From Stenotrophomonas raiganjensis (SeqCode) (GTDB lineage Bacteria > Pseudomonadota > Gammaproteobacteria > Xanthomonadales > Xanthomonadaceae), in contig NZ_JAUTXR010000163.1 of NCBI RefSeq assembly GCF_030658505.1, positions 43,512 through 107,511 on the forward strand: 64,000 bases of DNA. The letters run 5' to 3'. The notes beneath the pieces were generated by a model. That model had not been told where the DNA came from, did not search any database, and saw nothing but the letters and a program-made list of their open reading frames with translations. How positions within the stretch are numbered: the first letter of the stretch is position 1; the number at the start of each line of letters is the position of its first letter. Below, piece after piece: positions 1-64,000 of this stretch. The translations under genes were made by a program, and so were the position numbers.

Positions 1-502
1 GGGTGGCCTTGGTCAGGATCGGGGTTTCGATGTCCTGGAAGCCCTTTTCGTCCAGGTGGCGGCGCAGGGCCTGCACCAGCTTGATGCGGGTGCGCTGCAT
101 GCGCTGCATTTCCGGGCGGCGCAGGTCCAGGTAGCGGTACTTCAGGCGGGTTTCCTCGCCCGGGTTCTCGTGGGCGTGGAACGGCAGCGGCGCGGCCTTG
201 TTCAGCACGGTGATGGCGGTGGCGATCACTTCCACCTTGCCGGTGCGCATCTTGTCGTTCACTGCGTGGCGGGCGCGCACGACGCCTTCCACCTGCAGCA
301 CGTCCTCGTAGCCCAGCGACGCGGCCACGGCGAACACTTCAGCGTTGTCGACCTCCACGGTCACCTGCACGATGCCTTCATGATCCCGGAGATCGATGAA
401 GCAGACGCCGCCCTGGTTACGGGCCACGTCGGTCCAGCCGGCGAGGGTGACAGTCTGGCCAATCAGGGTCTCGTCGACCAGGCCGCAGAAGTGGGTACGC
501 AT
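1..502 (-). CDS. aspS: Aspartyl-tRNA synthetase, N-terminal part (runs off window)
   Basis: Charges tRNA-Asp with aspartate in the cytoplasm. Only the first ~167 residues are inside the window, on the minus strand starting at the ATG whose complement is at 500-502. They begin [16 protein letters not shown] and continue into the OB-fold anticodon-binding domain ([19 protein letters not shown]) and the start of the class II catalytic domain ([13 protein letters not shown], then [13 protein letters not shown]). This is the standard bacterial-type AspRS start. The C-terminal catalytic motifs 2 and 3 lie outside. The divergent neighbour is a secreted DUF3011 protein, with about 160 bases between the two starts. 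Confidence 0.95.
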
Positions 503-661
503 TGGGGGGAAGCTCCGCTGGAGAACGCCGGCACCGGATGGGGGCCGGAAAGCCTCGTATTCTGCGGCCGAGGCCCCGGCCGGGGCAAATCCGGCCAGTC
601 ACACCGGCTTGATCGCCCCCCTCCCTATAGTCGGGCACCTGCCTCCGTATGGGATGCCGCC

Positions 662-1405
662 ATGAAACCGCTGTCCCTGGCCAGCCTGGCCGTGACCCTC
701 AGCCTGGGGGCGCTGGGCGCCCTTGCCCTGCCCGCCCCCTCCGCTTCTGCGCAGAACGGGGTGATCCGCTGCGAAAGCCAGAACAACCGCGAACGGGTCT
801 GCAATACCGGCTGGCGCAATGCACAGCTGGTCCGCCAGCTGTCCGGCAGCGCCTGCGACGAAGGCCGCACCTGGGGCAGCCGCAATGGCAGCATCTGGGT
901 CACCAATGGCTGCCGCGCCGAATTCGTCGAGGCCCGCGGTGGCTGGGGCGGCGGCAACGGCGGCGGCTGGGGGGGCAACAACGGCCGCCCCGGCGAAACC
1001 ATCCGCTGCGAGAGCCAGAACAATCGCGAGCGCAGCTGCCCGGTGGGCTGGCGCAATGCCCGCCTGGTGCGCCAGCTGTCCGGCAGCCCCTGCGACGAAG
1101 GCCGCACCTGGGGCGTGCGCAACGGCGTGGTGTGGGTCAGCAGCGGCTGCCGCGCGGAGTTCGCCGAAGCCCGCGGCTGGGGCGGTGGTGGCGGTGGCTG
1201 GGGAGGCGGCAACAGCAACTATTCGATCACCTGCAGCAGCAACAACAACCGCTCGCAGACCTGCGACTGGGATGAGCGCCAGGGCCGGCCGGTGCTGCAG
1301 CAGCAGCTGTCCGGCAGTGCCTGCCAGGAGGGCCGCAGCTGGGGCTACTCACGTGGCCAGGTGTGGGTGAGCAACGGCTGCCGCGCACGTTTCGGTACGC
1401 GGTGA
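662..1405 (+). CDS. Secreted DUF3011 protein with three tandem domains
   Basis: 247 residues. A Sec signal peptide (MKPLSLASLAVTL..., cleavage near the ASAQ segment at ~32) is followed by three ~65-residue repeats. Each has a Cys-containing pattern of the type C-S/E-x-N-N-R-x-x-C ... LSGS-x-C-x-E-GR-x-WG ... VSNGCRA-F, the signature of DUF3011. Gly/Trp-rich linkers (GGWGGGNGGGWGG type) separate the repeats. The four conserved Cys per repeat suggest disulfides in the periplasm or outside the cell. The ATG at 662 is chosen because the signal peptide begins there; the frame stays open far upstream over the aspS antisense region. The molecular function of DUF3011 is not established to my knowledge. 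Confidence 0.85.
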   Translation: MKPLSLASLAVTLSLGALGALALPAPSASAQNGVIRCESQNNRERVCNTGWRNAQLVRQLSGSACDEGRTWGSRNGSIWVTNGCRAEFVEARGGWGGGNGGGWGGNNGRPGETIRCESQNNRERSCPVGWRNARLVRQLSGSPCDEGRTWGVRNGVVWVSSGCRAEFAEARGWGGGGGGWGGGNSNYSITCSSNNNRSQTCDWDERQGRPVLQQQLSGSACQEGRSWGYSRGQVWVSNGCRARFGTR

Positions 1406-1408
1406 GGG

Positions 1409-1485
1409 GTAGCGCCGGGCCATGCCCGGCGTGCGCCGTGGCGCGGTCAACCGCAGAAAACCCGCCGGGCACGGCCCGGCGCTAC
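1409..1485. repeat. Inverted pair of SMAG-type GTAG palindromes
   Basis: Two GTAG-headed palindromes (GTAGCGCCGGGCCATGCCC type) face each other about 30 bases apart, between the 3' ends of convergent genes. They match the S. maltophilia SMAG family of REP-like repeats, and paired units of this sort fold into long mRNA hairpins. The inner edge at 1482-1484 also supplies the TAG stop of the minus-strand lipoprotein gene. Confidence 0.8.
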
Positions 1486-2126
1486 CGGGCTGGCTGCGCG
1501 GCCTCATCACCCCACGGCGGTGGCGGCAGGTCGACGGGCTTGCTCAGGTCGAACTGCACGCGGAAGCGACGACCGTCCGGGCGGGTCAGTTCGTAGACGA
1601 AGGTGTGGTCAGGATCGATCTCCATCGCCCAGGTATTGTGCGTGGAGGCCAGCATGTCGGCGCGCCGGAACATCGCCACCGAATCGGCATCGGCCGGGAA
1701 CCGTTGGCGCTCTGCGGTGCCTGGCGGCGTGCTGTCGCCACCATAGAGCGTGATCGCATCGGGGCTGCCGTCCTGGTGGCGGTGGTCGTGCTTCAGGCGC
1801 AGGCCGTTTCCGGTGCGGGTCAGCACCCAGGTGCGCGAGTGGTCGTCCCCCACATGGAAGGGGATGCGCAGCTCGTGCGCCGGATCGGCACAGCCGCGCA
1901 CGTGCATGACCAGGCGCTGCCCGGCGAACGGATCCTTGCCGGTCGGTGCCGGCGTGTCCTCCACCACCTTGCCGGCGTAGGCCTGGCCGCAATGTGCGGC
2001 CACGGCAGCCATGAAGGCGTCGGCCGGTGCAGTCGCCAGATCATGGGCGACAGTATCGGAGCGCTGCGAACAGGCAGCGAGGCTGAGCAGGAGGGCGGAA
2101 GCGGTGACAACGGCAGGCAGTTTCAT
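1482..2126 (-). CDS. Hypothetical lipoprotein
   Basis: 214 residues. The N-terminus is a lipoprotein signal (MKLPAVVTASALLLSLAAC, lipobox LAAC with Cys19), so the protein is expected to be lipidated and periplasm-facing. The body is hydrophilic, with no catalytic motif that I recognise. A central segment (residues ~90-160) alternates short charged strands such as DDHSRTWVLTRTGNGLRLKHD, which resembles periplasmic beta-rich domains. It is convergent with the DUF3011 gene, and its TAG stop is provided by a SMAG repeat. The function is unknown. Confidence 0.8.
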   Translation of the reverse strand: MKLPAVVTASALLLSLAACSQRSDTVAHDLATAPADAFMAAVAAHCGQAYAGKVVEDTPAPTGKDPFAGQRLVMHVRGCADPAHELRIPFHVGDDHSRTWVLTRTGNGLRLKHDHRHQDGSPDAITLYGGDSTPPGTAERQRFPADADSVAMFRRADMLASTHNTWAMEIDPDHTFVYELTRPDGRRFRVQFDLSKPVDLPPPPWGDEAAQPAR

Positions 2127-2179
2127 GCCCCAACCCTAACGGCCATGGCCGACGGGCGCAAACCGCACGCGGCAACCGC

Positions 2180-3394
2180 TCAGCGTTCGGCGATGTGCGG
2201 TTCCGGCAGCGTTTCGGTGGCCGCCACCGGTGCAGCCGCGCCCTCGCCTGCCGGCTCCTGTTCGACCGGATCGACATCGAACGGCGTGCGGAACACCAGC
2301 GACGGCAGCAGCGTGGTCAGCGCCGCATACAGCAGCAGCGCGCCGAACAGCACCGCCGGAATCTGGAAGCGCTCGCGCATGATCGCGGCCAGCACCAGGG
2401 TGAAGATCAGCGTCGGTGCCAATGCCAGCGAGACCCGCAGGCTGCTGCGGAAACTCTCGCCGAACATCACCCGGCGCTGCAGCCAGACCACGCCGATGCG
2501 CAGCGGCAGCACCACCAGGGTGATCACGATGCCCAGCCCCAGCGCCTCGAAACTGAGTGCTTCGCTGGGCACCTTGGTGCCGGCATTGAAGAAATAGAAC
2601 GGCACGAAGAACGAGGCGAACAGGCGCAGCGCGTGCAGGTTCTCATGCGAGGCCAGCAGCGGCATGCGCTGGTGCAGCAGGCGCGCGACCAGGCCGGCGA
2701 TGAACGCACCGACCAGGTAGTACACGCCCAGCAGATAGGTGATGTAGGCCGCCACCATGCCGACCATCACCAACAGCGAGAATTCCGAGCCGGGCGCGTG
2801 CGGCGCCACCCAGCGGCCGAGCGCGATGAACAACAGCGGCAGGCCGATCATCATCGCCAGCAGCGCGAGGCTGGACAGCGCCATGTGGCCCGGATCCCCC
2901 GCCTGCAGCACGATGAACAACGCCGCCAGCGCCAGCAGTTCGCCGGCAATGGCCTTGCTGGTCACCCAGAACCGCTCGTCTTCGCTCAGGCCCAGCCGCG
3001 ACAGCGAATCCATGATGAAACCGGTGGAGGGCGTCAGCAGCGCCAGCGCCAACAGGCCCGCGGCCTGCCACGGCAGCCCCGCATAGCGCCAGGCCAGCCA
3101 GCCCACGCCGAACAGCGTGCCGGTACGGATCACCAGATGTGCCAGCAGCGGCCACATGCCCCGGCGCAGCGCCTGCAGGTCCACTTCCAGGCCGGCGAAC
3201 AGGAACAGCGAGGAAATACCCAGCGTGGCCAGCAGGCCGATCACCGCATCGTGGGCCTGGTCGCCCAGCCAGAGCATGCCGATGATGCCGAACAACAGGC
3301 AGGTCAGCGGCGCAGGCAGGCTGAAACGCTGCAGCGCGCGTGGGATCACCAGCAGCGCGAAGATCAGCAGCAGGTAGATCAATTCATGGCTCAT
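2180..3394 (-). CDS. Cation:proton antiporter, CPA2 family (no TrkA domain)
   Basis: 404-residue inner membrane protein that starts MSHELIYLLLIFALLVIPRAL and is made almost entirely of hydrophobic helices (about 11-12). It shows family patterns of the Na+/H+ exchanger (KefB-like) fold, such as LFLFAGLEVDLQAL and TPSTGFIMDSLSRLGLSEDE. It ends in a short hydrophilic tail and lacks the C-terminal Rossmann TrkA-N domain found in the YbaL-like antiporter at 10.2 kb. The role is predicted to be monovalent cation/proton exchange; the ion is not deducible. Confidence 0.85.
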   Translation of the reverse strand: MSHELIYLLLIFALLVIPRALQRFSLPAPLTCLLFGIIGMLWLGDQAHDAVIGLLATLGISSLFLFAGLEVDLQALRRGMWPLLAHLVIRTGTLFGVGWLAWRYAGLPWQAAGLLALALLTPSTGFIMDSLSRLGLSEDERFWVTSKAIAGELLALAALFIVLQAGDPGHMALSSLALLAMMIGLPLLFIALGRWVAPHAPGSEFSLLVMVGMVAAYITYLLGVYYLVGAFIAGLVARLLHQRMPLLASHENLHALRLFASFFVPFYFFNAGTKVPSEALSFEALGLGIVITLVVLPLRIGVVWLQRRVMFGESFRSSLRVSLALAPTLIFTLVLAAIMRERFQIPAVLFGALLLYAALTTLLPSLVFRTPFDVDPVEQEPAGEGAAAPVAATETLPEPHIAER

Positions 3395-3479
3395 GGGGGA
3401 CTTCCGTGTGGTTCGAACGCGCGCAGGATGCGCGCGCCGAACCGATCCGGCAAGCTACCTGCCGATGACCCCGGTTACC

Positions 3480-4391
3480 TCAACCGATCAGGTGATCGGC
3501 AATGCGCCCCACCTGGGCCAGCACCACGGCGCGCTGTTCGTTGCTGATCGCACCGGCCTGCAGGTAGGCGGTCAGCACCCACGGCGCGCCGCCGGCCATC
3601 GGCCACAGCACGGCGATGTCGTTGCGCGCGTCCTCGCCATTGCTGCCGGTCTTGTCGCCTACCCGCCAGCGCTTGCCAAGGCCGGCACGCAGGCAGTCAT
3701 CGCCGGTTTCGTTGTCGATCAACCAGTCGGCCAACTGCTGCCGCGAGGCCGGTTGCAGCACATCGCCCAGCACCACACGCTGCAGGCTGGCGGCCATCGC
3801 GGCCGGCGTGGTGGTGTCGCGCGGATCGCCCTCGGCAAAGCTGTTCAGTTCCGGCTCCAGGCGGTCGCTGCGGCTGACCGTGTCGCCGCTGGCGCGCAGG
3901 AAGGCGGTCACCGCGGGCGGGCCACCGACCACGCCGAACAGCAGGTTGGCGGCGGTATTGTCACTGGTGATCAAGGTGGCCCTGCACAGGTCGCGCACGG
4001 TCATGTCCTTGCCGGCGTGGCGACGGGTCACCGGGGCGTGCGAGAGCAGATCGGCATCGCGCACCGGCACGCGCCGGTCGAGCAGCGCGGGCGCGCGCTC
4101 GGCCTGACTGAGCACGGTGGCGGCGAGCATGCTCTTGAAGGTGCTGCACATCGGGAAGCGCTCGTCCTGGCGGTGGCCGACGCGGCGACCGCTGGCGGTG
4201 TCGAGCAGGGTCACGCCCAAGCGCCCGGCACAGGCCTTCTCCAAGGTGGCGAAGTCGGGGGCGGCGGTGATGGCGGACGCGGTCGGGGCAGCCCGGGGTG
4301 TCGCCCCAGGTGCACGTGCCAGCAACGGCAGGGCAAGCGAGGAAGCAACGGCGGCACCACTGAACTGCAGGAATCGGCGACGGGCGAACAT
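3480..4391 (-). CDS. blaL2: Inducible class A beta-lactamase L2
   Basis: Periplasmic serine beta-lactamase that hydrolyses cephalosporins and other beta-lactams. 303 residues with an RR-containing (Tat-like) signal, MFARRRFLQFSGAAVASS. All active-site elements are intact: STFK with the nucleophile Ser at residue 83, SDN at 143-145, the omega-loop Glu in EPELN (~179), and KTG at 247-249. The Cys just before the catalytic serine (MCSTFK) is also seen in L2-like enzymes. It is divergent from ampR with a 174-base gap, the standard arrangement for AmpR-controlled induction by cell-wall fragments. The sequence fits the chromosomal L2 enzyme of S. maltophilia. Confidence 0.95.
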   Translation of the reverse strand: MFARRRFLQFSGAAVASSLALPLLARAPGATPRAAPTASAITAAPDFATLEKACAGRLGVTLLDTASGRRVGHRQDERFPMCSTFKSMLAATVLSQAERAPALLDRRVPVRDADLLSHAPVTRRHAGKDMTVRDLCRATLITSDNTAANLLFGVVGGPPAVTAFLRASGDTVSRSDRLEPELNSFAEGDPRDTTTPAAMAASLQRVVLGDVLQPASRQQLADWLIDNETGDDCLRAGLGKRWRVGDKTGSNGEDARNDIAVLWPMAGGAPWVLTAYLQAGAISNEQRAVVLAQVGRIADHLIG

Positions 4392-4565
4392 ACGGGCTCT
4401 CCTGGGAACCGCTCGATTATTCAGTCCGGCACACGGGGCGACCAGCGCGAAATATCAGCGGGAGCCATGAATATTATTTATGCCTGTCGCATTCAACCCC
4501 CTGCCATTACGAACCACGCCATCAACGGGGTAGGATCAGTCATCACTCCAGCTCACGACTGCACG
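4392..4565. promoter_or_regulatory. Divergent blaL2-ampR control region
   Basis: 174 bases between the two divergent starts. The middle is much more AT-rich than the flanks (4466-4500). It contains an inverted repeat, TGAAT / ATTCA, with an ~18-base spacer, which could belong to the AmpR (LysR-type) site. A TTGAAT hexamer on the minus strand (complement 4491-4496) followed by an AT-rich stretch is a possible L2 promoter. The exact operator is inference. Confidence 0.55.
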
Positions 4566-5429
4566 ATGCTGCACCCGACCCTGCCGCTGAATGCGCTGCG
4601 CGCGTTCGAGGCCGCCGCCCGCCACCAGAACTTCACCCGTGCCGCGCTTGAGCTGTGCGTCAGCCAGGCCGCGCTAAGTCATCAGATCCGTGGGCTGGAG
4701 GACCGGCTTGGCATCCGCCTGTTCCACCGCCTGCCGCGCGGCGTTGCGCTCACCGACGAGGGCGCGGCGCTGTATCCGGTGCTCAACGAGTCGTTCGAAC
4801 GCATCTCGGCCAGCATCGCGCGCTACACCGGTGGACCGGCCCGCGAAGTACTGACGCTGGGCGTGGTCGGCACCTTCGCCACTGGCTGGCTGCTGCCACG
4901 GCTGGCCGGGTTCGAGGCCGCGCACCCGGATATCGAGCTGCGCCTGCAGACCCACAACAACCGCATCGACCTCGCCGGGGAAGGCCTGGACCTGGCAATC
5001 CGCTTTGGTGACGGCGACTGGCAGGGCCAGGCCTGCACGGCGATCCTCGATGCGCCCTTCGCGCCGCTGTGCGCGCCGGCATTGGCGCGGCGGCTGAAAC
5101 AGCCACGCGACCTGGGCACGCTGCCGCTGCTGCGTTCCTATCGCAGCGACGAATGGCCGCGCTGGCTGCAGGCGGCAGGGGTCAGTGGCGTCGAAGCACG
5201 CGGACCGGTGTTCGATTCGTCCCTGACGGTGGCGATGGCTGCGGTCGGTGGTGCCGGCGTAGCCCTGCTGCCGCTGCGCATGTTCGAGCAGGAACTGGCC
5301 GAGGGCCGGCTGCTGCAGCCGTTCAGCACCACGCTGGAGCTGGGGCGCTACTGGCTGACGCGGCTGCGCTCGCGAGCAGAGCGCGAGCCGGCCAAGCGCT
5401 TCCGCGAGTGGCTGCAGGCGCAGGGATGA
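4566..5429 (+). CDS. ampR: LysR-type regulator of the beta-lactamase
   Basis: 287 residues. The N-terminal winged helix-turn-helix (residues ~6-65: LNALRAFEAAARHQNFTRAA, then VSQAALSHQIRGLE, RLFHRLPRGV) is followed by the periplasmic-binding-like LysR effector domain (~92-285). In characterised AmpR proteins the effector is a muropeptide or UDP-MurNAc-peptide, and the protein both represses and activates the divergent lactamase gene. The start at 4566 (MLHPTLPLNALRAF) is the one that places the HTH normally; the frame is open further upstream but crosses the intergenic region and blaL2. The stop abuts a 67-nt palindrome. Confidence 0.92.
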   Translation: MLHPTLPLNALRAFEAAARHQNFTRAALELCVSQAALSHQIRGLEDRLGIRLFHRLPRGVALTDEGAALYPVLNESFERISASIARYTGGPAREVLTLGVVGTFATGWLLPRLAGFEAAHPDIELRLQTHNNRIDLAGEGLDLAIRFGDGDWQGQACTAILDAPFAPLCAPALARRLKQPRDLGTLPLLRSYRSDEWPRWLQAAGVSGVEARGPVFDSSLTVAMAAVGGAGVALLPLRMFEQELAEGRLLQPFSTTLELGRYWLTRLRSRAEREPAKRFREWLQAQG

Positions 5430-5495
5430 AAAAGGGGACGGAGGGGATTAAGTCGTTTGTGCCACAAACGACTTAATCCCCTCCGTCCCTTTTTT
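5429..5495. repeat. 67-nt palindrome, copy 1
   Basis: Nearly perfect inverted repeat. The left arm starts AAAAAGGGGACGGAGGGGAT and reads on through TTAAGTCGTTTGTG; the right arm is its complement and ends in a T run. It lies between the convergent ampR and ABC-F genes and could work as a bidirectional terminator. A second copy lies at 25696-25762, so it is a dispersed repeat rather than a simple terminator. Confidence 0.85.
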
Positions 5496-5505
5496 CGGTT
5501 GCAGG

Positions 5506-7371
<1,866 letters not shown>

Positions 7372-7590
7372 CGGGGGAGGCGTCCATATAACCGAATGGA
7401 ATGTGCTGGTGAGCACTGTTCCTGCGACGCAATTCTAGCGTTAACGAATACTTGACGCGTCCCGGGATGCGCGGCGGCCGGCGTTCCTCTCTCCCACGTC
7501 CTCGCCGCGCGCGTCCCGGGCTCCCTCCCCCGCCAATGCCGACCCGGGCTAAATGGTTGCTTCTGCAACGTTTTTTCCGATGACCGGCAT

Positions 7591-7619
7591 TTGACAGGCA
7601 CTGAATATCCCGTTAATTG
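7591..7619 (+). promoter_or_regulatory. Sigma70-like promoter before the TonB receptor
   Basis: TTGACA (7591-7596) and TAATTG (7614-7619) are separated by exactly 17 bases, about 90 bases before the receptor ATG. The rest of the 335-base gap 7372-7706 has no gene or strong repeat. Confidence 0.55.
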
Positions 7620-7706
7620 CTGTATTGCGCACCGCAACAACCGCCGTCCGCCTCACCCCCGTGATGTCGATTCCGGTGCCGCCCCCGCCAACCGGAGCCC
7701 ATCCCG

Positions 7707-10094
<2,388 letters not shown>

Positions 10095-10097
10095 GCG

Positions 10098-10120
10098 GTA
10101 GTGCCGGCCGCTGGCCGGCA
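10098..10120 (+). repeat. SMAG-type palindrome
   Basis: GTAGTGCCGGCC-GCT-GGCCGGCA just after the receptor stop. It is one of several units of this subtype in the window (also 21451 and, inverted, 38865 and 61845). Confidence 0.8.
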
Positions 10121-10130
10121 ACTCCCTGGT

Positions 10131-10172
10131 GGGGTCAGATCCCTTTTCCTGCAGGAAAAGGGATCTGACCCC
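10131..10172. repeat. 42-nt perfect palindrome (GGGGTCAGATCCC type)
   Basis: Perfect inverted repeat: GGGGTCAGATCCCTTTTCC and its complement around a central TGCA. It is unrelated to SMAG. A degenerate relative lies at 51248-51284. It sits between two genes read in the same direction and could attenuate read-through. Confidence 0.85.
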
Positions 10173-10246
10173 ATTCGCATTCAAGGTTTGCCGTATCTGG
10201 CCTCATCGGTGAAAATCGGGGCACCCCCGATTTCCTGCGAGTGCCG

Positions 10247-11944
10247 ATGCACCATGACACCGACCTGATCAACATCGTTGCCGTTGGCCTTGGGCTCGCT
10301 TTCATCTTCGGCGCGCTGGCCAACAAGCTCCGCTTGTCTCCCCTGGTCGGTTACCTGGTTGCTGGCATCTGCGTAGGCCCGTTCACCCCCGGCTTCGTCG
10401 CCGACCAGGCGCTGGCCAACCAGCTGGCCGAGCTGGGCGTGATGCTGCTGATGTTCGGCGTCGGCCTGCACTTCTCGCTGAAGGACCTGATGGCGGTCAA
10501 GGCCATCGCCATCCCCGGTGCCATCGGCCAGATCGCGGTGGCCACCCTGCTCGGCTGGGGCGTGGCCTCGCTGATGGGCTGGCCGGCCATTCACGGCGTC
10601 ATCTTTGGTTTCTCGCTGGCCACCGCCAGTACCGTGGTACTGCTGCGGGCGATGGAGGAACGCCGCCTGCTGGAAACCATGCGCGGCAAGATCGCGGTCG
10701 GCTGGCTGATCGTCGAAGACCTGGCCTGCGTGCTGGCACTGGTGATGATGCCGGTGATGGCCGGTGTGTTCGGCCCCGATGCGGCCAAGGAATCGCACTC
10801 GCTGGGCAGCGTGCTGGCCGACATCGGCTGGACCTTCGTGCAGCTGGGCCTGTTCGTGGCGGTGATGCTGGTGGTCGGACGCCGGGTCATTCCGTGGATC
10901 CTGGAGCGCATCGCCGGTACCGGCTCACGCGAACTGTTCACCCTGTCGGTGCTGGCGATCGCGCTGGGCGTGGCGTTTGGCTCGGCCATGTTGTTCGGCG
11001 TCTCGTTCGCACTGGGCGCGTTCTTCGCCGGCATGCTGCTCAACGAATCGGAACTGAGCCACAAGGCCGCACACGATTCGCTGCCGCTGCGTGATGCGTT
11101 CGCAGTGCTGTTCTTCGTCTCGGTCGGCATGTTGTTCGACCCCAACATCCTCATCCAGCACCCGTGGCAGGTGCTGGCCACGGTGCTGATCATCATGTTC
11201 GGCAAGTCGGCCGCCGCGTTCTTCATCGTGCGTGCGTTCGGCCACCCGACCAGCACTGCGCTGACCATTTCGGCCAGCCTGGCGCAGATCGGCGAGTTCG
11301 CCTTCATCATCGCCGGCCTGGGCGTGGCACTGCAGATCCTGCCGAAGGAAGGCCAGTCGCTGGTGCTGGCTGGTGCGCTGGTGTCGATCATGCTCAATCC
11401 ACTGGTGTTCGGCCTGCTCGACCGATGGCAGGCCAAGCAGGAAAAGCAGCCGCAGACGCCGGAGCCGGAAGAGGCCACCGGCCCGTCGCGTGAGCTGCAT
11501 GACCACGCCATCGTCATTGGTTACGGCCGGGTCGGCAGCGAGCTTGCGCAGGTGCTGCGCGACCGTGGCGTGCCGGTGCTGGTGATCGATGACAACAAGG
11601 AACACGTCGAGCAGGCGCACGCCAAGGGCCTGGCGGCGATCCGCGGCAGTGCCGCGGCCGATCGGGTGCTGGCCGAGGCCCACCCGGAACGCGCCAAGAT
11701 CGCGGTACTGGCGATTCCTCAGCCGCTGGAAGCCGGTGAAGCGCTGGCCAAGCTGCGTGCGATCAATCCGGAGCTGACCCTGCTGGCGCGCGCGCACAGC
11801 GATGCCGAGGTGAAGCATCTGCTGGAGCACGGCGCGGATGGCACGGTGATGGCCGAGCGCGAGCTGGCGTACTCGTTGGCGGAGATGATCATGTCCACGC
11901 CGCCGTACCGGAATCTGGGGCAGCACAGCATTCCGGTGGTGTGA
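10247..11944 (+). CDS. ybaL: YbaL-like cation:proton antiporter with TrkA-N domain
   Basis: 565 residues. The membrane part (~1-385) is of the KefB/CPA2 type, with ELGVMLLMFGVGLHFSLKDL and FGFSLATASTVVLLRAMEER, both very close to E. coli YbaL. It is followed by a cytoplasmic NAD-binding TrkA-N domain (~420-540) with the Rossmann motif VIGYGRVGSELAQ and an acidic strand end, VIDDN. Start: GTG-CCG-ATG lies at 10241-10249; the ATG at 10247 (MHHDTDLI) matches the family N-terminus (MHHATPLI in E. coli), so it is preferred. The predicted role is K+ or Na+/H+ exchange gated by a nucleotide. Confidence 0.9.
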   Translation: MHHDTDLINIVAVGLGLAFIFGALANKLRLSPLVGYLVAGICVGPFTPGFVADQALANQLAELGVMLLMFGVGLHFSLKDLMAVKAIAIPGAIGQIAVATLLGWGVASLMGWPAIHGVIFGFSLATASTVVLLRAMEERRLLETMRGKIAVGWLIVEDLACVLALVMMPVMAGVFGPDAAKESHSLGSVLADIGWTFVQLGLFVAVMLVVGRRVIPWILERIAGTGSRELFTLSVLAIALGVAFGSAMLFGVSFALGAFFAGMLLNESELSHKAAHDSLPLRDAFAVLFFVSVGMLFDPNILIQHPWQVLATVLIIMFGKSAAAFFIVRAFGHPTSTALTISASLAQIGEFAFIIAGLGVALQILPKEGQSLVLAGALVSIMLNPLVFGLLDRWQAKQEKQPQTPEPEEATGPSRELHDHAIVIGYGRVGSELAQVLRDRGVPVLVIDDNKEHVEQAHAKGLAAIRGSAAADRVLAEAHPERAKIAVLAIPQPLEAGEALAKLRAINPELTLLARAHSDAEVKHLLEHGADGTVMAERELAYSLAEMIMSTPPYRNLGQHSIPVV

Positions 11945-12041
11945 GGGGTGTGGGTGTGGCAGGGCTTGCAGCCCTGCACCTGCCAAGGCGACGGCAGCAG
12001 CCGAAGCAACAGCAACGGCAAAAGCTGGCACTCCGTGGGAT

Positions 12042-12143
12042 GGCGAGGTGGGTCCGGTTGCGGGGGACGCCGTAAATACATCCATGTAGGCTCGGTCGCC
12101 GCATCCATGCGGCTCACGCCCCCGCAACCGGACCCACCTCGCC
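12042..12143. repeat. Cloverleaf-like element A
   Basis: Outer arms of 25 bp pair perfectly (12042-12066 with 12119-12143; the left arm starts GGCGAGGTGGGTCC). The interior holds two smaller palindromes, TACATCCATGTA (12077-12088) and GCCGCATCCATGCGGC. As single-stranded DNA or RNA this is a three-way junction. Related elements are at 23349-23454 (same orientation) and 23693-23794 (inverted). It lies between the convergent 3' ends of ybaL and metY. Confidence 0.85.
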
Positions 12144-12167
12144 TTCGACAATTCGCCGCAATCTGCA

Positions 12168-12256
12168 GTAGATCACGCCATGCGTGGATGCTGTTCGATG
12201 AACTGTCGAAATGTTCGATTCCGATGGAGATACATCCACGCATGGCGTGGATCTAC
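12168..12256. repeat. Inverted pair of SMAG palindromes (GTAGATCCACGCC type)
   Basis: A left unit, GTAGATCACGCCATGCGTGG (one base short of consensus), and a right unit that is its inverse, ending GGATCTAC. They face each other across ~45 bases. This lies directly after cloverleaf element A in the 483-base gap between ybaL and metY. Confidence 0.75.
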
Positions 12257-12290
12257 CGGGTTGGATGCCGGCCAACGGTACATGGAAAGC

Positions 12291-12326
12291 AAAAAAATCC
12301 CCGGTCGACCCGCATCGACCGGGGAT
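12291..12326 (-). terminator. Rho-independent terminator for metY
   Basis: A 12-bp perfect stem (ATCCCCGGTCGA at 12297-12308 and its complement at 12315-12326, 6-base loop) is followed on the minus strand by a run of seven T. It lies ~100 bases beyond the metY stop. Confidence 0.85.
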
Positions 12327-12428
12327 CTGGATCGCCACGTTGCCACGCCTTGGAGAGGCAGTTCCACCGTAGCGCATCGCGTGGCTGGTGGTGATCGCCT
12401 GTGGCGATATGCACCAAGCGCGCGGCTA

Positions 12429-13715
12429 TCAGGCGGCGGCCAGGGCCTGTTCCAGGTCGGCGCGCAGGTCGCCGATGTGTTCGATGCCGATCGACAGCCG
12501 CACGGTGTCTTCACTGACGCCGGCCTTGGCCAGCTCCGCCGCATCCAGCTGGCGATGGGTGGTGGACGCTGGATGGGTCGCCAGCGATTTGGCGTCGCCC
12601 AGGTTCACCAGCCGGGTGAACAGCTTCAACGCATCGAGGAAGCGTGCGCCGGCTTCGCGACCGCCTGGCAAGCCGAAGGTCAGCACGCCCGAGCCGTGGC
12701 CACCGAGGTAGCGCTGGGCGGCAGCATGCTCCGGGTCGTCGGCCAACCCGGCGTAGCGGACCCAGGCCACCTTCGCGTGCGCCTTCAGGAACTGCGCGAC
12801 GGCCAGTGCGTTGGCGTTGATGCGTTCCATGCGCAGCGCCAGGGTCTCGATGCCCTGCAGGATCAGGAAGGCATTGAACGGCGACAGCGCCGCACCGGTA
12901 TTGCGCAGCGGCACCACGCGCGCGCGGCCGATATAGGCCGCCGGCCCCAGCGCTTCGGTGTAGACCACGCCGTGGTAGCTGGGGTCGGGCTGGTTGAGGC
13001 GGGCGAAACGCTTCGGCTGCGCCGCCCAGTCGAAGCGACCGGAGTCGATGATGGCGCCGCCGAGGCTGTTGCCGTGGCCGCCCAGGTACTTGGTCAGCGA
13101 GTGCACGACGATGTCGGCACCGTGCTCGAACGGGCGCAGCAGGAACGGCGTGGCCACGGTGTTGTCGACGATCAGCGGCACGCCCGCGGCATGCGCCACC
13201 TCGGCAATGGCGGCGATGTCGGTGACGTTGCCGCGCGGATTGCCGATCGATTCGACGAACACCGCCTTGGTGCGCTCGTCGATCAGCGCGGCGAACGCGG
13301 CGGGATCGGCCGGATCGGCAAAGCGCGCCTGGATGCCGTACTGCGGCAGCGTGTGTGCCAGTAGATTGAGGCTGCCGCCATACAGCGCGCTGGAGGCGAC
13401 GATGTTGTCGCCGGCCTCGGCGATGGTCTGGAGCGCATAGGTGATCGCGGCCTGCCCCGAGGCCAGCGCCAGCGCGCCGATGCCACCTTCCAGTGCGGCC
13501 AGGCGCTGCTCCAGCACGTCGGTGGTGGGGTTCATGATGCGGGTGTAGATGTTGCCCGGCACCTTCAGGTCGAACAGGTCGGCGCCATGCTGGGTGTCAT
13601 CGAAGGCATAGGCCACGGTCTGGTAGATCGGCACCGCCACTGCGCGGGTGGTCGGGTCGGGACGGTAGCCGCCATGTACGGCCAGGGTTTCCAGTTGCCA
13701 CTGCGGGTCGCTCAT
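12429..13715 (-). CDS. metY: O-acetylhomoserine (thiol)-lyase / sulfhydrylase
   Basis: 428-residue PLP enzyme of the Cys/Met metabolism family. It makes homocysteine from O-acetylhomoserine and sulfide in direct-sulfhydrylation methionine synthesis. Visible motifs are ETLAVHGGYRPDPTTRAVAVPIYQT at the N-terminus in family style, YTRIMNPT, the cofactor-contact region ALASGQAAI, VDNTVATP, and the PLP lysine in HSLTKYLGGHG. The start MSDPQWQLETLAVH (complement of ATG at 13713-13715) is typical; an upstream in-frame ATG would add 17 atypical residues. It has its own terminator and is divergent from the two-component system. Confidence 0.92.
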   Translation of the reverse strand: MSDPQWQLETLAVHGGYRPDPTTRAVAVPIYQTVAYAFDDTQHGADLFDLKVPGNIYTRIMNPTTDVLEQRLAALEGGIGALALASGQAAITYALQTIAEAGDNIVASSALYGGSLNLLAHTLPQYGIQARFADPADPAAFAALIDERTKAVFVESIGNPRGNVTDIAAIAEVAHAAGVPLIVDNTVATPFLLRPFEHGADIVVHSLTKYLGGHGNSLGGAIIDSGRFDWAAQPKRFARLNQPDPSYHGVVYTEALGPAAYIGRARVVPLRNTGAALSPFNAFLILQGIETLALRMERINANALAVAQFLKAHAKVAWVRYAGLADDPEHAAAQRYLGGHGSGVLTFGLPGGREAGARFLDALKLFTRLVNLGDAKSLATHPASTTHRQLDAAELAKAGVSEDTVRLSIGIEHIGDLRADLEQALAAA

Positions 13716-13897
13716 TGCACCAGGCTCCATCCGGGGAAACCGCCACCATAGGCCAGCCCGGGCCACGCGCTGAAAGCCGCTGGCGATGACGCCAGTACTG
13801 CCGGTTATCAGGTTGGCCGCGATTCAGGCAGCCGTCATGGGCCGTTGCTAGGCTTCGCCACCGGGCGCCCCTGCCCGGGCACGGAGGCCCCACGCGC

Positions 13898-14635
13898 ATG
13901 CAGCCATCCCCTTGGACACCCACCGCCAGCAGCACACCGACACCGGTATTGCTGGTGGAAGATGACCGCCGCCTGGCCGAGCTGGTCAGCGACTATCTCC
14001 ACGAGCATGGGTTCGCCGTGCAGCACGTGGCACGGGGCGATCTGGCCGGTGCCGCCTGCCGCCAGCACGCGCCGGAACTGGTGGTGCTGGACCTGATGCT
14101 GCCCGGCCTGGGCGGCATCGACGTGTGCCGGCAGATCCGCAGCTTCTCCGATGTGCCGATCCTGATGCTGACCGCCTGCGAGGACGACATCGAGCAGGTG
14201 CTGGGCCTGGAATCGGGTGCCGACGACTATGTGCACAAGCCGATCGAGCCGCGCCTGCTGCTGGCCCGCCTGCGCGCCCTGCTGCGCCGCCGGCATGGCA
14301 GCGGCAACACCGGCACGCCCTGCCGGCTGATGCATGGCGAGCTGCTGATCGACCGCATGCAGCGCGAGGTGCACCTGCATGGCCAGCCGGTGGACATGGG
14401 CACCACCGAATTCGAGATCCTGTGGTTGTTGGCCAGCCAGCCGGGGCAGATCCTCTCGCGCGACCAGATCCTGCAGGCGGTGCGCGGCATCGATTTCGAC
14501 GGACTGGACCGCAGCGTCGACGTCAGCATCGGCAAGCTGCGCCGCAAGCTCGGCGACGATGCGCGCGAACCACGGCGGATCAAGACCGTGTGGGGCCGCG
14601 GCTACCAGTTCAATCCGTCGGCCTGGACGGCATGA
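13898..14635 (+). CDS. rstA: OmpR-family response regulator, RstA-like
   Basis: 245 residues. Receiver domain (~17-130) with acidic pair VEDD, phospho-acceptor Asp in VVLDLMLPG (~64), Thr in LMLTA and Lys in HKPI. The winged-helix DNA-binding domain (~145-240) carries the RstA-like stretch RGIDFDGLDRSVDVSIGKLR and the RIKTVWGRGYQF end. Its stop overlaps the start of the sensor kinase gene by four bases (ATGA), so the two are translationally coupled. The signal is not deducible. Confidence 0.85.
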   Translation: MQPSPWTPTASSTPTPVLLVEDDRRLAELVSDYLHEHGFAVQHVARGDLAGAACRQHAPELVVLDLMLPGLGGIDVCRQIRSFSDVPILMLTACEDDIEQVLGLESGADDYVHKPIEPRLLLARLRALLRRRHGSGNTGTPCRLMHGELLIDRMQREVHLHGQPVDMGTTEFEILWLLASQPGQILSRDQILQAVRGIDFDGLDRSVDVSIGKLRRKLGDDAREPRRIKTVWGRGYQFNPSAWTA

Positions 14636-15927
14636 AGCGGCTGTTCCTGCGCCTGTGGCTGGTGGTCGGCGCCAGCTTCCTGATCACCCTGCTGCTGATC
14701 AACGTGATCTTTGATCGCATCTACCTGCCGTTCCAGCAGCGTGTGTTCGCAGAACAGGTGCGCGGCCAGCTGTATGCATTGCGGCAGGGACTGGATGGAA
14801 AGGACCCCGCCGCCCAGCAGGACCAGCTGGCGAAGTGGCAACCCCACTACGGCATTGAACTGGCACTGCTGCCGTCAGCGCCGGCCCTTGAGGCGGGCGA
14901 ACAGGAACAGCTGCGGCGCAACGGACTCATCTCCCGGCAGAAGTTCGAGATCGTACTGGCGCCCCTTGCCCCCCAGCATCCGGACGGTCCCTGGCTGCGC
15001 CTGCACCTGCCAGGCGAGCCGTCGATGACCCTGTATCTCACCCTGATCGCGTATTCGGTGATGCTGGCCCTGTTCGGGCTGTGCCTGTACGCCTGGGTGC
15101 GCCTGCTCTGGCGCGATCTGGACGCCCTGCGCGTGCATGCCGACCGCATTGGCGCTGGCGATCTGCAGGCACGCGCGCAGGTCTCGCCACGCTCGCAGAT
15201 CCGGGTCATCGTCGAACACTCCAATCGCATGGCCGCACGCGTGGCCGAGCTGGTGCAGCGCCAGCGCGACCTGACCCATGCGATCTCGCACGAACTGCGT
15301 ACGCCGATCGCACGCGTGGCCTTCGGCCTGGACCTGATGCAGGACAGCGATGATCGCGAACGTCGCGAGCGACTTGCGCAGGGACTCCACGGTGACCTGG
15401 CCGAACTCAACCGGCTGGTCAGCGAACTGCTGGCCTATGAGCGGCTGGAACACCCCAGCGAAGGCGAGCCGCTACAGCGCATCGAAGCCAACGACTGGTT
15501 GCAGGCCTGCCTGGCCGATGTGCGTCGTGACGCCGAACGCGCCAGCCTCGTGCTGCGTGTGCTGCCCAGCGCGCTGCCGCGCGTGGACGCCGAGCCGCGC
15601 CTGCTGCAGCTGGCGTTGAGCAACCTGGTCGGCAACGCGCTGCGCCATGCACGCTCACAGGTCGAGGTCTCGCTGGTCGGCGTCGACGGCCGCGCCTGCC
15701 TGCGCGTGGATGACGACGGTCCCGGCATCGCCGAGGCCGATCGCGAGAAGGTGATCCGTCCCTTCACCCGCCTTGACGACAGCCGCAGCCGCGATACCGG
15801 CGGCTTCGGCCTGGGCCTGGCCATCGTCAGCCGCATCGCCACACGCCACGGTGGCGAGCTGCGCATCAGCCGCGCCACGCTGGGCGGCGCACGCCTGGAA
15901 ATGCACTGGCCGCTGGCTGCCAGCTGA
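14632..15927 (+). CDS. rstB: Sensor histidine kinase, RstB-like
   Basis: 431 residues. TM1 at ~8-25 (LWLVVGASFLITLLLINVIF), a periplasmic sensor of ~110 residues, TM2 at ~140-160 (LIAYSVMLALFGLCLYAWV), and a HAMP segment. The HisKA H-box is SHELRTPIARVAFGLDLM. The ATPase domain has an N-box (NLVGNALRHA), G1 (DDGPGIAEADR) and G2 (GFGLGLAIV). It pairs with the upstream RstA-like regulator through an ATGA overlap. A MipA-type porin gene follows and may be a target, although that is only positional. Confidence 0.85.
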   Translation: MKRLFLRLWLVVGASFLITLLLINVIFDRIYLPFQQRVFAEQVRGQLYALRQGLDGKDPAAQQDQLAKWQPHYGIELALLPSAPALEAGEQEQLRRNGLISRQKFEIVLAPLAPQHPDGPWLRLHLPGEPSMTLYLTLIAYSVMLALFGLCLYAWVRLLWRDLDALRVHADRIGAGDLQARAQVSPRSQIRVIVEHSNRMAARVAELVQRQRDLTHAISHELRTPIARVAFGLDLMQDSDDRERRERLAQGLHGDLAELNRLVSELLAYERLEHPSEGEPLQRIEANDWLQACLADVRRDAERASLVLRVLPSALPRVDAEPRLLQLALSNLVGNALRHARSQVEVSLVGVDGRACLRVDDDGPGIAEADREKVIRPFTRLDDSRSRDTGGFGLGLAIVSRIATRHGGELRISRATLGGARLEMHWPLAAS

Positions 15928-16067
15928 ACGCCCGAGGGCGCGATTACAGTTGATTACAACTCCCGCACAACTGCGGACGGAACGGTCGCCGGCATATCGC
16001 CACGCTGGCGACCCTGCAGCGCACGCCGGATGCGCGTGCTGCTTTCCTCCCATTGTCGAGAGTTTCC

Positions 16068-16874
16068 ATGTCCCAGCTTCGCCGTTCCCGTTCCCCTGCC
16101 CTGCTCTGCCTGGCCCTGCTGCCCCTGTTCGCCGCGCCGATCGCCCATGCCAAGGATGACCACTGGACCTTCGAAGTTGCCGCCGGGGGGGGCGTGACCC
16201 CGCGCTACAGCGGCAGCGAGGAATACCGTGCGACGCCGTCGTTGTCCTTCGACGTGACCTCGCCGGGTGGATGGTTTCTGGGCACCAGTGGCATTGGCTG
16301 GGGCACCTCCATCGGCGAGCACACCCGCGTGCGCGCCTATGTCGGTGCCAGCGGCATCCGCAAGGACAAGGACTCGCTGCTTGGCGGTTCGGACTTCCTG
16401 CGCGGCATGGGCGATATCGATACCCGTCCCCTGGTCGGCGTCTCGGCTGGTTATACGTTGGGCGAAGCCGTGCTGAGCGGTTCCTGGCAGTTCACCCGCA
16501 AGGATGAGGACAAGGCCGAGAACGGCCTGGCCACCCAGCAGGTGCACCTGAACCTGACCCTGCCGCTGTTCGACCTGGCCGGCGGTGTGGTCAGCGGCAG
16601 CGTCTCCACCGACTACGGCAACCGCGGCTACATGCAGACCTGGTACGGCGTCAGCCCGGAACAGGCGGCGCGTACCGGCTTTGCCGAACACAAGCCGAAG
16701 GCCGGCCTGGTCAGCGCCGGTGTCGGCCTGAAGTGGAGCCACCGCGTGGGCCGCAATGGCAACTGGTACATCTCGGCCGAAGGCACGCGCCTGCTTGGCG
16801 ATGCGGCCGACAGCCCGATCGTGCAAAAGCCCAACCAGTTCGGATTGATGAGCGGGTACACGCACCGCTTCTGA
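16068..16874 (+). CDS. MipA/OmpV family outer membrane protein
   Basis: 268 residues with a Sec signal peptide (MSQLRRSRSPALLCLALLPL..., cleaved near AHAKDD). The mature part is a small beta-barrel with the family pattern VAAGGGVTPRYSGSEEYR near the start, aromatic/Gly alternation, and a C-terminal ...SGYTHRF ending in Phe as BAM substrates do. MipA/OmpV proteins are porin-like or interact with murein enzymes. The start at 16068 follows AGAGTTTCC; another ATG 15 bases upstream is less likely. Confidence 0.85.
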   Translation: MSQLRRSRSPALLCLALLPLFAAPIAHAKDDHWTFEVAAGGGVTPRYSGSEEYRATPSLSFDVTSPGGWFLGTSGIGWGTSIGEHTRVRAYVGASGIRKDKDSLLGGSDFLRGMGDIDTRPLVGVSAGYTLGEAVLSGSWQFTRKDEDKAENGLATQQVHLNLTLPLFDLAGGVVSGSVSTDYGNRGYMQTWYGVSPEQAARTGFAEHKPKAGLVSAGVGLKWSHRVGRNGNWYISAEGTRLLGDAADSPIVQKPNQFGLMSGYTHRF

Positions 16875-16880
16875 GAAGTC

Positions 16881-16902
16881 GCCGGGCATGGCCCGGCGCT
16901 AC
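16881..16902 (-). repeat. SMAG-type palindrome
   Basis: A single GTAG-headed unit read on the minus strand (GCCGGGCATGGCCCGGCGCT + AC), between the convergent porin and clpB genes. Confidence 0.75.
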
Positions 16903-16945
16903 CGGAGAAAACGGGTCGCTGCGATCAGGCAGCGCCCCGCATGAT

Positions 16946-19531
<2,586 letters not shown>

Positions 19532-19581
19532 TGCGAATCCTCATCGGTCATCAGGGCCGGCCCGCGCCGGCGATGCTGGAA

Positions 19582-19609
19582 AGATGCGGTTGCCCCACCC
19601 CGTTTCAAG
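19582..19609 (-). promoter_or_regulatory. Sigma32-like heat-shock promoter of clpB
   Basis: On the minus strand, CTTGAAA (complement 19603-19609) and CCGCATCT (complement 19582-19589) are separated by 13 bases, close to the sigma32 consensus CTTGAAA-N(11-14)-CCCCATNT. The -10 box lies 50 bases before the clpB ATG. Confidence 0.7.
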
Positions 19610-19712
19610 GGTGACTGCGACTGCACCCCGAGGCCAGTCAGCCTGCGGCCAGCATGCCGGAACGGGTGTGGTCGGCGCGTTGATCCCGATCAGTTGCGTG
19701 CGGTGGACGGTT

Positions 19713-20534
19713 TCAGTGGGTGATCGCGCTGCGGATTGCCCGTAGCTGCTGCTTGACGGCCCGCGCCTGCGCCACGTCCATGCGCAGCAGCGCCTTCTGC
19801 CCGATCGAGCGCGCCTGCAGGGTGGGATCGACAAAGCGATAGCGGCCACGCTCATCGCGTTCCACCTGCGGCGCCTGCGCCAGGTCCGGGGTCTCCAGCA
19901 GGTGATCGATCACCGCGACCAGGCGGTCGTTGAAGTACCCCTCAGGCCGCCCCAGGTCGACGTAGGCCTGCTGGATCAACGGATAGAAGCGCTTGTAGGC
20001 CGTTGCCGTTGCTGCCGGATCCAGCGCGGTGAAGGCCTGCACGTAGGGCGCATAGCGCGCCGCGTTGCTGGCGGCGATGCGATCACCGCCTTCGCCGGGC
20101 TCGACCTGCAGGCTGCCCGGCAGTGGCCGCGCGGCCAACGCCGTGGGCGGAACACTGGGCTTGTCCAGATTATCGACCTGGGTGACCAGGCGCTGGATCA
20201 CATGGTCGCGCAATAGCAGCGTCAGCGGGCCCTCGCCCTGGAACAACTGGCTCAACGCACCCCAGGCAGCGGCATCGCTGTCGGCCAGCTTCGGCAGCGC
20301 CGGGTCGGCGGCGGCCTCGGTATCCAGCGGATGCCTGATCGGCGGCGGTGCTGGCGCGGGTTCCGCGGCCGCCCGCGGCTGTGGTGGCGCGCTGGTGCTG
20401 GCGGGAGTTGATTGCACCGGCACCGAAACACCGTCCGCCAGGCTCTTCAGCTGATCGCGGAACAGCCAACCGCCCGCACCACCGATCACCACCACGCCCA
20501 ACACCCAGGGCCAAACCGCTTTTCCACTCTGCAT
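19713..20534 (-). CDS. DUF3014 membrane-anchored protein
   Basis: 273 residues. One N-terminal membrane segment (AVWPWVLGVVVIGGAGGWLF, ~6-25) is followed by a Pro/Ala-rich linker (~45-75) and a soluble domain (~80-270) presumably in the periplasm. The domain carries the DUF3014-type sequence around LPKLADSDAA, LLLRDHVIQRLVTQVDNLDK, and a conserved C-terminus with YRFVDPTLQARSIGQKALLRM. The start MQSGKAVWPW is chosen because the membrane anchor follows at once. The function is unknown. Confidence 0.8.
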   Translation of the reverse strand: MQSGKAVWPWVLGVVVIGGAGGWLFRDQLKSLADGVSVPVQSTPASTSAPPQPRAAAEPAPAPPPIRHPLDTEAAADPALPKLADSDAAAWGALSQLFQGEGPLTLLLRDHVIQRLVTQVDNLDKPSVPPTALAARPLPGSLQVEPGEGGDRIAASNAARYAPYVQAFTALDPAATATAYKRFYPLIQQAYVDLGRPEGYFNDRLVAVIDHLLETPDLAQAPQVERDERGRYRFVDPTLQARSIGQKALLRMDVAQARAVKQQLRAIRSAITH

Positions 20535-20703
20535 GATGCAGCACCTCGTTTCACACGCATGGAGAAGGTGTGACCCCACCGATTCCGGCGGGTTCCCCGC
20601 CTGTTCCGCTGCCGTTCGGATTCGACCCGCACCGAAGCCGCGCTCACGCCTGCTTTGCATGCCAAGCGCGAGGCTGTGGGCCCTGTTCTGTGGAGACACT
20701 GCC

Positions 20704-21414
20704 ATGCAGTACGCGCTGTACTACTGGACCGGCATCCAGGGCCGTGGCGAGTTCGTGCGGCTGGCGCTGGAAGATGCCGGTGCCGACTACATCGACATGG
20801 CGCGGGTGCACGGCGATGCGGTGATGCAGCCGTTCCTCGATGGCCGCAGTGAAGGTGCGCAGCCCTTCGCGCCGCCGTTCCTGAAGGCCGGTCGCCAGGT
20901 CATCGCGCAGGTCGCAGCGATACTGGATTTCCTGGGCCCGACGCTGGACCTGGTGCCGCAGGCGGCCTCGCGGCGGATGCAGGCGCTGCAACTGCAGCTG
21001 ACCATCGCTGACCTGGTGGCCGAGGTGCATGACACCCATCATCCGATTGCCGCCTCGAAGTACTACGAAGAGCAGAAGATCGAGGCCAAGGCACGTGCCG
21101 CATCGCTTCGCAGCGAACGACTGCCGAAGTTCCTCGGCTATTTCGAACAGGTGCTGGCGGCCAACGGTGGTCGCCATGCACTGCGCGAGCATTCGTATGT
21201 GGATCTGTCGCTGTTCCAGCTGCTGAGCGGGCTGGACTACATGTTCCCGCGCCGCATGCAGGCGCTGGCCCCCACCCTGCCCTTGCTGCGCGCGTTGCAG
21301 GAGCGGGTGGCGAAGCGGCCGAACATCGCCGCCTACCTGGCGTCGGAGCGACGGCTGGCATTCAATACGAATGGCATCTTCCGCCACTACCCGGAGCTGG
21401 ATGGAGCGCGCTGA
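20704..21414 (+). CDS. Glutathione S-transferase family protein
   Basis: 236 residues. The N-terminal thioredoxin-fold domain (~1-80) starts MQYALYYWTGIQGRGEFVRL, with the Tyr near the start that usually activates glutathione and the FAPPFLKAGRQVIAQVAAIL substrate loop. An all-helical C-terminal domain (~90-225) has the D-box-like SYVDLSLFQLLSGLDY. It resembles sigma/alpha-like bacterial GSTs. The start is fixed by the N-terminal fold; the frame is open 57 codons upstream without GST similarity. The substrate is unknown. Confidence 0.85.
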   Translation: MQYALYYWTGIQGRGEFVRLALEDAGADYIDMARVHGDAVMQPFLDGRSEGAQPFAPPFLKAGRQVIAQVAAILDFLGPTLDLVPQAASRRMQALQLQLTIADLVAEVHDTHHPIAASKYYEEQKIEAKARAASLRSERLPKFLGYFEQVLAANGGRHALREHSYVDLSLFQLLSGLDYMFPRRMQALAPTLPLLRALQERVAKRPNIAAYLASERRLAFNTNGIFRHYPELDGAR

Positions 21415-21450
21415 TGCCGCCGCCTGCCCCCCCCCGAAACGGAAGGAGCG

Positions 21451-21589
21451 GTAGTGCCGGCCGCTGGCCGGCAGCGCGCGTTGCGAGCATTCGCCGCCTG
21501 CAGCACATCCCTGTAGCAGCCGAGCGCAGGCTCGGCTCTACAACACCCCCGAAGCGGAAAGAGAGCGGTAGCGCCGGGCCATGCCCGGC
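21451..21589. repeat. Cluster of three SMAG-type repeats
   Basis: Three different SMAG subtypes in one 183-base gap: GTAGTGCCGGCC type at 21451-21473, GTAGCAGCCGAGC / GCTCGGCTCTAC type at 21512-21542, and GTAGCGCCGGGCC type at 21568-21589. They lie between the convergent GST and NCS2 permease genes. Confidence 0.8.
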
Positions 21590-21597
21590 GTCCCTGG

Positions 21598-23208
21598 TCA
21601 ATGATCGATGCGATCACCCAGCGGCTTCACCGCCTGCTTCTGCAGCGACAGCAGGCCCAGCAGCACCGCCAATGCCACGTAGGCGCCGGCGAACTGCCAG
21701 CTGATGATGCGCGCCAGGCCGTCCAGGTCCCAGGGCAGGTAGATGCCGCCGCGCGGGTCCACCGAATGGATCAGGCCGAACAGGGTCAGCACCGCCGCCA
21801 CCAGCAGGAAACCGCAGGCACGGCGCAGGCGGCCATCGACCATCGCCGCCACCGCCGAGATCCACAGCATCGAGGTGATGATGAAGCCGTTGCCGAGGGT
21901 GAAGATCACCGCCAGTTCCGGCAGGCCATGGCCATCCAGCTTGGTCAGCAGCTGCGGCAGCTGGTCCGGGGCGATCCAGCCCGGTGCCTTGATCGCCAGC
22001 AGGTAGGCCACCGACGGCAGGAAACCGAACACCATCGCCCCGGTGTGATGACGTGGCGTGGCCTGGAAGGCCTGGGTGGTGATGTCGATGGCCACGTACA
22101 CGATGATCGGTGCCAGCACCGCCAGCGGCAACCACTGCACCAGCCCGGAGATGATGCCGAGCATGCCGCCGATGCCGACGAACAGGCCGGTCAGCAGCGT
22201 GTAGCCGCTGCGCGCACCCATGTGCTTGTAGGCCGGCTGGCCGATGTACGGCGTGGTCTGCGCCACGCCACCGCAGACGCCGGCCACCAGCGTGGCCACC
22301 GCTTCTACCAGCAGGATGTCGCGGGTGCGGTAGTCATCGCCGGCCGCGCGCGCGCTTTCAGACACATTGATGCCACCGACCACCATCAGCAGGCCGAACG
22401 GCAGCAGCAGCGGCAGGTAGGTCATCGCGGTGGGCAGGCCGTCGAGGAAGCCCAGCGTCGGCAGCGGCAGCACCACCTGCGGCGGCACCCACGCCGGCAC
22501 ATGGAAGCCAGGCGCGCCCAAGCCGGCCAGGCCGAGGCCGTAATACAGCACGGTGCCGAACACGAAGGCCAGCAGCACGCCGGGGCCACGCACCGGCAAC
22601 CTGCCCTTGGCAATCAGCACATACAGCAGCAGGCCCAGCGTGGTGAAGCCGACCAGCGGCGAGCGCAGCGTTTCCAGCAGCGGCAGCAGGCCCATCAGCA
22701 CCAGCGCGATGCCGGCGATGGACCCCAGCAGCGCGGCACGCGGCAGCGCGCGGGTAACCGCTTCGCCGAAGAACGACAGCACGAACTTGAGCACGCCCAT
22801 GATCACCAGCGCGGCCATGCCCAGCTGCCAGGTGGCGATACCCGCGGCGTGCGGGTCCATGCCTTGCTGCTTGAAGGCGATGAAGGCCGGGCCGAGCACC
22901 AGCAGGGCCATGCCGATGCTGGTGGGTGCATCCAGGCCCAGCGGCATGGCGGTGACATCGTCGCGGCCGGTACGCGCGGCCAGCCGGCGCGCCATCAGGG
23001 TGTACAGCAGGTTGCCGACCAGCACGCCGAAGGCGGTGCCGGGGAACATGCGGCCGAACACCACGTCGGCGGGGAACTGGAAGATCCCGACCAGGGCCAT
23101 GGCGATGAAGCCGAGGATGGAGAGGTTGTCGACGACCAGGCCGAAAAAGCCGTTGAAGTCACCGGCGACGAACCAGCGACGCGGTGCGGCGGAAGCGGGA
23201 GCGGACAT
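21598..23208 (-). CDS. NCS2-type permease
   Basis: 536-residue inner membrane protein with about 12-14 hydrophobic helices. The N-terminus reads RWFVAGDFNGFFGLVVDNL, and motifs such as AMPLGLDAPTSIGMALLVLGPA and VAGVCGGVAQTTPYIGQPAYK place it in the nucleobase/xanthine-uracil superfamily (sulfate-permease-like fold). It is a distant NCS2 branch rather than UraA or XanP themselves, so the substrate is open. The start MSAPASAAPRRW (complement of ATG at 23206-23208) comes just before the first helix; the frame is open upstream only through repeat DNA. Its upstream region holds cloverleaf element B. Confidence 0.8.
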   Translation of the reverse strand: MSAPASAAPRRWFVAGDFNGFFGLVVDNLSILGFIAMALVGIFQFPADVVFGRMFPGTAFGVLVGNLLYTLMARRLAARTGRDDVTAMPLGLDAPTSIGMALLVLGPAFIAFKQQGMDPHAAGIATWQLGMAALVIMGVLKFVLSFFGEAVTRALPRAALLGSIAGIALVLMGLLPLLETLRSPLVGFTTLGLLLYVLIAKGRLPVRGPGVLLAFVFGTVLYYGLGLAGLGAPGFHVPAWVPPQVVLPLPTLGFLDGLPTAMTYLPLLLPFGLLMVVGGINVSESARAAGDDYRTRDILLVEAVATLVAGVCGGVAQTTPYIGQPAYKHMGARSGYTLLTGLFVGIGGMLGIISGLVQWLPLAVLAPIIVYVAIDITTQAFQATPRHHTGAMVFGFLPSVAYLLAIKAPGWIAPDQLPQLLTKLDGHGLPELAVIFTLGNGFIITSMLWISAVAAMVDGRLRRACGFLLVAAVLTLFGLIHSVDPRGGIYLPWDLDGLARIISWQFAGAYVALAVLLGLLSLQKQAVKPLGDRIDH

Positions 23209-23348
23209 GGAAGGGGCGGTGGGGGTGGGGACCGCCGATGGTAGGCCCAGCGGGGCCAGCGCGCCAATTCCGTCGTGGAATGATGGGTTCCAGCCAACGG
23301 CGGGGCCCCTCGTGGCTGGGTTGGTCGCGGACAGCGATTTCCTGGGTT

Positions 23349-23454
23349 GGGCCGGTCGGGTAGATGGCGCGGGGGACGCCGTAAACCCATCCATGGGGGC
23401 TTGGCCGCGGCATCCATGCCGCGGACACCCCCGCGCCACCTACCCGCCCGGCCC
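23349..23454. repeat. Cloverleaf-like element B
   Basis: Outer arms of 27 bases (23349-23375 and 23428-23454) pair with two mismatches. The interior again holds two palindromes, CCCATCCATGGG and CCGCGGCATCCATGCCGCGG, and shares GGGGGACGCCGTAAA with element A. The arm sequence is almost wholly different from A apart from the inner G5/C5, although the pairing is kept. Confidence 0.8.
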
Positions 23455-23524
23455 CTGACAATTTCCTGCGCGTGCCAGCCACGGAAGAGAATCAAAAGAT
23501 CAAAAGCAAAGCCAGGCTCTCTTT

Positions 23525-23591
23525 GTAGCGCCGAGCCCATGCTCGGCTGCTGTATGCGAAGCCTCTCAGCCGAGCGTGGGCTCGGCTCTAC
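23525..23591. repeat. Inverted pair of SMAG palindromes (GTAG..CCGAGCC type)
   Basis: Two ~25-base GTAG-headed palindromes face each other across ~20 bases, within the 707-base gap (23209-23915) upstream of the permease gene and downstream of poxB. No gene is seen in this gap. Confidence 0.75.
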
Positions 23592-23619
23592 AGAAGATCA
23601 TTCCAACCATTCTTTCGTT

Positions 23620-23643
23620 CATCCACGCATGGCGTGGATCTAC
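23620..23643 (-). repeat. SMAG palindrome (GTAGATCCACGCC type)
   Basis: A single unit read on the minus strand, followed at once by a GTGTCGACC / GGTCGACAC hairpin. Both are part of the composite repeat around cloverleaf element C. Confidence 0.7.
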
Positions 23644-23692
23644 CGTGTCGACCAAGGTCGACACCTACCCACAGCAGCGGAAAACTGTCGAA

Positions 23693-23794
23693 GGCGGGGT
23701 GGGGCCGGTTGCGGGGGCGTGAGCCGCATGGATGCGGCGACCGAGCTTACATGGACGTACTTGCAGCGGCCCCCGCAACCGGCCCCATCCCGCC
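23693..23794. repeat. Cloverleaf-like element C (inverted copy)
   Basis: Arms of 25 bases (23693-23717 and 23770-23794) with a single mismatch. The interior is the reverse complement of element A: GCCGCATGGATGCGGC first, then TACATGGACGTA. At arm positions 5 and 12, A has A:T and T:A pairs where C has G:C and G:C, so changes are compensated on the other arm. Confidence 0.85.
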
Positions 23795-23810
23795 ATCCCA
23801 CGGAATGCCC

Positions 23811-23876
23811 GCTGTTGCTGTTGCTTCGGCTGTTGCTTCGGCTGTTGCTTCGGCTGTTGCTTCGGCTGTTGCATTG
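23811..23876. repeat. 12-bp tandem repeat
   Basis: Four exact head-to-tail copies of GCTGTTGCTTCG (23817-23864) with partial copies on both sides. A short related tract (GCCGAAGCAACAGCAACG) flanks cloverleaf element A at 11999-12018, so the tract belongs to the composite repeat and varies in copy number between copies. Confidence 0.85.
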
Positions 23877-23915
23877 GCCTCTGCGGGTGCAGGGCGCAGC
23901 CCTGCATCGCCCCCC

Positions 23916-25634
23916 CTACTTCTTCAGGAAGTTGTCCACCAGCAGATGCTTCACGTCGTCGAAGCGGCCGTTCAATACCGCATTGGCCGCGTACAGCGCC
24001 GTACCGGCCACCTGCTTGGCTTCGATCTGTGGCGGCATCACCAGCTCGGCGCGGCTGGTATGCACGTCCAGCAATGCCGGGCCACGCTGCGACAGGAAGT
24101 CCTGCACCGCTTCATCCAGGTCCTCGCTGCGGGTCACCGTGCGGCCGTGGAAGCCAATCACCTCGGCCAGGCGACCGAAGTCGGGGTTCTTCAGGTCGGT
24201 GTAGTTGTCCAGCAGGCCTTCCACCTTCTGCTCCAGCTCGACGAAGTTCAGCGAGCCGTTGTTGAACACCACGACCTTGATCGGCAGATTTTCCTGCACG
24301 GCCGTCAGCAGGTCGCCCAGCAGCATCGCCAGGCCGCCATCGCCGGACAACGAAATCACCTGCCGGCCGGGGAACGCCTTCTGCAGGCCCAGTGCCTGCG
24401 GCATTGCATTGGCCATCGTGCCGTGCAGCAGGCTGGTCAGCGTGCGGCGTCGACCGTTGACGCGGATATGCCGCAGCACCCAGACCATCGGCGAGCCGCC
24501 GTCAGCGGTGAACAGCGCATCGTCGCTGGCGTACTTCGACAGCAGCGCGGTCAGATGCTGCGGGTGGATAAGCTCGCCCTCGCCCGGCTGTTCTTCCTGC
24601 TCGCGCTTCTTCAGCGCCTTGTCGCGACGTTCGATACATTCGTCCAGGAAACTGCTGTCCTCGCGCGGCGGCAACATCGGCAGCAAGGCATCCAGCGTCG
24701 GTGCGATGTCACCGACCACGCCGAGGTTCACCGGATGGCGGCGGCCGAGATGGCTGCCATCGCGGTCGACCTGGATGATCGTGGCCTTGTCCGGGTAGAA
24801 CTGGCCCCAGGCGAAGTCGGCGCCGAGCAGCAGCAGCGTGTCGCACTCCATCAGCGTGTGGAAGCCGGATTCGATGCCGAAGATGCCGGTCATGCCCATG
24901 TTGTACGGGTTGTCCGGCTCGACGAAGTCCTTGGCGCGCGAGGTGTGCGCGATCGGTGCCTGCAGGCGCCGGGCCAGTTCCAGCAGCTGTGCGTGCGCAC
25001 CCTGGCAACCGGCGCCGGCGTAGATGCCGATGCGCTTGCCCTGCCCCAGCAGCTCGGCGATGCGCTGCAGCTCAGCATCCGACGGGCGCAGCACCGGCTG
25101 GGTGTAATGCACCGAGAACGGCACATCGTGCTTCACTTCGGCCTGGCTGATATCGGCGGGCAGGATCACCACCGCCACGCCACGGCGGCTGATCGCGGCC
25201 TGGCAGGCCAGGGTGACCACGCGACGCGCCTGCTCGGCGCTGTGCACCTGCTCGCAGAACACCGAACAACTGGCGTACACCGCCTTGAAGTCCACTTCCT
25301 GTGGGAATTCCATGCCCAGCTCGCTGGTCACCACCTGGCTGGCGATCAGCACCATCGGCGCGCGGTTGCGGTTGCTCTCGAACACGCCATTGATGAAATG
25401 CAGGCTGCCGGGGCCGCAGGAGCCGGCGCAGGCGGTCAGTTCGCCGCTCACCAGCGAATCGGCGCCTGCGGCAAAGGCTGCTACTTCCTCATGCCGCACA
25501 TGCACCCATGCGATCTCGCTGCCATGCATCGCATCGGTCACATGGTTGAGCGTATCGCCCACGATGCCGTAGCAACGGCGGACACCGGCCTGCTGCAGGG
25601 CGTCCACCACGATTTCGGCCACGCGCTTGCTCAT
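23916..25634 (-). CDS. poxB: Pyruvate dehydrogenase (quinone), PoxB type
   Basis: 572 residues, the same length as E. coli PoxB. It decarboxylates pyruvate to acetate and CO2 with TPP and FAD and passes electrons to ubiquinone at the inner membrane. Seen: N-terminal TPP-PYR domain with the catalytic Glu in VRHEEVAAFAAGA, a central FAD domain, and a C-terminal TPP-PP domain with SLSGDGGLAMLLGDLLTA...NN. The last ~20 residues (FDDVKHLLVDNFLKK) are the place of the lipid-binding helix. The start MSKRVAEIVVDALQQAG is used; two in-frame ATGs upstream lack homology. Confidence 0.9.
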   Translation of the reverse strand: MSKRVAEIVVDALQQAGVRRCYGIVGDTLNHVTDAMHGSEIAWVHVRHEEVAAFAAGADSLVSGELTACAGSCGPGSLHFINGVFESNRNRAPMVLIASQVVTSELGMEFPQEVDFKAVYASCSVFCEQVHSAEQARRVVTLACQAAISRRGVAVVILPADISQAEVKHDVPFSVHYTQPVLRPSDAELQRIAELLGQGKRIGIYAGAGCQGAHAQLLELARRLQAPIAHTSRAKDFVEPDNPYNMGMTGIFGIESGFHTLMECDTLLLLGADFAWGQFYPDKATIIQVDRDGSHLGRRHPVNLGVVGDIAPTLDALLPMLPPREDSSFLDECIERRDKALKKREQEEQPGEGELIHPQHLTALLSKYASDDALFTADGGSPMVWVLRHIRVNGRRRTLTSLLHGTMANAMPQALGLQKAFPGRQVISLSGDGGLAMLLGDLLTAVQENLPIKVVVFNNGSLNFVELEQKVEGLLDNYTDLKNPDFGRLAEVIGFHGRTVTRSEDLDEAVQDFLSQRGPALLDVHTSRAELVMPPQIEAKQVAGTALYAANAVLNGRFDDVKHLLVDNFLKK

Positions 25635-25695
25635 CGGATACATCCTCGAACGGGGGAACATCCGAGGCTAGACCCGATGAAGTGATGCCTCTGCA

Positions 25696-25762
25696 AAAAA
25701 GGGGACGGAGGGAATTAAGTCGTATGTGCCACAAACGACTTAATTCCCTCCGTCCCCTTTTT
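25696..25762. repeat. 67-nt palindrome, copy 2
   Basis: Same element as at 5429-5495, with a few base changes that are mostly matched on the other arm (GGGATTAAG becomes GGAATTAAG with AATTCC opposite). It lies between poxB and the next minus-strand gene, three bases past that gene's stop. Confidence 0.85.
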
Positions 25763-25764
25763 CT

Positions 25765-26622
25765 TCAATCGTTGACGTTGATCCAGCCTTCCACCGCGCC
25801 CTGCTTCGGGTTGCGGTAGCGCAGCTTCACCCAGCCGTCCTGTTCATCCAGCAGTTCCACGCGGTCGCCCTGCACCAGGTAACGCTTGGTGCTGGACGCG
25901 CCGGGTCGGTCGAACAGGAACAGGCACGCGGTTACCACGGTGGCCTGCTGACCACGCAACGGCCCGGCCGGCGGTGCGCCCAGGCCATCGGCGATGGCAC
26001 TTTCCAGCACACGGCCGGCCGGATCATACGTGCGCCAGACCGCCAACGGGCCCTGCTCGTCGGTCTGTTCCCACTGCAGCGCGGCGTTAAAGGTATCGTC
26101 CAGCATCAGCACGCTCTCAGAGCGGTACAGATGGAGCTTCGCGCCTGCAAACCGGTACTGGTCGGTGTACCACATCGGGCCACTGCGGCAGCTGCTGGTC
26201 AGCGTTCGAGTGGCAGCATCCACGCTCAACCCCATCAGCTCGCCGCAGCTGTCCTTGCCGTGGGTGTCGGCCTGCAGCGCGCGAAACGCGGCACTGGCCG
26301 GATCGAACCGGTACACCACTACCGCTTCATTGACCATGCCTACCGATGCACGTGCGACCAGTTCCGGGTAGCCATCGAAATCGACGTCTTCAAGCGACCA
26401 CCGCGAATTTCCGTCGGCATCCGCCGCACCCGCCAGCGTCTGGCGCTTGCCCGACGGTGACAGCTGCACCGCGATGCTGCCGTCCTGCTGGGGATCGGCA
26501 TGCGCCTGTACATGCGCGGCCACCTGGAAGCGCAACGTTTCGCCGTCGTCGCCACGCGCCTGCACCGACGGTGCCAGCAGTCCCGCCAGCACCAGGCCCA
26601 GCACGCATTCCCTGTGTTTCAT
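25765..26622 (-). CDS. Secreted protein with C-terminal SH3-like domain
   Basis: About 285 residues. A signal peptide (MKHRECVLGLVLAGLLAPSV..) is followed by a VCBS/XAC2610-like stretch (~50-110) around WSLEDVDFDGYPELVARASVG, where DVDFDGYPEL is an Asp-rich repeat-like element. A bacterial SH3-like end (~225-285) reads KRYLVQGDRVELLDEQDGWVKLRYRNP...GWI. SH3b domains often bind the cell wall. There are two adjacent ATGs (26625 and 26622); the second is better spaced from AGGGAG. It lies 36 bases downstream of the lipoprotein gene in the same direction and may share its transcript. No specific function is assigned. Confidence 0.8.
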   Translation of the reverse strand: MKHRECVLGLVLAGLLAPSVQARGDDGETLRFQVAAHVQAHADPQQDGSIAVQLSPSGKRQTLAGAADADGNSRWSLEDVDFDGYPELVARASVGMVNEAVVVYRFDPASAAFRALQADTHGKDSCGELMGLSVDAATRTLTSSCRSGPMWYTDQYRFAGAKLHLYRSESVLMLDDTFNAALQWEQTDEQGPLAVWRTYDPAGRVLESAIADGLGAPPAGPLRGQQATVVTACLFLFDRPGASSTKRYLVQGDRVELLDEQDGWVKLRYRNPKQGAVEGWINVND

Positions 26623-26658
26623 CATCGCTCCCTGCGGCACCACGGTGGCACCGTCAAC

Positions 26659-27141
26659 TCAGAACGATACCTCGACCGGCTGCCGCGACCACAGCACCGA
26701 TTGATGCTTGGTCTGCTGCTTCCACGCCAGGCGGATCGCTTCGATATCGGCGCGGCGCTGCGGGGTGTCCTCGTGCAGCACCACCAGCACCTTGGTGCGC
26801 AGGCGGTTGGGCGCGGCATCGCCACGGAACAGCCACTGGCCGTAGGCATCGAACACGGTCAGGCCATCGGGGAAGCGCGGGGTCACTTCCTTGTCCAGGA
26901 AGGTGCGCCACTGCGCCTCGCTGATGGTGTCGGCCTGCGGACGGTTGCCGGCGCCCTGCTCCTCGCCCACGCCGAAGTACAGCTCGCTGCGCACCCAGCC
27001 GTGGCCAGCGGACGGCCGTGCGGCATCGCCCTTCAGTTCGGCCGTAGTGGCCGTGGCATAGGCGCTGGGCGCCTGCGAAGAGAGGCTGGCGCAGCCACTG
27101 GTGGCCAGCAGAACGGCGAAGACGAGGCCAAGGTGTTTCAT
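26659..27141 (-). CDS. DUF3574-type lipoprotein
   Basis: 160 residues. Lipoprotein signal MKHLGLVFAVLLATSGC (lipobox TSGC, Cys17) then a ~115-residue domain with RSELYFGVGEEQGA, FLDKEVTPRFPDGLTVFDAYGQW and KVLVVLHEDTPQRRADIEAI, the pattern of the DUF3574 family. It is likely periplasmic and its function is unknown. It appears to be the first gene of a two-gene unit with the SH3-like protein gene (36-base gap). Confidence 0.85.
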   Translation of the reverse strand: MKHLGLVFAVLLATSGCASLSSQAPSAYATATTAELKGDAARPSAGHGWVRSELYFGVGEEQGAGNRPQADTISEAQWRTFLDKEVTPRFPDGLTVFDAYGQWLFRGDAAPNRLRTKVLVVLHEDTPQRRADIEAIRLAWKQQTKHQSVLWSRQPVEVSF

Positions 27142-27359
27142 CGGTACAGCTCCGGGGAAGGGGGACAGGGCAAGCCGGCAGCGTACAGCGCCACCGTCCC
27201 GGCGTGCTGATGCCAGCAGGGCATCAACTCATGCCGGACCGGCAGGGGCTTGCATCGGCACCGGTCATCACGCGAAGATAATATATCGCTTCATCCGGAT
27301 GGATGTAAGTGAAACCATCTCCCCCCCCCTTCCCCGTCGTCGTTGTTGCTGGAGCCCCC

Positions 27360-29795
27360 ATGTCCGTCAGCCTGCCCGCGTCGCCGCTCGGCCTCGCCAT
27401 CGCCCTCGCGCTGTCCTCCGCCGCCGTCCCGGCCCTGGCCCAGGACACCACCAACCTGGACACGGTGATCGTCACCGGCACCCGTGCCGCCGACCGCACC
27501 GTGCTCGAATCCACCTCGCCGGTGGATGTGCTCACCGCCGAGGACATCCGCAAGGCCGGCGTGGTCAACGGTGAGCTGGGCAGCGCGCTGCAGGCGCTGC
27601 TGCCGTCGTTCAACTTCCCCCGCCAGTCCAACTCCGGTGGCGCCGACCACGTGCGTGCCGCGCAGTTGCGTGGCCTGTCGCCGGACCAGGTGCTGGTGCT
27701 GGTCAATGGCAAGCGCCGCCACCACACCGCGCTGGTCAACACCGACAGCAAGATCGGCAAGGGCACCACCCCGGTCGACTTCAACTCGATTCCGGTCAGC
27801 GCGATCAAGCGCATCGAAGTGCTGCGCGACGGCGCCGGCGCGCTGTACGGCTCCGATGCGGTCGCCGGCGTGATCAACGTGATCCTCGACAACGGTGGCG
27901 ATGGCGGCGAAATCGAAGCCAGCTACGGTGCCAACCACACCGACCTCAAGCCGATCGGCCGCACCCTCACCGACGGCCAGACCGGCAACATCAGCGCCAA
28001 GGTCGGCACCTCGCTGGGCGAGGACGGCGGCTTCCTGCGCGTCGGCCTGGAATACAAGCACCGCAACGGTACCAACCGCGCCGGCTTCGACCAGATTCCG
28101 CCGTGGGACCAGACCCCGGGCAACCTGGCGCTGCAGGGCAAGCGCAACTATGTGCTGGGCGATGGCAAGAGCAAGGACATCAACCTGTGGCTGAACACCG
28201 AGATCCCGGTGGGCCAGACCTCGACATTCTATGCGTTCGGCACCTTCAACCAGCGCGATACCGAAGGCGCAAACTACTTCCGCTACGCCGATGGCGATGC
28301 CAACTGGAAGGAGGTCTATCCGAATGGGTACCGGCCGATCTCCGAGGGCGAGAACCGCGACGTGCAGGCCGTGGCCGGCGTGCGCGGGCAGTGGGGCGAG
28401 TGGAGCTACGACGGCAGCCTGGATTACGGCCAGAACGACTTCACCTACCGCCTGCGTGATTCGCTCAACGCCTCGTTGGGCCCGACCAGCCCGACCCGCT
28501 TCAAGACCGCTGACTACGAATACGCGCAGACCGTGGGCAACCTCGACCTGAGCCGCGTGTTCACCCAGAGCGACAGCATCAGCCACACCCTGGGCCTGGG
28601 CGTGGAGGCGCGCCACGAGCGCTACCAGACCCGCCCCGGCGACCCGGCCAGCTACGCTGCCGGTCCGTACACCAACCGCCCGACCGGCTCGCAGGCCGGT
28701 GGCGGCCTGACCCCGCAGGACGCGGCGACCCTGTCGCGTGACGTGGCCAGCGCCTATGCCAGCCTGTCCAGCCAGTTCGGCGAGAAATTCTCCACCGATC
28801 TGGCCGCACGCTACGAGCACAACGACGACTTCGGCGGTGAACTGACCGGCAAGCTCGGCCTGCGCTATGAATTCACCCCGGCGTTCGCGCTGCGCGGTGC
28901 CATCTCCAACAACTTCCGTGCGCCGTCGCTGGCACAGATCGGCTACGAATCCACCTCCACCGGCTACAACGCTGGCGGCCAGCTGGTGCAGGGCCGCCTG
29001 TTGTCGGTCAACAACCCGATCGCGCGTGGCCTCGGTGCGCAGAACCTGAAGCCGGAGAAGTCGATCAATACCTCGCTGGGCTTCACCAGCCGAATTGGCG
29101 AGCACTTCGACCTGTCGCTGGACTTCTTCCAGATCGACATCGACGACCGCATCGCGCTGTCGGAGAGCATCACCGGTGATGCGCTGACCGACTATGTGGC
29201 CGCCAACTACGGCGTCAGCGGCCTGCAGAGCGCCAGCTTCTTCGTCAACGCGGCCGATACCCGCACCCGTGGCGCCGAGCTGGTGAGCAACTGGCGCCAG
29301 TCGCTGGGCGATGGCCAGCTGCTGCTGACCGGCACCTACGCCTACACCAAGACCACGCTGAAGAACGTGCTGGCCACGCCGGCGCAGCTGCGCGCGCTGA
29401 ACCCGGACTACGTGCTGTTCGGCATCGAAGAGACCAACACACTGACCGATGCAACGCCGCGTACGCGCGGCAGCTTCTCGGCCGCATGGAGCAACGACCA
29501 CTGGTCGCTGAGCACCCGCGTGAACCGCTATGGCAGCGCCACCCGCGTGTTCAACTTCGGCGATGGCTACATCCCGCGCCAGACCTACCAGGCCGAGTGG
29601 CAGCTGGATGCGGAAGTGGAGTACCGCATCACCCCGCGCTGGAGCGTGGCCATCGGCGGCCAGAACCTGACCGACAACTACCCGGATCGATCCAACAGCG
29701 ACATCCACTACTTCGGCAACCTGCCGTACGACGTGCTGTCGCCGATCGGCAGCAACGGCGCGTACTACTACGGCCGCGTCCGCTATACGTTCTGA
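27360..29795 (+). CDS. TonB-dependent outer membrane receptor
   Basis: 811 residues. Signal peptide MSVSLPASPLGLAIALALSS.., TonB-box/plug start LDTVIVTGTRAADRTV, plug motif RGLSPDQVLVLVNGKRRH, then a beta-barrel ending YYYGRVRYTF. It is a paralog of the receptor at 7707-10094. The ATG at 27360 has GGAG six bases upstream and starts the signal peptide; an in-frame GTG at 27309 would add 17 residues. The leader (27142-27359) contains an AT-rich ATAATATAT at ~27278, a possible -10. The substrate is unknown. Confidence 0.9.
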   Translation: MSVSLPASPLGLAIALALSSAAVPALAQDTTNLDTVIVTGTRAADRTVLESTSPVDVLTAEDIRKAGVVNGELGSALQALLPSFNFPRQSNSGGADHVRAAQLRGLSPDQVLVLVNGKRRHHTALVNTDSKIGKGTTPVDFNSIPVSAIKRIEVLRDGAGALYGSDAVAGVINVILDNGGDGGEIEASYGANHTDLKPIGRTLTDGQTGNISAKVGTSLGEDGGFLRVGLEYKHRNGTNRAGFDQIPPWDQTPGNLALQGKRNYVLGDGKSKDINLWLNTEIPVGQTSTFYAFGTFNQRDTEGANYFRYADGDANWKEVYPNGYRPISEGENRDVQAVAGVRGQWGEWSYDGSLDYGQNDFTYRLRDSLNASLGPTSPTRFKTADYEYAQTVGNLDLSRVFTQSDSISHTLGLGVEARHERYQTRPGDPASYAAGPYTNRPTGSQAGGGLTPQDAATLSRDVASAYASLSSQFGEKFSTDLAARYEHNDDFGGELTGKLGLRYEFTPAFALRGAISNNFRAPSLAQIGYESTSTGYNAGGQLVQGRLLSVNNPIARGLGAQNLKPEKSINTSLGFTSRIGEHFDLSLDFFQIDIDDRIALSESITGDALTDYVAANYGVSGLQSASFFVNAADTRTRGAELVSNWRQSLGDGQLLLTGTYAYTKTTLKNVLATPAQLRALNPDYVLFGIEETNTLTDATPRTRGSFSAAWSNDHWSLSTRVNRYGSATRVFNFGDGYIPRQTYQAEWQLDAEVEYRITPRWSVAIGGQNLTDNYPDRSNSDIHYFGNLPYDVLSPIGSNGAYYYGRVRYTF

Positions 29796-29820
29796 TCGCT
29801 CCGGATGTAATTGCCTTGGG

Positions 29821-29898
29821 TGGGTGCGGACCGTTGGTCCGCACGGCCCGGGTTCAATGCAGACTGACCCTTTGTGCCGACCAACGGTCGGCACCCAC
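29821..29898. repeat. Inverted pair of GTGGGTGC-type palindromes
   Basis: TGGGTGCGGACC-GTT-GGTCCGCA (29821-29844) and a diverged inverse unit (29875-29898) form a long stem between the receptor gene and otsB. They resemble SMAG units in size and pairing. Confidence 0.7.
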
Positions 29899-29960
29899 CG
29901 AAGCAAGGCCGTAGCCTGCCCTCGACCCCACGTACACGCCCCCGCTGGCAAGGTGGGCGC

Positions 29961-30719
29961 ATGGCTGAACCGTTCCCCCTGCGTCCGCCACCGCCATTGC
30001 TGGACGACGCCTGCGCGTTGTTCCTCGATGTCGACGGCACCCTGATCGAATTCGCTGCACGCCCGGATGCCGTGCAGCTGCTGCCGGATGTGCGTGAAGC
30101 CATCGGCCGCATCAGCGACCGCCTGGAAGGTGCCGTGGCACTGGTCAGTGGTCGACCGCTTGAACAGCTGGACCAGTTGTTCGCTCCCCTGCAACTGCCC
30201 GCCGCCGGCCTGCATGGCCATGAACTGCGCGGCCACGATGGACGCGTGCTGCGCGACGAACACGACGACGATACCGCCGAGTGGCTGCACGCCCTGCACC
30301 AGCAGGCGATGCGCTTCGCCCACGGCCATCCCGGCGTGCTGGTGGAAGACAAGGGCGTCGGCCTGGCGCTGCACTGGCGTGGCGCGCCGCACGCCGCACA
30401 CGATGTCCGCGCCTTCGCCGACCGCCACGTGCGTGGCCGCACCAGCTACCGCCTGCAGCCTGGCGACCATGTGGTCGAGTTCGTACCCGTCGGCACCGAC
30501 AAGGGACGCGCGGTGCGGCGGATGATGCAGTACCTGCCCTTCCGCGGCCGCCTGCCGGTGTTCCTCGGCGATGACCTCACCGACGAATTCGGCTTCGACG
30601 CCGCCAACGGCCAGCATGGCTGGAGCGTGCTGGTGGGCGAACGTGAACCCAGCGTGGCGGTGTTCGCACTGCCCGACATACGCAGCGTGCACGCCTGGCT
30701 GCGTGAGAATGCCTATTGA
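29961..30719 (+). CDS. otsB: Trehalose-6-phosphate phosphatase
   Basis: 252-residue HAD-family enzyme that removes phosphate from trehalose-6-phosphate, the last step of trehalose synthesis. HAD motif I is FLDVDGTLIEF (nucleophile Asp), motif II is ALVSGRPL, and motif III/IV is VFLGDDLTDEFGF near the C-terminus. It is the first gene of an otsB - GH15 - otsA operon. The stop overlaps the open frame of the next gene. Trehalose made here serves osmotic and desiccation protection. Confidence 0.93.
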   Translation: MAEPFPLRPPPPLLDDACALFLDVDGTLIEFAARPDAVQLLPDVREAIGRISDRLEGAVALVSGRPLEQLDQLFAPLQLPAAGLHGHELRGHDGRVLRDEHDDDTAEWLHALHQQAMRFAHGHPGVLVEDKGVGLALHWRGAPHAAHDVRAFADRHVRGRTSYRLQPGDHVVEFVPVGTDKGRAVRRMMQYLPFRGRLPVFLGDDLTDEFGFDAANGQHGWSVLVGEREPSVAVFALPDIRSVHAWLRENAY

Positions 30720-30748
30720 CCCGGCCAACCCCCACGGCCGCAACCGAG

Positions 30749-32542
30749 ATGTACCGCGTGATGACCCAACCCGATCTTGATCTGGGCGTGGTCGGCAACG
30801 GCAGCTTCGGCGCCCTGGTCGACAAACATGCCCGCGTTGTCTGGAGCTGCCTGCCCACCTTCGACGGCGACCCCACCTTCTGTGCCCTGCTCGGTCCCAA
30901 CCAGCAGACCGGTGGTGACTTCGCCATCGAGCTGGAGGACTTCGCCGGCAGTGAACAGGAATACCTCACCAACACGGCGATCCTGCGCACCGTGCTGCGC
31001 GACGCGCACGGCGGCGAACTGGAAATCCTCGATTTCGCCCCGCGCTGGCGCCAGAACGATCGCTTCTACCGCCCGGTCAGCCTGATCCGCCAGGTGCGCC
31101 CGCTGGCCGGCAGCCCACGCATCACCGTGCACGCACGGCCACTGGCCGACTGGGGCGCACGCGTGCCCGAGTCCACCTGGGGCAGCAACCACGTGCGCTG
31201 GATCCTGCCCGAACACGTGCTGCGGCTGACCACCGACGTGCCGGTGCGCTTCGTGCGCGACGGCCTGCCGTTCGTACTCAACCATCCCATCCACCTGATC
31301 CTGGGCGTGGATGAATCGCTCAACCGTTCGATCAGCGGCTATGTGCAGGAGGCCTTCCAGCGCACCCGCGACTACTGGCGCGAATGGGTGCGCTACCTGT
31401 CCATTCCGCTGGAATGGCAGGACGCGGTGATCCGCAGTGCGATCACCCTGAAGCTGTGCCAGTACGAGGACAGCGGCGCGATCATCGCGGCGATGACCAC
31501 CTCCATCCCGGAAGCGCCCGGCAGCGTGCGCAACTGGGACTACCGCTATTGCTGGCTGCGCGATGCGGCGTTCGTGGTGCGTGCGCTGAACCGACTTGGC
31601 GCCACCCGTACGATGGAGCAGTTCCTCGGCTACATCTTCAACCTGGCCACCACCGACGGGACGCTGCAGCCGCTGTACGGCATCGGCTTCGAGGCCAAGC
31701 TGGACGAAGACGAAGTGCCCAGCCTGTCCGGTTATCGCGGCATGGGCCCGGTAAGGCGCGGCAACCTGGCCTGGGTGCAGCGCCAGCACGATGTCTACGG
31801 CAGCGTGGTGCTGGCCTCCACGCAGTTGTTCTTCGACCGGCGCCTGCAGGACCCGGGTGATGCACACACCTTCGCCCGCCTGGAACCCCTGGGCGAACAG
31901 GCCTTCGCCCTGCACGACGTACCCGATGCCGGCCTGTGGGAATTCCGCGGCCGCACCGAAGTGCACACCTACACCAGCGCGATGTGCTGGGCCGCCTGCG
32001 ACCGCCTGTGCAAGATCGCCGTGCGCCTGAAGCGTGACGACCGCGCGCATTACTGGCGCGAGCGCGCCGACACCATCCACGCGCGCATCATGGCCGAATC
32101 CTGGAACGAGGAGCTGGGCCACTTCACCGATACCTTCGGCGGCCATCGCCTGGATGCCTCGCTGCTGCTGCTGGCCGATATCGGTTTCATCGACGCGCTG
32201 GACGCGCGCTTCATCGCCACCGTCGATGCCATCGGCCGCGACCTCAAGCATGGCAATTCGCTGTACCGCTATGTCGCGCCGGATGACTTCGGTGAACCGG
32301 AAACCAGCTTCACCATCTGCACCTTCTGGTACATCGACGCGCTGGCCGCGATCGGGCGCATGGATGAAGCACGTGAGATGTTCGAGCTGCTGCTGAAGCA
32401 GCGCAATCACCTGGGCCTGCTGTCGGAGGATCTGGCCTTCGACAGCGGCGAGGCCTGGGGCAATTTCCCGCAGACCTATTCGCACGTCGGCCTGATCACC
32501 GCCGCAATGCGCCTGTCGCGGTCCTGGCAGGAGGCATCGTGA
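30749..32542 (+). CDS. Glycoside hydrolase family 15 protein (glucoamylase-like/trehalase-like)
   Basis: About 597 residues with no signal peptide, so cytoplasmic. An N-terminal beta-sandwich (DLDLGVVGNGSFGALVDKHA, WSCLPTFDGDPTFCALL) is followed by an (alpha/alpha)6 barrel with RNWDYRYCWLRDAAFVV. The region near VPSLSGYRGMGPVRRGNLA...QHDVYGS and a late Glu in SEDLAFDSGEAWGNFPQTYSHVGL, a GH15 catalytic-base neighbourhood, complete the pattern. Family members hydrolyse alpha-glucans, and some are trehalases. Position between otsB and otsA favours an alpha-glucoside of the trehalose pathway. The start is uncertain: TTG at 30716 overlaps otsB, while ATG at 30749 and ATG at 30761 are alternatives. 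Confidence 0.88.
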   Translation: MYRVMTQPDLDLGVVGNGSFGALVDKHARVVWSCLPTFDGDPTFCALLGPNQQTGGDFAIELEDFAGSEQEYLTNTAILRTVLRDAHGGELEILDFAPRWRQNDRFYRPVSLIRQVRPLAGSPRITVHARPLADWGARVPESTWGSNHVRWILPEHVLRLTTDVPVRFVRDGLPFVLNHPIHLILGVDESLNRSISGYVQEAFQRTRDYWREWVRYLSIPLEWQDAVIRSAITLKLCQYEDSGAIIAAMTTSIPEAPGSVRNWDYRYCWLRDAAFVVRALNRLGATRTMEQFLGYIFNLATTDGTLQPLYGIGFEAKLDEDEVPSLSGYRGMGPVRRGNLAWVQRQHDVYGSVVLASTQLFFDRRLQDPGDAHTFARLEPLGEQAFALHDVPDAGLWEFRGRTEVHTYTSAMCWAACDRLCKIAVRLKRDDRAHYWRERADTIHARIMAESWNEELGHFTDTFGGHRLDASLLLLADIGFIDALDARFIATVDAIGRDLKHGNSLYRYVAPDDFGEPETSFTICTFWYIDALAAIGRMDEAREMFELLLKQRNHLGLLSEDLAFDSGEAWGNFPQTYSHVGLITAAMRLSRSWQEAS

Positions 32543-33903
32543 GTCGTCTGGTCGTGGTTTCAAACCGTGTGGCCGTGCCCGGCGAGAACCGCGCCGGCGG
32601 TCTGGCTGTCGGCCTGCTGGCTGCCCTGAAGGAACGCGGTGGCCTGTGGTTCGGCTGGAGTGGCAAGACGGTGAAGGAAGGCAGCGGCACGCTGCACCGG
32701 CAGAAAGACGGTGACATCGACTACGTCACCATGGACCTGAGCAAGCGCGAGGTCGATGGCTACTACAACGGCTTCGCCAACCGCACCTTGTGGCCGCTGC
32801 TGCACTTCCGCCTGGATCTGGTCGACTACGACCGCGGCACCCGCGAGACCTACCACAAGGTCAACGCGCTGTTCGCCGACAAGCTCGCGCCACTGCTGCG
32901 CGAGGACGACATCGTCTGGATCCACGACTACCACCTGATCCCACTCGGTGCGCTGCTGCGCGAGCGCGGCATCGGCTGCCGCATCGGCTTCTTCCTGCAC
33001 ATTCCGATGCCGTCGGCCGACCTGCTGCAGGCGATGCCCGATCATCTGCGGCTGTTCTCCGCGCTGTACGCCTACGATCTGGTCGGCTTCCAGACCCAGC
33101 GCGATGCCGATCGCTTCCAGACCTACCTGCGCCTGTTCGGCGGTGGCCGCGTGCTCGACAACGGCGAGCTGGAAGCACCGGGCGGGCGCCGCTTCCGTGC
33201 CGCCGCCTTCCCGATCGGCATCGACACCGAGCTGATCGCACGCCAGGCCGGCACCGCGGCCACCAAGGCCGCCGTGAAGAACCTGCGCGCCAGCCTGCGC
33301 GATCGCCAGCTGGCGATCGGCGTGGATCGCCTGGACTATTCCAAGGGCCTGCCCGAGCGCTTCCTCGGCTTCGAGCGCTATCTGGAGCGCCACCCCGACC
33401 AGCGCGGTTCGCTGACCTACCTGCAGATCGCCCCGGTCTCGCGCGGTGATGTCACCGAGTACCGGCAACTGCGCAGCCAGCTGGAACAGATCGCCGGCCA
33501 CATCAATGGCGGCCACGCCGAGCCGGACTGGACACCGCTGCGCTACGTCAACCAGAACTTCACCCATGCCACGTTGACCGGCTTCTACCGGGCGGCGGCC
33601 GTGGGCCTGGTCACGCCGCTGCGTGATGGCATGAACCTGGTGGCGAAGGAGTACGTCGCCTCGCAGGATCCGGAGGATCCCGGCGTGCTGGTGCTGTCGC
33701 TGCTGGCCGGCGCCGCCGATGAGCTGAAGCAGGCGCTGCTGGTGAACCCGCACGATCTGGACGGCGTGGCCGATGCCATCGCCACCGCGGCGACGATGTC
33801 GCTGCGCAGGCGCAAGGAACGCTGGCACGCGATGATGGAGCACTTGCGCACCTACGACATCAACCACTGGCGGCGAAGCTACCTGGACGCGCTGGAAGGC
33901 TGA
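32539..33903 (+). CDS. otsA: Trehalose-6-phosphate synthase (GT20)
   Basis: 454 residues. It joins UDP-glucose and glucose-6-phosphate. The GTG start (MSRLVVVSNRVAVPG) overlaps the GH15 stop by four bases (GTGA). GT20 motifs are RAGGLAVGL (the usual GGL loop), IHDYHLIPL, GFFLHIPMPSADLL, VDRLDYSKGLPERFL, and the C-terminal TPLRDGMNLVAKEYVASQ. It completes an operon that encodes trehalose synthesis and, in the middle, a putative alpha-glucosidase. Confidence 0.95.
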   Translation: MSRLVVVSNRVAVPGENRAGGLAVGLLAALKERGGLWFGWSGKTVKEGSGTLHRQKDGDIDYVTMDLSKREVDGYYNGFANRTLWPLLHFRLDLVDYDRGTRETYHKVNALFADKLAPLLREDDIVWIHDYHLIPLGALLRERGIGCRIGFFLHIPMPSADLLQAMPDHLRLFSALYAYDLVGFQTQRDADRFQTYLRLFGGGRVLDNGELEAPGGRRFRAAAFPIGIDTELIARQAGTAATKAAVKNLRASLRDRQLAIGVDRLDYSKGLPERFLGFERYLERHPDQRGSLTYLQIAPVSRGDVTEYRQLRSQLEQIAGHINGGHAEPDWTPLRYVNQNFTHATLTGFYRAAAVGLVTPLRDGMNLVAKEYVASQDPEDPGVLVLSLLAGAADELKQALLVNPHDLDGVADAIATAATMSLRRRKERWHAMMEHLRTYDINHWRRSYLDALEG

Positions 33904-33916
33904 AGCACGCGTTCCT

Positions 33917-33984
33917 GTAGAGCCGAGCCATGCTCGGCTGCTATTGGCAGGAGAAAAAGCAACTCGAGCATGGCTCGACTCTAC
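33917..33984. repeat. Inverted pair of SMAG palindromes
   Basis: GTAGAGCCGAGCCATGCTCGG and its inverse ending GACTCTAC, between the convergent otsA and DCC-family genes. It is likely a bidirectional transcript end. Confidence 0.75.
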
Positions 33985-33997
33985 AGAAGACAGGCGA

Positions 33998-34435
33998 TCA
34001 ATCCAGGAACCGCGCGGCCTGTTCCGGTGCCGGTAGATGGCAGGCGTCATGCCGGCCGAACCAGCGGTATCGATTGCGCGCCAGTGCACGATAGGCCGCA
34101 TCGCGCCAGCCACGCGGCACCACCCGCAGCACGCCGCTCAGGCGCCAGGCACCGCCCAGCCCTGCAAGCACGCGCAGGATCGCATCGGTATCGGTCCAGG
34201 CGCCCTGTGCGTCCAGCAGCAGGAACGACATGGGATCCTGCGGGTCCAGCCCGTGCGCGCGCAACATCGCGCTGCCCTGCTGCCCCTGCATCGCCGCAAA
34301 GCGGTAGCGTCCCCTGCGGTCGAAACGCAGCAGGAAGCGCACCCAGCGGTTGCACAGTGCGCATACACCATCGAACACGATCACCGCGCTGCCCGCCTCG
34401 GCGGCGGAATCACTGCGGTTCGAGCCAGCCTTCAT
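33998..34435 (-). CDS. DCC-family thiol-disulfide oxidoreductase-like protein
   Basis: 145 residues. The family motif D-x-x-C-x-x-C is present in VIVFDGVCALCNRWVRFLLR (~18-37), followed by FAAMQGQQG and a domain of the DUF393/YuxK type. Members are small thioredoxin-fold-like proteins with a presumed redox role. The start (complement 34433-34435) overlaps the 3' end of the broken DUF4166 remnant by 26 bases, as in an operon pgeF - DUF4166 - DCC. Confidence 0.85.
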   Translation of the reverse strand: MKAGSNRSDSAAEAGSAVIVFDGVCALCNRWVRFLLRFDRRGRYRFAAMQGQQGSAMLRAHGLDPQDPMSFLLLDAQGAWTDTDAILRVLAGLGGAWRLSGVLRVVPRGWRDAAYRALARNRYRWFGRHDACHLPAPEQAARFLD

Positions 34436-34674
34436 AGCGGATCAGGGCTCCGGCCCAGGGCAAGGTCACATCGACCAGGAAAGTGTAGCGCTGGCCGTGC
34501 CACGCTCTGCGGCAACCGCGCCGCTGCAGCCAGCAGCGGCACCAACCAGTGCCGCCCGCGCTCGATCCGCGCCTGGCCTGCGTAGCGGCACGGCAGCGAT
34601 GCGGCGTGCAACGCCTGCACCGGCGCGGCCAGGGTGGCGAAGGCCGGCCCCAGTACGCGCGCGAACAGCGGCAT
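34410..34674 (-). pseudogene. DUF4166-like gene with internal deletion and frame change
   Basis: The minus strand begins MPLFARVLGPAFATLAAPVQ and runs through ARIERGRHWLVPLLAAAARL, which looks like the N-terminal ~60 residues of a DUF4166 protein. In this frame it then reads nonsense and stops at 34432. In the next frame a sensible C-terminus appears, YTFLVDVTLPWAGALIRYEG followed by WLEPQ and stop at 34410-34412, which looks like the family end. The conserved middle (~100 residues) is missing. The gene therefore seems to be a deletion derivative. It starts two bases after the pgeF stop and overlaps the DCC gene start. Confidence 0.65.
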
Positions 34675-34676
34675 GG

Positions 34677-35447
34677 TCAGGGCGCGATCCAGGCCAGGGT
34701 CGCCATGCGCCCAGTGCGACGGTCGCGCCGGTGCGAATACAGGTCCGGATCGGCCATGGTCGACACCGTGCCGCCATGCACCTGCGCCGGGTCCATGCCC
34801 GCCGCCTGCAGGCGCTGGCGTGCCAGGGCGAACAGGTCCACCTTCCAGTGTCCTGGGCGCGTCGCCACAAACGCCGCCTCGGCGGCCGGATCATGGCCGA
34901 CGAAAGCGTGGAAGACCTCTTCGCCGATCTCGTAGTCGGCCGGTCCGGCGGCCGGGCCCAGCCAGGCCCGCAGCTGCGCGGGCGGGGTCTGCATGGCGGC
35001 CACCGTGGCCTCCAGCATGCCGTCGGCCAGGCCACGCCAACCGGCATGGGCCGCACCCACCTCACTACCATCGGCGGCGGCAAACACCACTGGCAGGCAG
35101 TCGGCGGTCAGGATCGCCAGCACCACGCCCGGCACCGAGGTCACCGCAGCATCGGCCACCGGTTCGCTGGCGCCCTCCACCGGTGGCGCGCTGAAGCGCA
35201 GCACCGTGCTGCTGTGCACCTGGCGCAGCCAGTGCGGTGCCGAGGGCAGCCCCAGCCCCTGCTGCAGCAGCTGCCGGTTGTGCTCGACGTTGGCCGGGGT
35301 ATCACCATCGGCCGCGTGCCGGTTGCCCAGGTTGAACTGCGCGAACGGCGCCGGCGAAATGCCCGCGCCGTGCCGACGCGTGGTCAGCGCATGGACGCCC
35401 GGAGGCGCCGGCCAGTCCGCCTGCAGTACGGGCAGCGCGGCGGCCAT
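34677..35447 (-). CDS. pgeF: Peptidoglycan editing factor / laccase-domain protein (YfiH)
   Basis: 256 residues. Cu-oxidase_4/PgeF family with TTRRHGAGISPAPFAQFNLG at the N-terminus, HWLRQVHSSTV (metal His), AILTADCLPVVFA (Cys) and VGAAHAGWRGLADG (His), the conserved metal-binding set. Family members trim wrongly inserted L-Ser from UDP-MurNAc precursors and also show purine-nucleoside or phenol oxidase activity in vitro. Its ATG at 35447 overlaps the rluD stop (TGATG), so the pair is coupled. Confidence 0.9.
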   Translation of the reverse strand: MAAALPVLQADWPAPPGVHALTTRRHGAGISPAPFAQFNLGNRHAADGDTPANVEHNRQLLQQGLGLPSAPHWLRQVHSSTVLRFSAPPVEGASEPVADAAVTSVPGVVLAILTADCLPVVFAAADGSEVGAAHAGWRGLADGMLEATVAAMQTPPAQLRAWLGPAAGPADYEIGEEVFHAFVGHDPAAEAAFVATRPGHWKVDLFALARQRLQAAGMDPAQVHGGTVSTMADPDLYSHRRDRRTGRMATLAWIAP

Positions 35448-36436
35448 CACCAGCGGTCCCGCTCGCGTGCGGCGAAGGCTTCGCTGTCTTCGCGCAGCAC
35501 CTTCATCAGGTGCAGCATGTCCTCCGGCACCGGCGCGGTGTTGCGCACCGGCTCACCGGTGATCGGATGCGTGAACTCCAGGGTCTCGGCATGCAGGGCC
35601 TGGCGCTTGAAGCCGCGCAGCGCGGCCACCAGCTCGTCGCTGGCGCCCTTGGGCAGCTTCAGCGCACCGCCGTACAGCGGGTCACCGATGATCGGATGGC
35701 GCACGTGTGCCATGTGCACGCGGATCTGGTGGGTACGACCGGTTTCCAGGCGGCACTCCAGCGCGGTGTGCGCACGGAAGCGCTCGCGGAGGCGGTAATG
35801 GGTGATCGCTTCCTTGCCGTCCTCGCGCACGGCCATCTTCAGGCGATCGCGCGGGTGGCGGTCGATCGGGGCATCAGCGGTACCGCCGGCCACCAGCGCG
35901 CCCATCACGATGGCCAGGTACTGGCGGTGCACGTCGCGTGCGGCCAGCTGCTCGACCAGCGCGGTCTGCGCTTCCAGGGTCTTGGCCACCACCATCACGC
36001 CGCTGGTGTCCTTGTCCAGGCGGTGCACGATGCCGGCGCGCGGCAGCACCGCCACCGACGGGTCGCGGAACAGCAGCGCGTTCACCAGCGTGCCACTGTG
36101 GTTGCCTGCACCCGGGTGCACCACCAGGCCGACCGGCTTGTTGATCACCAGCAGGTGCTCGTCCTCGAACAGCACGTCCAGCGGGATGTCCTCCGGCTGG
36201 GCGTCGGTCTGGGTTTCCAGCACCACGTTGAGGGTCACCACCTCGCCGCCGCGCAGCGGATCGCGCGGGCGCACCTGGGCCCCGTCCAGCAGGACCTCCC
36301 CGGCCTTGATCCACTCGGTCAGGCGCGAACGCGAGTATTCGGGGAACAATTCGGCCACCACGGCGTCGAAACGGCGGCCGGCAGCGGTGTCGGGGACGAT
36401 GGCCTGGCGGGCCGATTCAGAGGGTTGTTCAGACAT
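35447..36436 (-). CDS. rluD: 23S rRNA pseudouridine synthase RluD
   Basis: 329 residues. N-terminal S4 RNA-binding domain (~15-75: [21 protein letters not shown]) and RluA-type catalytic domain with [15 protein letters not shown] and catalytic Asp in [19 protein letters not shown] typical C-terminal [21 protein letters not shown] block follows. It makes pseudouridines in helix 69 of 23S rRNA. It is divergent from bamD and overlaps pgeF, a common gammaproteobacterial arrangement. The start [11 protein letters not shown] is preferred to the ATG four codons upstream. Confidence 0.93.
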
Positions 36437-36549
36437 GGCAGGGGGCATTCTTTGAAATTTTGGGGTCCCGGCGGCCGGTTTCAGTCGCTGGACAGGACAC
36501 TAGGCTATCATCGACCCTTCGTATTCCAGCCGCGTCCCGCCTCGACCTC

Positions 36550-37437
36550 ATGATCCGACGCTCCGCCAAGCTCTCCGCGCCCGTCCGCCTCACCGCCCTG
36601 CTGCTGGTGCTGGTCATCGCCGCCACCGGTTGCCACCGCGGCGCCAAGAAGGGTGATCGCCCCGATGAAGGCGTGCCGGTCGAACAGTTGTACGAGAAGA
36701 GCCACAAGCTGATGCAGGGTGGCAACTGGAGCGGGGCTGAAAGCAGCTTCCGCCGCCTGGTGGCCCAGTATCCGTACGGCCCGTACACCGAGCAGGCGAT
36801 GATCGAAACCGCCTACGCCCAGTACAAGGCCGGCAAGCACGATGACGCGGTGTCCAGCATCGACCGCTTCATCCGTACCTATCCGACCCACCGCAACATC
36901 GCGTACCTGTACTACCTGCGCGGCCTGGCCAACTCCAACCGCAGTACGGTCTTCCTGCGCCGCGTATGGTCGCTGGACGCCAGCCGCCGCGATCTGTCCA
37001 CGCCGCACCAGGCGTACTCGGACTTCAACATCGTGGTCGACCGCTACCCGAACAGCCGTTATGCCGCCGATGCGCGCCAGCGCATGCTGGAGCTGCGTGA
37101 CGTGTTCGCCCAGCACGAGCTCGACAACGCCCTGTACTACATGCGCCGCGGCGCCTGGGTCTCGGCCGCCGGCCGCGCCAACTACCTGCTGGAAACCTAC
37201 CCGCAGAGCGCGTTCCAGTACGACGCCGTCGCCGTCCTGGCCGATTCCTACACCCACCTGGGCAACAAGACCCTGGCCGACGATGCCCGTCGCGTCCTGC
37301 AGCTGAACCAGCCGGACCACCCGTGGCTGGAAGGCAAGTGGCCGAAGTACCCGTGGATGATCCGCAAGCTGAACCCGTTCGCTGGCGAGAAGTCCGCCAG
37401 CACCGGCCAGCGCAACGCGCGACTGGAAAAGAAGTAA
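36550..37437 (+). CDS. bamD: Outer membrane assembly lipoprotein BamD
   Basis: 295 residues. Lipoprotein signal (MIRRSAKLSAPVRLTALLLV.. with Cys near 28, in AATGC) followed by five TPR-like repeats: VEQLYEKSHKLMQGGNWSGA, FRRLVAQYPYGPYTEQAMIE, YAQYKAGKHDDAVSSIDRFI, and so on. It is part of the BAM complex that inserts beta-barrel proteins such as the two TonB receptors and the MipA porin in this window. It is divergent from rluD and followed by a strong terminator. Confidence 0.95.
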   Translation: MIRRSAKLSAPVRLTALLLVLVIAATGCHRGAKKGDRPDEGVPVEQLYEKSHKLMQGGNWSGAESSFRRLVAQYPYGPYTEQAMIETAYAQYKAGKHDDAVSSIDRFIRTYPTHRNIAYLYYLRGLANSNRSTVFLRRVWSLDASRRDLSTPHQAYSDFNIVVDRYPNSRYAADARQRMLELRDVFAQHELDNALYYMRRGAWVSAAGRANYLLETYPQSAFQYDAVAVLADSYTHLGNKTLADDARRVLQLNQPDHPWLEGKWPKYPWMIRKLNPFAGEKSASTGQRNARLEKK

Positions 37438-37442
37438 GAGAG

Positions 37443-37467
37443 GGCCCCGAAAGGGGCCTTTTCTTTG
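37443..37467 (+). terminator. Rho-independent terminator after bamD
   Basis: GGCCCC-GAAA-GGGGCC stem-loop (37443-37458) followed by TTTTCTTTG. Confidence 0.9.
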
Positions 37468-37626
37468 TCGGTCGATCCGCGCCATGCGTGGATGCTTCTC
37501 CCGCCGATGGACCCCGGCACTCGGAATCCTCCGAATCCCCCAGGGTTGCGACGCCGGTCCCAATCGGCGCGGGCACGGCCCTCCACACTGCGGCGCAACG
37601 GCCATCCCGGCCGTCAAGGAGCGCCC

Positions 37627-38829
37627 ATGTCCCTACTGCCCCGTCGTTTCCGCCCCCTCTCGTGCGTCATCGCCGGCGCCCTGCTGGCGCTGTCCTCCAG
37701 TCCCCTGGCGGCTGCGCCGGCTGCCCCGGGTGATCTGCTGTCCGCCGCACCCTATCACGCGTCATGGGTGCCTTCCCGGGCCGCCCAGGCGTACAAGCTG
37801 CACTACCGCACCCCGGACCACCGCGGCCAACTGGCCGAAGGCACCGGCCTGCTGTACCTGCCCGCAGGCACGGCACCCAGCGGGGGCTGGCCGGTGGTGT
37901 CGTGGGCGCATGGCACCCAGGGCATCGCCGATCGCTGCGCCCCCTCGGTCTCCGGCCCCTATCAGCCGGAACGCGACGGGCGCTTCCTCGACCAGTTCCT
38001 GGCCCAGGGCTATGCCGTGGTCGCTGCCGACTACCAGGGGCTCGGCAGCCCCGGCGACCACGCCTACCTGCACGTCCGCACGGCCGCGCGCAACGCCATC
38101 GACCTGGTCAAGGCCAGCCGCCAGTACCTTGGCGGGTCAACGCTGTCACCGCGCTGGGTCTCGGTCGGCCACTCACAGGGTGGCGCCGCAGCCCTCACCG
38201 CCGGGCATCTGGCCGCTGCCTATGGCGGCCCTTCCCTGCACTACCGTGGCAGTTTCACCACCGGCACCCCCACCGCAGTCGAGCTGACCGCCCTGGTGAT
38301 GAAGCCGGACAACCGCACCGCCAATCCCGGCGCACTCAATGCCTATCACGCCTATCTGCTTGATGGCCTGCTGCAGGTCGCGCCGCAGATCGACCGCGTC
38401 CTCAGCGATGAAGGACGCGCACGCGTTGCGATGGCACGCGAGCAGTGCCTGGGCGAACTGGCGGCCACCCTGGACGGGGCCGATACCGGCTCGATGTTCA
38501 GCGCGCCGCTGACCGGCGTGCCCGGCATCTGGGCAGTGCTGCATGACTATCTGGGCGTGCCGCGCCGCGGTTTCAGCCAGCCGCTGATGCTGGGCCACGG
38601 CAGCGAGGACCGCGACGTGCCGTACCTGACCACCCTGTTGTATGCCGCAGGCCTGGCCCTGCGCGGAGAGCCGGTCGCGTTCCGGCGCTATCCGGTCGAC
38701 CACCGCGGCACACTGGATGCGGCGGCCGCGGATGGCCTGGCGTTCGTACGCGCACGCCTGGGGGACAACCGCTTCGACGAGGCCACCGAAATCGCTGGCC
38801 TCGAACGACTGCTCGACGACGCCCGGTAG
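37627..38829 (+). CDS. Secreted alpha/beta hydrolase, secretory-lipase type
   Basis: 400 residues. Sec signal peptide (MSLLPRRFRPLSCVIAGALL..). The alpha/beta-hydrolase fold has the oxyanion region WAHGTQG, nucleophile elbow SVGHSQGGAA (Ser), acid in GSEDRDVPYLT and His in PVDHRGTLD. The pattern around YQGLGSPGDHAYL is that of the LIP/secretory lipase family. It probably hydrolyses lipids or esters outside the cytoplasm. The TAG stop at 38827-38829 is supplied by the GTAG head of a SMAG repeat. Confidence 0.85.
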   Translation: MSLLPRRFRPLSCVIAGALLALSSSPLAAAPAAPGDLLSAAPYHASWVPSRAAQAYKLHYRTPDHRGQLAEGTGLLYLPAGTAPSGGWPVVSWAHGTQGIADRCAPSVSGPYQPERDGRFLDQFLAQGYAVVAADYQGLGSPGDHAYLHVRTAARNAIDLVKASRQYLGGSTLSPRWVSVGHSQGGAAALTAGHLAAAYGGPSLHYRGSFTTGTPTAVELTALVMKPDNRTANPGALNAYHAYLLDGLLQVAPQIDRVLSDEGRARVAMAREQCLGELAATLDGADTGSMFSAPLTGVPGIWAVLHDYLGVPRRGFSQPLMLGHGSEDRDVPYLTTLLYAAGLALRGEPVAFRRYPVDHRGTLDAAAADGLAFVRARLGDNRFDEATEIAGLERLLDDAR

Positions 38830-38887
38830 GTCCACGCCATGCGTGGATGCACGGTATTCGGGTTGCCGGCCAGCGGCCGGCACTACC
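38826..38887. repeat. Inverted SMAG pair of two different subtypes
   Basis: GTAGGTCCACGCCATGCGTGG (38826 on) faces an inverted GTAGTGCCGGCC-type unit (ending CACTAC at 38886), between the convergent lipase and nadE genes. Confidence 0.75.
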
Positions 38888-38901
38888 CGCCAACCGCTGC
38901 T

Positions 38902-40536
38902 TCAGCCCTTGTAGCCGTTGCTGATCGGGTAACGGCGCTCGCGGCCGAAGGCGCGGCGCGAGACCTTCGGCCCCGGTGCGGCCTGGTGCCGCTTCCACTC
39001 GCTGATGCGCACCAGGCGCAGCACGCGATCGACCACGGCCGCATCGTAGCCGGCAGCCACGATCTCACCGCGCGACTGCTCCTGGTCGATGTAGCGGTAC
39101 AGGATGCCGTCCAGCACGTCGTAAGCCGGCAGCGAATCCTGGTCCAGCTGGTTCTCGCGCAGCTCGGCCGACGGCGGGCGACTGATCACCGCCGGCGGAA
39201 TCACCGGCGCGCCGCCCACGGTATTGCGCCACTTGGACAGGCCGAACACCTCCGACTTGTAGAGATCCTTCAACGGCGCATAGCCACCGCACATGTCGCC
39301 GTAGATGGTGGCGTAGCCGACCGCGTACTCGCTCTTGTTGCCGGTGGTCAGCAGCAGGCCACCGAACTTGTTGGCCAGCGCCATCAGGATCACGCCACGG
39401 CTGCGCGATTGCAGGTTTTCTTCGGTCACGTCCGGCGCGGTGCCTTCGAACATCGGCGCCAGCGATTCCATCAGGCCCTTGAACGCCGGCTCGATCGACA
39501 CCGCCTCCAGCTTCACACCCAGCGCCTGGCACTGCTCGGCCGCCAGGTCGTTGGACAGGCCGGCGGTGTAGCGCGACGGCAGGCGCACGGCGGTGACGTT
39601 CTCCGCCCCCATCGCGTCCACCGCCATCGCCAGCACCAGTGCAGAATCGATGCCACCGGACAGGCCCAGCCACACCTTCTTGAAACCGTTCTTGCGGCAG
39701 TAGTCCTGGATGCCACGGGTCACCGCGCGCCAGGCCAGCGCGTCCATGCTCTCGTCGCCATCATCCATCCACACGTGCGGCATGAAACGACGGCTTTCGC
39801 CGTCGTACTCCACCACCAGCCACTGGTCGACGAACGCGGCGGCGGCCGGGTGCACCGTGCCATCACCGTCGGCCACCACCGAGGCACCATCGAACACCAG
39901 CGCGTCCTGGCCACCGACCACATTGAGGTAGGCGATCGCCGCCCCGCTTTCACGGGTGCGCGCGGCCAGCACCGCGTCGCGCTGGGCGTGCTTGCCACGC
40001 TCGTAGGGCGAGGCGTTGGGCACCACCACCAGCTGCGCACCGGCGCGCATGGTGTCGGCCAGCGGCTCGGCGAACCACAGGTCCTCGCAGATCAGCAGGC
40101 CGACCGGGATGCCATTGACCTCGAAAACGCAGCTGCCGCCATCCGGATCGACATCGAAGTAGCGGCGTTCATCGAACACCGCGTAGTTGGGCAGTTCGCG
40201 CTTGCGGTAGGTCTGCTCGACCAGCCCATCACGCAGCACGCTGGCGGCGTTGTAGACGACCGCACCGGCCGCCTGCGGCCAGCCGACCACGGCGGTGATG
40301 CCACGGCAGGCGGCAGCGATACGGCCCATCGCCTGCTCGCATTCGAACAGGAAGCCGGGACGCAGCAGCAGGTCTTCCGGCGGATAGCCGCTCACTGCCA
40401 GTTCGGGGAACATCAACAGCTCGGCGCCGTACTCGTCGCGCGCCTGGCCGATCATCTCGATGATGCGCTCGGTGTTGCCGGCGACATCGCCGACCGGGAA
40501 ATCGAACTGCGCCATCGCGATGCGGATCGAAGCCAT
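38902..40536 (-). CDS. nadE: Glutamine-dependent NAD+ synthetase
   Basis: 544 residues. The N-terminal nitrilase-type glutaminase (~1-250) has the triad Glu (MFPELAVSGYPPEDLLL), Lys (TYRKRELPNYAVFDE) and Cys (GLLICEDLWF). The C-terminal ATP-pyrophosphatase synthetase domain (~275-540) has the P-loop LSGGIDSAL. It converts nicotinic acid adenine dinucleotide to NAD+ with glutamine as nitrogen donor. The start MASIRIAMAQFDFPVGDVAG is standard. The 353-base gap upstream (40537-40889) leads into the peptide cluster. Confidence 0.95.
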   Translation of the reverse strand: MASIRIAMAQFDFPVGDVAGNTERIIEMIGQARDEYGAELLMFPELAVSGYPPEDLLLRPGFLFECEQAMGRIAAACRGITAVVGWPQAAGAVVYNAASVLRDGLVEQTYRKRELPNYAVFDERRYFDVDPDGGSCVFEVNGIPVGLLICEDLWFAEPLADTMRAGAQLVVVPNASPYERGKHAQRDAVLAARTRESGAAIAYLNVVGGQDALVFDGASVVADGDGTVHPAAAAFVDQWLVVEYDGESRRFMPHVWMDDGDESMDALAWRAVTRGIQDYCRKNGFKKVWLGLSGGIDSALVLAMAVDAMGAENVTAVRLPSRYTAGLSNDLAAEQCQALGVKLEAVSIEPAFKGLMESLAPMFEGTAPDVTEENLQSRSRGVILMALANKFGGLLLTTGNKSEYAVGYATIYGDMCGGYAPLKDLYKSEVFGLSKWRNTVGGAPVIPPAVISRPPSAELRENQLDQDSLPAYDVLDGILYRYIDQEQSRGEIVAAGYDAAVVDRVLRLVRISEWKRHQAAPGPKVSRRAFGRERRYPISNGYKG

Positions 40537-40803
40537 GGGAATCCAGCCTGTGGTTGCAATTGCACCATTCTAGGCCTTTGGCCACGGGACCGGTCACGCC
40601 CGATGCATGCGTTCTGTCCGCCCAAGCCACGCAGGCCTGGACATCGTTTCCCTGCCGGCCAGGCCCGGCCATCACGTCCTCGGACGTGCGACCGAGGGCT
40701 ATTGATTCTCGCCGCCATCAGTAGCACTCTCCCATTCACGAAAAATTCATGGTGACCGCCCCGACGGCACAGGTCACCGCGCACGCTGATTCAAAAAGGA
40801 ATT

Positions 40804-40845
40804 TGGACGTTGTGTCCAGATTGGCCGGCTCACTCGGTCCGGCCA
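40804..40845 (+). promoter_or_regulatory. Two inverted repeats upstream of the peptide operon
   Basis: TGGAC-N5-GTCCA (40804-40818) followed by TGGCCGG-N10-CCGGCCA (40822-40845), 45 bases before the peptide start. They could be an operator plus a leader hairpin. No clear -35/-10 pair is seen in the 353-base gap. Confidence 0.4.
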
Positions 40846-40889
40846 CTGATCGCTGTATCCAATTGGAATGGAAAATCAGGATGGGTTCT

Positions 40890-41066
40890 ATGGCATTGGA
40901 TGTCGCAGGCCTTGAAGCTGGGATGCTGCAGAGGGCCGATGACGCAACGTCGATTGGCACCGCATTTGAAGTGGTGAGGAATGGTGCGGTAGCGCTGTTC
41001 TGCTCGGACTGTTGCGGCAGCAACGGCAATGACTGCGTGCCGGAAATCGGCCCGGGCATCAACTGA
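40890..41066 (+). CDS. Small peptide with Cys-rich tail; candidate precursor
   Basis: 58 residues. An amphipathic, leader-like N-terminal part (MALDVAGLEAGMLQRADDAT, then SIGTAFEVVRNGAVALF) ends in a 21-residue tail with four Cys (38, 41, 42, 49) rich in Gly, Ser and Asn: CSDCCGSNGNDCVPEIG + PGIN. It has no signal peptide and no double-Gly site. AGGA eight bases upstream supports this ATG; an ATG at 40881 lacks a spaced RBS, and the frame to 40749 has no RBS. It is the first gene of a lower-GC operon with modification/export-like genes, so a ribosomally made, modified and exported peptide is the working idea. No named family was recognised. Confidence 0.6.
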   Translation: MALDVAGLEAGMLQRADDATSIGTAFEVVRNGAVALFCSDCCGSNGNDCVPEIGPGIN

Positions 41067-41073
41067 CGCAGAT

Positions 41074-41103
41074 CGAGGACGAAGGCGGTTGCCTTCGCCC
41101 TCG
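41074..41103 (+). promoter_or_regulatory. Intergenic hairpin (processing/attenuation site)
   Basis: A 13-bp stem with one mismatch (CGAGGACGAAGGC at 41074-41086 with GCCTTCGCCCTCG at 41091-41103) and a GGTT loop starts seven bases after the peptide stop. There is no T run, so it is not a classical terminator. Such hairpins can stabilise the upstream message and lower read-through, giving more precursor than downstream enzymes. Confidence 0.65.
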
Positions 41104-41124
41104 TCACTACCAGGAGCACGTTCC

Positions 41125-41334
41125 ATGGATGGATGCAACGCGCCGGAGGCGTTCGAGCGGAAGCTTCCCGCCAACACAGGCACCGACCACGCTGGCACCG
41201 GCGCTCCTGCGCTGGCTCTGCCATCCACGCGCGCCCAACCCGACCTCATCGATACAGAACTTGAAGCCTTGATGGAAGCGATCGATACGCTTGAAGGCGA
41301 CCTCGTTGATCGGCAGGAAGGGCTTGCATGCTGA
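41125..41334 (+). CDS. Small acidic protein of the peptide operon
   Basis: 69 residues. The ATG at 41125 has AGGAG eight bases upstream. The N-terminal half is Pro/Ala/Thr-rich and probably disordered (MDGCNAPEAFERKLPANTGT..). The C-terminal half is a single acidic helix (DLIDTELEALMEAIDTLEGD, then LVDRQEG), and the protein ends in Cys (LAC). Only Cys4 and Cys69 are present. It overlaps the next gene by seven bases. It could be a second precursor, a leader-binding helper or a partner of the acyltransferase. It is not an acyl carrier protein, as there is no DSL motif. Confidence 0.6.
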   Translation: MDGCNAPEAFERKLPANTGTDHAGTGAPALALPSTRAQPDLIDTELEALMEAIDTLEGDLVDRQEGLAC

Positions 41335-42341
41335 TTCCGCAACTATTGGCCCACCTTGCGCGTCCCTTGCGCCGCCTTGATCGGCGGATTGCCTGGATCG
41401 AGTCGATCATCAAGACCCCTCTGACCGACGACGACGAGTACTACCTGCGTGTCGCTTGTGCCGAATCGGGAAACACGAAATTTGGCGAGTACTACTACTG
41501 GTACCTGCAGAAGCTCGTCGTTGCCAATGTGCTGCGCCGCGGGAACCGGTCCGAGTTCCTGTCCCAGCTCAATCGCACCGACCAAACCGACTACAGCGCG
41601 TTCGATGAACTGGCACGCACGCCACGCGGGCTTCTGATCGCGGTACCGCACCATGCCCACTATATTCTCTCGATCATCATGCTGGCGGAGCGCTTGCGAC
41701 ACCAGCGGAAAACCTTCCTGTTCTATGGGAACCCGGAAACCCATCCAGGCAATGAGATCTTCGACAGGCTCAACGGCTGGTTCTGGAACGAAGACAACGG
41801 TGTTGGCTTCGTGCATGACACCCGCAAGGGCCTGGCCACAGCCATGCGTGAACTGAGAGCCGGCGCAGCGGTCTTCATCCTGCCGGACGTTTTCAAGGAC
41901 GAGAACGCCACGTACCCCATCAGCTTCTGCAAGCGCTCGATGAGCATCATGCTCGGCACCGCCGCATTGTCCCGCAGGACCGATGCGCTGATCGTCCCGA
42001 TGATCTCCACCCCCGTCACGTCAGGCCTGGGCTTCAGGAGCGTTTTCGCACCGCCGTGCGCTGAGCCGGCACCTACAGCACAGGGCCAGTCCGAACGCAG
42101 GCTGCTTGCAGACGATTACCGCGTCATGCGCGGGCTCTTCGCCTTCTATGAACACCACATGCAGCATCAGCTGATCTACTGGCAGAACGTACGGCAACAC
42201 ATCGCCCAGAACGGCCCTCACCTTGAGGTGCCGAGGTCCGATGTGGCGCGCGTGGCCGGGCTGCTGGCCCGCGACCCCGACATGCTCGCCCCTACCGCAG
42301 TAATTGACCTGAGAAGAGACGCAACGGCACCCACATGCTGA
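41328..42341 (+). CDS. Acyltransferase-fold (LPLAT/HtrB-like) protein of the peptide operon
   Basis: 337 residues. No cleaved signal is seen, but there are basic amphipathic N-terminal helices. The core resembles lipid A lauroyl/lysophospholipid acyltransferases: RGLLIAVPHHAHYILSIIML (~100-119) lines up with the catalytic strand, and AAVFILPDVFKD ... SMSIMLGTAALSRRTDALIVPM resembles the later substrate blocks. The usual HX4D/E dyad is not intact: neither His108 nor His109 has an acid five positions on. It may act on another acceptor, or may have lost canonical activity. It overlaps both neighbours by the same sequence, ATGCTGA. Acyl transfer to the peptide is speculation. Confidence 0.65.
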   Translation: MLIPQLLAHLARPLRRLDRRIAWIESIIKTPLTDDDEYYLRVACAESGNTKFGEYYYWYLQKLVVANVLRRGNRSEFLSQLNRTDQTDYSAFDELARTPRGLLIAVPHHAHYILSIIMLAERLRHQRKTFLFYGNPETHPGNEIFDRLNGWFWNEDNGVGFVHDTRKGLATAMRELRAGAAVFILPDVFKDENATYPISFCKRSMSIMLGTAALSRRTDALIVPMISTPVTSGLGFRSVFAPPCAEPAPTAQGQSERRLLADDYRVMRGLFAFYEHHMQHQLIYWQNVRQHIAQNGPHLEVPRSDVARVAGLLARDPDMLAPTAVIDLRRDATAPTC

Positions 42342-43348
42342 AACAGAAATCACGTCTTGTGCTCCTCATTGCATTGGCGCTTCCCGCGGCGGGCATCAAC
42401 TGTGCCGCCGCCGAGGTCACCGAGCCCCCAGTGCGCACTTTGGATACCGTCGTGGTGTCCGGTGTGGCACCAGGTCCTGGACTATGGAGAGTCTCTCGTG
42501 GCGAGCACACACTCTGGATCCTGGGCACGCTCAAGCCGGTGCCATCCTCGATCACATGGGATCCGGCAACGGTGCGGGAGGTGATTGCCGAGGCTCAGGC
42601 CGTGCTGTGGGAGCCATCCTTCACCCTGGATGTCGACACCGGCTGGCTCGGCAAGCTGTCGCTTGGCTACAGCTACATGAAGGCACAGAACAATCCTGGC
42701 AATGCGCAACTCAAAGACATCTTGGCACCGGATGTGTACGCGCGCTGGCAGATCCTGCGCGACAGGTACCTGCCTGGGCGCAGGAGCCTCGAAGGCAAGC
42801 GCCCGCTTGCCGCTGCGGACGAGCTGATGTCGGCGGCGATGGCCGAGCGAGGCTTGAGCAGCAAGGGAGTAGTCGCTCCCGTCATTGTCGCCGAAGTGAA
42901 GGCGCGCGGCATCGGACTGCACATCCCTCGATACACGCTCAAGCTCTCACGCCAGAACGCCGCACAGATGCTCAAGGCAGTCAGGTCAACGTCGATCGAC
43001 GACAGCGCCTGCCTGGTCGCAACCATGGATCTTGTGGAAACGGGCATGGATCGCCTGGTAACCAACGCAAATGCATGGTCCACGGGCGAGACCACCCGGA
43101 TCGATGTATCCCTGACTTCGAAACGGGATGAACTATGCACGGACTCGCTCAGCAACGCGCCCGCCGCCCGTGCCGTTGGCATGCCCGACATCCGCACGGT
43201 GGTAAGGGAGAAATGGCTTGCGGCCGCAGACAAGGCACTGCAGGCCAACACGACGACGCTCGCGGTGCTTCCCATCGCCGACCTGTCCGGCAACGACGGA
43301 TACATCGATGCGCTGCGCCAGCGCGGATACGAGGTCGAGTCTCCTTGA
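42335..43348 (+). CDS. TraB/GumN-like secreted protein with TonB-box-like segment
   Basis: 337 residues. Signal peptide MLKQKSRLVLLIALALPAAG... with cleavage near CAAA. Shortly after comes RTLDTVVVSG (~34-43), nearly the TonB-box/plug start seen in both TonB receptors in this window (LDTVIVTG). The TraB/GumN domain follows: LWRVSRGEHTLWILGTLKPV, IAEAQAVLWEPSFTL, and a C-terminal VLPIADLSGNDGYIDALRQR ending in which the last helix reads RGYEVESP. The conserved GTxH metal-type His is replaced by Lys (GTLK, 64-67), so a hydrolytic role is doubtful. It overlaps the acyltransferase gene by seven bases. Confidence 0.7.
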   Translation: MLKQKSRLVLLIALALPAAGINCAAAEVTEPPVRTLDTVVVSGVAPGPGLWRVSRGEHTLWILGTLKPVPSSITWDPATVREVIAEAQAVLWEPSFTLDVDTGWLGKLSLGYSYMKAQNNPGNAQLKDILAPDVYARWQILRDRYLPGRRSLEGKRPLAAADELMSAAMAERGLSSKGVVAPVIVAEVKARGIGLHIPRYTLKLSRQNAAQMLKAVRSTSIDDSACLVATMDLVETGMDRLVTNANAWSTGETTRIDVSLTSKRDELCTDSLSNAPAARAVGMPDIRTVVREKWLAAADKALQANTTTLAVLPIADLSGNDGYIDALRQRGYEVESP

Positions 43349-43372
43349 ACACGCTCCCGCAGTGACCGACCG

Positions 43373-43936
43373 ATGTCGCCTCGAATGGAACGACTATCGG
43401 CGCTTTTCCTGGCATCGGCAGCGCAACTCGCCTTGCTGATCCTGCTGTGCCAGGTCGCCGGCAGGTCACCTGTGAGCGTGGGGGATGATGAAACGAGGGT
43501 ATCGCTCGTGTTCATCGAGCGTTCCCCCGCGCGGGCGCCTGTTCCTGCGGCCATGCCCCGGGCGCCGGGAAAGCCTGGCAGGGCTGCTGGTCCGGCGCTG
43601 CCTGTTGCAACTGCGACGCCCCGCAGGCCCGCGCTGGGCGTGGTCGATGAAACACATGGAACTGTGATGGCTGCTGCTCCTGCACCGCTCGACCTTGCGC
43701 TTCGTCCAGATGAAATCTCGTTCCAGCGCGCCCCCCTGACACGATCGACCCAGGCCGCGTTCCCGGCGCGCGAGCCCACATTGCAAGTGAGCGTCGAGGA
43801 CAACTCGTGGATGGGAAGGTATGCACGCATGGGGCGGAGGATGGGGTGCGCTGAACTGCGGCAGGCACTTGCATCAAATCCCGGCAGTGCCGAGGCCATC
43901 ATCAGGACGATGGAGCAGCGCAAGTGCATGAACTAG
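43373..43936 (+). CDS. TonB-like bitopic membrane protein
   Basis: 187 residues. A single N-terminal membrane helix (LSALFLASAAQLALLILLCQVAG, ~8-30, listed in two parts: LSALFLASAAQLALL and ILLCQVAG) is followed by a Pro/Ala/Arg-rich periplasmic spacer (~45-95). The C-terminal segment has two Cys in GCAELRQALASNPG ... RTMEQRKC that may form a disulfide. The layout is that of TonB-type energy transducers, but the canonical TonB C-terminal domain is not recognisable. It starts 24 bases after the TraB-like gene. Partnership with the TonB-box-like segment of that neighbour is inference. Confidence 0.6.
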   Translation: MSPRMERLSALFLASAAQLALLILLCQVAGRSPVSVGDDETRVSLVFIERSPARAPVPAAMPRAPGKPGRAAGPALPVATATPRRPALGVVDETHGTVMAAAPAPLDLALRPDEISFQRAPLTRSTQAAFPAREPTLQVSVEDNSWMGRYARMGRRMGCAELRQALASNPGSAEAIIRTMEQRKCMN

Positions 43937-44121
43937 CCATCGTCATGGTGCTTCCAACTGACAGAAGCACCCGGTATGAGTAACGCCTTCAGGAAGGCCA
44001 TGCCGGTGGCTCCCTCGCCGTTCCCATCGCTGCACGGGGCAACCGTGGCCTGGATCTGAACAGCCTGGAGAAGATCGACAATATCTTCCTGACACTGGCC
44101 CTGATTTCAGTAGCGATTGGT

Positions 44122-45654
44122 GTGTCCACGGCAATGCGGGTCTACTTCATCAATCGCCTCGCGGACGAAGTAACCAATGACCTGCGGGGGCAGTTGTTCT
44201 CACGATTGCTCGTCCAGCCACTGGAGTTCCATCAGCAGCAACCCTCGACGGAACTGCTTTCACGATTGACCTCGGATATCGAGCACCTGCGGATCGCCAT
44301 CGGGGTCAGTTTCTCTGTGGCGGTACGCAGCGCAATCATGCTGGCCGGTGCAGTCACCATGTTGTTCGTGACCGACCCCGGACTGGCGCTGCTGACGATC
44401 GCGGCCATCCCGTTCGCATCGATTCCCATCGCCGTAGGCGCCAAGCATTTGCGGGCCAGCGCACGCGACTACAACGACCTGCTTGCGCAATCGCGTGTCG
44501 TTGCGGCCGAAGCGCTGGGCCATATCAGGGCGGTGAAGGATTTCGCCCGCGAATCCTTCGAGACGCAGCGCGATGCGGCGACGCTCGATGCCAGCGTCAG
44601 CGGAGCTCGTCGGCGCACGACCTGGCAGTCTGTACTGACGGCATTGTCATTGATCGTGATGCTGCTGGGCATCACCGCTGTGTTATGGACAGGCACCCAC
44701 AAGGTCATGGACCGGACGCTCTCGGCGGGCCAGCTGGGACAGTTCGCCATGTATGCCGTGATGTGCGGCATGGCCGCCGCCGCGCTTCTGGACACATGGG
44801 GCGCGCTGCAGCGCTCCGCCGGAGCGACTGATCGCATCACCGCATTTGGTGACCTGCCACACCATGAGGCGCAGGAAACCAGGCGGGTGCAGGCTCTGCA
44901 GGGATGCATCCGATTCGAGAATGTCGATTTCTGGTATGCCGCTGCGCCCGACAGGCCCGTCCTGCGACGCTTGAACCTGGACATTGCGAAGGGGGAAAAG
45001 GTCGCCATCGTGGGCGCTTCCGGCGCCGGCAAGAGTACGCTGCTGTCGCTCCTGCTGCGCCTGCACCCCGTGCGTGCGGGCGCCATCTTCATCGACGGCC
45101 ACGATATCTCCACGTTCCAGCCGGCAAGCATCCGCAACGCCATCGGCACGATCTCGCAGACGCCAGCGATTTTCGGCCGATCCGTGCTTGAGAACATCCG
45201 ATACGGCAAGCTCGACGCTACCGACGAGGAAATCAGGAACGCAGCAGTGTCTTCAGGCGCAGATGCCTTCATCAATGAATTGCCCGCTGGCTGCGATGAG
45301 CCCTTGGGCGAACGCGGGGCCCGATTGTCAGGCGGCCAGCAGCAGCGGGTAGCCATTGCACGCGCACTGTTGAAGCAGGCCGATATCCTGCTGCTCGACG
45401 AACCGACATCGGCCCTCGATTCGCACGCCGAACAAGCCGTACATGACCATGTTTTCGGCACGGGCACCGGACCGACCACCCTCATCGTCGCACACCGGTT
45501 GCAGACCATTCTTGCCACCGATCGAATCGTGCTCATCGATGAAGGTGCGGTCGCCGCCACCGGATCGCACGAAGAACTACTGATCCGCAGCGCCCGATAC
45601 CGCGATTTGATCAGGCCGCAGATGCAGACCACGTTCGAATGGCAACCACCCTAG
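44122..45654 (+). CDS. ABCB-type exporter, N-terminally truncated (possibly a pseudogene)
   Basis: 510 residues from GTG 44122. TMD with the coupling region LADEVTNDLRGQLFSRLLVQ ... SRLTSDIEHLRIAIG, then an NBD with Walker A GASGAGKS (~298-305), LSGGQQQR and ILLLDEPTSALDS. It resembles MsbA-related bacterial exporters. Coding similarity continues upstream in frame to 43984 (SLAVPIAARGNRGLDLNSLE, IDNIFLTLALISVAIG), but this part has no ATG/GTG/TTG and is closed by TAA at 43981. Only 45 bases separate it from the previous gene, so TM1 (~35-50 residues) has been lost. Translation from 44122 would also cut TM2. It is probably inactive unless an unusual start is used. Confidence 0.75.
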   Translation: MSTAMRVYFINRLADEVTNDLRGQLFSRLLVQPLEFHQQQPSTELLSRLTSDIEHLRIAIGVSFSVAVRSAIMLAGAVTMLFVTDPGLALLTIAAIPFASIPIAVGAKHLRASARDYNDLLAQSRVVAAEALGHIRAVKDFARESFETQRDAATLDASVSGARRRTTWQSVLTALSLIVMLLGITAVLWTGTHKVMDRTLSAGQLGQFAMYAVMCGMAAAALLDTWGALQRSAGATDRITAFGDLPHHEAQETRRVQALQGCIRFENVDFWYAAAPDRPVLRRLNLDIAKGEKVAIVGASGAGKSTLLSLLLRLHPVRAGAIFIDGHDISTFQPASIRNAIGTISQTPAIFGRSVLENIRYGKLDATDEEIRNAAVSSGADAFINELPAGCDEPLGERGARLSGGQQQRVAIARALLKQADILLLDEPTSALDSHAEQAVHDHVFGTGTGPTTLIVAHRLQTILATDRIVLIDEGAVAATGSHEELLIRSARYRDLIRPQMQTTFEWQPP

Positions 45655-45674
45655 TGCGCCACCCGCAGAACAGG

Positions 45675-45704
45675 AAAGGCCGCCCGGAGGCGGCCTTTCT
45701 GTTT
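45675..45704. terminator. Bidirectional terminator between the peptide operon and sucD
   Basis: A 10-bp stem AAAGGCCGCC / GGCGGCCTTT with loop CGGA (45675-45698) is followed by CTGTTT. It lies between convergent genes. Confidence 0.85.
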
Positions 45705-45759
45705 CAAGCAGCCGGCCAGCGCCCGGCTCTACAGCATCGTCTGCCGGAGGCAGGCGATC

Positions 45760-46635
45760 TTATTTCACCAGCTTGGCGATGGCAGCGCCCAGGTCGCCCG
45801 GCGAGCGGACGGTGACGACACCAGCGGCTTCCATTGCGGCGAACTTGCCTTCCGCAGTGCCCTTGCCGCCCGAGGCGATCGCACCCGCGTGGCCCATGCG
45901 CTTGCCGGCCGGAGCCGACGCACCGGCGATGAAACCGACAACCGGCTTCTTCACGTGGTTCTTGATGTACTCGGCGCCGGCTTCTTCGGCGTCACCGCCG
46001 ATTTCGCCAACCATGATGATGCCTTCGGTCTGCGGATCTTCGTTGAACAGCTTCAGGCAGTCGACGAAGTTCAGGCCGTTGATCGGGTCACCACCAATGC
46101 CGATGCAGGTGGACTGGCCCAGGCCGACTTCGGTGGTCTGCTTGACCGCTTCATAGGTCAGGGTGCCCGAACGCGACACGATGCCGATCTTGCCCGGCTG
46201 GTGGATGTGGCCCGGCATGATGCCGATCTTGCACTCACCCGGGGTGATGACGCCCGGGCAGTTCGGCCCGATCAGCACGGTGTCCGGATGCGAACGGGTC
46301 AGCACGTTCTTGACGCGCAGCATGTCCAGCACCGGGATGCCTTCGGTGATGCAGACGATGACCTTGATGCCGGCAGCAGCGGCTTCCAGGATCGCGTCGG
46401 CCGCATACGGCGGCGGCACGTAGATGACCGAAGCGTTGGCGCCGGTGCTCTGCACGGCGTCGGCAACGGTGTTGAAGACCGGCAGGTCGATATGGGTGGT
46501 GCCACCCTTGCCCGGGGTCACGCCGCCAACAACCTGGGTGCCGTACTCGATCATCTGAGTGGCGTGGAAGGTGCCCTGCTGGCCGGTGAAGCCCTGCACG
46601 ATCACCTTGGTGTTCTTGTTAATCAAAACAGACAT
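45760..46635 (-). CDS. sucD: Succinyl-CoA synthetase alpha subunit
   Basis: 291 residues, full length. CoA-binding Rossmann domain ([35 protein letters not shown]) and ligase domain with the phospho-histidine loop [10 protein letters not shown] near the C-terminus. With SucC it converts succinyl-CoA to succinate in the TCA cycle, making ATP or GTP. It lies 20 bases downstream of sucC in one operon. Confidence 0.97.
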
Positions 46636-46655
46636 GGGAATTCCTTGGTGTCGGA

Positions 46656-47825
46656 TCAGGCAGCGTTCTTGACAGCTTCAACGATCTTCTTGGCGCCATC
46701 GTTGATGTTGTCAGCCGGGATGATGGCCATGCCACTGTCGCGCAGCAGCTGCTTGCCTTCTTCCACGTTGGTGCCTTCCAGGCGCACCACGACCGGAACC
46801 TTGACGCCCACTTCCTTCACGGCGGCGATGATGCCTTCGGCAATCATGTCGCAGCGGACGATGCCGCCGAAGATGTTGACGAAGATGCCTTCAACCTTGT
46901 CCGAGGACAGGATCAGCTTGAACGCTTCGATGACGCGCTGCTTGTTGGCGCCGCCGCCCACGTCCAGGAAGTTCGCCGGCTCACCGCCGTTGAGCTTGAT
47001 GACGTCCATGGTGGCCATGGCCAGGCCGGCGCCGTTCACCATGCAGCCGATGTTGCCGTCCATGGTGACGTAGTTGATGTCCAGCTCCGAAGCGATCACT
47101 TCGGTCGGATCTTCCTGGGTCTTGTCGCGCATGGCGACCAGGGCCTTCTGGCGGAACGCGGCGTTGTCGTCGCTGTCGAACTTGCCGTCCAGCGCGTACA
47201 GGTTGCCGTCGTCCAGGATGGCCAGCGGGTTGATTTCAACCAGCGCCAGGTCCTTTTCGTTGAACAGGCGGTACAGGTTGACCATGATGCTGGCGAACTG
47301 GCCGGCCTGCTTGGCGGTCAGGCCCAGCTTGAAGCCGAAATCACGGCCGTGGTAACCCTGCACGCCTTCGACGAAGTCGACGTTCAGCGAGTGGATCAGC
47401 TCCGGGGTTTCAGCCGCGACCTGCTCGATCTCCACGCCGCCTTCCGAAGAAGCGATGTAGGTGATGGTCTTGGTGCCACGGTCGACCAGCACCGACAGGT
47501 ACAGTTCCTTGACGATCTCGCCAGCGGTGGTCACCAGCACCAGGTTGACCGGCAGTTCAACGCCAGCGGTCTGGTAGGTGGCCATCTTGGTGCCGAGCAT
47601 CTTGGCCGCAGCGGCCTTCACGTCGTCGGTGGTCTTGCAGAACTTGACGCCGCCAGCCTTGCCGCGGCCGCCAGCGTGGATCTGCGCCTTGACCATCCAG
47701 GGGCCCTGGCCCAGGGAGTTGGCAGCGGCAACAGCTTCGTCCGGGGTCGCAGCGACCTTGCCGGCCGGGACCGGGATGCCGTACTCGGCAAGCAGTTGTT
47801 TTGACTGGTATTCGTGGAAATTCAT
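46656..47825 (-). CDS. sucC: Succinyl-CoA synthetase beta subunit
   Basis: 389 residues. N-terminal ATP-grasp domain ([46 protein letters not shown]) and C-terminal flavodoxin-like domain ([38 protein letters not shown]). It is the first gene of the sucCD operon and divergent from pilS. The 357-base gap to pilS (47826-48182) contains no gene that I can support. Confidence 0.97.
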
Positions 47826-48182
47826 GCGTCACCGTGGGAATAGGAACGACCGCACGCAATTCCTCAGGGCCCCGGCGGGGCGCCGGCATGGACCGCGGCG
47901 GGCCCACTATTGTGGCCGAGCCGGCGCCGGGGCGCAAAGAAGTCTGTACAAAACGCCAGACCCGGCCAGATTTCCACCGTCATTCAGGCAGTTGCGCCGG
48001 GGCCGCCGTTGCCCACCGGTGTCCACGGCGGGCCAAATGCGCGATCCGGGCGGCTCCGACGGCGCCCTGCCGGGGGCCCTATACTGCCCTTCGCCAACGC
48101 GACGTGCCGGCCCGGCTTCAGGGGACGCCAGGCAGGCCCGCCGCAGATTCCAGACCCAGGCAGCCAGAAGGGGAGTTCCGGC

Positions 48183-49796
48183 GTGTCACCCAGTGCTTCA
48201 TTGATCGACCGCATCGAATCGATCCCGCGGCGTGAGCTGTACTTCTTCGCGCTGTACCGGGTGCTGATCGCCTCGGTCATCGCCGCCCTGCTCTACAGCC
48301 CGTTGTCGGCCATGGTCGGCGAAGCCCACCACCCACGGCTGGCCGACGTGGTTGCGGTCATCTATCTGGCGTTGTCGCTGCTGGCCCTGGTGATCGGCCG
48401 CAACGAACGCTGGCTGCGCCCGATCGTGGTCACCGGGGTGATGGTGGACATCGTCGCCGCCACCCTGCTGTCGCACGCGCTGCCCGGTGCCAGTGCCGGC
48501 ATCTCGATGTCGCTGCTGTTCAACATCGCCGCCGCCGCCACCCTGCTGCCGCTCAGCCTGGGCCTGGGCCTGGCGTTGGCTGCCAGCCTCGCCACGGGGG
48601 TCGAGTACACCTGGAAACTGCTCGAAGGCGGCGACCCCACCCGTACCCTGGCCGAACTGGCCATGTTCGCCACCAGCTACCTGGCGCTGGCTTTCATCAG
48701 CTACCAGGTCGGCAGCCGCGCCCGCCGCAACCAGCAATTGGCCAACCAGCGCGGCGACGAAGTGGCCAACCTGTTCCAGATCAACGAACTGATCATCCGC
48801 CGCATGCGTACCGGCGTGCTGGTGGTGGACGCCGACAACCGCATCACCCTGGCCAACGAAGCCGCGTCGATGCTGCTCGGCGACAACGACGGCATCGGTG
48901 AGACGGGACGCCTGGACCTGGCCAGCGCCGCGCCGGAACTGGCGCGCCGCCTGCAGCGCTGGCGCAACGGCTGGGCCCAGGACGAACTGCCGCTGCAGCT
49001 CAACCCCGACCAACCGGAAGTGCAGCCGCGCTTCGCCCGCCTGCTGGCCGGCAGCGAGCTATCGCTGGTGTTCCTGGACGATTCCAGCGTGGTCTCACGC
49101 CGCGCCGAATCGCTCACCCTGTCGGCGATGGGCCGCTTCTCGGCCAGCCTCGCCCATGAGATCCGCAACCCGCTGGCGGCGATCAACTACGCCGTGCAGC
49201 TGCTCGAGGAAGGCACCGGCTTCAACGAGAGCGACCGCCGCCTGCTGCAGATCATCCGCCAGCAGTGCCAGCGCACCAACGGCATCGTCGAGAGCGTGCT
49301 GGGCCTGGCCCGCCGCGAGCGCGCCACGCCCGAAAACGTAGACCTGGCCGCGTTCGTGCGCCGCTTCGTGCTGGAGTACAAGCAGGGCCAGACGCTGGAG
49401 ACCGACAGCATCGAACCGATCATCAACGACAGCTCGGTGATGGCCCAGGTCGATGCGAAGCATCTCTACCAGGTGCTGACCGTGCTGGTGCACAACGCGC
49501 TGAAGTACGGCCGCATCGGCCAACAGCCGGCCCGCGTGCGCCTGCGCGTAGCGCAGCACGAGCGCAGCGCCGTGATCGACGTGATGGACCGCGGCCCCGG
49601 CATTCCCGAGACGGTGGCGGCGCAGTTGTTCCGTCCGTTCTTCACCACCTCGGAGCACGGCACCGGGCTGGGCCTGTACATCGCCCGCGAGCTGTGCCGG
49701 GCCAACCAGGCGCGGCTCGACTACATCCCGGTGCCCGCGGGCGGCTCCTGCTTCCGCCTGGTGCTGCCCGGCCCGCACACCCTGTTGCCCACCTGA
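48183..49796 (+). CDS. pilS: Pilin sensor histidine kinase PilS
   Basis: 537 residues. Six hydrophobic helices in the N-terminal ~190 residues (ELYFFALYRVLIASVIAALL ... YLALAFISYQVGS) are followed by a PAS domain (~210-310), the HisKA H-box SASLAHEIRNPLAAINYAVQ, and an ATPase domain with GPGIPETVAAQLFRPFFTTS and GTGLGLYIARELC. It senses pilin level in the membrane and phosphorylates PilR. The GTG start at 48183 (MSPSASLIDRIESI) has AGGGGAG seven bases upstream. Confidence 0.92.
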   Translation: MSPSASLIDRIESIPRRELYFFALYRVLIASVIAALLYSPLSAMVGEAHHPRLADVVAVIYLALSLLALVIGRNERWLRPIVVTGVMVDIVAATLLSHALPGASAGISMSLLFNIAAAATLLPLSLGLGLALAASLATGVEYTWKLLEGGDPTRTLAELAMFATSYLALAFISYQVGSRARRNQQLANQRGDEVANLFQINELIIRRMRTGVLVVDADNRITLANEAASMLLGDNDGIGETGRLDLASAAPELARRLQRWRNGWAQDELPLQLNPDQPEVQPRFARLLAGSELSLVFLDDSSVVSRRAESLTLSAMGRFSASLAHEIRNPLAAINYAVQLLEEGTGFNESDRRLLQIIRQQCQRTNGIVESVLGLARRERATPENVDLAAFVRRFVLEYKQGQTLETDSIEPIINDSSVMAQVDAKHLYQVLTVLVHNALKYGRIGQQPARVRLRVAQHERSAVIDVMDRGPGIPETVAAQLFRPFFTTSEHGTGLGLYIARELCRANQARLDYIPVPAGGSCFRLVLPGPHTLLPT

Positions 49797-49856
49797 TTCC
49801 CATTCTGTGCGTCAAACATTTGTCGCTTCCAGCCCCCTCGTTTATCTTTCACGCCC

Positions 49857-51230
49857 ATGAACGAAACCCGCAGCGCCCTCGTCGTCGACGATGAACGCGA
49901 CATCCGCGAACTGCTGGTACTGACGCTCGGCCGCATGGGGCTGCGCATCAGTACCGCGGCCAACCTTGCCGAAGCGCGCGAACTGCTGGCCAGCAATCCG
50001 TACGACCTGTGCATCACCGACATGCGCCTGCCGGACGGCAACGGCATCGAGCTGGTCAGCGAGATCGCCCAGCACTACCCGCGCACGCCGGTGGCGATGA
50101 TCACCGCGTTCGGCAGCATGGACCTGGCGGTGGAGGCGCTGAAGGCCGGCGCCTTCGACTTCGTCAGCAAGCCGGTGGACATCGCCGTGCTGCGCGGCCT
50201 GGTCAAGCACGCGCTGGAACTCAACAACACCGAACGCCCTGCCCCGGGCCCCGCGGCCGAACAGGGTGCGCGCCTGCTCGGCGACTCGCCGGCCATGGAC
50301 GTGCTGCGCACCACCATCGGAAAGGTCGCGCGCAGCCAGGCACCGGTCTACATCCTGGGCGAATCCGGCGTGGGCAAGGAACTGGTCGCACGCACCATCC
50401 ACGCCCAGGGCGCTCGCGCGGCTGGCCCGTTCGTACCGGTCAACTGCGGCGCCATTCCCGGCGAGCTGATGGAGAGCGAATTCTTCGGCCACCGCAAGGG
50501 CAGCTTCAGCGGTGCGCATGCCGACAAGCCGGGCCTGTTCCAGGCTGCGCACGGCGGCACCCTGTTCCTGGATGAAGTGGCCGAGCTGCCGCTGCAGATG
50601 CAGGTGAAGCTGCTGCGCGCGATCCAGGAAAAGTCGGTGCGTGCGGTCGGTGCGGCGAATGAGGAGCCGGTGGACGTGCGCATCCTCTCGGCCACCCACA
50701 AGGACCTGGCCGAACTGGTCGAGGACGGGCGCTTCCGCCACGACCTGTACTACCGCATCAACGTGATTGAACTGAAGGTGCCGCCGCTGCGCGAGCGCCG
50801 CCAGGACCTGCCGGAACTGGCCGCCGCGGTACTGGCACGCCTGGCCCGCAGCCACGGCCGCACCACCCCGCTGCTGGCACCCTCGGCACTGGAGGCGCTG
50901 GCGCAGTACGCCTTCCCCGGCAACGTGCGCGAACTGGAGAACATCCTGGAGCGTGCGCTGGCCCTGGCCGAGGAAGACTGCATCGGCGCCGACGACCTGC
51001 GCCTGCCGCAGCACGCCCCGCGCGCGCCCGGCAGCGCAGCGCACGCCGAAGCGGTGGTGGACCTGCAGCCAGGCAGCGCCGCCCTGCCCTCGTATATCGA
51101 GCAGCTGGAACGCAGCGCCATCCAGCGCGCATTGGAAGAGAACCGCTGGAACAAGACCCGTACCGCCGCGCAGCTGGGCATCACCTTCCGTGCGCTGCGC
51201 TACAAGCTGAAGAAGCTGGGGATGGAGTAA
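49857..51230 (+). CDS. pilR: Sigma54-dependent response regulator PilR
   Basis: 457 residues. Receiver domain (LVVDDERDIRELLVLTL, Asp in CITDMRLPDGNG), AAA+ sigma54-activation domain (~135-370) with Walker A GESGVGKE and the GAFTGA-equivalent loop reading GSFSGAHADKPGLFQAA. A Fis-type HTH is at the C-terminus (ERSAIQRALEENRWNKTRTA, AQLGITFRALRYKLKKLG). It activates pilA at the sigma54 promoter (58825-58840). In the activation loop the usual Thr is Ser (GSFSGA), a tolerated change. It lies 60 bases after pilS. Confidence 0.93.
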   Translation: MNETRSALVVDDERDIRELLVLTLGRMGLRISTAANLAEARELLASNPYDLCITDMRLPDGNGIELVSEIAQHYPRTPVAMITAFGSMDLAVEALKAGAFDFVSKPVDIAVLRGLVKHALELNNTERPAPGPAAEQGARLLGDSPAMDVLRTTIGKVARSQAPVYILGESGVGKELVARTIHAQGARAAGPFVPVNCGAIPGELMESEFFGHRKGSFSGAHADKPGLFQAAHGGTLFLDEVAELPLQMQVKLLRAIQEKSVRAVGAANEEPVDVRILSATHKDLAELVEDGRFRHDLYYRINVIELKVPPLRERRQDLPELAAAVLARLARSHGRTTPLLAPSALEALAQYAFPGNVRELENILERALALAEEDCIGADDLRLPQHAPRAPGSAAHAEAVVDLQPGSAALPSYIEQLERSAIQRALEENRWNKTRTAAQLGITFRALRYKLKKLGME

Positions 51231-51247
51231 GCCCCGGGTCGGATCCC

Positions 51248-51284
51248 GGGTCGGATCCCTTTCCAAAGGAAAGGGCTCTGACCC
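51248..51284. repeat. Degenerate GGGTCRGATCCC-type palindrome
   Basis: GGGTCGGATCCCTTTCC-AAA-GGAAAGGGCTCTGACCC pairs with two mismatches. It is related to the perfect 42-nt palindrome at 10131. A second half copy (GGGTCGGATCCC) directly precedes it, suggesting rearrangement within the element. Confidence 0.75.
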
Positions 51285-51322
51285 GACGCGGGCCACCCCA
51301 TCTACGCACGGCGTGGCTCCAC

Positions 51323-51386
51323 TGTAGAGCCGAGCCCACGCTCGGCTGCTCTTCGAACCATCAGCCGAGCATAGGCTCGGCTCTAC
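51323..51386. repeat. Inverted pair of SMAG palindromes
   Basis: GTAGAGCCGAGCCCACGCTCG and its inverse ending GGCTCTAC, between the convergent pilR and pilB genes. Confidence 0.8.
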
Positions 51387-51387
51387 A

Positions 51388-53118
<1,731 letters not shown>

Positions 53119-53236
53119 AGGGATCCTTTACTGGCCCAAGGCGGCCGCCCGCAGCGGCCGCTGTGTAGTGCATAGGGGTGACATACTAACCGCGCGTAGC
53201 GCGTGAACGTATGTCCAACCGCCCAAAAGCGCGTCT

Positions 53237-54220
53237 TCAGAACGGCTGTTCCCGATGCCAGCGCCAGGCACTGTCGATGATGCCGGCCAGATCCTGCCAG
53301 CCGCGCACCCATCCCAACTCCCGTTGCGCTTTGGCGCTGGAAGCCACCAACCGGGGTGGATCTCCCGGCCGACGCCCAACAACCTCGAAAGGTACTGCCT
53401 GCCCGACCACCTGCGCGGCGGCCTCAACAATATCCATGACTGAGTAGCCTCGTTCACTACCCAAATTGAAGTCATGGGTTCCCGGGCTCCGCTCCATCAG
53501 GTTCATTGCCAATGCATGAGCACGTGCGAGGTCCTGCACATGCACATAGTCCCGCACGCAGGTTCCGTCAGGTGTGGGGTAGTCCGCCCCAAACACCTTC
53601 AGCGGTGGCGCCTGTCCAGCCGCGGCTCTAAGCACGTTCGGAATCAGATGAGTCTCGCACGCGTGCGCCTCACCTATACCGTGTTCAGGAAGAGCACCGG
53701 CAGCATTGAAGTAGCGAAGCACTACCGATGACAAGCCATACGCTTCCCAAGCATCAGCAAGCATCCGCTCGACCATCAACTTGCTGGCACCATACGGATT
53801 GATTGGCTGCATCGACTGCTGTTCGTCGACAAGGGATGCCGACGACTGCCCGAACACAGCCGCCGTGGATGAAAAAACCAACTTGCCTATATCCCAGCGC
53901 CGCAGCTGCGCCAGCAGATTCAGCGTGCCGGCCACATTGTTCCGATAGGTGGAGAATGGGTCGGCGACTGAAGACGCAACCAACGAATTCGCCGCGAAAT
54001 GCATCACTGCGTCAAAGCGCCGCCCGCTGAACGCACGCACCAGCGAAGACTCGTCCAGCAGATCTGCCTGGATGAACTCCCCCCACTTCACTGCCTGCCG
54101 GTGACCGGTGGACAGGTTGTCCAACACGGTTACGGCATGGCCCTGCTCGGCCAGCCACTGTGACATGTGGCTACCAATGTAACCCGCCCCTCCACAGACA
54201 AGGACGCTCCACATCTGCAT
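53237..54220 (-). CDS. galE: UDP-glucose 4-epimerase
   Basis: 327 residues, extended SDR fold. NAD-binding GGAGYIGSHMSQWLAEQ, catalytic Ser/Tyr/Lys in VFSSTAAVFG and NPYGASKLMVE, and the GalE ending VEVVGRRPGDPP-like FEVVGRRPGDPPRLVASSA. It interconverts UDP-Glc and UDP-Gal (or the GlcNAc forms). It is the last of four minus-strand genes between pilA and pilB and probably supplies a sugar nucleotide to the FAD enzyme and membrane protein upstream. Base composition is lower in GC than pilB next door, which suggests a transferred block. Confidence 0.9.
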   Translation of the reverse strand: MQMWSVLVCGGAGYIGSHMSQWLAEQGHAVTVLDNLSTGHRQAVKWGEFIQADLLDESSLVRAFSGRRFDAVMHFAANSLVASSVADPFSTYRNNVAGTLNLLAQLRRWDIGKLVFSSTAAVFGQSSASLVDEQQSMQPINPYGASKLMVERMLADAWEAYGLSSVVLRYFNAAGALPEHGIGEAHACETHLIPNVLRAAAGQAPPLKVFGADYPTPDGTCVRDYVHVQDLARAHALAMNLMERSPGTHDFNLGSERGYSVMDIVEAAAQVVGQAVPFEVVGRRPGDPPRLVASSAKAQRELGWVRGWQDLAGIIDSAWRWHREQPF

Positions 54221-54306
54221 GACTCCATCCCAGATCGAATATCACGTCGGACTATCGCCCGACCCAATCCCGGTACGCCGGGAAGGGATACGGGAGCGGC
54301 CTGGAC

Positions 54307-55851
54307 TCAGGCCTTGGCCTCTTCGTGGTATTCATCGTCGACATTGATTGACCACAGCCGACTCTTGTCCACGTTACCGGACAGGATCTGATCGGCGGCC
54401 TCTTTGGCTGTCAGCATCGAATGATCCTGGTTGTTGTAGCGATGCATGCCATTACGCCCCACCAGGAACAGGTTCTGGACCTGATCCAGTGCGGACCGCA
54501 ATCGATCGAACTGAGCGTAGGCCTCACCAAAGTAGCCCGGATAGGCTTTGGGTACGCGGATCACAACTGCATCCTGCGCACGCTCAGCGGTAACCAGACC
54601 GATCTGGAGCATCTCGCGTTGGGCCAGTGTCTGCAGGTCGGCATCATCCATGTTCCACAATGGATCAGTCTCTCGGCAGAAGAACTCGAGTCCCATCCAC
54701 ACCTTCGATTCATCACGAACCATGTACGGGCTCCAGTTGTTGAAGACCTGTACACGCCCGACGTTGACGCCCGGCTCTTGAATGTAGATCCAGTTGTCAC
54801 CCAGCGCCCGCGGAAGATCGGAGGCATCGTAAAGCAGGCCTACGGTGATGAAATCACGGTACTGCAGCCCATCCGCGATCGCTGCCACATCCTCGGGCCA
54901 GCTCGCCCGCGACGCTGACACCAGCTCACGCACAGGCATGGTCGAGACCACGTGCGAGCACTCCAATTTGAAGGCTTCGCCAGTCCCGGACTGTACGGTG
55001 ACGCTGTGCACCTGACCTTCACCAACTTCCAAGCCAACAGCGCGATGCTTCATCAACAACGTGCCACCACGCGCGACCAACTGCGCGGCAGCCGTTTCCC
55101 ACATCTCGCCGGGGCCATGCTTCGGATACAGGAAGTTCTCGATCAATGAAGTCTGTTCAGCCTTCCCGTTCAAGCCCAGCGCGCTTCGCGCAGCATGCAA
55201 CACAGCCTTGGTGATCGACAGGCTCTTGATGCGTTGCGCACCCCATTCGGCACTGATCTGGTTGCAGGGCACACCCCAGACCTTCTCGGTGTACTCTTTG
55301 AAGAACTGTCGATAAAGACGCTGCCCGAAGCGGTTGACGAGGAAATCCTCCAAGCTCACTTCCGGCTCGATCTTGCTGACCTGCGAGCGCAGGTAGCTGA
55401 AACCGAACAATACGGACTTGCCCACACCCAGGTTGCGGAAACTGTCCGCATTCAACTTCAGCGGGTAAGAGAAAAAGCGCCGATTGAAATAGATGCGTGA
55501 CAGGCGGTTGCGTACCAGCATCGCGGTCGGCTGCGAGCTCTCTGCCACAGACGTACCCGTCGGCAAGCCCTCACGCGCCTGGCCCTGGTAGCGAAGGTTC
55601 AACGGTACATCGCCTGTGTGTTCGATGGGCATCAGGTTGGCCCACCACTGCATCACCCAGTCCGATTTCGAAAAGAACCGGTGCCCACCAATATCGATGC
55701 GGTTGCCATTATGGTTGACCGTGCGCGAGATGCCGCCCACGCAGTCATCCGCCTCCAGCACGGTCACCTTTACACCCGGCTGCCCAACCAGCTCCAACGC
55801 GGCGGTCAAGCCCGCCGGACCCGCACCGATGATTACAACATGCTTGCTCAT
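54307..55851 (-). CDS. FAD-dependent oxidoreductase related to UDP-galactopyranose mutase
   Basis: 514 residues. N-terminal dinucleotide-binding motif [17 protein letters not shown] with acidic [20 protein letters not shown], then [13 protein letters not shown]. The middle has [26 protein letters not shown], a pattern shared with GLF/amine-oxidoreductase-like sugar enzymes. The C-terminal FAD region is [20 protein letters not shown]. It may make a furanose sugar nucleotide or oxidise a lipid-linked sugar; the exact reaction is not certain. Its start overlaps the GtrA gene stop by four bases. An in-frame ATG 43 codons upstream is inside gtrA. Confidence 0.8.
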
Positions 55852-56303
55852 GCCACCTCCCCGATGGCCCGTTCGCGCCCCCGCGACCGGAAAAGAATCA
55901 ACTTGCGCAATGCGAAGTTCGACGTGAACGAGAACCCGACCGCAACCAGCCTGGCAATGCTCCCCGGCATACCAAGCCACTCAATGCAGACCCACATGAC
56001 GCCTTGGACAACCAGCAGACCGAAGCAACCGATCAGCACGAATATGGCCAGTTCCGCCGAAGCAGAGCTGACCACGCGCCGAGCGAACACCCAGCGAACG
56101 CTGATGACGTAGGCGACCACACTGCCTACCAGGAAACCGCCAGCAGCAGCGGAATACCAACCACTCCACCACCAAGAAAGAAGCGCGAAGGTCCCGAGAT
56201 CCGCGAGCAAAGCAACTGCTGAGGCGAACAAATACCTTACCCCCTCAGCAAACGGCCCAAGCCGATTGCGCAGGGATTCGATAGCCCACGATCGAATACT
56301 CAT
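55848..56303 (-). CDS. GtrA-like membrane protein
   Basis: 151 residues with four membrane helices ([80 protein letters not shown]), the GtrA/DPMS_TMII family pattern ending in [12 protein letters not shown]. Members flip polyprenyl-linked sugars or accompany glycosyltransferases. It overlaps the genes on both sides by four bases, so the three genes are one translational unit. Confidence 0.88.
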
Positions 56304-58246
56304 TGCCCGAACCTCACATCAACACCCTGTTCGATCTCCTGATGCGCGGAATCAACGACTGCGACCCAGTCGCTACATTTGTAGAGATAAAGTCGCCCAA
56401 GCGTTTCGCCACGTGTCGGATGCCTAACATCCCACACGCCACGCACATATTGTCTCTGCCTGAATGGAAGAACGAAGTAATCCGGGGGCAATGTGCTCCC
56501 GTGCGGCGTGCAGAGGTGCCGAATCCCTTCAGTTCCGATCCAACATGAGTCGTCATCCTTGTTTACCGCATTCATGGTGTCACAGATCTCTCCCTGGCTG
56601 TTTACCGGGTCGACCTGATCCTTACGCCGCGCGCCTTCCATCGGCGTGCCCCGATTGAACATCTGGCCTGACAACTGAAAAATACTGAAATAATTAATTC
56701 GCTCCAGCACCAACCAAGGCCCCAACGGCGATGGCTCACTTGCATACCAGTAGACGCTGGAATGCCGCGGAATACTCACACCGAAGATGTCCGTTCCTTT
56801 CGCAGTCTCCAACGTCCGGCTCCAAGGGCTTCTCGCGTCCCAGGTAGACATCGCCCCTATCAAGAGAAGGATACTTCCCAAGCCAAGCACAGCTCCTAAA
56901 CGCGAACCCCATTGCCGATAGAGCCATGCGACAGCAGCCACCACCCCGCCCGCGATCAACGGATAGCTGAAAATGACAACGTCTTGTCGCACTCTTTCCA
57001 AGTCGCTCCCAAGCGCCTCAAACACAGTCCAAGCCCGTATCTGGTACCAGAGAAGCGCAGCCATGAGGATCAGGAAAATCCCCGAAATAATGAGCACCTT
57101 TCCAGTACGGCTAATCCTCGATACAGCATGAGGCCACAACATATGCAACGGGATTAGGCCTAGTACGGCCCATGGCAAGGAAATCCGAGGAACGCTCGCG
57201 CCCGTTACAACAATTGCAACCAAGAGCAACGTTGCCACCAAGTCACGATTACTCCTAATCCATTGATCATGAATCAAGAACGGAATACTGGCCATCGCTA
57301 ACCAATGGCCCAACCAAAGAACACGCCAGATCTGCAAACCTGCGGGCAGCACCAACTTCAGGACATCAGCGAAAATCGCACTGAAAGCCAAGCCAATGGC
57401 AACCGCAAGAATCGTTGCGGCTGCCATTTTCGATAGGGCGCCAGATCTTTCTGTGCGTTGAAGCAGAAGATAGATGAGATAGAAGTCCGACAGCACAATG
57501 CACCAATCGCGGGGCTCCCAAGAGCCAACGAAGATCTGGGCACTCAACGCAGAGATTTGCTGATACCACTCATAGTCGATCGACTGGAACAGACCTCCAA
57601 ATGGTCCCACACGGAAGAGACCCAGGAGACCAATAGGCACAACCAAAGATACTGCCCACAACCATCTGCGATCCTGGATGAGTAGCCAGCACCAGACCAC
57701 AAGCGCAGCTGCCGCCCCCTGCAAGGGATGCATCAATCCCGCAATGATGAGACATACAAGCGCCCACAAAAGACGGCGACGCAGCAGAAGACCTATTGCG
57801 AGGAGGGAGAGCGCCTCAGCCAACGGACGCGCGGTCAAGAAGGGCTCAGCGTAAGAGAACATGCTGAATGCCCCATACAAGCTCGGCATGACGATCAGTG
57901 CAAAGATCGCTGGCCAACGCCAATACTGGGGAAACAACGCCCGAATGACGTATGCACTTGCCGCAAAGAAGGCGACACGGATGCCAAAGGTCAAGGCTAA
58001 AAACGCCGCTCCCGGCTCAACGTAGCGCAGCAAGTATGCGAGCAACTGCGGGAACAGCGTGAAATCTGCCTGGCTACCTGCCGCAAAGAACAAATCGCCG
58101 TCATAGATATCAGGACTGATAATCCGCAGCGCTTGAGCCAAGTACAGGGTGGCGTCATGCCGAATCCCAGTGTAGGGCCGCAGATAAAAAATCAGCGCTA
58201 GCGCAAAGCACCAAGGCGCAAGCCTGCGCAAGGTAGACATCCCCAT
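56300..58246 (-). CDS. Large polytopic membrane protein next to pilA (possible pilin glycosyltransferase)
   Basis: About 648 residues. Roughly 12-14 hydrophobic helices span residues 1-490, and a hydrophilic C-terminal domain of ~150 residues (~500-648) is probably periplasmic. A short loop after TM1 reads RPYTGIRHDATLYLAQALRI, with Arg/His/Asp close to the membrane as in GT-C enzymes. It is the first gene after pilA in the same direction and overlaps gtrA by four bases. Similar placement of unrelated pilin glycosyltransferases (TfpO, TfpW) is known in Pseudomonas. No family motif proves the activity. Base composition is clearly more AT-rich than the pil genes. ATG 58246 is chosen; ATG 58240 is possible. 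Confidence 0.65.
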   Translation of the reverse strand: MGMSTLRRLAPWCFALALIFYLRPYTGIRHDATLYLAQALRIISPDIYDGDLFFAAGSQADFTLFPQLLAYLLRYVEPGAAFLALTFGIRVAFFAASAYVIRALFPQYWRWPAIFALIVMPSLYGAFSMFSYAEPFLTARPLAEALSLLAIGLLLRRRLLWALVCLIIAGLMHPLQGAAAALVVWCWLLIQDRRWLWAVSLVVPIGLLGLFRVGPFGGLFQSIDYEWYQQISALSAQIFVGSWEPRDWCIVLSDFYLIYLLLQRTERSGALSKMAAATILAVAIGLAFSAIFADVLKLVLPAGLQIWRVLWLGHWLAMASIPFLIHDQWIRSNRDLVATLLLVAIVVTGASVPRISLPWAVLGLIPLHMLWPHAVSRISRTGKVLIISGIFLILMAALLWYQIRAWTVFEALGSDLERVRQDVVIFSYPLIAGGVVAAVAWLYRQWGSRLGAVLGLGSILLLIGAMSTWDARSPWSRTLETAKGTDIFGVSIPRHSSVYWYASEPSPLGPWLVLERINYFSIFQLSGQMFNRGTPMEGARRKDQVDPVNSQGEICDTMNAVNKDDDSCWIGTEGIRHLCTPHGSTLPPDYFVLPFRQRQYVRGVWDVRHPTRGETLGRLYLYKCSDWVAVVDSAHQEIEQGVDVRFGQ

Positions 58247-58277
58247 GAATCCCCGTCCGCTCCCCAAGAAAAGCAAA

Positions 58278-58300
58278 CCCCGCTAACGCGGGGCTGCTTT
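58278..58300. terminator. Terminator between pilA and the membrane protein gene
   Basis: CCCCGC-TAAC-GCGGGG (58278-58293), followed on the minus strand by TTTGCTTTTCTTG and on the plus strand by CTGCTTTTT. It should end most pilA transcripts, leaving limited read-through into the downstream sugar genes. Confidence 0.8.
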
Positions 58301-58333
58301 TTAATACCGAGAAACTACAGCGCGTGCAGTTGA

Positions 58334-58744
58334 TTACTGGCAGCTGCCCGGGCGGTACTTGGACGGAATGCCGCCGCCGCACTTCCAATCGACAGTACCA
58401 TTGGTCGCATTCAAGGTCGCGGCCAGTTCAATGGTTGCACCATCAACGCCACTACCAATGCTCCGAGCGGTTGCGGTGATCTTGCTGCCATCCCAAGTGA
58501 CGCCGCTGACGTACTTGGACGACTGAGCTTCAAAACCGCTCCAGCTTGCGCCCGGCAGGGTGTTGTTCGAAGAGGCGTATTCAGCAACGGCGGTGCGCAG
58601 GGCCGAGGCCGCCAGCACAACTTCCGAAACCTTCGATTTCTTTGTGTAGTCGGAGTAGGCCGGCAGCGCGATGGCGGCCAGGATGGCAATGATCGCAACG
58701 ACAATCATCAGTTCGATCAGGGTGAAGCCCTTCTGGTTCTTCAT
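58334..58744 (-). CDS. pilA: Major type IV pilin PilA
   Basis: 136 residues. Class III signal with a short leader MKNQKG and processing before Phe: [20 protein letters not shown], with Glu5 of the mature form present. The long N-terminal helix is followed by a variable head and a C-terminal disulfide loop between Cys122 (DWKCGGG) and Cys135 (PGSCQ). PilD cleaves and methylates it; PilB and PilC assemble it. The start is fixed by the leader; the frame is open 36 codons upstream over the promoter. Ser/Thr in the head offer possible glycosylation sites. Confidence 0.95.
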
Positions 58745-58824
58745 TTTGGTACGTCCCCAAGATAGTGGTGGTTGAATTCCGGAGCGCCCGGCCGAGCAGG
58801 CCTTCGACCCCGCAGGCGGATCAA

Positions 58825-58840
58825 CGCAGGTTGCGTGCCA
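58825..58840 (-). promoter_or_regulatory. Sigma54 promoter of pilA
   Basis: The minus strand reads TGGCACGCAACCTGCG, matching TGGCAC-N5-TTGCA/T with GG and GC ten bases apart. It lies ~80 bases before the pilA ATG. PilR, a sigma54 activator, is encoded 7.6 kb away. Confidence 0.85.
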
Positions 58841-59081
58841 ACCTTTTGGCACGGCCTTCCCGATTTCCCCGTGCCAATGATGGCAGCAAATTCGCGGATG
58901 GGAACCCCCCCACTACAAAACTGCGATGGACGCGGCAATGTGACGCAGTGCGTCACCTTTGGCCGGCATCCGCCACGAATTCGTACTTCCGGCCGCATTT
59001 GCGCTGCCCAGATGGCCTTGAACCCGCTACCATCGCCGGTCAGGATGCCCGCCTGGGGATGGCGGGCCTTGGGGAGCCAAC

Positions 59082-60341
59082 ATGTCTGTCAGTCGCAGTG
59101 CGATCAAGAAGGAACCGGTGGCGCGGGCCACCATGGAATTGCAGCCGTTTGTCTGGGAGGGGACCGACAAGCGGGGCGTGAAAATGAAGGGCGAGCAGCT
59201 GGCAAAGAACGCCAATCTGCTGCGTGCCGAGCTGCGCCGACAGGGGATCAATCCGGGCCAGGTCAAGCCAAAGCCGAAGCCACTGTTCGGCGCTGCCGGC
59301 AAGGCCGTGGGGGCCAAGGACATTGCGTTCTTCAGCCGCCAAATGGCGACCATGATGAAGTCCGGCGTGCCGATTGTCTCGGCCCTGGAAATCATTGGCA
59401 GCGGACACAAGAATCCACGCATGAAGAAGATGGTGGATGGAATTCGCGTGGACATCGAAGGCGGGTCCTCCCTCCACGAGGCCATCAGCAAACATCCCGT
59501 CCAGTTCGATGAGCTCTACCGCAATCTGGTGCGAGCCGGCGAGAGCGCTGGCGTACTTGAATCAGTACTGGATACCGTGGCCTCCTACAAGGAGAACATC
59601 GAAACGCTGAAGGGCAAGATCAAGAAGGCGCTGTTCTATCCTGCCATGGTACTGGTGGTCGCCTTCCTGGTCAGCACCGTGCTGCTCGTATGGGTGGTTC
59701 CGCAGTTCGAAGAAGTCTTCACCAGCTTCGGCGCGGACCTGCCGGCTTTCACCAAGATGGTGGTCGGGCTGTCACGCTTCATGGTCGCTTGGTGGCTACC
59801 CATCGTGATCGTGATCATTGCGGCCGTGGTAGGTACGATCATGGCTTACAAGCGATCTCCGAAGATGCAACACGGCCTCGATCGCGCCATCCTGAAAGTG
59901 CCCGTGATCGGCCAGATCATGCACAACAGCGCCATCGCCCGCTTCGCCCGCACCACGGCAGTGACCTTCAAAGCCGGTGTTCCCTTGGTGGAGGCACTGG
60001 GAATCGTGGCAGGCGCGACCGGCAACAAGGTCTACGAGGAATCCGTGCTGCGCATGCGCGATGACGTTTCGGTAGGCTATCCGGTCAACATGGCCATGAA
60101 ACAGCTCAACCTGTTCCCGCACATGGTCATCCAGATGACCGGCATTGGCGAGGAAGCCGGCGCCTTGGATGCCATGCTGTTCAAGGTGGCTGAATACTAC
60201 GAGCAGGAAGTGAACAACGCCGTGGATGCCTTGAGCAGCCTGCTGGAACCGATGATCATGGTGTTCATTGGTACCATTGTCGGTGGCTTGGTCATCGCGA
60301 TGTACCTGCCCATCTTCAAACTCGGCGCCGTCGTCGGCTAA
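59082..60341 (+). CDS. pilC: Type IV pilus inner membrane platform protein PilC
   Basis: 419 residues with two T2SSF domains (~80-200 and ~285-405) and three membrane helices (FYPAMVLVVAFLVSTVLLVW; WWLPIVIVIIAAVVGTIMAY; MIMVFIGTIVGGLVIAMYLP). Motifs are FFSRQMATMMKSGVPIVSAL and FARTTAVTFKAGVPLVEALG. It forms the assembly platform turned by PilB. It is divergent from pilA and followed after eight bases by pilD. Start ATG 59082 has GGGGAG upstream; a second ATG 17 codons in (MELQPFVWEG) also fits some homologs. Confidence 0.95.
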   Translation: MSVSRSAIKKEPVARATMELQPFVWEGTDKRGVKMKGEQLAKNANLLRAELRRQGINPGQVKPKPKPLFGAAGKAVGAKDIAFFSRQMATMMKSGVPIVSALEIIGSGHKNPRMKKMVDGIRVDIEGGSSLHEAISKHPVQFDELYRNLVRAGESAGVLESVLDTVASYKENIETLKGKIKKALFYPAMVLVVAFLVSTVLLVWVVPQFEEVFTSFGADLPAFTKMVVGLSRFMVAWWLPIVIVIIAAVVGTIMAYKRSPKMQHGLDRAILKVPVIGQIMHNSAIARFARTTAVTFKAGVPLVEALGIVAGATGNKVYEESVLRMRDDVSVGYPVNMAMKQLNLFPHMVIQMTGIGEEAGALDAMLFKVAEYYEQEVNNAVDALSSLLEPMIMVFIGTIVGGLVIAMYLPIFKLGAVVG

Positions 60342-60349
60342 AGGTATCA

Positions 60350-61213
60350 ATGGCATTTCTCGACCAGCACCCCGGCCTCGGCTACCCCGCCGCGGCCGCC
60401 CTGGGACTGCTGCTGGGCAGTTTCCTGAACGTCGTCATCCTGCGCCTGCCCAAGCGGCTGGAGTGGCAGTGGAAGCGCGATGCGCGCGAGGTCCTGGAGG
60501 AACCGGACTTCTATGAACCACCCCCACCGGGGATCGTGGTTGAGCCGTCGCACTGCCCGCACTGCAAGCACAAGCTGAGCTGGTACGAGAACATCCCGCT
60601 GTTCAGCTGGATCATCCAGGGCGGCAAGTGCCGCCACTGCAAGGCGCCGATCTCGCTGCAGTACCCGCTGGTGGAGGCCCTGACCTCGGTGCTGGTGCTG
60701 GCCTGCGTCTGGCAGTTCGGCTTCGGCTGGCAGGGCTTCGGCGCCATCGTGCTGACCTGCTTCCTGATCGCGTTGTCCGGCATCGACCTGCGCACCCAGC
60801 TGCTACCCGACCAGTTGACCCTGCCGCTGATGTGGCTGGGCCTGATAGGCAACATCGACAACCTGTACATGCCGGCCAAGCCTGCATTGGTCGGCGCAGC
60901 GGTGGGTTACCTGTCGCTGTGGATGGTCTGGTGGCTGTTCAAGCAGCTGACCGGCAAGGAAGGCATGGGCCACGGCGATTTCAAGCTGCTGGCCGCGCTC
61001 GGCGCCTGGTGCGGGTTGAAGGGCATCCTGCCGATCATCCTACTGTCGTCGGTGCTGGGTGCCATCATCGGCTCGATCTGGCTGTACAGCCGGGGCCGTG
61101 ACCGCGCCACGCCCATCCCGTTCGGCCCCTACCTGGCCATCGCAGGCTGGCTGTACTTCATGTGGGGTGCGCCGTTGGTGGACCAGTACTTGGTGTTGAG
61201 CGGACTGCGCTGA
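60350..61213 (+). CDS. pilD: Prepilin peptidase / N-methyltransferase PilD
   Basis: 287 residues, about eight membrane helices. The N-terminal zinc-ribbon loop has HCPHCKHKL and GGKCRHCKAP (four Cys, as in enzymes with both activities). The aspartyl protease residues are in LIALSGIDLRTQLLPDQLTL and GKEGMGHGDFKLLAALGAW. It cleaves the pilin leader and methylates the new Phe. It is in an operon with pilC and coaE. Confidence 0.95.
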   Translation: MAFLDQHPGLGYPAAAALGLLLGSFLNVVILRLPKRLEWQWKRDAREVLEEPDFYEPPPPGIVVEPSHCPHCKHKLSWYENIPLFSWIIQGGKCRHCKAPISLQYPLVEALTSVLVLACVWQFGFGWQGFGAIVLTCFLIALSGIDLRTQLLPDQLTLPLMWLGLIGNIDNLYMPAKPALVGAAVGYLSLWMVWWLFKQLTGKEGMGHGDFKLLAALGAWCGLKGILPIILLSSVLGAIIGSIWLYSRGRDRATPIPFGPYLAIAGWLYFMWGAPLVDQYLVLSGLR

Positions 61214-61224
61214 GGGGAGCCCCC

Positions 61225-61836
61225 ATGAGCCGGTATGTGGTGGGCCTGACCGGCGGCATTGCCGCCGGCAAGAGCGAGGTGACCCGGCGCTTCGAGGCGC
61301 TGGGCATCGTGGTGGCCGACGCCGACCTGGCCGCCCGCGCGGTGGTGGCGGCCGGCAGCCCGGCGCTGGCCCGCATCGCCGAGCGCTTCGGCGCGGACAT
61401 GCTGCTGGCCGATGGCAGCCTGGACCGGGCCCGCCTGCGCGCCCACGTGTTCGCCGACCCAGCCGAGCGGACCGCGCTGGAGGCCATCACCCACCCGGCC
61501 ATCCGCCTGCTGATGCAACAGCAGTGCCAGCAGGCTGGGAGCCCCTATGCCATTGCCGCCATTCCGCTGTTGACTGAAGTCGGTGGACGCCAGGCCTACC
61601 CCTGGCTGGACCGGGTGCTGCTGGTGGATGCGCCCGAGGCTGTACAGCACGCCCGGCTGATGCAGCGCGACGGCATCGATGCCGCGCTGGCTGACCGGAT
61701 GATTGCCGCCCAGGCCAGCCGCGCGCAGCGGTTGGCGCTGGCCGATGATGTGGTGGTCAATGATGGGCACCCGGAGGACCTGCAGGCGCAGGTGGAAGAG
61801 CTCCACGTGCAGTATCTGGGGCTGGCTGCGGGCTGA
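61225..61836 (+). CDS. coaE: Dephospho-CoA kinase
   Basis: 203 residues. P-loop GLTGGIAAGKSEVTRRF, DADLAARAVV, and the CoA-binding HPAIRLLMQQQ; the lid region has QRDGIDAALADRMIAAQASR. It catalyses the last step of CoA synthesis. It lies 11 bases after pilD, the usual pilC-pilD-coaE order. Confidence 0.95.
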   Translation: MSRYVVGLTGGIAAGKSEVTRRFEALGIVVADADLAARAVVAAGSPALARIAERFGADMLLADGSLDRARLRAHVFADPAERTALEAITHPAIRLLMQQQCQQAGSPYAIAAIPLLTEVGGRQAYPWLDRVLLVDAPEAVQHARLMQRDGIDAALADRMIAAQASRAQRLALADDVVVNDGHPEDLQAQVEELHVQYLGLAAG

Positions 61837-61844
61837 GGCCCGGT

Positions 61845-61867
61845 TGCCGGCCAGCGGCCGGCACTAC
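61845..61867 (-). repeat. SMAG-type palindrome
   Basis: A GTAGTGCCGGCC-type unit on the minus strand, between the convergent coaE and a small hypothetical gene. Confidence 0.8.
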
Positions 61868-61890
61868 CGAAGCGCATCCCACGCGTGGAC

Positions 61891-62277
61891 CTACTCGACC
61901 TGCTGGCGCGCGTGGCGCACCAACTCGCGGGCCCCCAGCAGCAGGCCATCGACCACATCCGGGCTGAGCTGCTGGTGGGCACCGCCCTGTTCACGCGCGG
62001 CGGCGGCAGCGTGCAGCACCTGGACCACCACCTCCAGACCGGCCAAGGTGCGTGCCACCCCGGCCAGCGACGCGGCCCGGGCCGGGCTGAGCCCCTCTGC
62101 CTCCAACCGCTGGCCGTCAGCACCGTCGCGGCCGTCCATGCGCGCCAGCAGGGCGGGCAGTAGATCGTTGGGATCATCGAGCAGGGTTTCGAGCCGCTCG
62201 GCCGCGTCGGCGGGCAGCCGGTTGACGACGTCGCCGATGAGAGCGGAAAGATGGGGAAACACGGGGCGTGCGGACAT
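61891..62277 (-). CDS. Hypothetical helical protein
   Basis: 128 residues, no signal peptide or membrane segment. It starts MSARPVFPHLSALIGDVVNR and is almost wholly alpha-helical, with Leu/Ala-rich heptad-like stretches (LLPALLARMDGRD, LAGVARTLAGLEVVVQVLHA, VVDGLLLGARELVRHARQQV). It has no recognisable catalytic motif. The frame stays open upstream for 63 codons across the inverted repeat at 62321-62408, but no start there has an RBS. It is a possible small cytoplasmic regulator. It is unlikely to be the Tle1 immunity gene, which is expected to encode a periplasmic or lipoprotein. Confidence 0.6.
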   Translation of the reverse strand: MSARPVFPHLSALIGDVVNRLPADAAERLETLLDDPNDLLPALLARMDGRDGADGQRLEAEGLSPARAASLAGVARTLAGLEVVVQVLHAAAAAREQGGAHQQLSPDVVDGLLLGARELVRHARQQVE

Positions 62278-62320
62278 GGTGAGTTCCTCGCAGACGGCGG
62301 GCCACCCGCAAAGGCAAGGT

Positions 62321-62408
62321 GGCGGACGGTGCGGGTTGGCGTACCGGACAACTCCCAGATGGATGAAAACTCCGGCGGATTCCCAGGAATCCCCACGCAC
62401 CGTCCGCC
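62321..62408. repeat. 13-bp perfect inverted repeat with 62-base spacer
   Basis: GGCGGACGGTGCG (62321-62333) and CGCACCGTCCGCC (62396-62408). The spacer holds AACTCC twice and a GTACCGGACA stretch. It lies upstream of the small hypothetical gene and could be its control region or the ends of a small element. The remaining 62409-62704 holds no gene that I can support. Confidence 0.55.
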
Positions 62409-62704
62409 GTGAATCAGACACGGTGCATTGTCCACGATGCCGTGCGAGGCATCGGAAGCTTTCCATCTTGGAGTTGATTTCAGGACGCCAATCCCGGCCA
62501 GGGCACCCGCCCCGGCTCAGCCATCAGGCCACCTGAAGAAACCCTGTTCTGTAGGGGAAATCCCAAGCGGTACGCGGGGGTGCTGATTTGTGCGGTACCG
62601 CACGTCCATGCCGCGGCGCGCATCACGCAGGTGTCGCTATGGGCCCCGATGCTGGACCGTCGCGGCGGCCAACCGCGCGCCGGTTGCGACAATCCGCGCG
62701 ATGG

Positions 62705-64000
62705 CTATGCGGCCGCATCCTCTACACCCTGCCCCCTGCGCGCCGACGCCTCCGCAATCGCCACACCGGGTGGGTTGAGATAACACGTGCGCCAGCGCAG
62801 ATAGCCCCACTGCCAGTAGTACTCGCGGCCAGTCAGCTGCAGTGCTTGCTCGTAGTTCTCCGGGTGCTCGCGCCAGGCGGTCAGTTCCTCCAGTTCCTGC
62901 ACCGACATCGCCAACGGCACCCTTGGTTGGAACAGCTGCCCGGCCCGTTGCATGCGCTCCCGCTCCTGCCGGTGGGCCAGCTCGATCGCATCCAACTCCT
63001 GCATCCGTTGCCGGTAGGCGTCACGTTCCCGCTGCTGCACGTGAATCCACTCGTCATCGTCCAGCCCGAACGGTTTGAACCAGGCCCGCGAGTCGTGCAC
63101 GTAACCATCCAGAAACGTCGCCACGGCCTGCGGTGGTGCCTGCTGCGATTCCCAGATCGATTGAATCTGGCCATCCAGCCACTGCTGTTCCTTCTTGCCC
63201 CGCAACCTCGCCTGCACGAAATCCTGCACGGGAATGCCCTGGAACCGAGGCGGCGTGGCCATGCCGTGGTGGGCCGCGAACGGTTCCTCGGTGCGCAGGC
63301 GGGCCGTGGCGTTGTTGTAGCGCATCCCCCGCGCCTCCTGCACCAGTTCGGCATTGCCACCGCGCAGGTCCGCACGATCCTGCGTAGGGGCCTGCAGGTA
63401 ACCCGGCAGGCGATCGAAGTCATCCAGATGCTGCCGACGCCACAGCAGGTACTGGCGATAATGGGCGTACATCAGCACCGCGGTGCGGTTGGCCTTGGAG
63501 GCGGGGGTGCTGGCCGGCAGGAACGGCGCCATCGCCTGCAGATAGGCGTTGTAGTGCTGGCGCAGGGTGGGAGAGATCTCGAACTGGCGCTGCAACTCCA
63601 CGCGCGCCTCTGCGATGGGCAGCAGTGGCACACCTGCCGCCAGAGCGTGTCTGTACATGTCGCACAGCGGAATCTGCGAGAGTTTGTCAGCGTCATTCGG
63701 CGAACGCCCCTGCTCGCCCGGTGCATACCCGCCACCCACGTCCGAATGCACCCCAGGGTAGATGATCTGCTCGCAGTTCGCGCCGTCCACCAGGTCCACC
63801 GGGAACGAACCACGCACCTCATGCGCGGCCACCATGTGCACGCAGCGACGTACATCGCTAGGAATGCGCAGGTCCTCGGCTGCCGCCCAGCCACCGTGGC
63901 CATCGAATACTGCTTCAAAGAAGCTCTGCGCAGCGCCGACCGAGGCCACCGTATCGAACAGCCCCATGAAATCGATCTGCACTGGAATGCCACACAGGCG
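62705..64000 (-). CDS. T6SS phospholipase effector, DUF2235/Tle1 type, C-terminal part
   Basis: At least 431 residues on the minus strand; the frame runs off the window end, so the N-terminus with the GxSxG nucleophile is outside. Visible parts of the Tle1-like alpha/beta-hydrolase domain are IDFMGLFDTVASVGAAQSFF, MVAAHEVRGSFPVDLVDGAN and YPGVHSDVGGGYAPGEQG (acid Asp and His neighbourhood). A long, Gln/Arg-rich C-terminal extension (~200-430) with several REHPENYEQALQL-like helices has no recognised domain. Tle1 proteins are antibacterial phospholipases A delivered by type VI secretion. The neighbouring genes (VgrG, immunity) would be beyond the window. Confidence 0.8.
   Translation of the reverse strand, partial: RLCGIPVQIDFMGLFDTVASVGAAQSFFEAVFDGHGGWAAAEDLRIPSDVRRCVHMVAAHEVRGSFPVDLVDGANCEQIIYPGVHSDVGGGYAPGEQGRSPNDADKLSQIPLCDMYRHALAAGVPLLPIAEARVELQRQFEISPTLRQHYNAYLQAMAPFLPASTPASKANRTAVLMYAHYRQYLLWRRQHLDDFDRLPGYLQAPTQDRADLRGGNAELVQEARGMRYNNATARLRTEEPFAAHHGMATPPRFQGIPVQDFVQARLRGKKEQQWLDGQIQSIWESQQAPPQAVATFLDGYVHDSRAWFKPFGLDDDEWIHVQQRERDAYRQRMQELDAIELAHRQERERMQRAGQLFQPRVPLAMSVQELEELTAWREHPENYEQALQLTGREYYWQWGYLRWRTCYLNPPGVAIAEASARRGQGVEDAAA

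Follow-up and report, generated by a model that had tools for sequence, protein, structure and literature searches.

The window, a 64,000-nucleotide stretch of a Stenotrophomonas raiganjensis contig, carries between nadE and sucD a plus-strand operon of six tightly packed frames, here called A to F (Table 1). Overlaps of 7 bases join B to C (41328-41334) and C to D (42335-42341), and the six tight plus-strand genes between nadE and sucCD reported in the first-pass annotation were thus confirmed. The visibly lower GC content that it described held against the nadE side (0.65-0.73) but not against sucCD (0.60-0.65), the operon itself ranging from 0.58 to 0.66, so that the contrast is one-sided. 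The first gene encodes a peptide of 58 aa with four Cys, and both this peptide and the hairpin behind it were recovered as originally described.

In all 18 other Stenotrophomonas genomes checked, the gap between nadE and sucD measures approximately 180-950 bases, too small for the operon, which is therefore read as an insertion at this site. The operon occupies the site in four genomes, the window genome (G000), G001, G096 and G100; named relatives at this position are S. maltophilia SJTL3 and an uncultured Stenotrophomonas metagenome-assembled genome. Four of the 18 genomes with an operon-free site (G033, G013, G086 and G073) carry a related cluster elsewhere. No plasmid match was found for C among 72,556 records.

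Table 1. Features of the operon and its insertion, in window coordinates
Feature	Position	Strand	Basis and remarks
Inserted segment, approximate limits	40573..45673	.	End of homology to operon-free sites (blastn, both flanks against 18 sites)
A: precursor-like peptide, 58 aa, class I tail FCSDCCGSNGNDCVP	40890..41066	+	Homologous peptides upstream of B and C in 18/18 clusters; in-frame ATG at 40881 also possible, program-made ORF begins at 40749
Hairpin immediately 3' of A	41071..41105	+	Stable stem at the same place in 15/17 clusters tested
B remnant, 69 aa from the preferred ATG	41125..41334	+	In-frame loss of 465 bp at 41234/41235 against three orthologs; ATG at 41125 preferred, program-made ORF begins at 41029
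C: LpxL-like acyltransferase relative, 337 aa	41328..42341	+	Catalytic His kept, Glu replaced by Ile
D: TraB/PrgY/GumN-family protein	42335..43348	+	Signal-like N-terminus; conserved His or Glu absent
E: one N-terminal membrane helix (by eye), Pro-rich stretch, two invariant Cys	43373..43936	+	Pfam match absent
F: MsbA-like ABC exporter, N-terminally truncated	44122..45654	+	91 bp absent at 44009/44010 against three orthologs

Comparison with the three orthologs that occupy this site (L009, L017 and L018) revealed that the window copy alone is damaged. The segment missing from B corresponds to 155 codons, and the loss at the start of F destroys the reading frame. Intact B in these orthologs has approximately 224 aa (from the preferred ATG) and intact F has 585 aa. 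Since the orthologs encode a full B, the "small acidic protein" of the first-pass annotation is a deletion remnant, and its ABC exporter, which is MsbA-like, is in the window a truncated ORF; reading a single genome with a damaged copy led to two genes being misnamed. Deletion via repeats was rejected, as flanking identity at the missing segments amounts to 0-1 base. The window genome is a draft assembly (4.7 Mb, 192 contigs), and the two missing segments may be an assembly fault. With these segments of B and F missing, the window copy is probably inactive and would yield no finished product. Apparent frameshifts were also seen in B of L031 and C of L034, giving a visible lesion in 3 of 18 clusters.

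Distribution of the cassette and classes of peptide

A cassette core comprising A (a peptide of 45-64 aa), B and C was identified in 18 distinct genomes from nine genera, all within the family of the window genome. In every cluster A immediately precedes B, and C comes next; the cluster sites are unrelated except where neighbours are common to clusters. The gene immediately downstream of the L032 cluster looks by eye like lpxD. Matches to C were present in 8 of 91 Stenotrophomonas genomes and in 10 of 398 genomes of an order-wide draw, one of which (G449) was rejected as a cluster member and left out of the count, having an ordinary LpxL with HX4E and no B by profile. A search with B matched 11 of 395 genomes of the family and contributed two new ones (G922 and G950); it missed the window genome, as expected from the 465-bp deletion. 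In a class-wide draw C matched the window genome only (1/369, E <= 1e-12). A phylum-wide draw yielded matches in 14 of 299 genomes. Two of these are the window genome and G1353; the matches in the remaining 12 were no stronger than 7.9e-10 and, after partial examination, were regarded as ordinary acyltransferases.

The remaining genes are optional: D occurs in 8, E in 12 and F in 7 of the 18 clusters. The co-occurrence proposed in the first-pass annotation thus held for the acyltransferase-like gene (18/18) but not for the TraB-like and ABC genes. D and F were seen solely with class I peptides (defined below), and E in six of seven class II clusters, the seventh being L037, where the contig ends approximately 670 bases past C. 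An all-against-all comparison of 15 loci revealed no further coding family in more than three of them, and no leader protease common to the clusters of the window's family among their shared neighbour genes.

The peptides fall into two classes. In class I (11 genomes) the tail is a variant of SDCCGSN, namely FCSDCCGSNGNDCVP in the window clade and G033, CSDCCGSNGNDCAP in G327, SDCCGSNNY in G086, G073 and G349, SDCCSSNNY in G412 and SDCCGCRNN in G147. Class II peptides (7 genomes) end in CTW, CHF or CLF. A single Cys is the sole invariant column among 16 aligned peptides, and the L037 peptide contains no other Cys; where the L020 peptide begins is uncertain. A leader pattern, [LIF]E..[MIL], was recognised by eye in 13 of 18 peptides. 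Mean pairwise identity in class I was 32% for the leader and 79% for the nine tail residues (28 pairs), with tail limits set by the analyst around CC, a choice that favours tail identity; the class II values were 32% and 48% (15 pairs), also with analyst-set limits. The expectation of a conserved leader and a hypervariable tail is therefore reversed in the window's class. A single defined product with a fixed function, as a signal, in metal binding or in the envelope, is suggested by the conservation of the class I tail across several genera.

Of the 14 non-redundant peptides, leave-one-out profiles recovered 12 at E values no worse than 5e-5 and missed L036 (0.25) and L037 (11). Recovery across classes was weak, both from class I to class II (L012, 0.005; L033, 0.011; L051, 0.14) and from class II to class I (L032, 3e-6; L031, 0.065). 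In a tree of 18 C proteins, 17 from clusters together with the distant G1353 protein (L063), class I occupies one side of a single branch (92/95; 94% of bootstrap trees) and class II the other, a split weakened by long branches and by near-copies in class I. Shuffled labels matched it in 1 of 500 trials for class I and 0 of 500 for class II.

Hairpins between precursor and enzyme genes are common in peptide clusters. The window hairpin has a z of -2.2 (60-nt), and a stem with z of -1.9 or lower lies within 60 nt 3' of A in 15 of 17 clusters tested, the exceptions being L030, with a strong stem just past 60 nt, and L031, with no significant stem. T runs follow the stems of L032, L036 and L037. 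Between the window and the three orthologs, synonymous differences numbered 1-2.5 of approximately 40 sites in A and 39-54 of approximately 247 in C. Their scarcity in A suggests that its RNA is also under constraint; the dN/dS of A, 0.52-1.17, is not informative, resting on 1-2.5 synonymous changes with one pair having none.

Proteins encoded beside the peptide

C is an altered ACYLTRANSFERASE relative. All 14 members matched Pfam Lip_A_acyltrans (PF03279) at E <= 0.01 (alignment A3), which bears out the acyltransferase-fold gene named at the outset, though window C alone scored 19.2 bits and falls below the curated cut-off of 22.3. Aligned to Acinetobacter baumannii LpxM, the C profile places PHHAHYI over PHFGTW-E127 (Ala at E127 in 5knk). 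None of the 14 members departs from His108 or Asp187, and the E127 position holds I or V in all 14; it is I in L017 and L018, L in L051 and V in L052, so that the catalytic LpxL Glu is replaced in 18 of 18 C proteins. The position is A in the distant L063, and Glu was kept in all six ordinary relatives whose alignments cover the site. The position of R159 is occupied by W, F, A or I in 14 of 14, by the analyst's count on one gapped alignment. According to PMC6286764, replacement by Ala lowers the activity of E. coli LpxL approximately 1000-fold at H132 and approximately 3000-fold at E137, and in LpxM H122 contacts D192 and E127 pairs with R159. In C the His-Asp contact seems to be kept and the Glu-Arg pair gone.

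Across 13 members of B, Pfam matches were no better than E 0.04, and four columns are invariant (F84, D86, E111 and S188). The motifs are similar by eye, yet B as a second LPLAT protein was rejected, the profile comparison giving a probability of 0.5%. Structure models, with mean pLDDT of 45 and 39, were too poor for use.

D matches the TraB/PrgY/GumN family (PF01963 at 3e-25), as first annotated, and two of its relatives also belong to this family. Active TIKI enzymes of the family have a 2His/2Glu catalytic set (PMC6254334), whereas no His or Glu is invariant among six D members; D seems to be a non-catalytic protein of the TraB fold. E was first called TonB-like, a name that did not survive, as none of 10 members had any Pfam match, the TonB domain included. 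D and E both look periplasmic. Among the best 25 of 202 matches, the top NCBIfam model for F was MsbA_rel (527 bits against a curated cut-off of 780), and the C39 peptidase domain of peptidase-containing bacteriocin exporters was absent from four intact F proteins.

A defence system was considered and rejected, B to E having no PADLOC match and F ATPase-type matches only. Phage genes were likewise rejected, with no PHROG match for A to E. The sole IMG/VR match was a contig whose content resembles the G013 cluster, phage-like genes adjoining it.

Outside the window's family, G1353, from another gammaproteobacterial family, encodes a relative of C found at 7e-30 in the phylum-wide draw and absent from the other 115 of the 116 genomes drawn from its own family. 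Beside it are two peptides in tandem (46 and 45 aa) that share the tail WKCTCTIEN, a 415-aa protein matching a daptide intramembrane protease model (3e-31) and a YydH/LiaK model (5e-15), both below cut-off, a 304-aa protein in B's place and an alpha/beta hydrolase. A stem follows one of the two peptides (z -4.2) and not the other (z 1.8). The protein in the position of B was rejected as a B homolog, its hhalign score of 22.2 not being significant against 12.6-19.9 for five shuffles. The cluster connects a C-type protein with RiPP machinery in a family other than that of the window.

A putative peptide-maturation system and its rivals

The locus is probably a conserved peptide-maturation cassette with the core A-B-C. 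This is supported by the linkage of A, B and C in all 18 clusters, by peptide homology that is free of circularity (12 of 14), by the distribution of the tail classes on the C tree, by the hairpin after A, by the family match of C with its invariant His and Asp, by the MsbA-type F and by the G1353 cluster. That C modifies the tail is judged moderately likely. A RiPP-like system in which C and B together modify the Cys tail, perhaps by acylation, comes close to an even chance, and acylation as the change on the tail is the leading, though tentative, proposal. Acylation by C, raised as an option at the outset, is possible, although the catalytic Glu of its relatives is lost.

From sequence comparisons we infer the modification, its chemistry and acceptor, the export of the product and the topology of the system as follows. 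A would be the precursor, with a helical N-terminal leader that binds the machinery and a short Cys-containing tail that is altered, and B and C would form the modifying unit. C, with its rebuilt active site, would most likely transfer an acyl group onto the tail of A. S-acylation of the conserved Cys is proposed because the His-Asp contact appears kept and the Glu-Arg pair gone, and the invariant Cys thiol would be the preferred acceptor since it needs less help from a base than the hydroxyl acylated by LpxL. The product would cross the inner membrane via the MsbA-like F, where present, after which E, joined by D in some of the family, would handle it in the periplasm. In its fullest form, as a new RiPP class in which a repurposed lipid A acyltransferase relative, with hydrophobic residues for Glu and probably for Arg, acylates a Cys thiol with the aid of B, an MsbA-type exporter flips the lipopeptide and periplasmic E and D hold it, this account is doubtful. 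Counted against the maturation reading are the loss, in every C, of a Glu needed for normal LpxL activity; the lack of a known fold for B and of a demonstrable B in G1353; the absence of a leader protease from the genes common to the clusters of the window's family; weak peptide profiles across classes; the few synonymous changes in A, which also fit an RNA role; and the missing parts of two window genes.

The paired rebuilding of the C active site, with the HX4E Glu lost family-wide and its LpxM partner, R159, also replaced in 14 of 14, together with the constant presence of B, of no recognised type, is what favours a change to the peptide by non-acyl chemistry, for example cyclisation or a thioester or thioether at Cys, made by the rebuilt site of C or by B as catalyst on a C scaffold. 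This seems unlikely, as the His and its LpxM contact Asp (H122-D192 according to PMC6286764) are invariant, which argues for a working acyl-transfer site, and the R159 assignment comes from one gapped alignment. The conserved stems invite a different explanation, in which A is a regulatory leader ORF and ribosomes stalling at Cys (or Trp) codons control the hairpin and hence transcription of B to F. Such a role agrees with the Cys codons that precede a stable stem in 15 of 17 clusters, with the T runs after some stems and, as its best support, with the few synonymous changes in A. Leader and non-Cys tail residues are, however, conserved at the amino-acid level over 45-64 codons, L037 has only one Cys codon, and the G1353 peptides stand as tandem copies with an identical tail ahead of a daptide-type protease gene; the proposal is accordingly considered quite improbable.

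Equally improbable is an operon that remodels envelope lipids through C and F, with A as a small peptide, secreted or in the membrane and left unmodified, that regulates or binds it. Lipid A enzymes and exporters are the nearest relatives of C and F (F among the best 25 of 202 matches), D and E look periplasmic, and the L032 cluster adjoins the lpxD-like gene. Set against this, A is present in every one of the 18 clusters whereas 11 lack F and 10 lack D, the LpxL Glu is lost in every C, and the tail class of the peptide tracks the C tree.

Comparison with known systems

RiPP clusters are usually recognised via known maturases. Lanthipeptide, YcaO, radical SAM, lasso and graspetide maturases had no Pfam or NCBIfam match in the six window proteins (for F, among the best 25 of 202) and none among the shared neighbour genes of 15 loci. 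A precursor composed of a leader and a short tail lies beside putative enzymes in 18 of 18 clusters, where C and B are always linked to A and neither matches a known maturase family. The description of a RiPP-like locus without a known maturase accordingly stands for A with B and C across nine genera, and must be amended in that two window genes are damaged and two partners are optional. As an altered lipid A acyltransferase relative and B, a protein of no recognised type, are the sole enzyme-like members found in every cluster, maturase-based mining would probably overlook these clusters. No description of such a cluster or its relatives was found in open-licence PMC literature, and the peptide-modifying system looks undescribed.

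Selidamides and other fatty-acylated RiPPs would share with this system, if the maturation reading is true, an acylated ribosomal peptide. Selidamide maturases are of the GNAT type, whereas no GNAT match occurs among the six window proteins. Daptides, a RiPP class, carry a leader with the motif ELExMEAP that an intramembrane peptidase cleaves off (PMC10036551). The likeness lies in a short precursor with a leader and in the daptide-type protease match of the G1353 cluster; the clusters of the window's family differ in having no such protease among their shared genes, and the six window proteins in having no oxidoreductase or aminotransferase match (for F, among the best 25 of 202). D resembles TraB/PrgY/GumN (TIKI) proteins by its PF01963 match and differs from the active enzymes, as characterised in PMC6254334, by lacking their 2His/2Glu set. 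F resembles MsbA-type ABC exporters, its closest NCBIfam models among the best 25 of 202 matches being of this type, and differs in scoring below the 780-bit cut-off and, in the window, in lacking its N-terminus. C resembles LpxL and LpxM (PF03279) in that all 14 members match the family and keep the catalytic His together with the Asp of the PD motif, and differs in the lost catalytic Glu (18/18), a weak family match and its linkage to B and a Cys peptide. If C modifies that peptide, a fold would be added to peptide chemistry and a housekeeping lipid enzyme would have been turned to peptides.

Conservation of the peptide gene and its upstream stretch

The gene for the small Cys peptide (A), together with the stretch before it, matched the three orthologs at the same site at 93-98%, above the rest of the operon, and few synonymous changes were observed. 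At the sequence level, this higher conservation and paucity of synonymous changes suggest an RNA-level constraint.

Positions of the features discussed
Locus	Coordinates	Feature
Window	40790-41066	A and stretch before A
L011	9592-11781	TonB-dependent receptor (read by eye)
L030, L032	around 6.5-9.1 kb	bamA-lpxD-fabZ-lpxA (read by eye)
L031	8209-8863	B (protein of unknown type), apparent frameshift
L034	7348-8347	C (LpxL-like acyltransferase relative), apparent frameshift
L063	6355-10841	Cys-peptide cluster, other family

Settings and condition of related clusters

The L030 and L032 clusters, which represent two genera, have a gene neighbourhood in common; with its gene names read by eye, this sets the cassette among genes for the outer membrane and lipid A. 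L031 and L034 apparently carry damaged copies of B and C, respectively, in two genera other than that of the window. The receptor-like protein close to the G033 cluster (L011) had no counterpart at the other clusters among the loci compared. The G013 cluster (L012) adjoins genes resembling filamentous phage genes, and the same stretch is present on an IMG/VR contig (L062).

A cluster outside the family

L063 encodes two tandem near-identical Cys peptides, a 304-aa unknown protein, a C relative, an alpha/beta hydrolase and a match to a daptide-type protease, daptides being a known RiPP class; it is likely a separate RiPP cluster in its own right.
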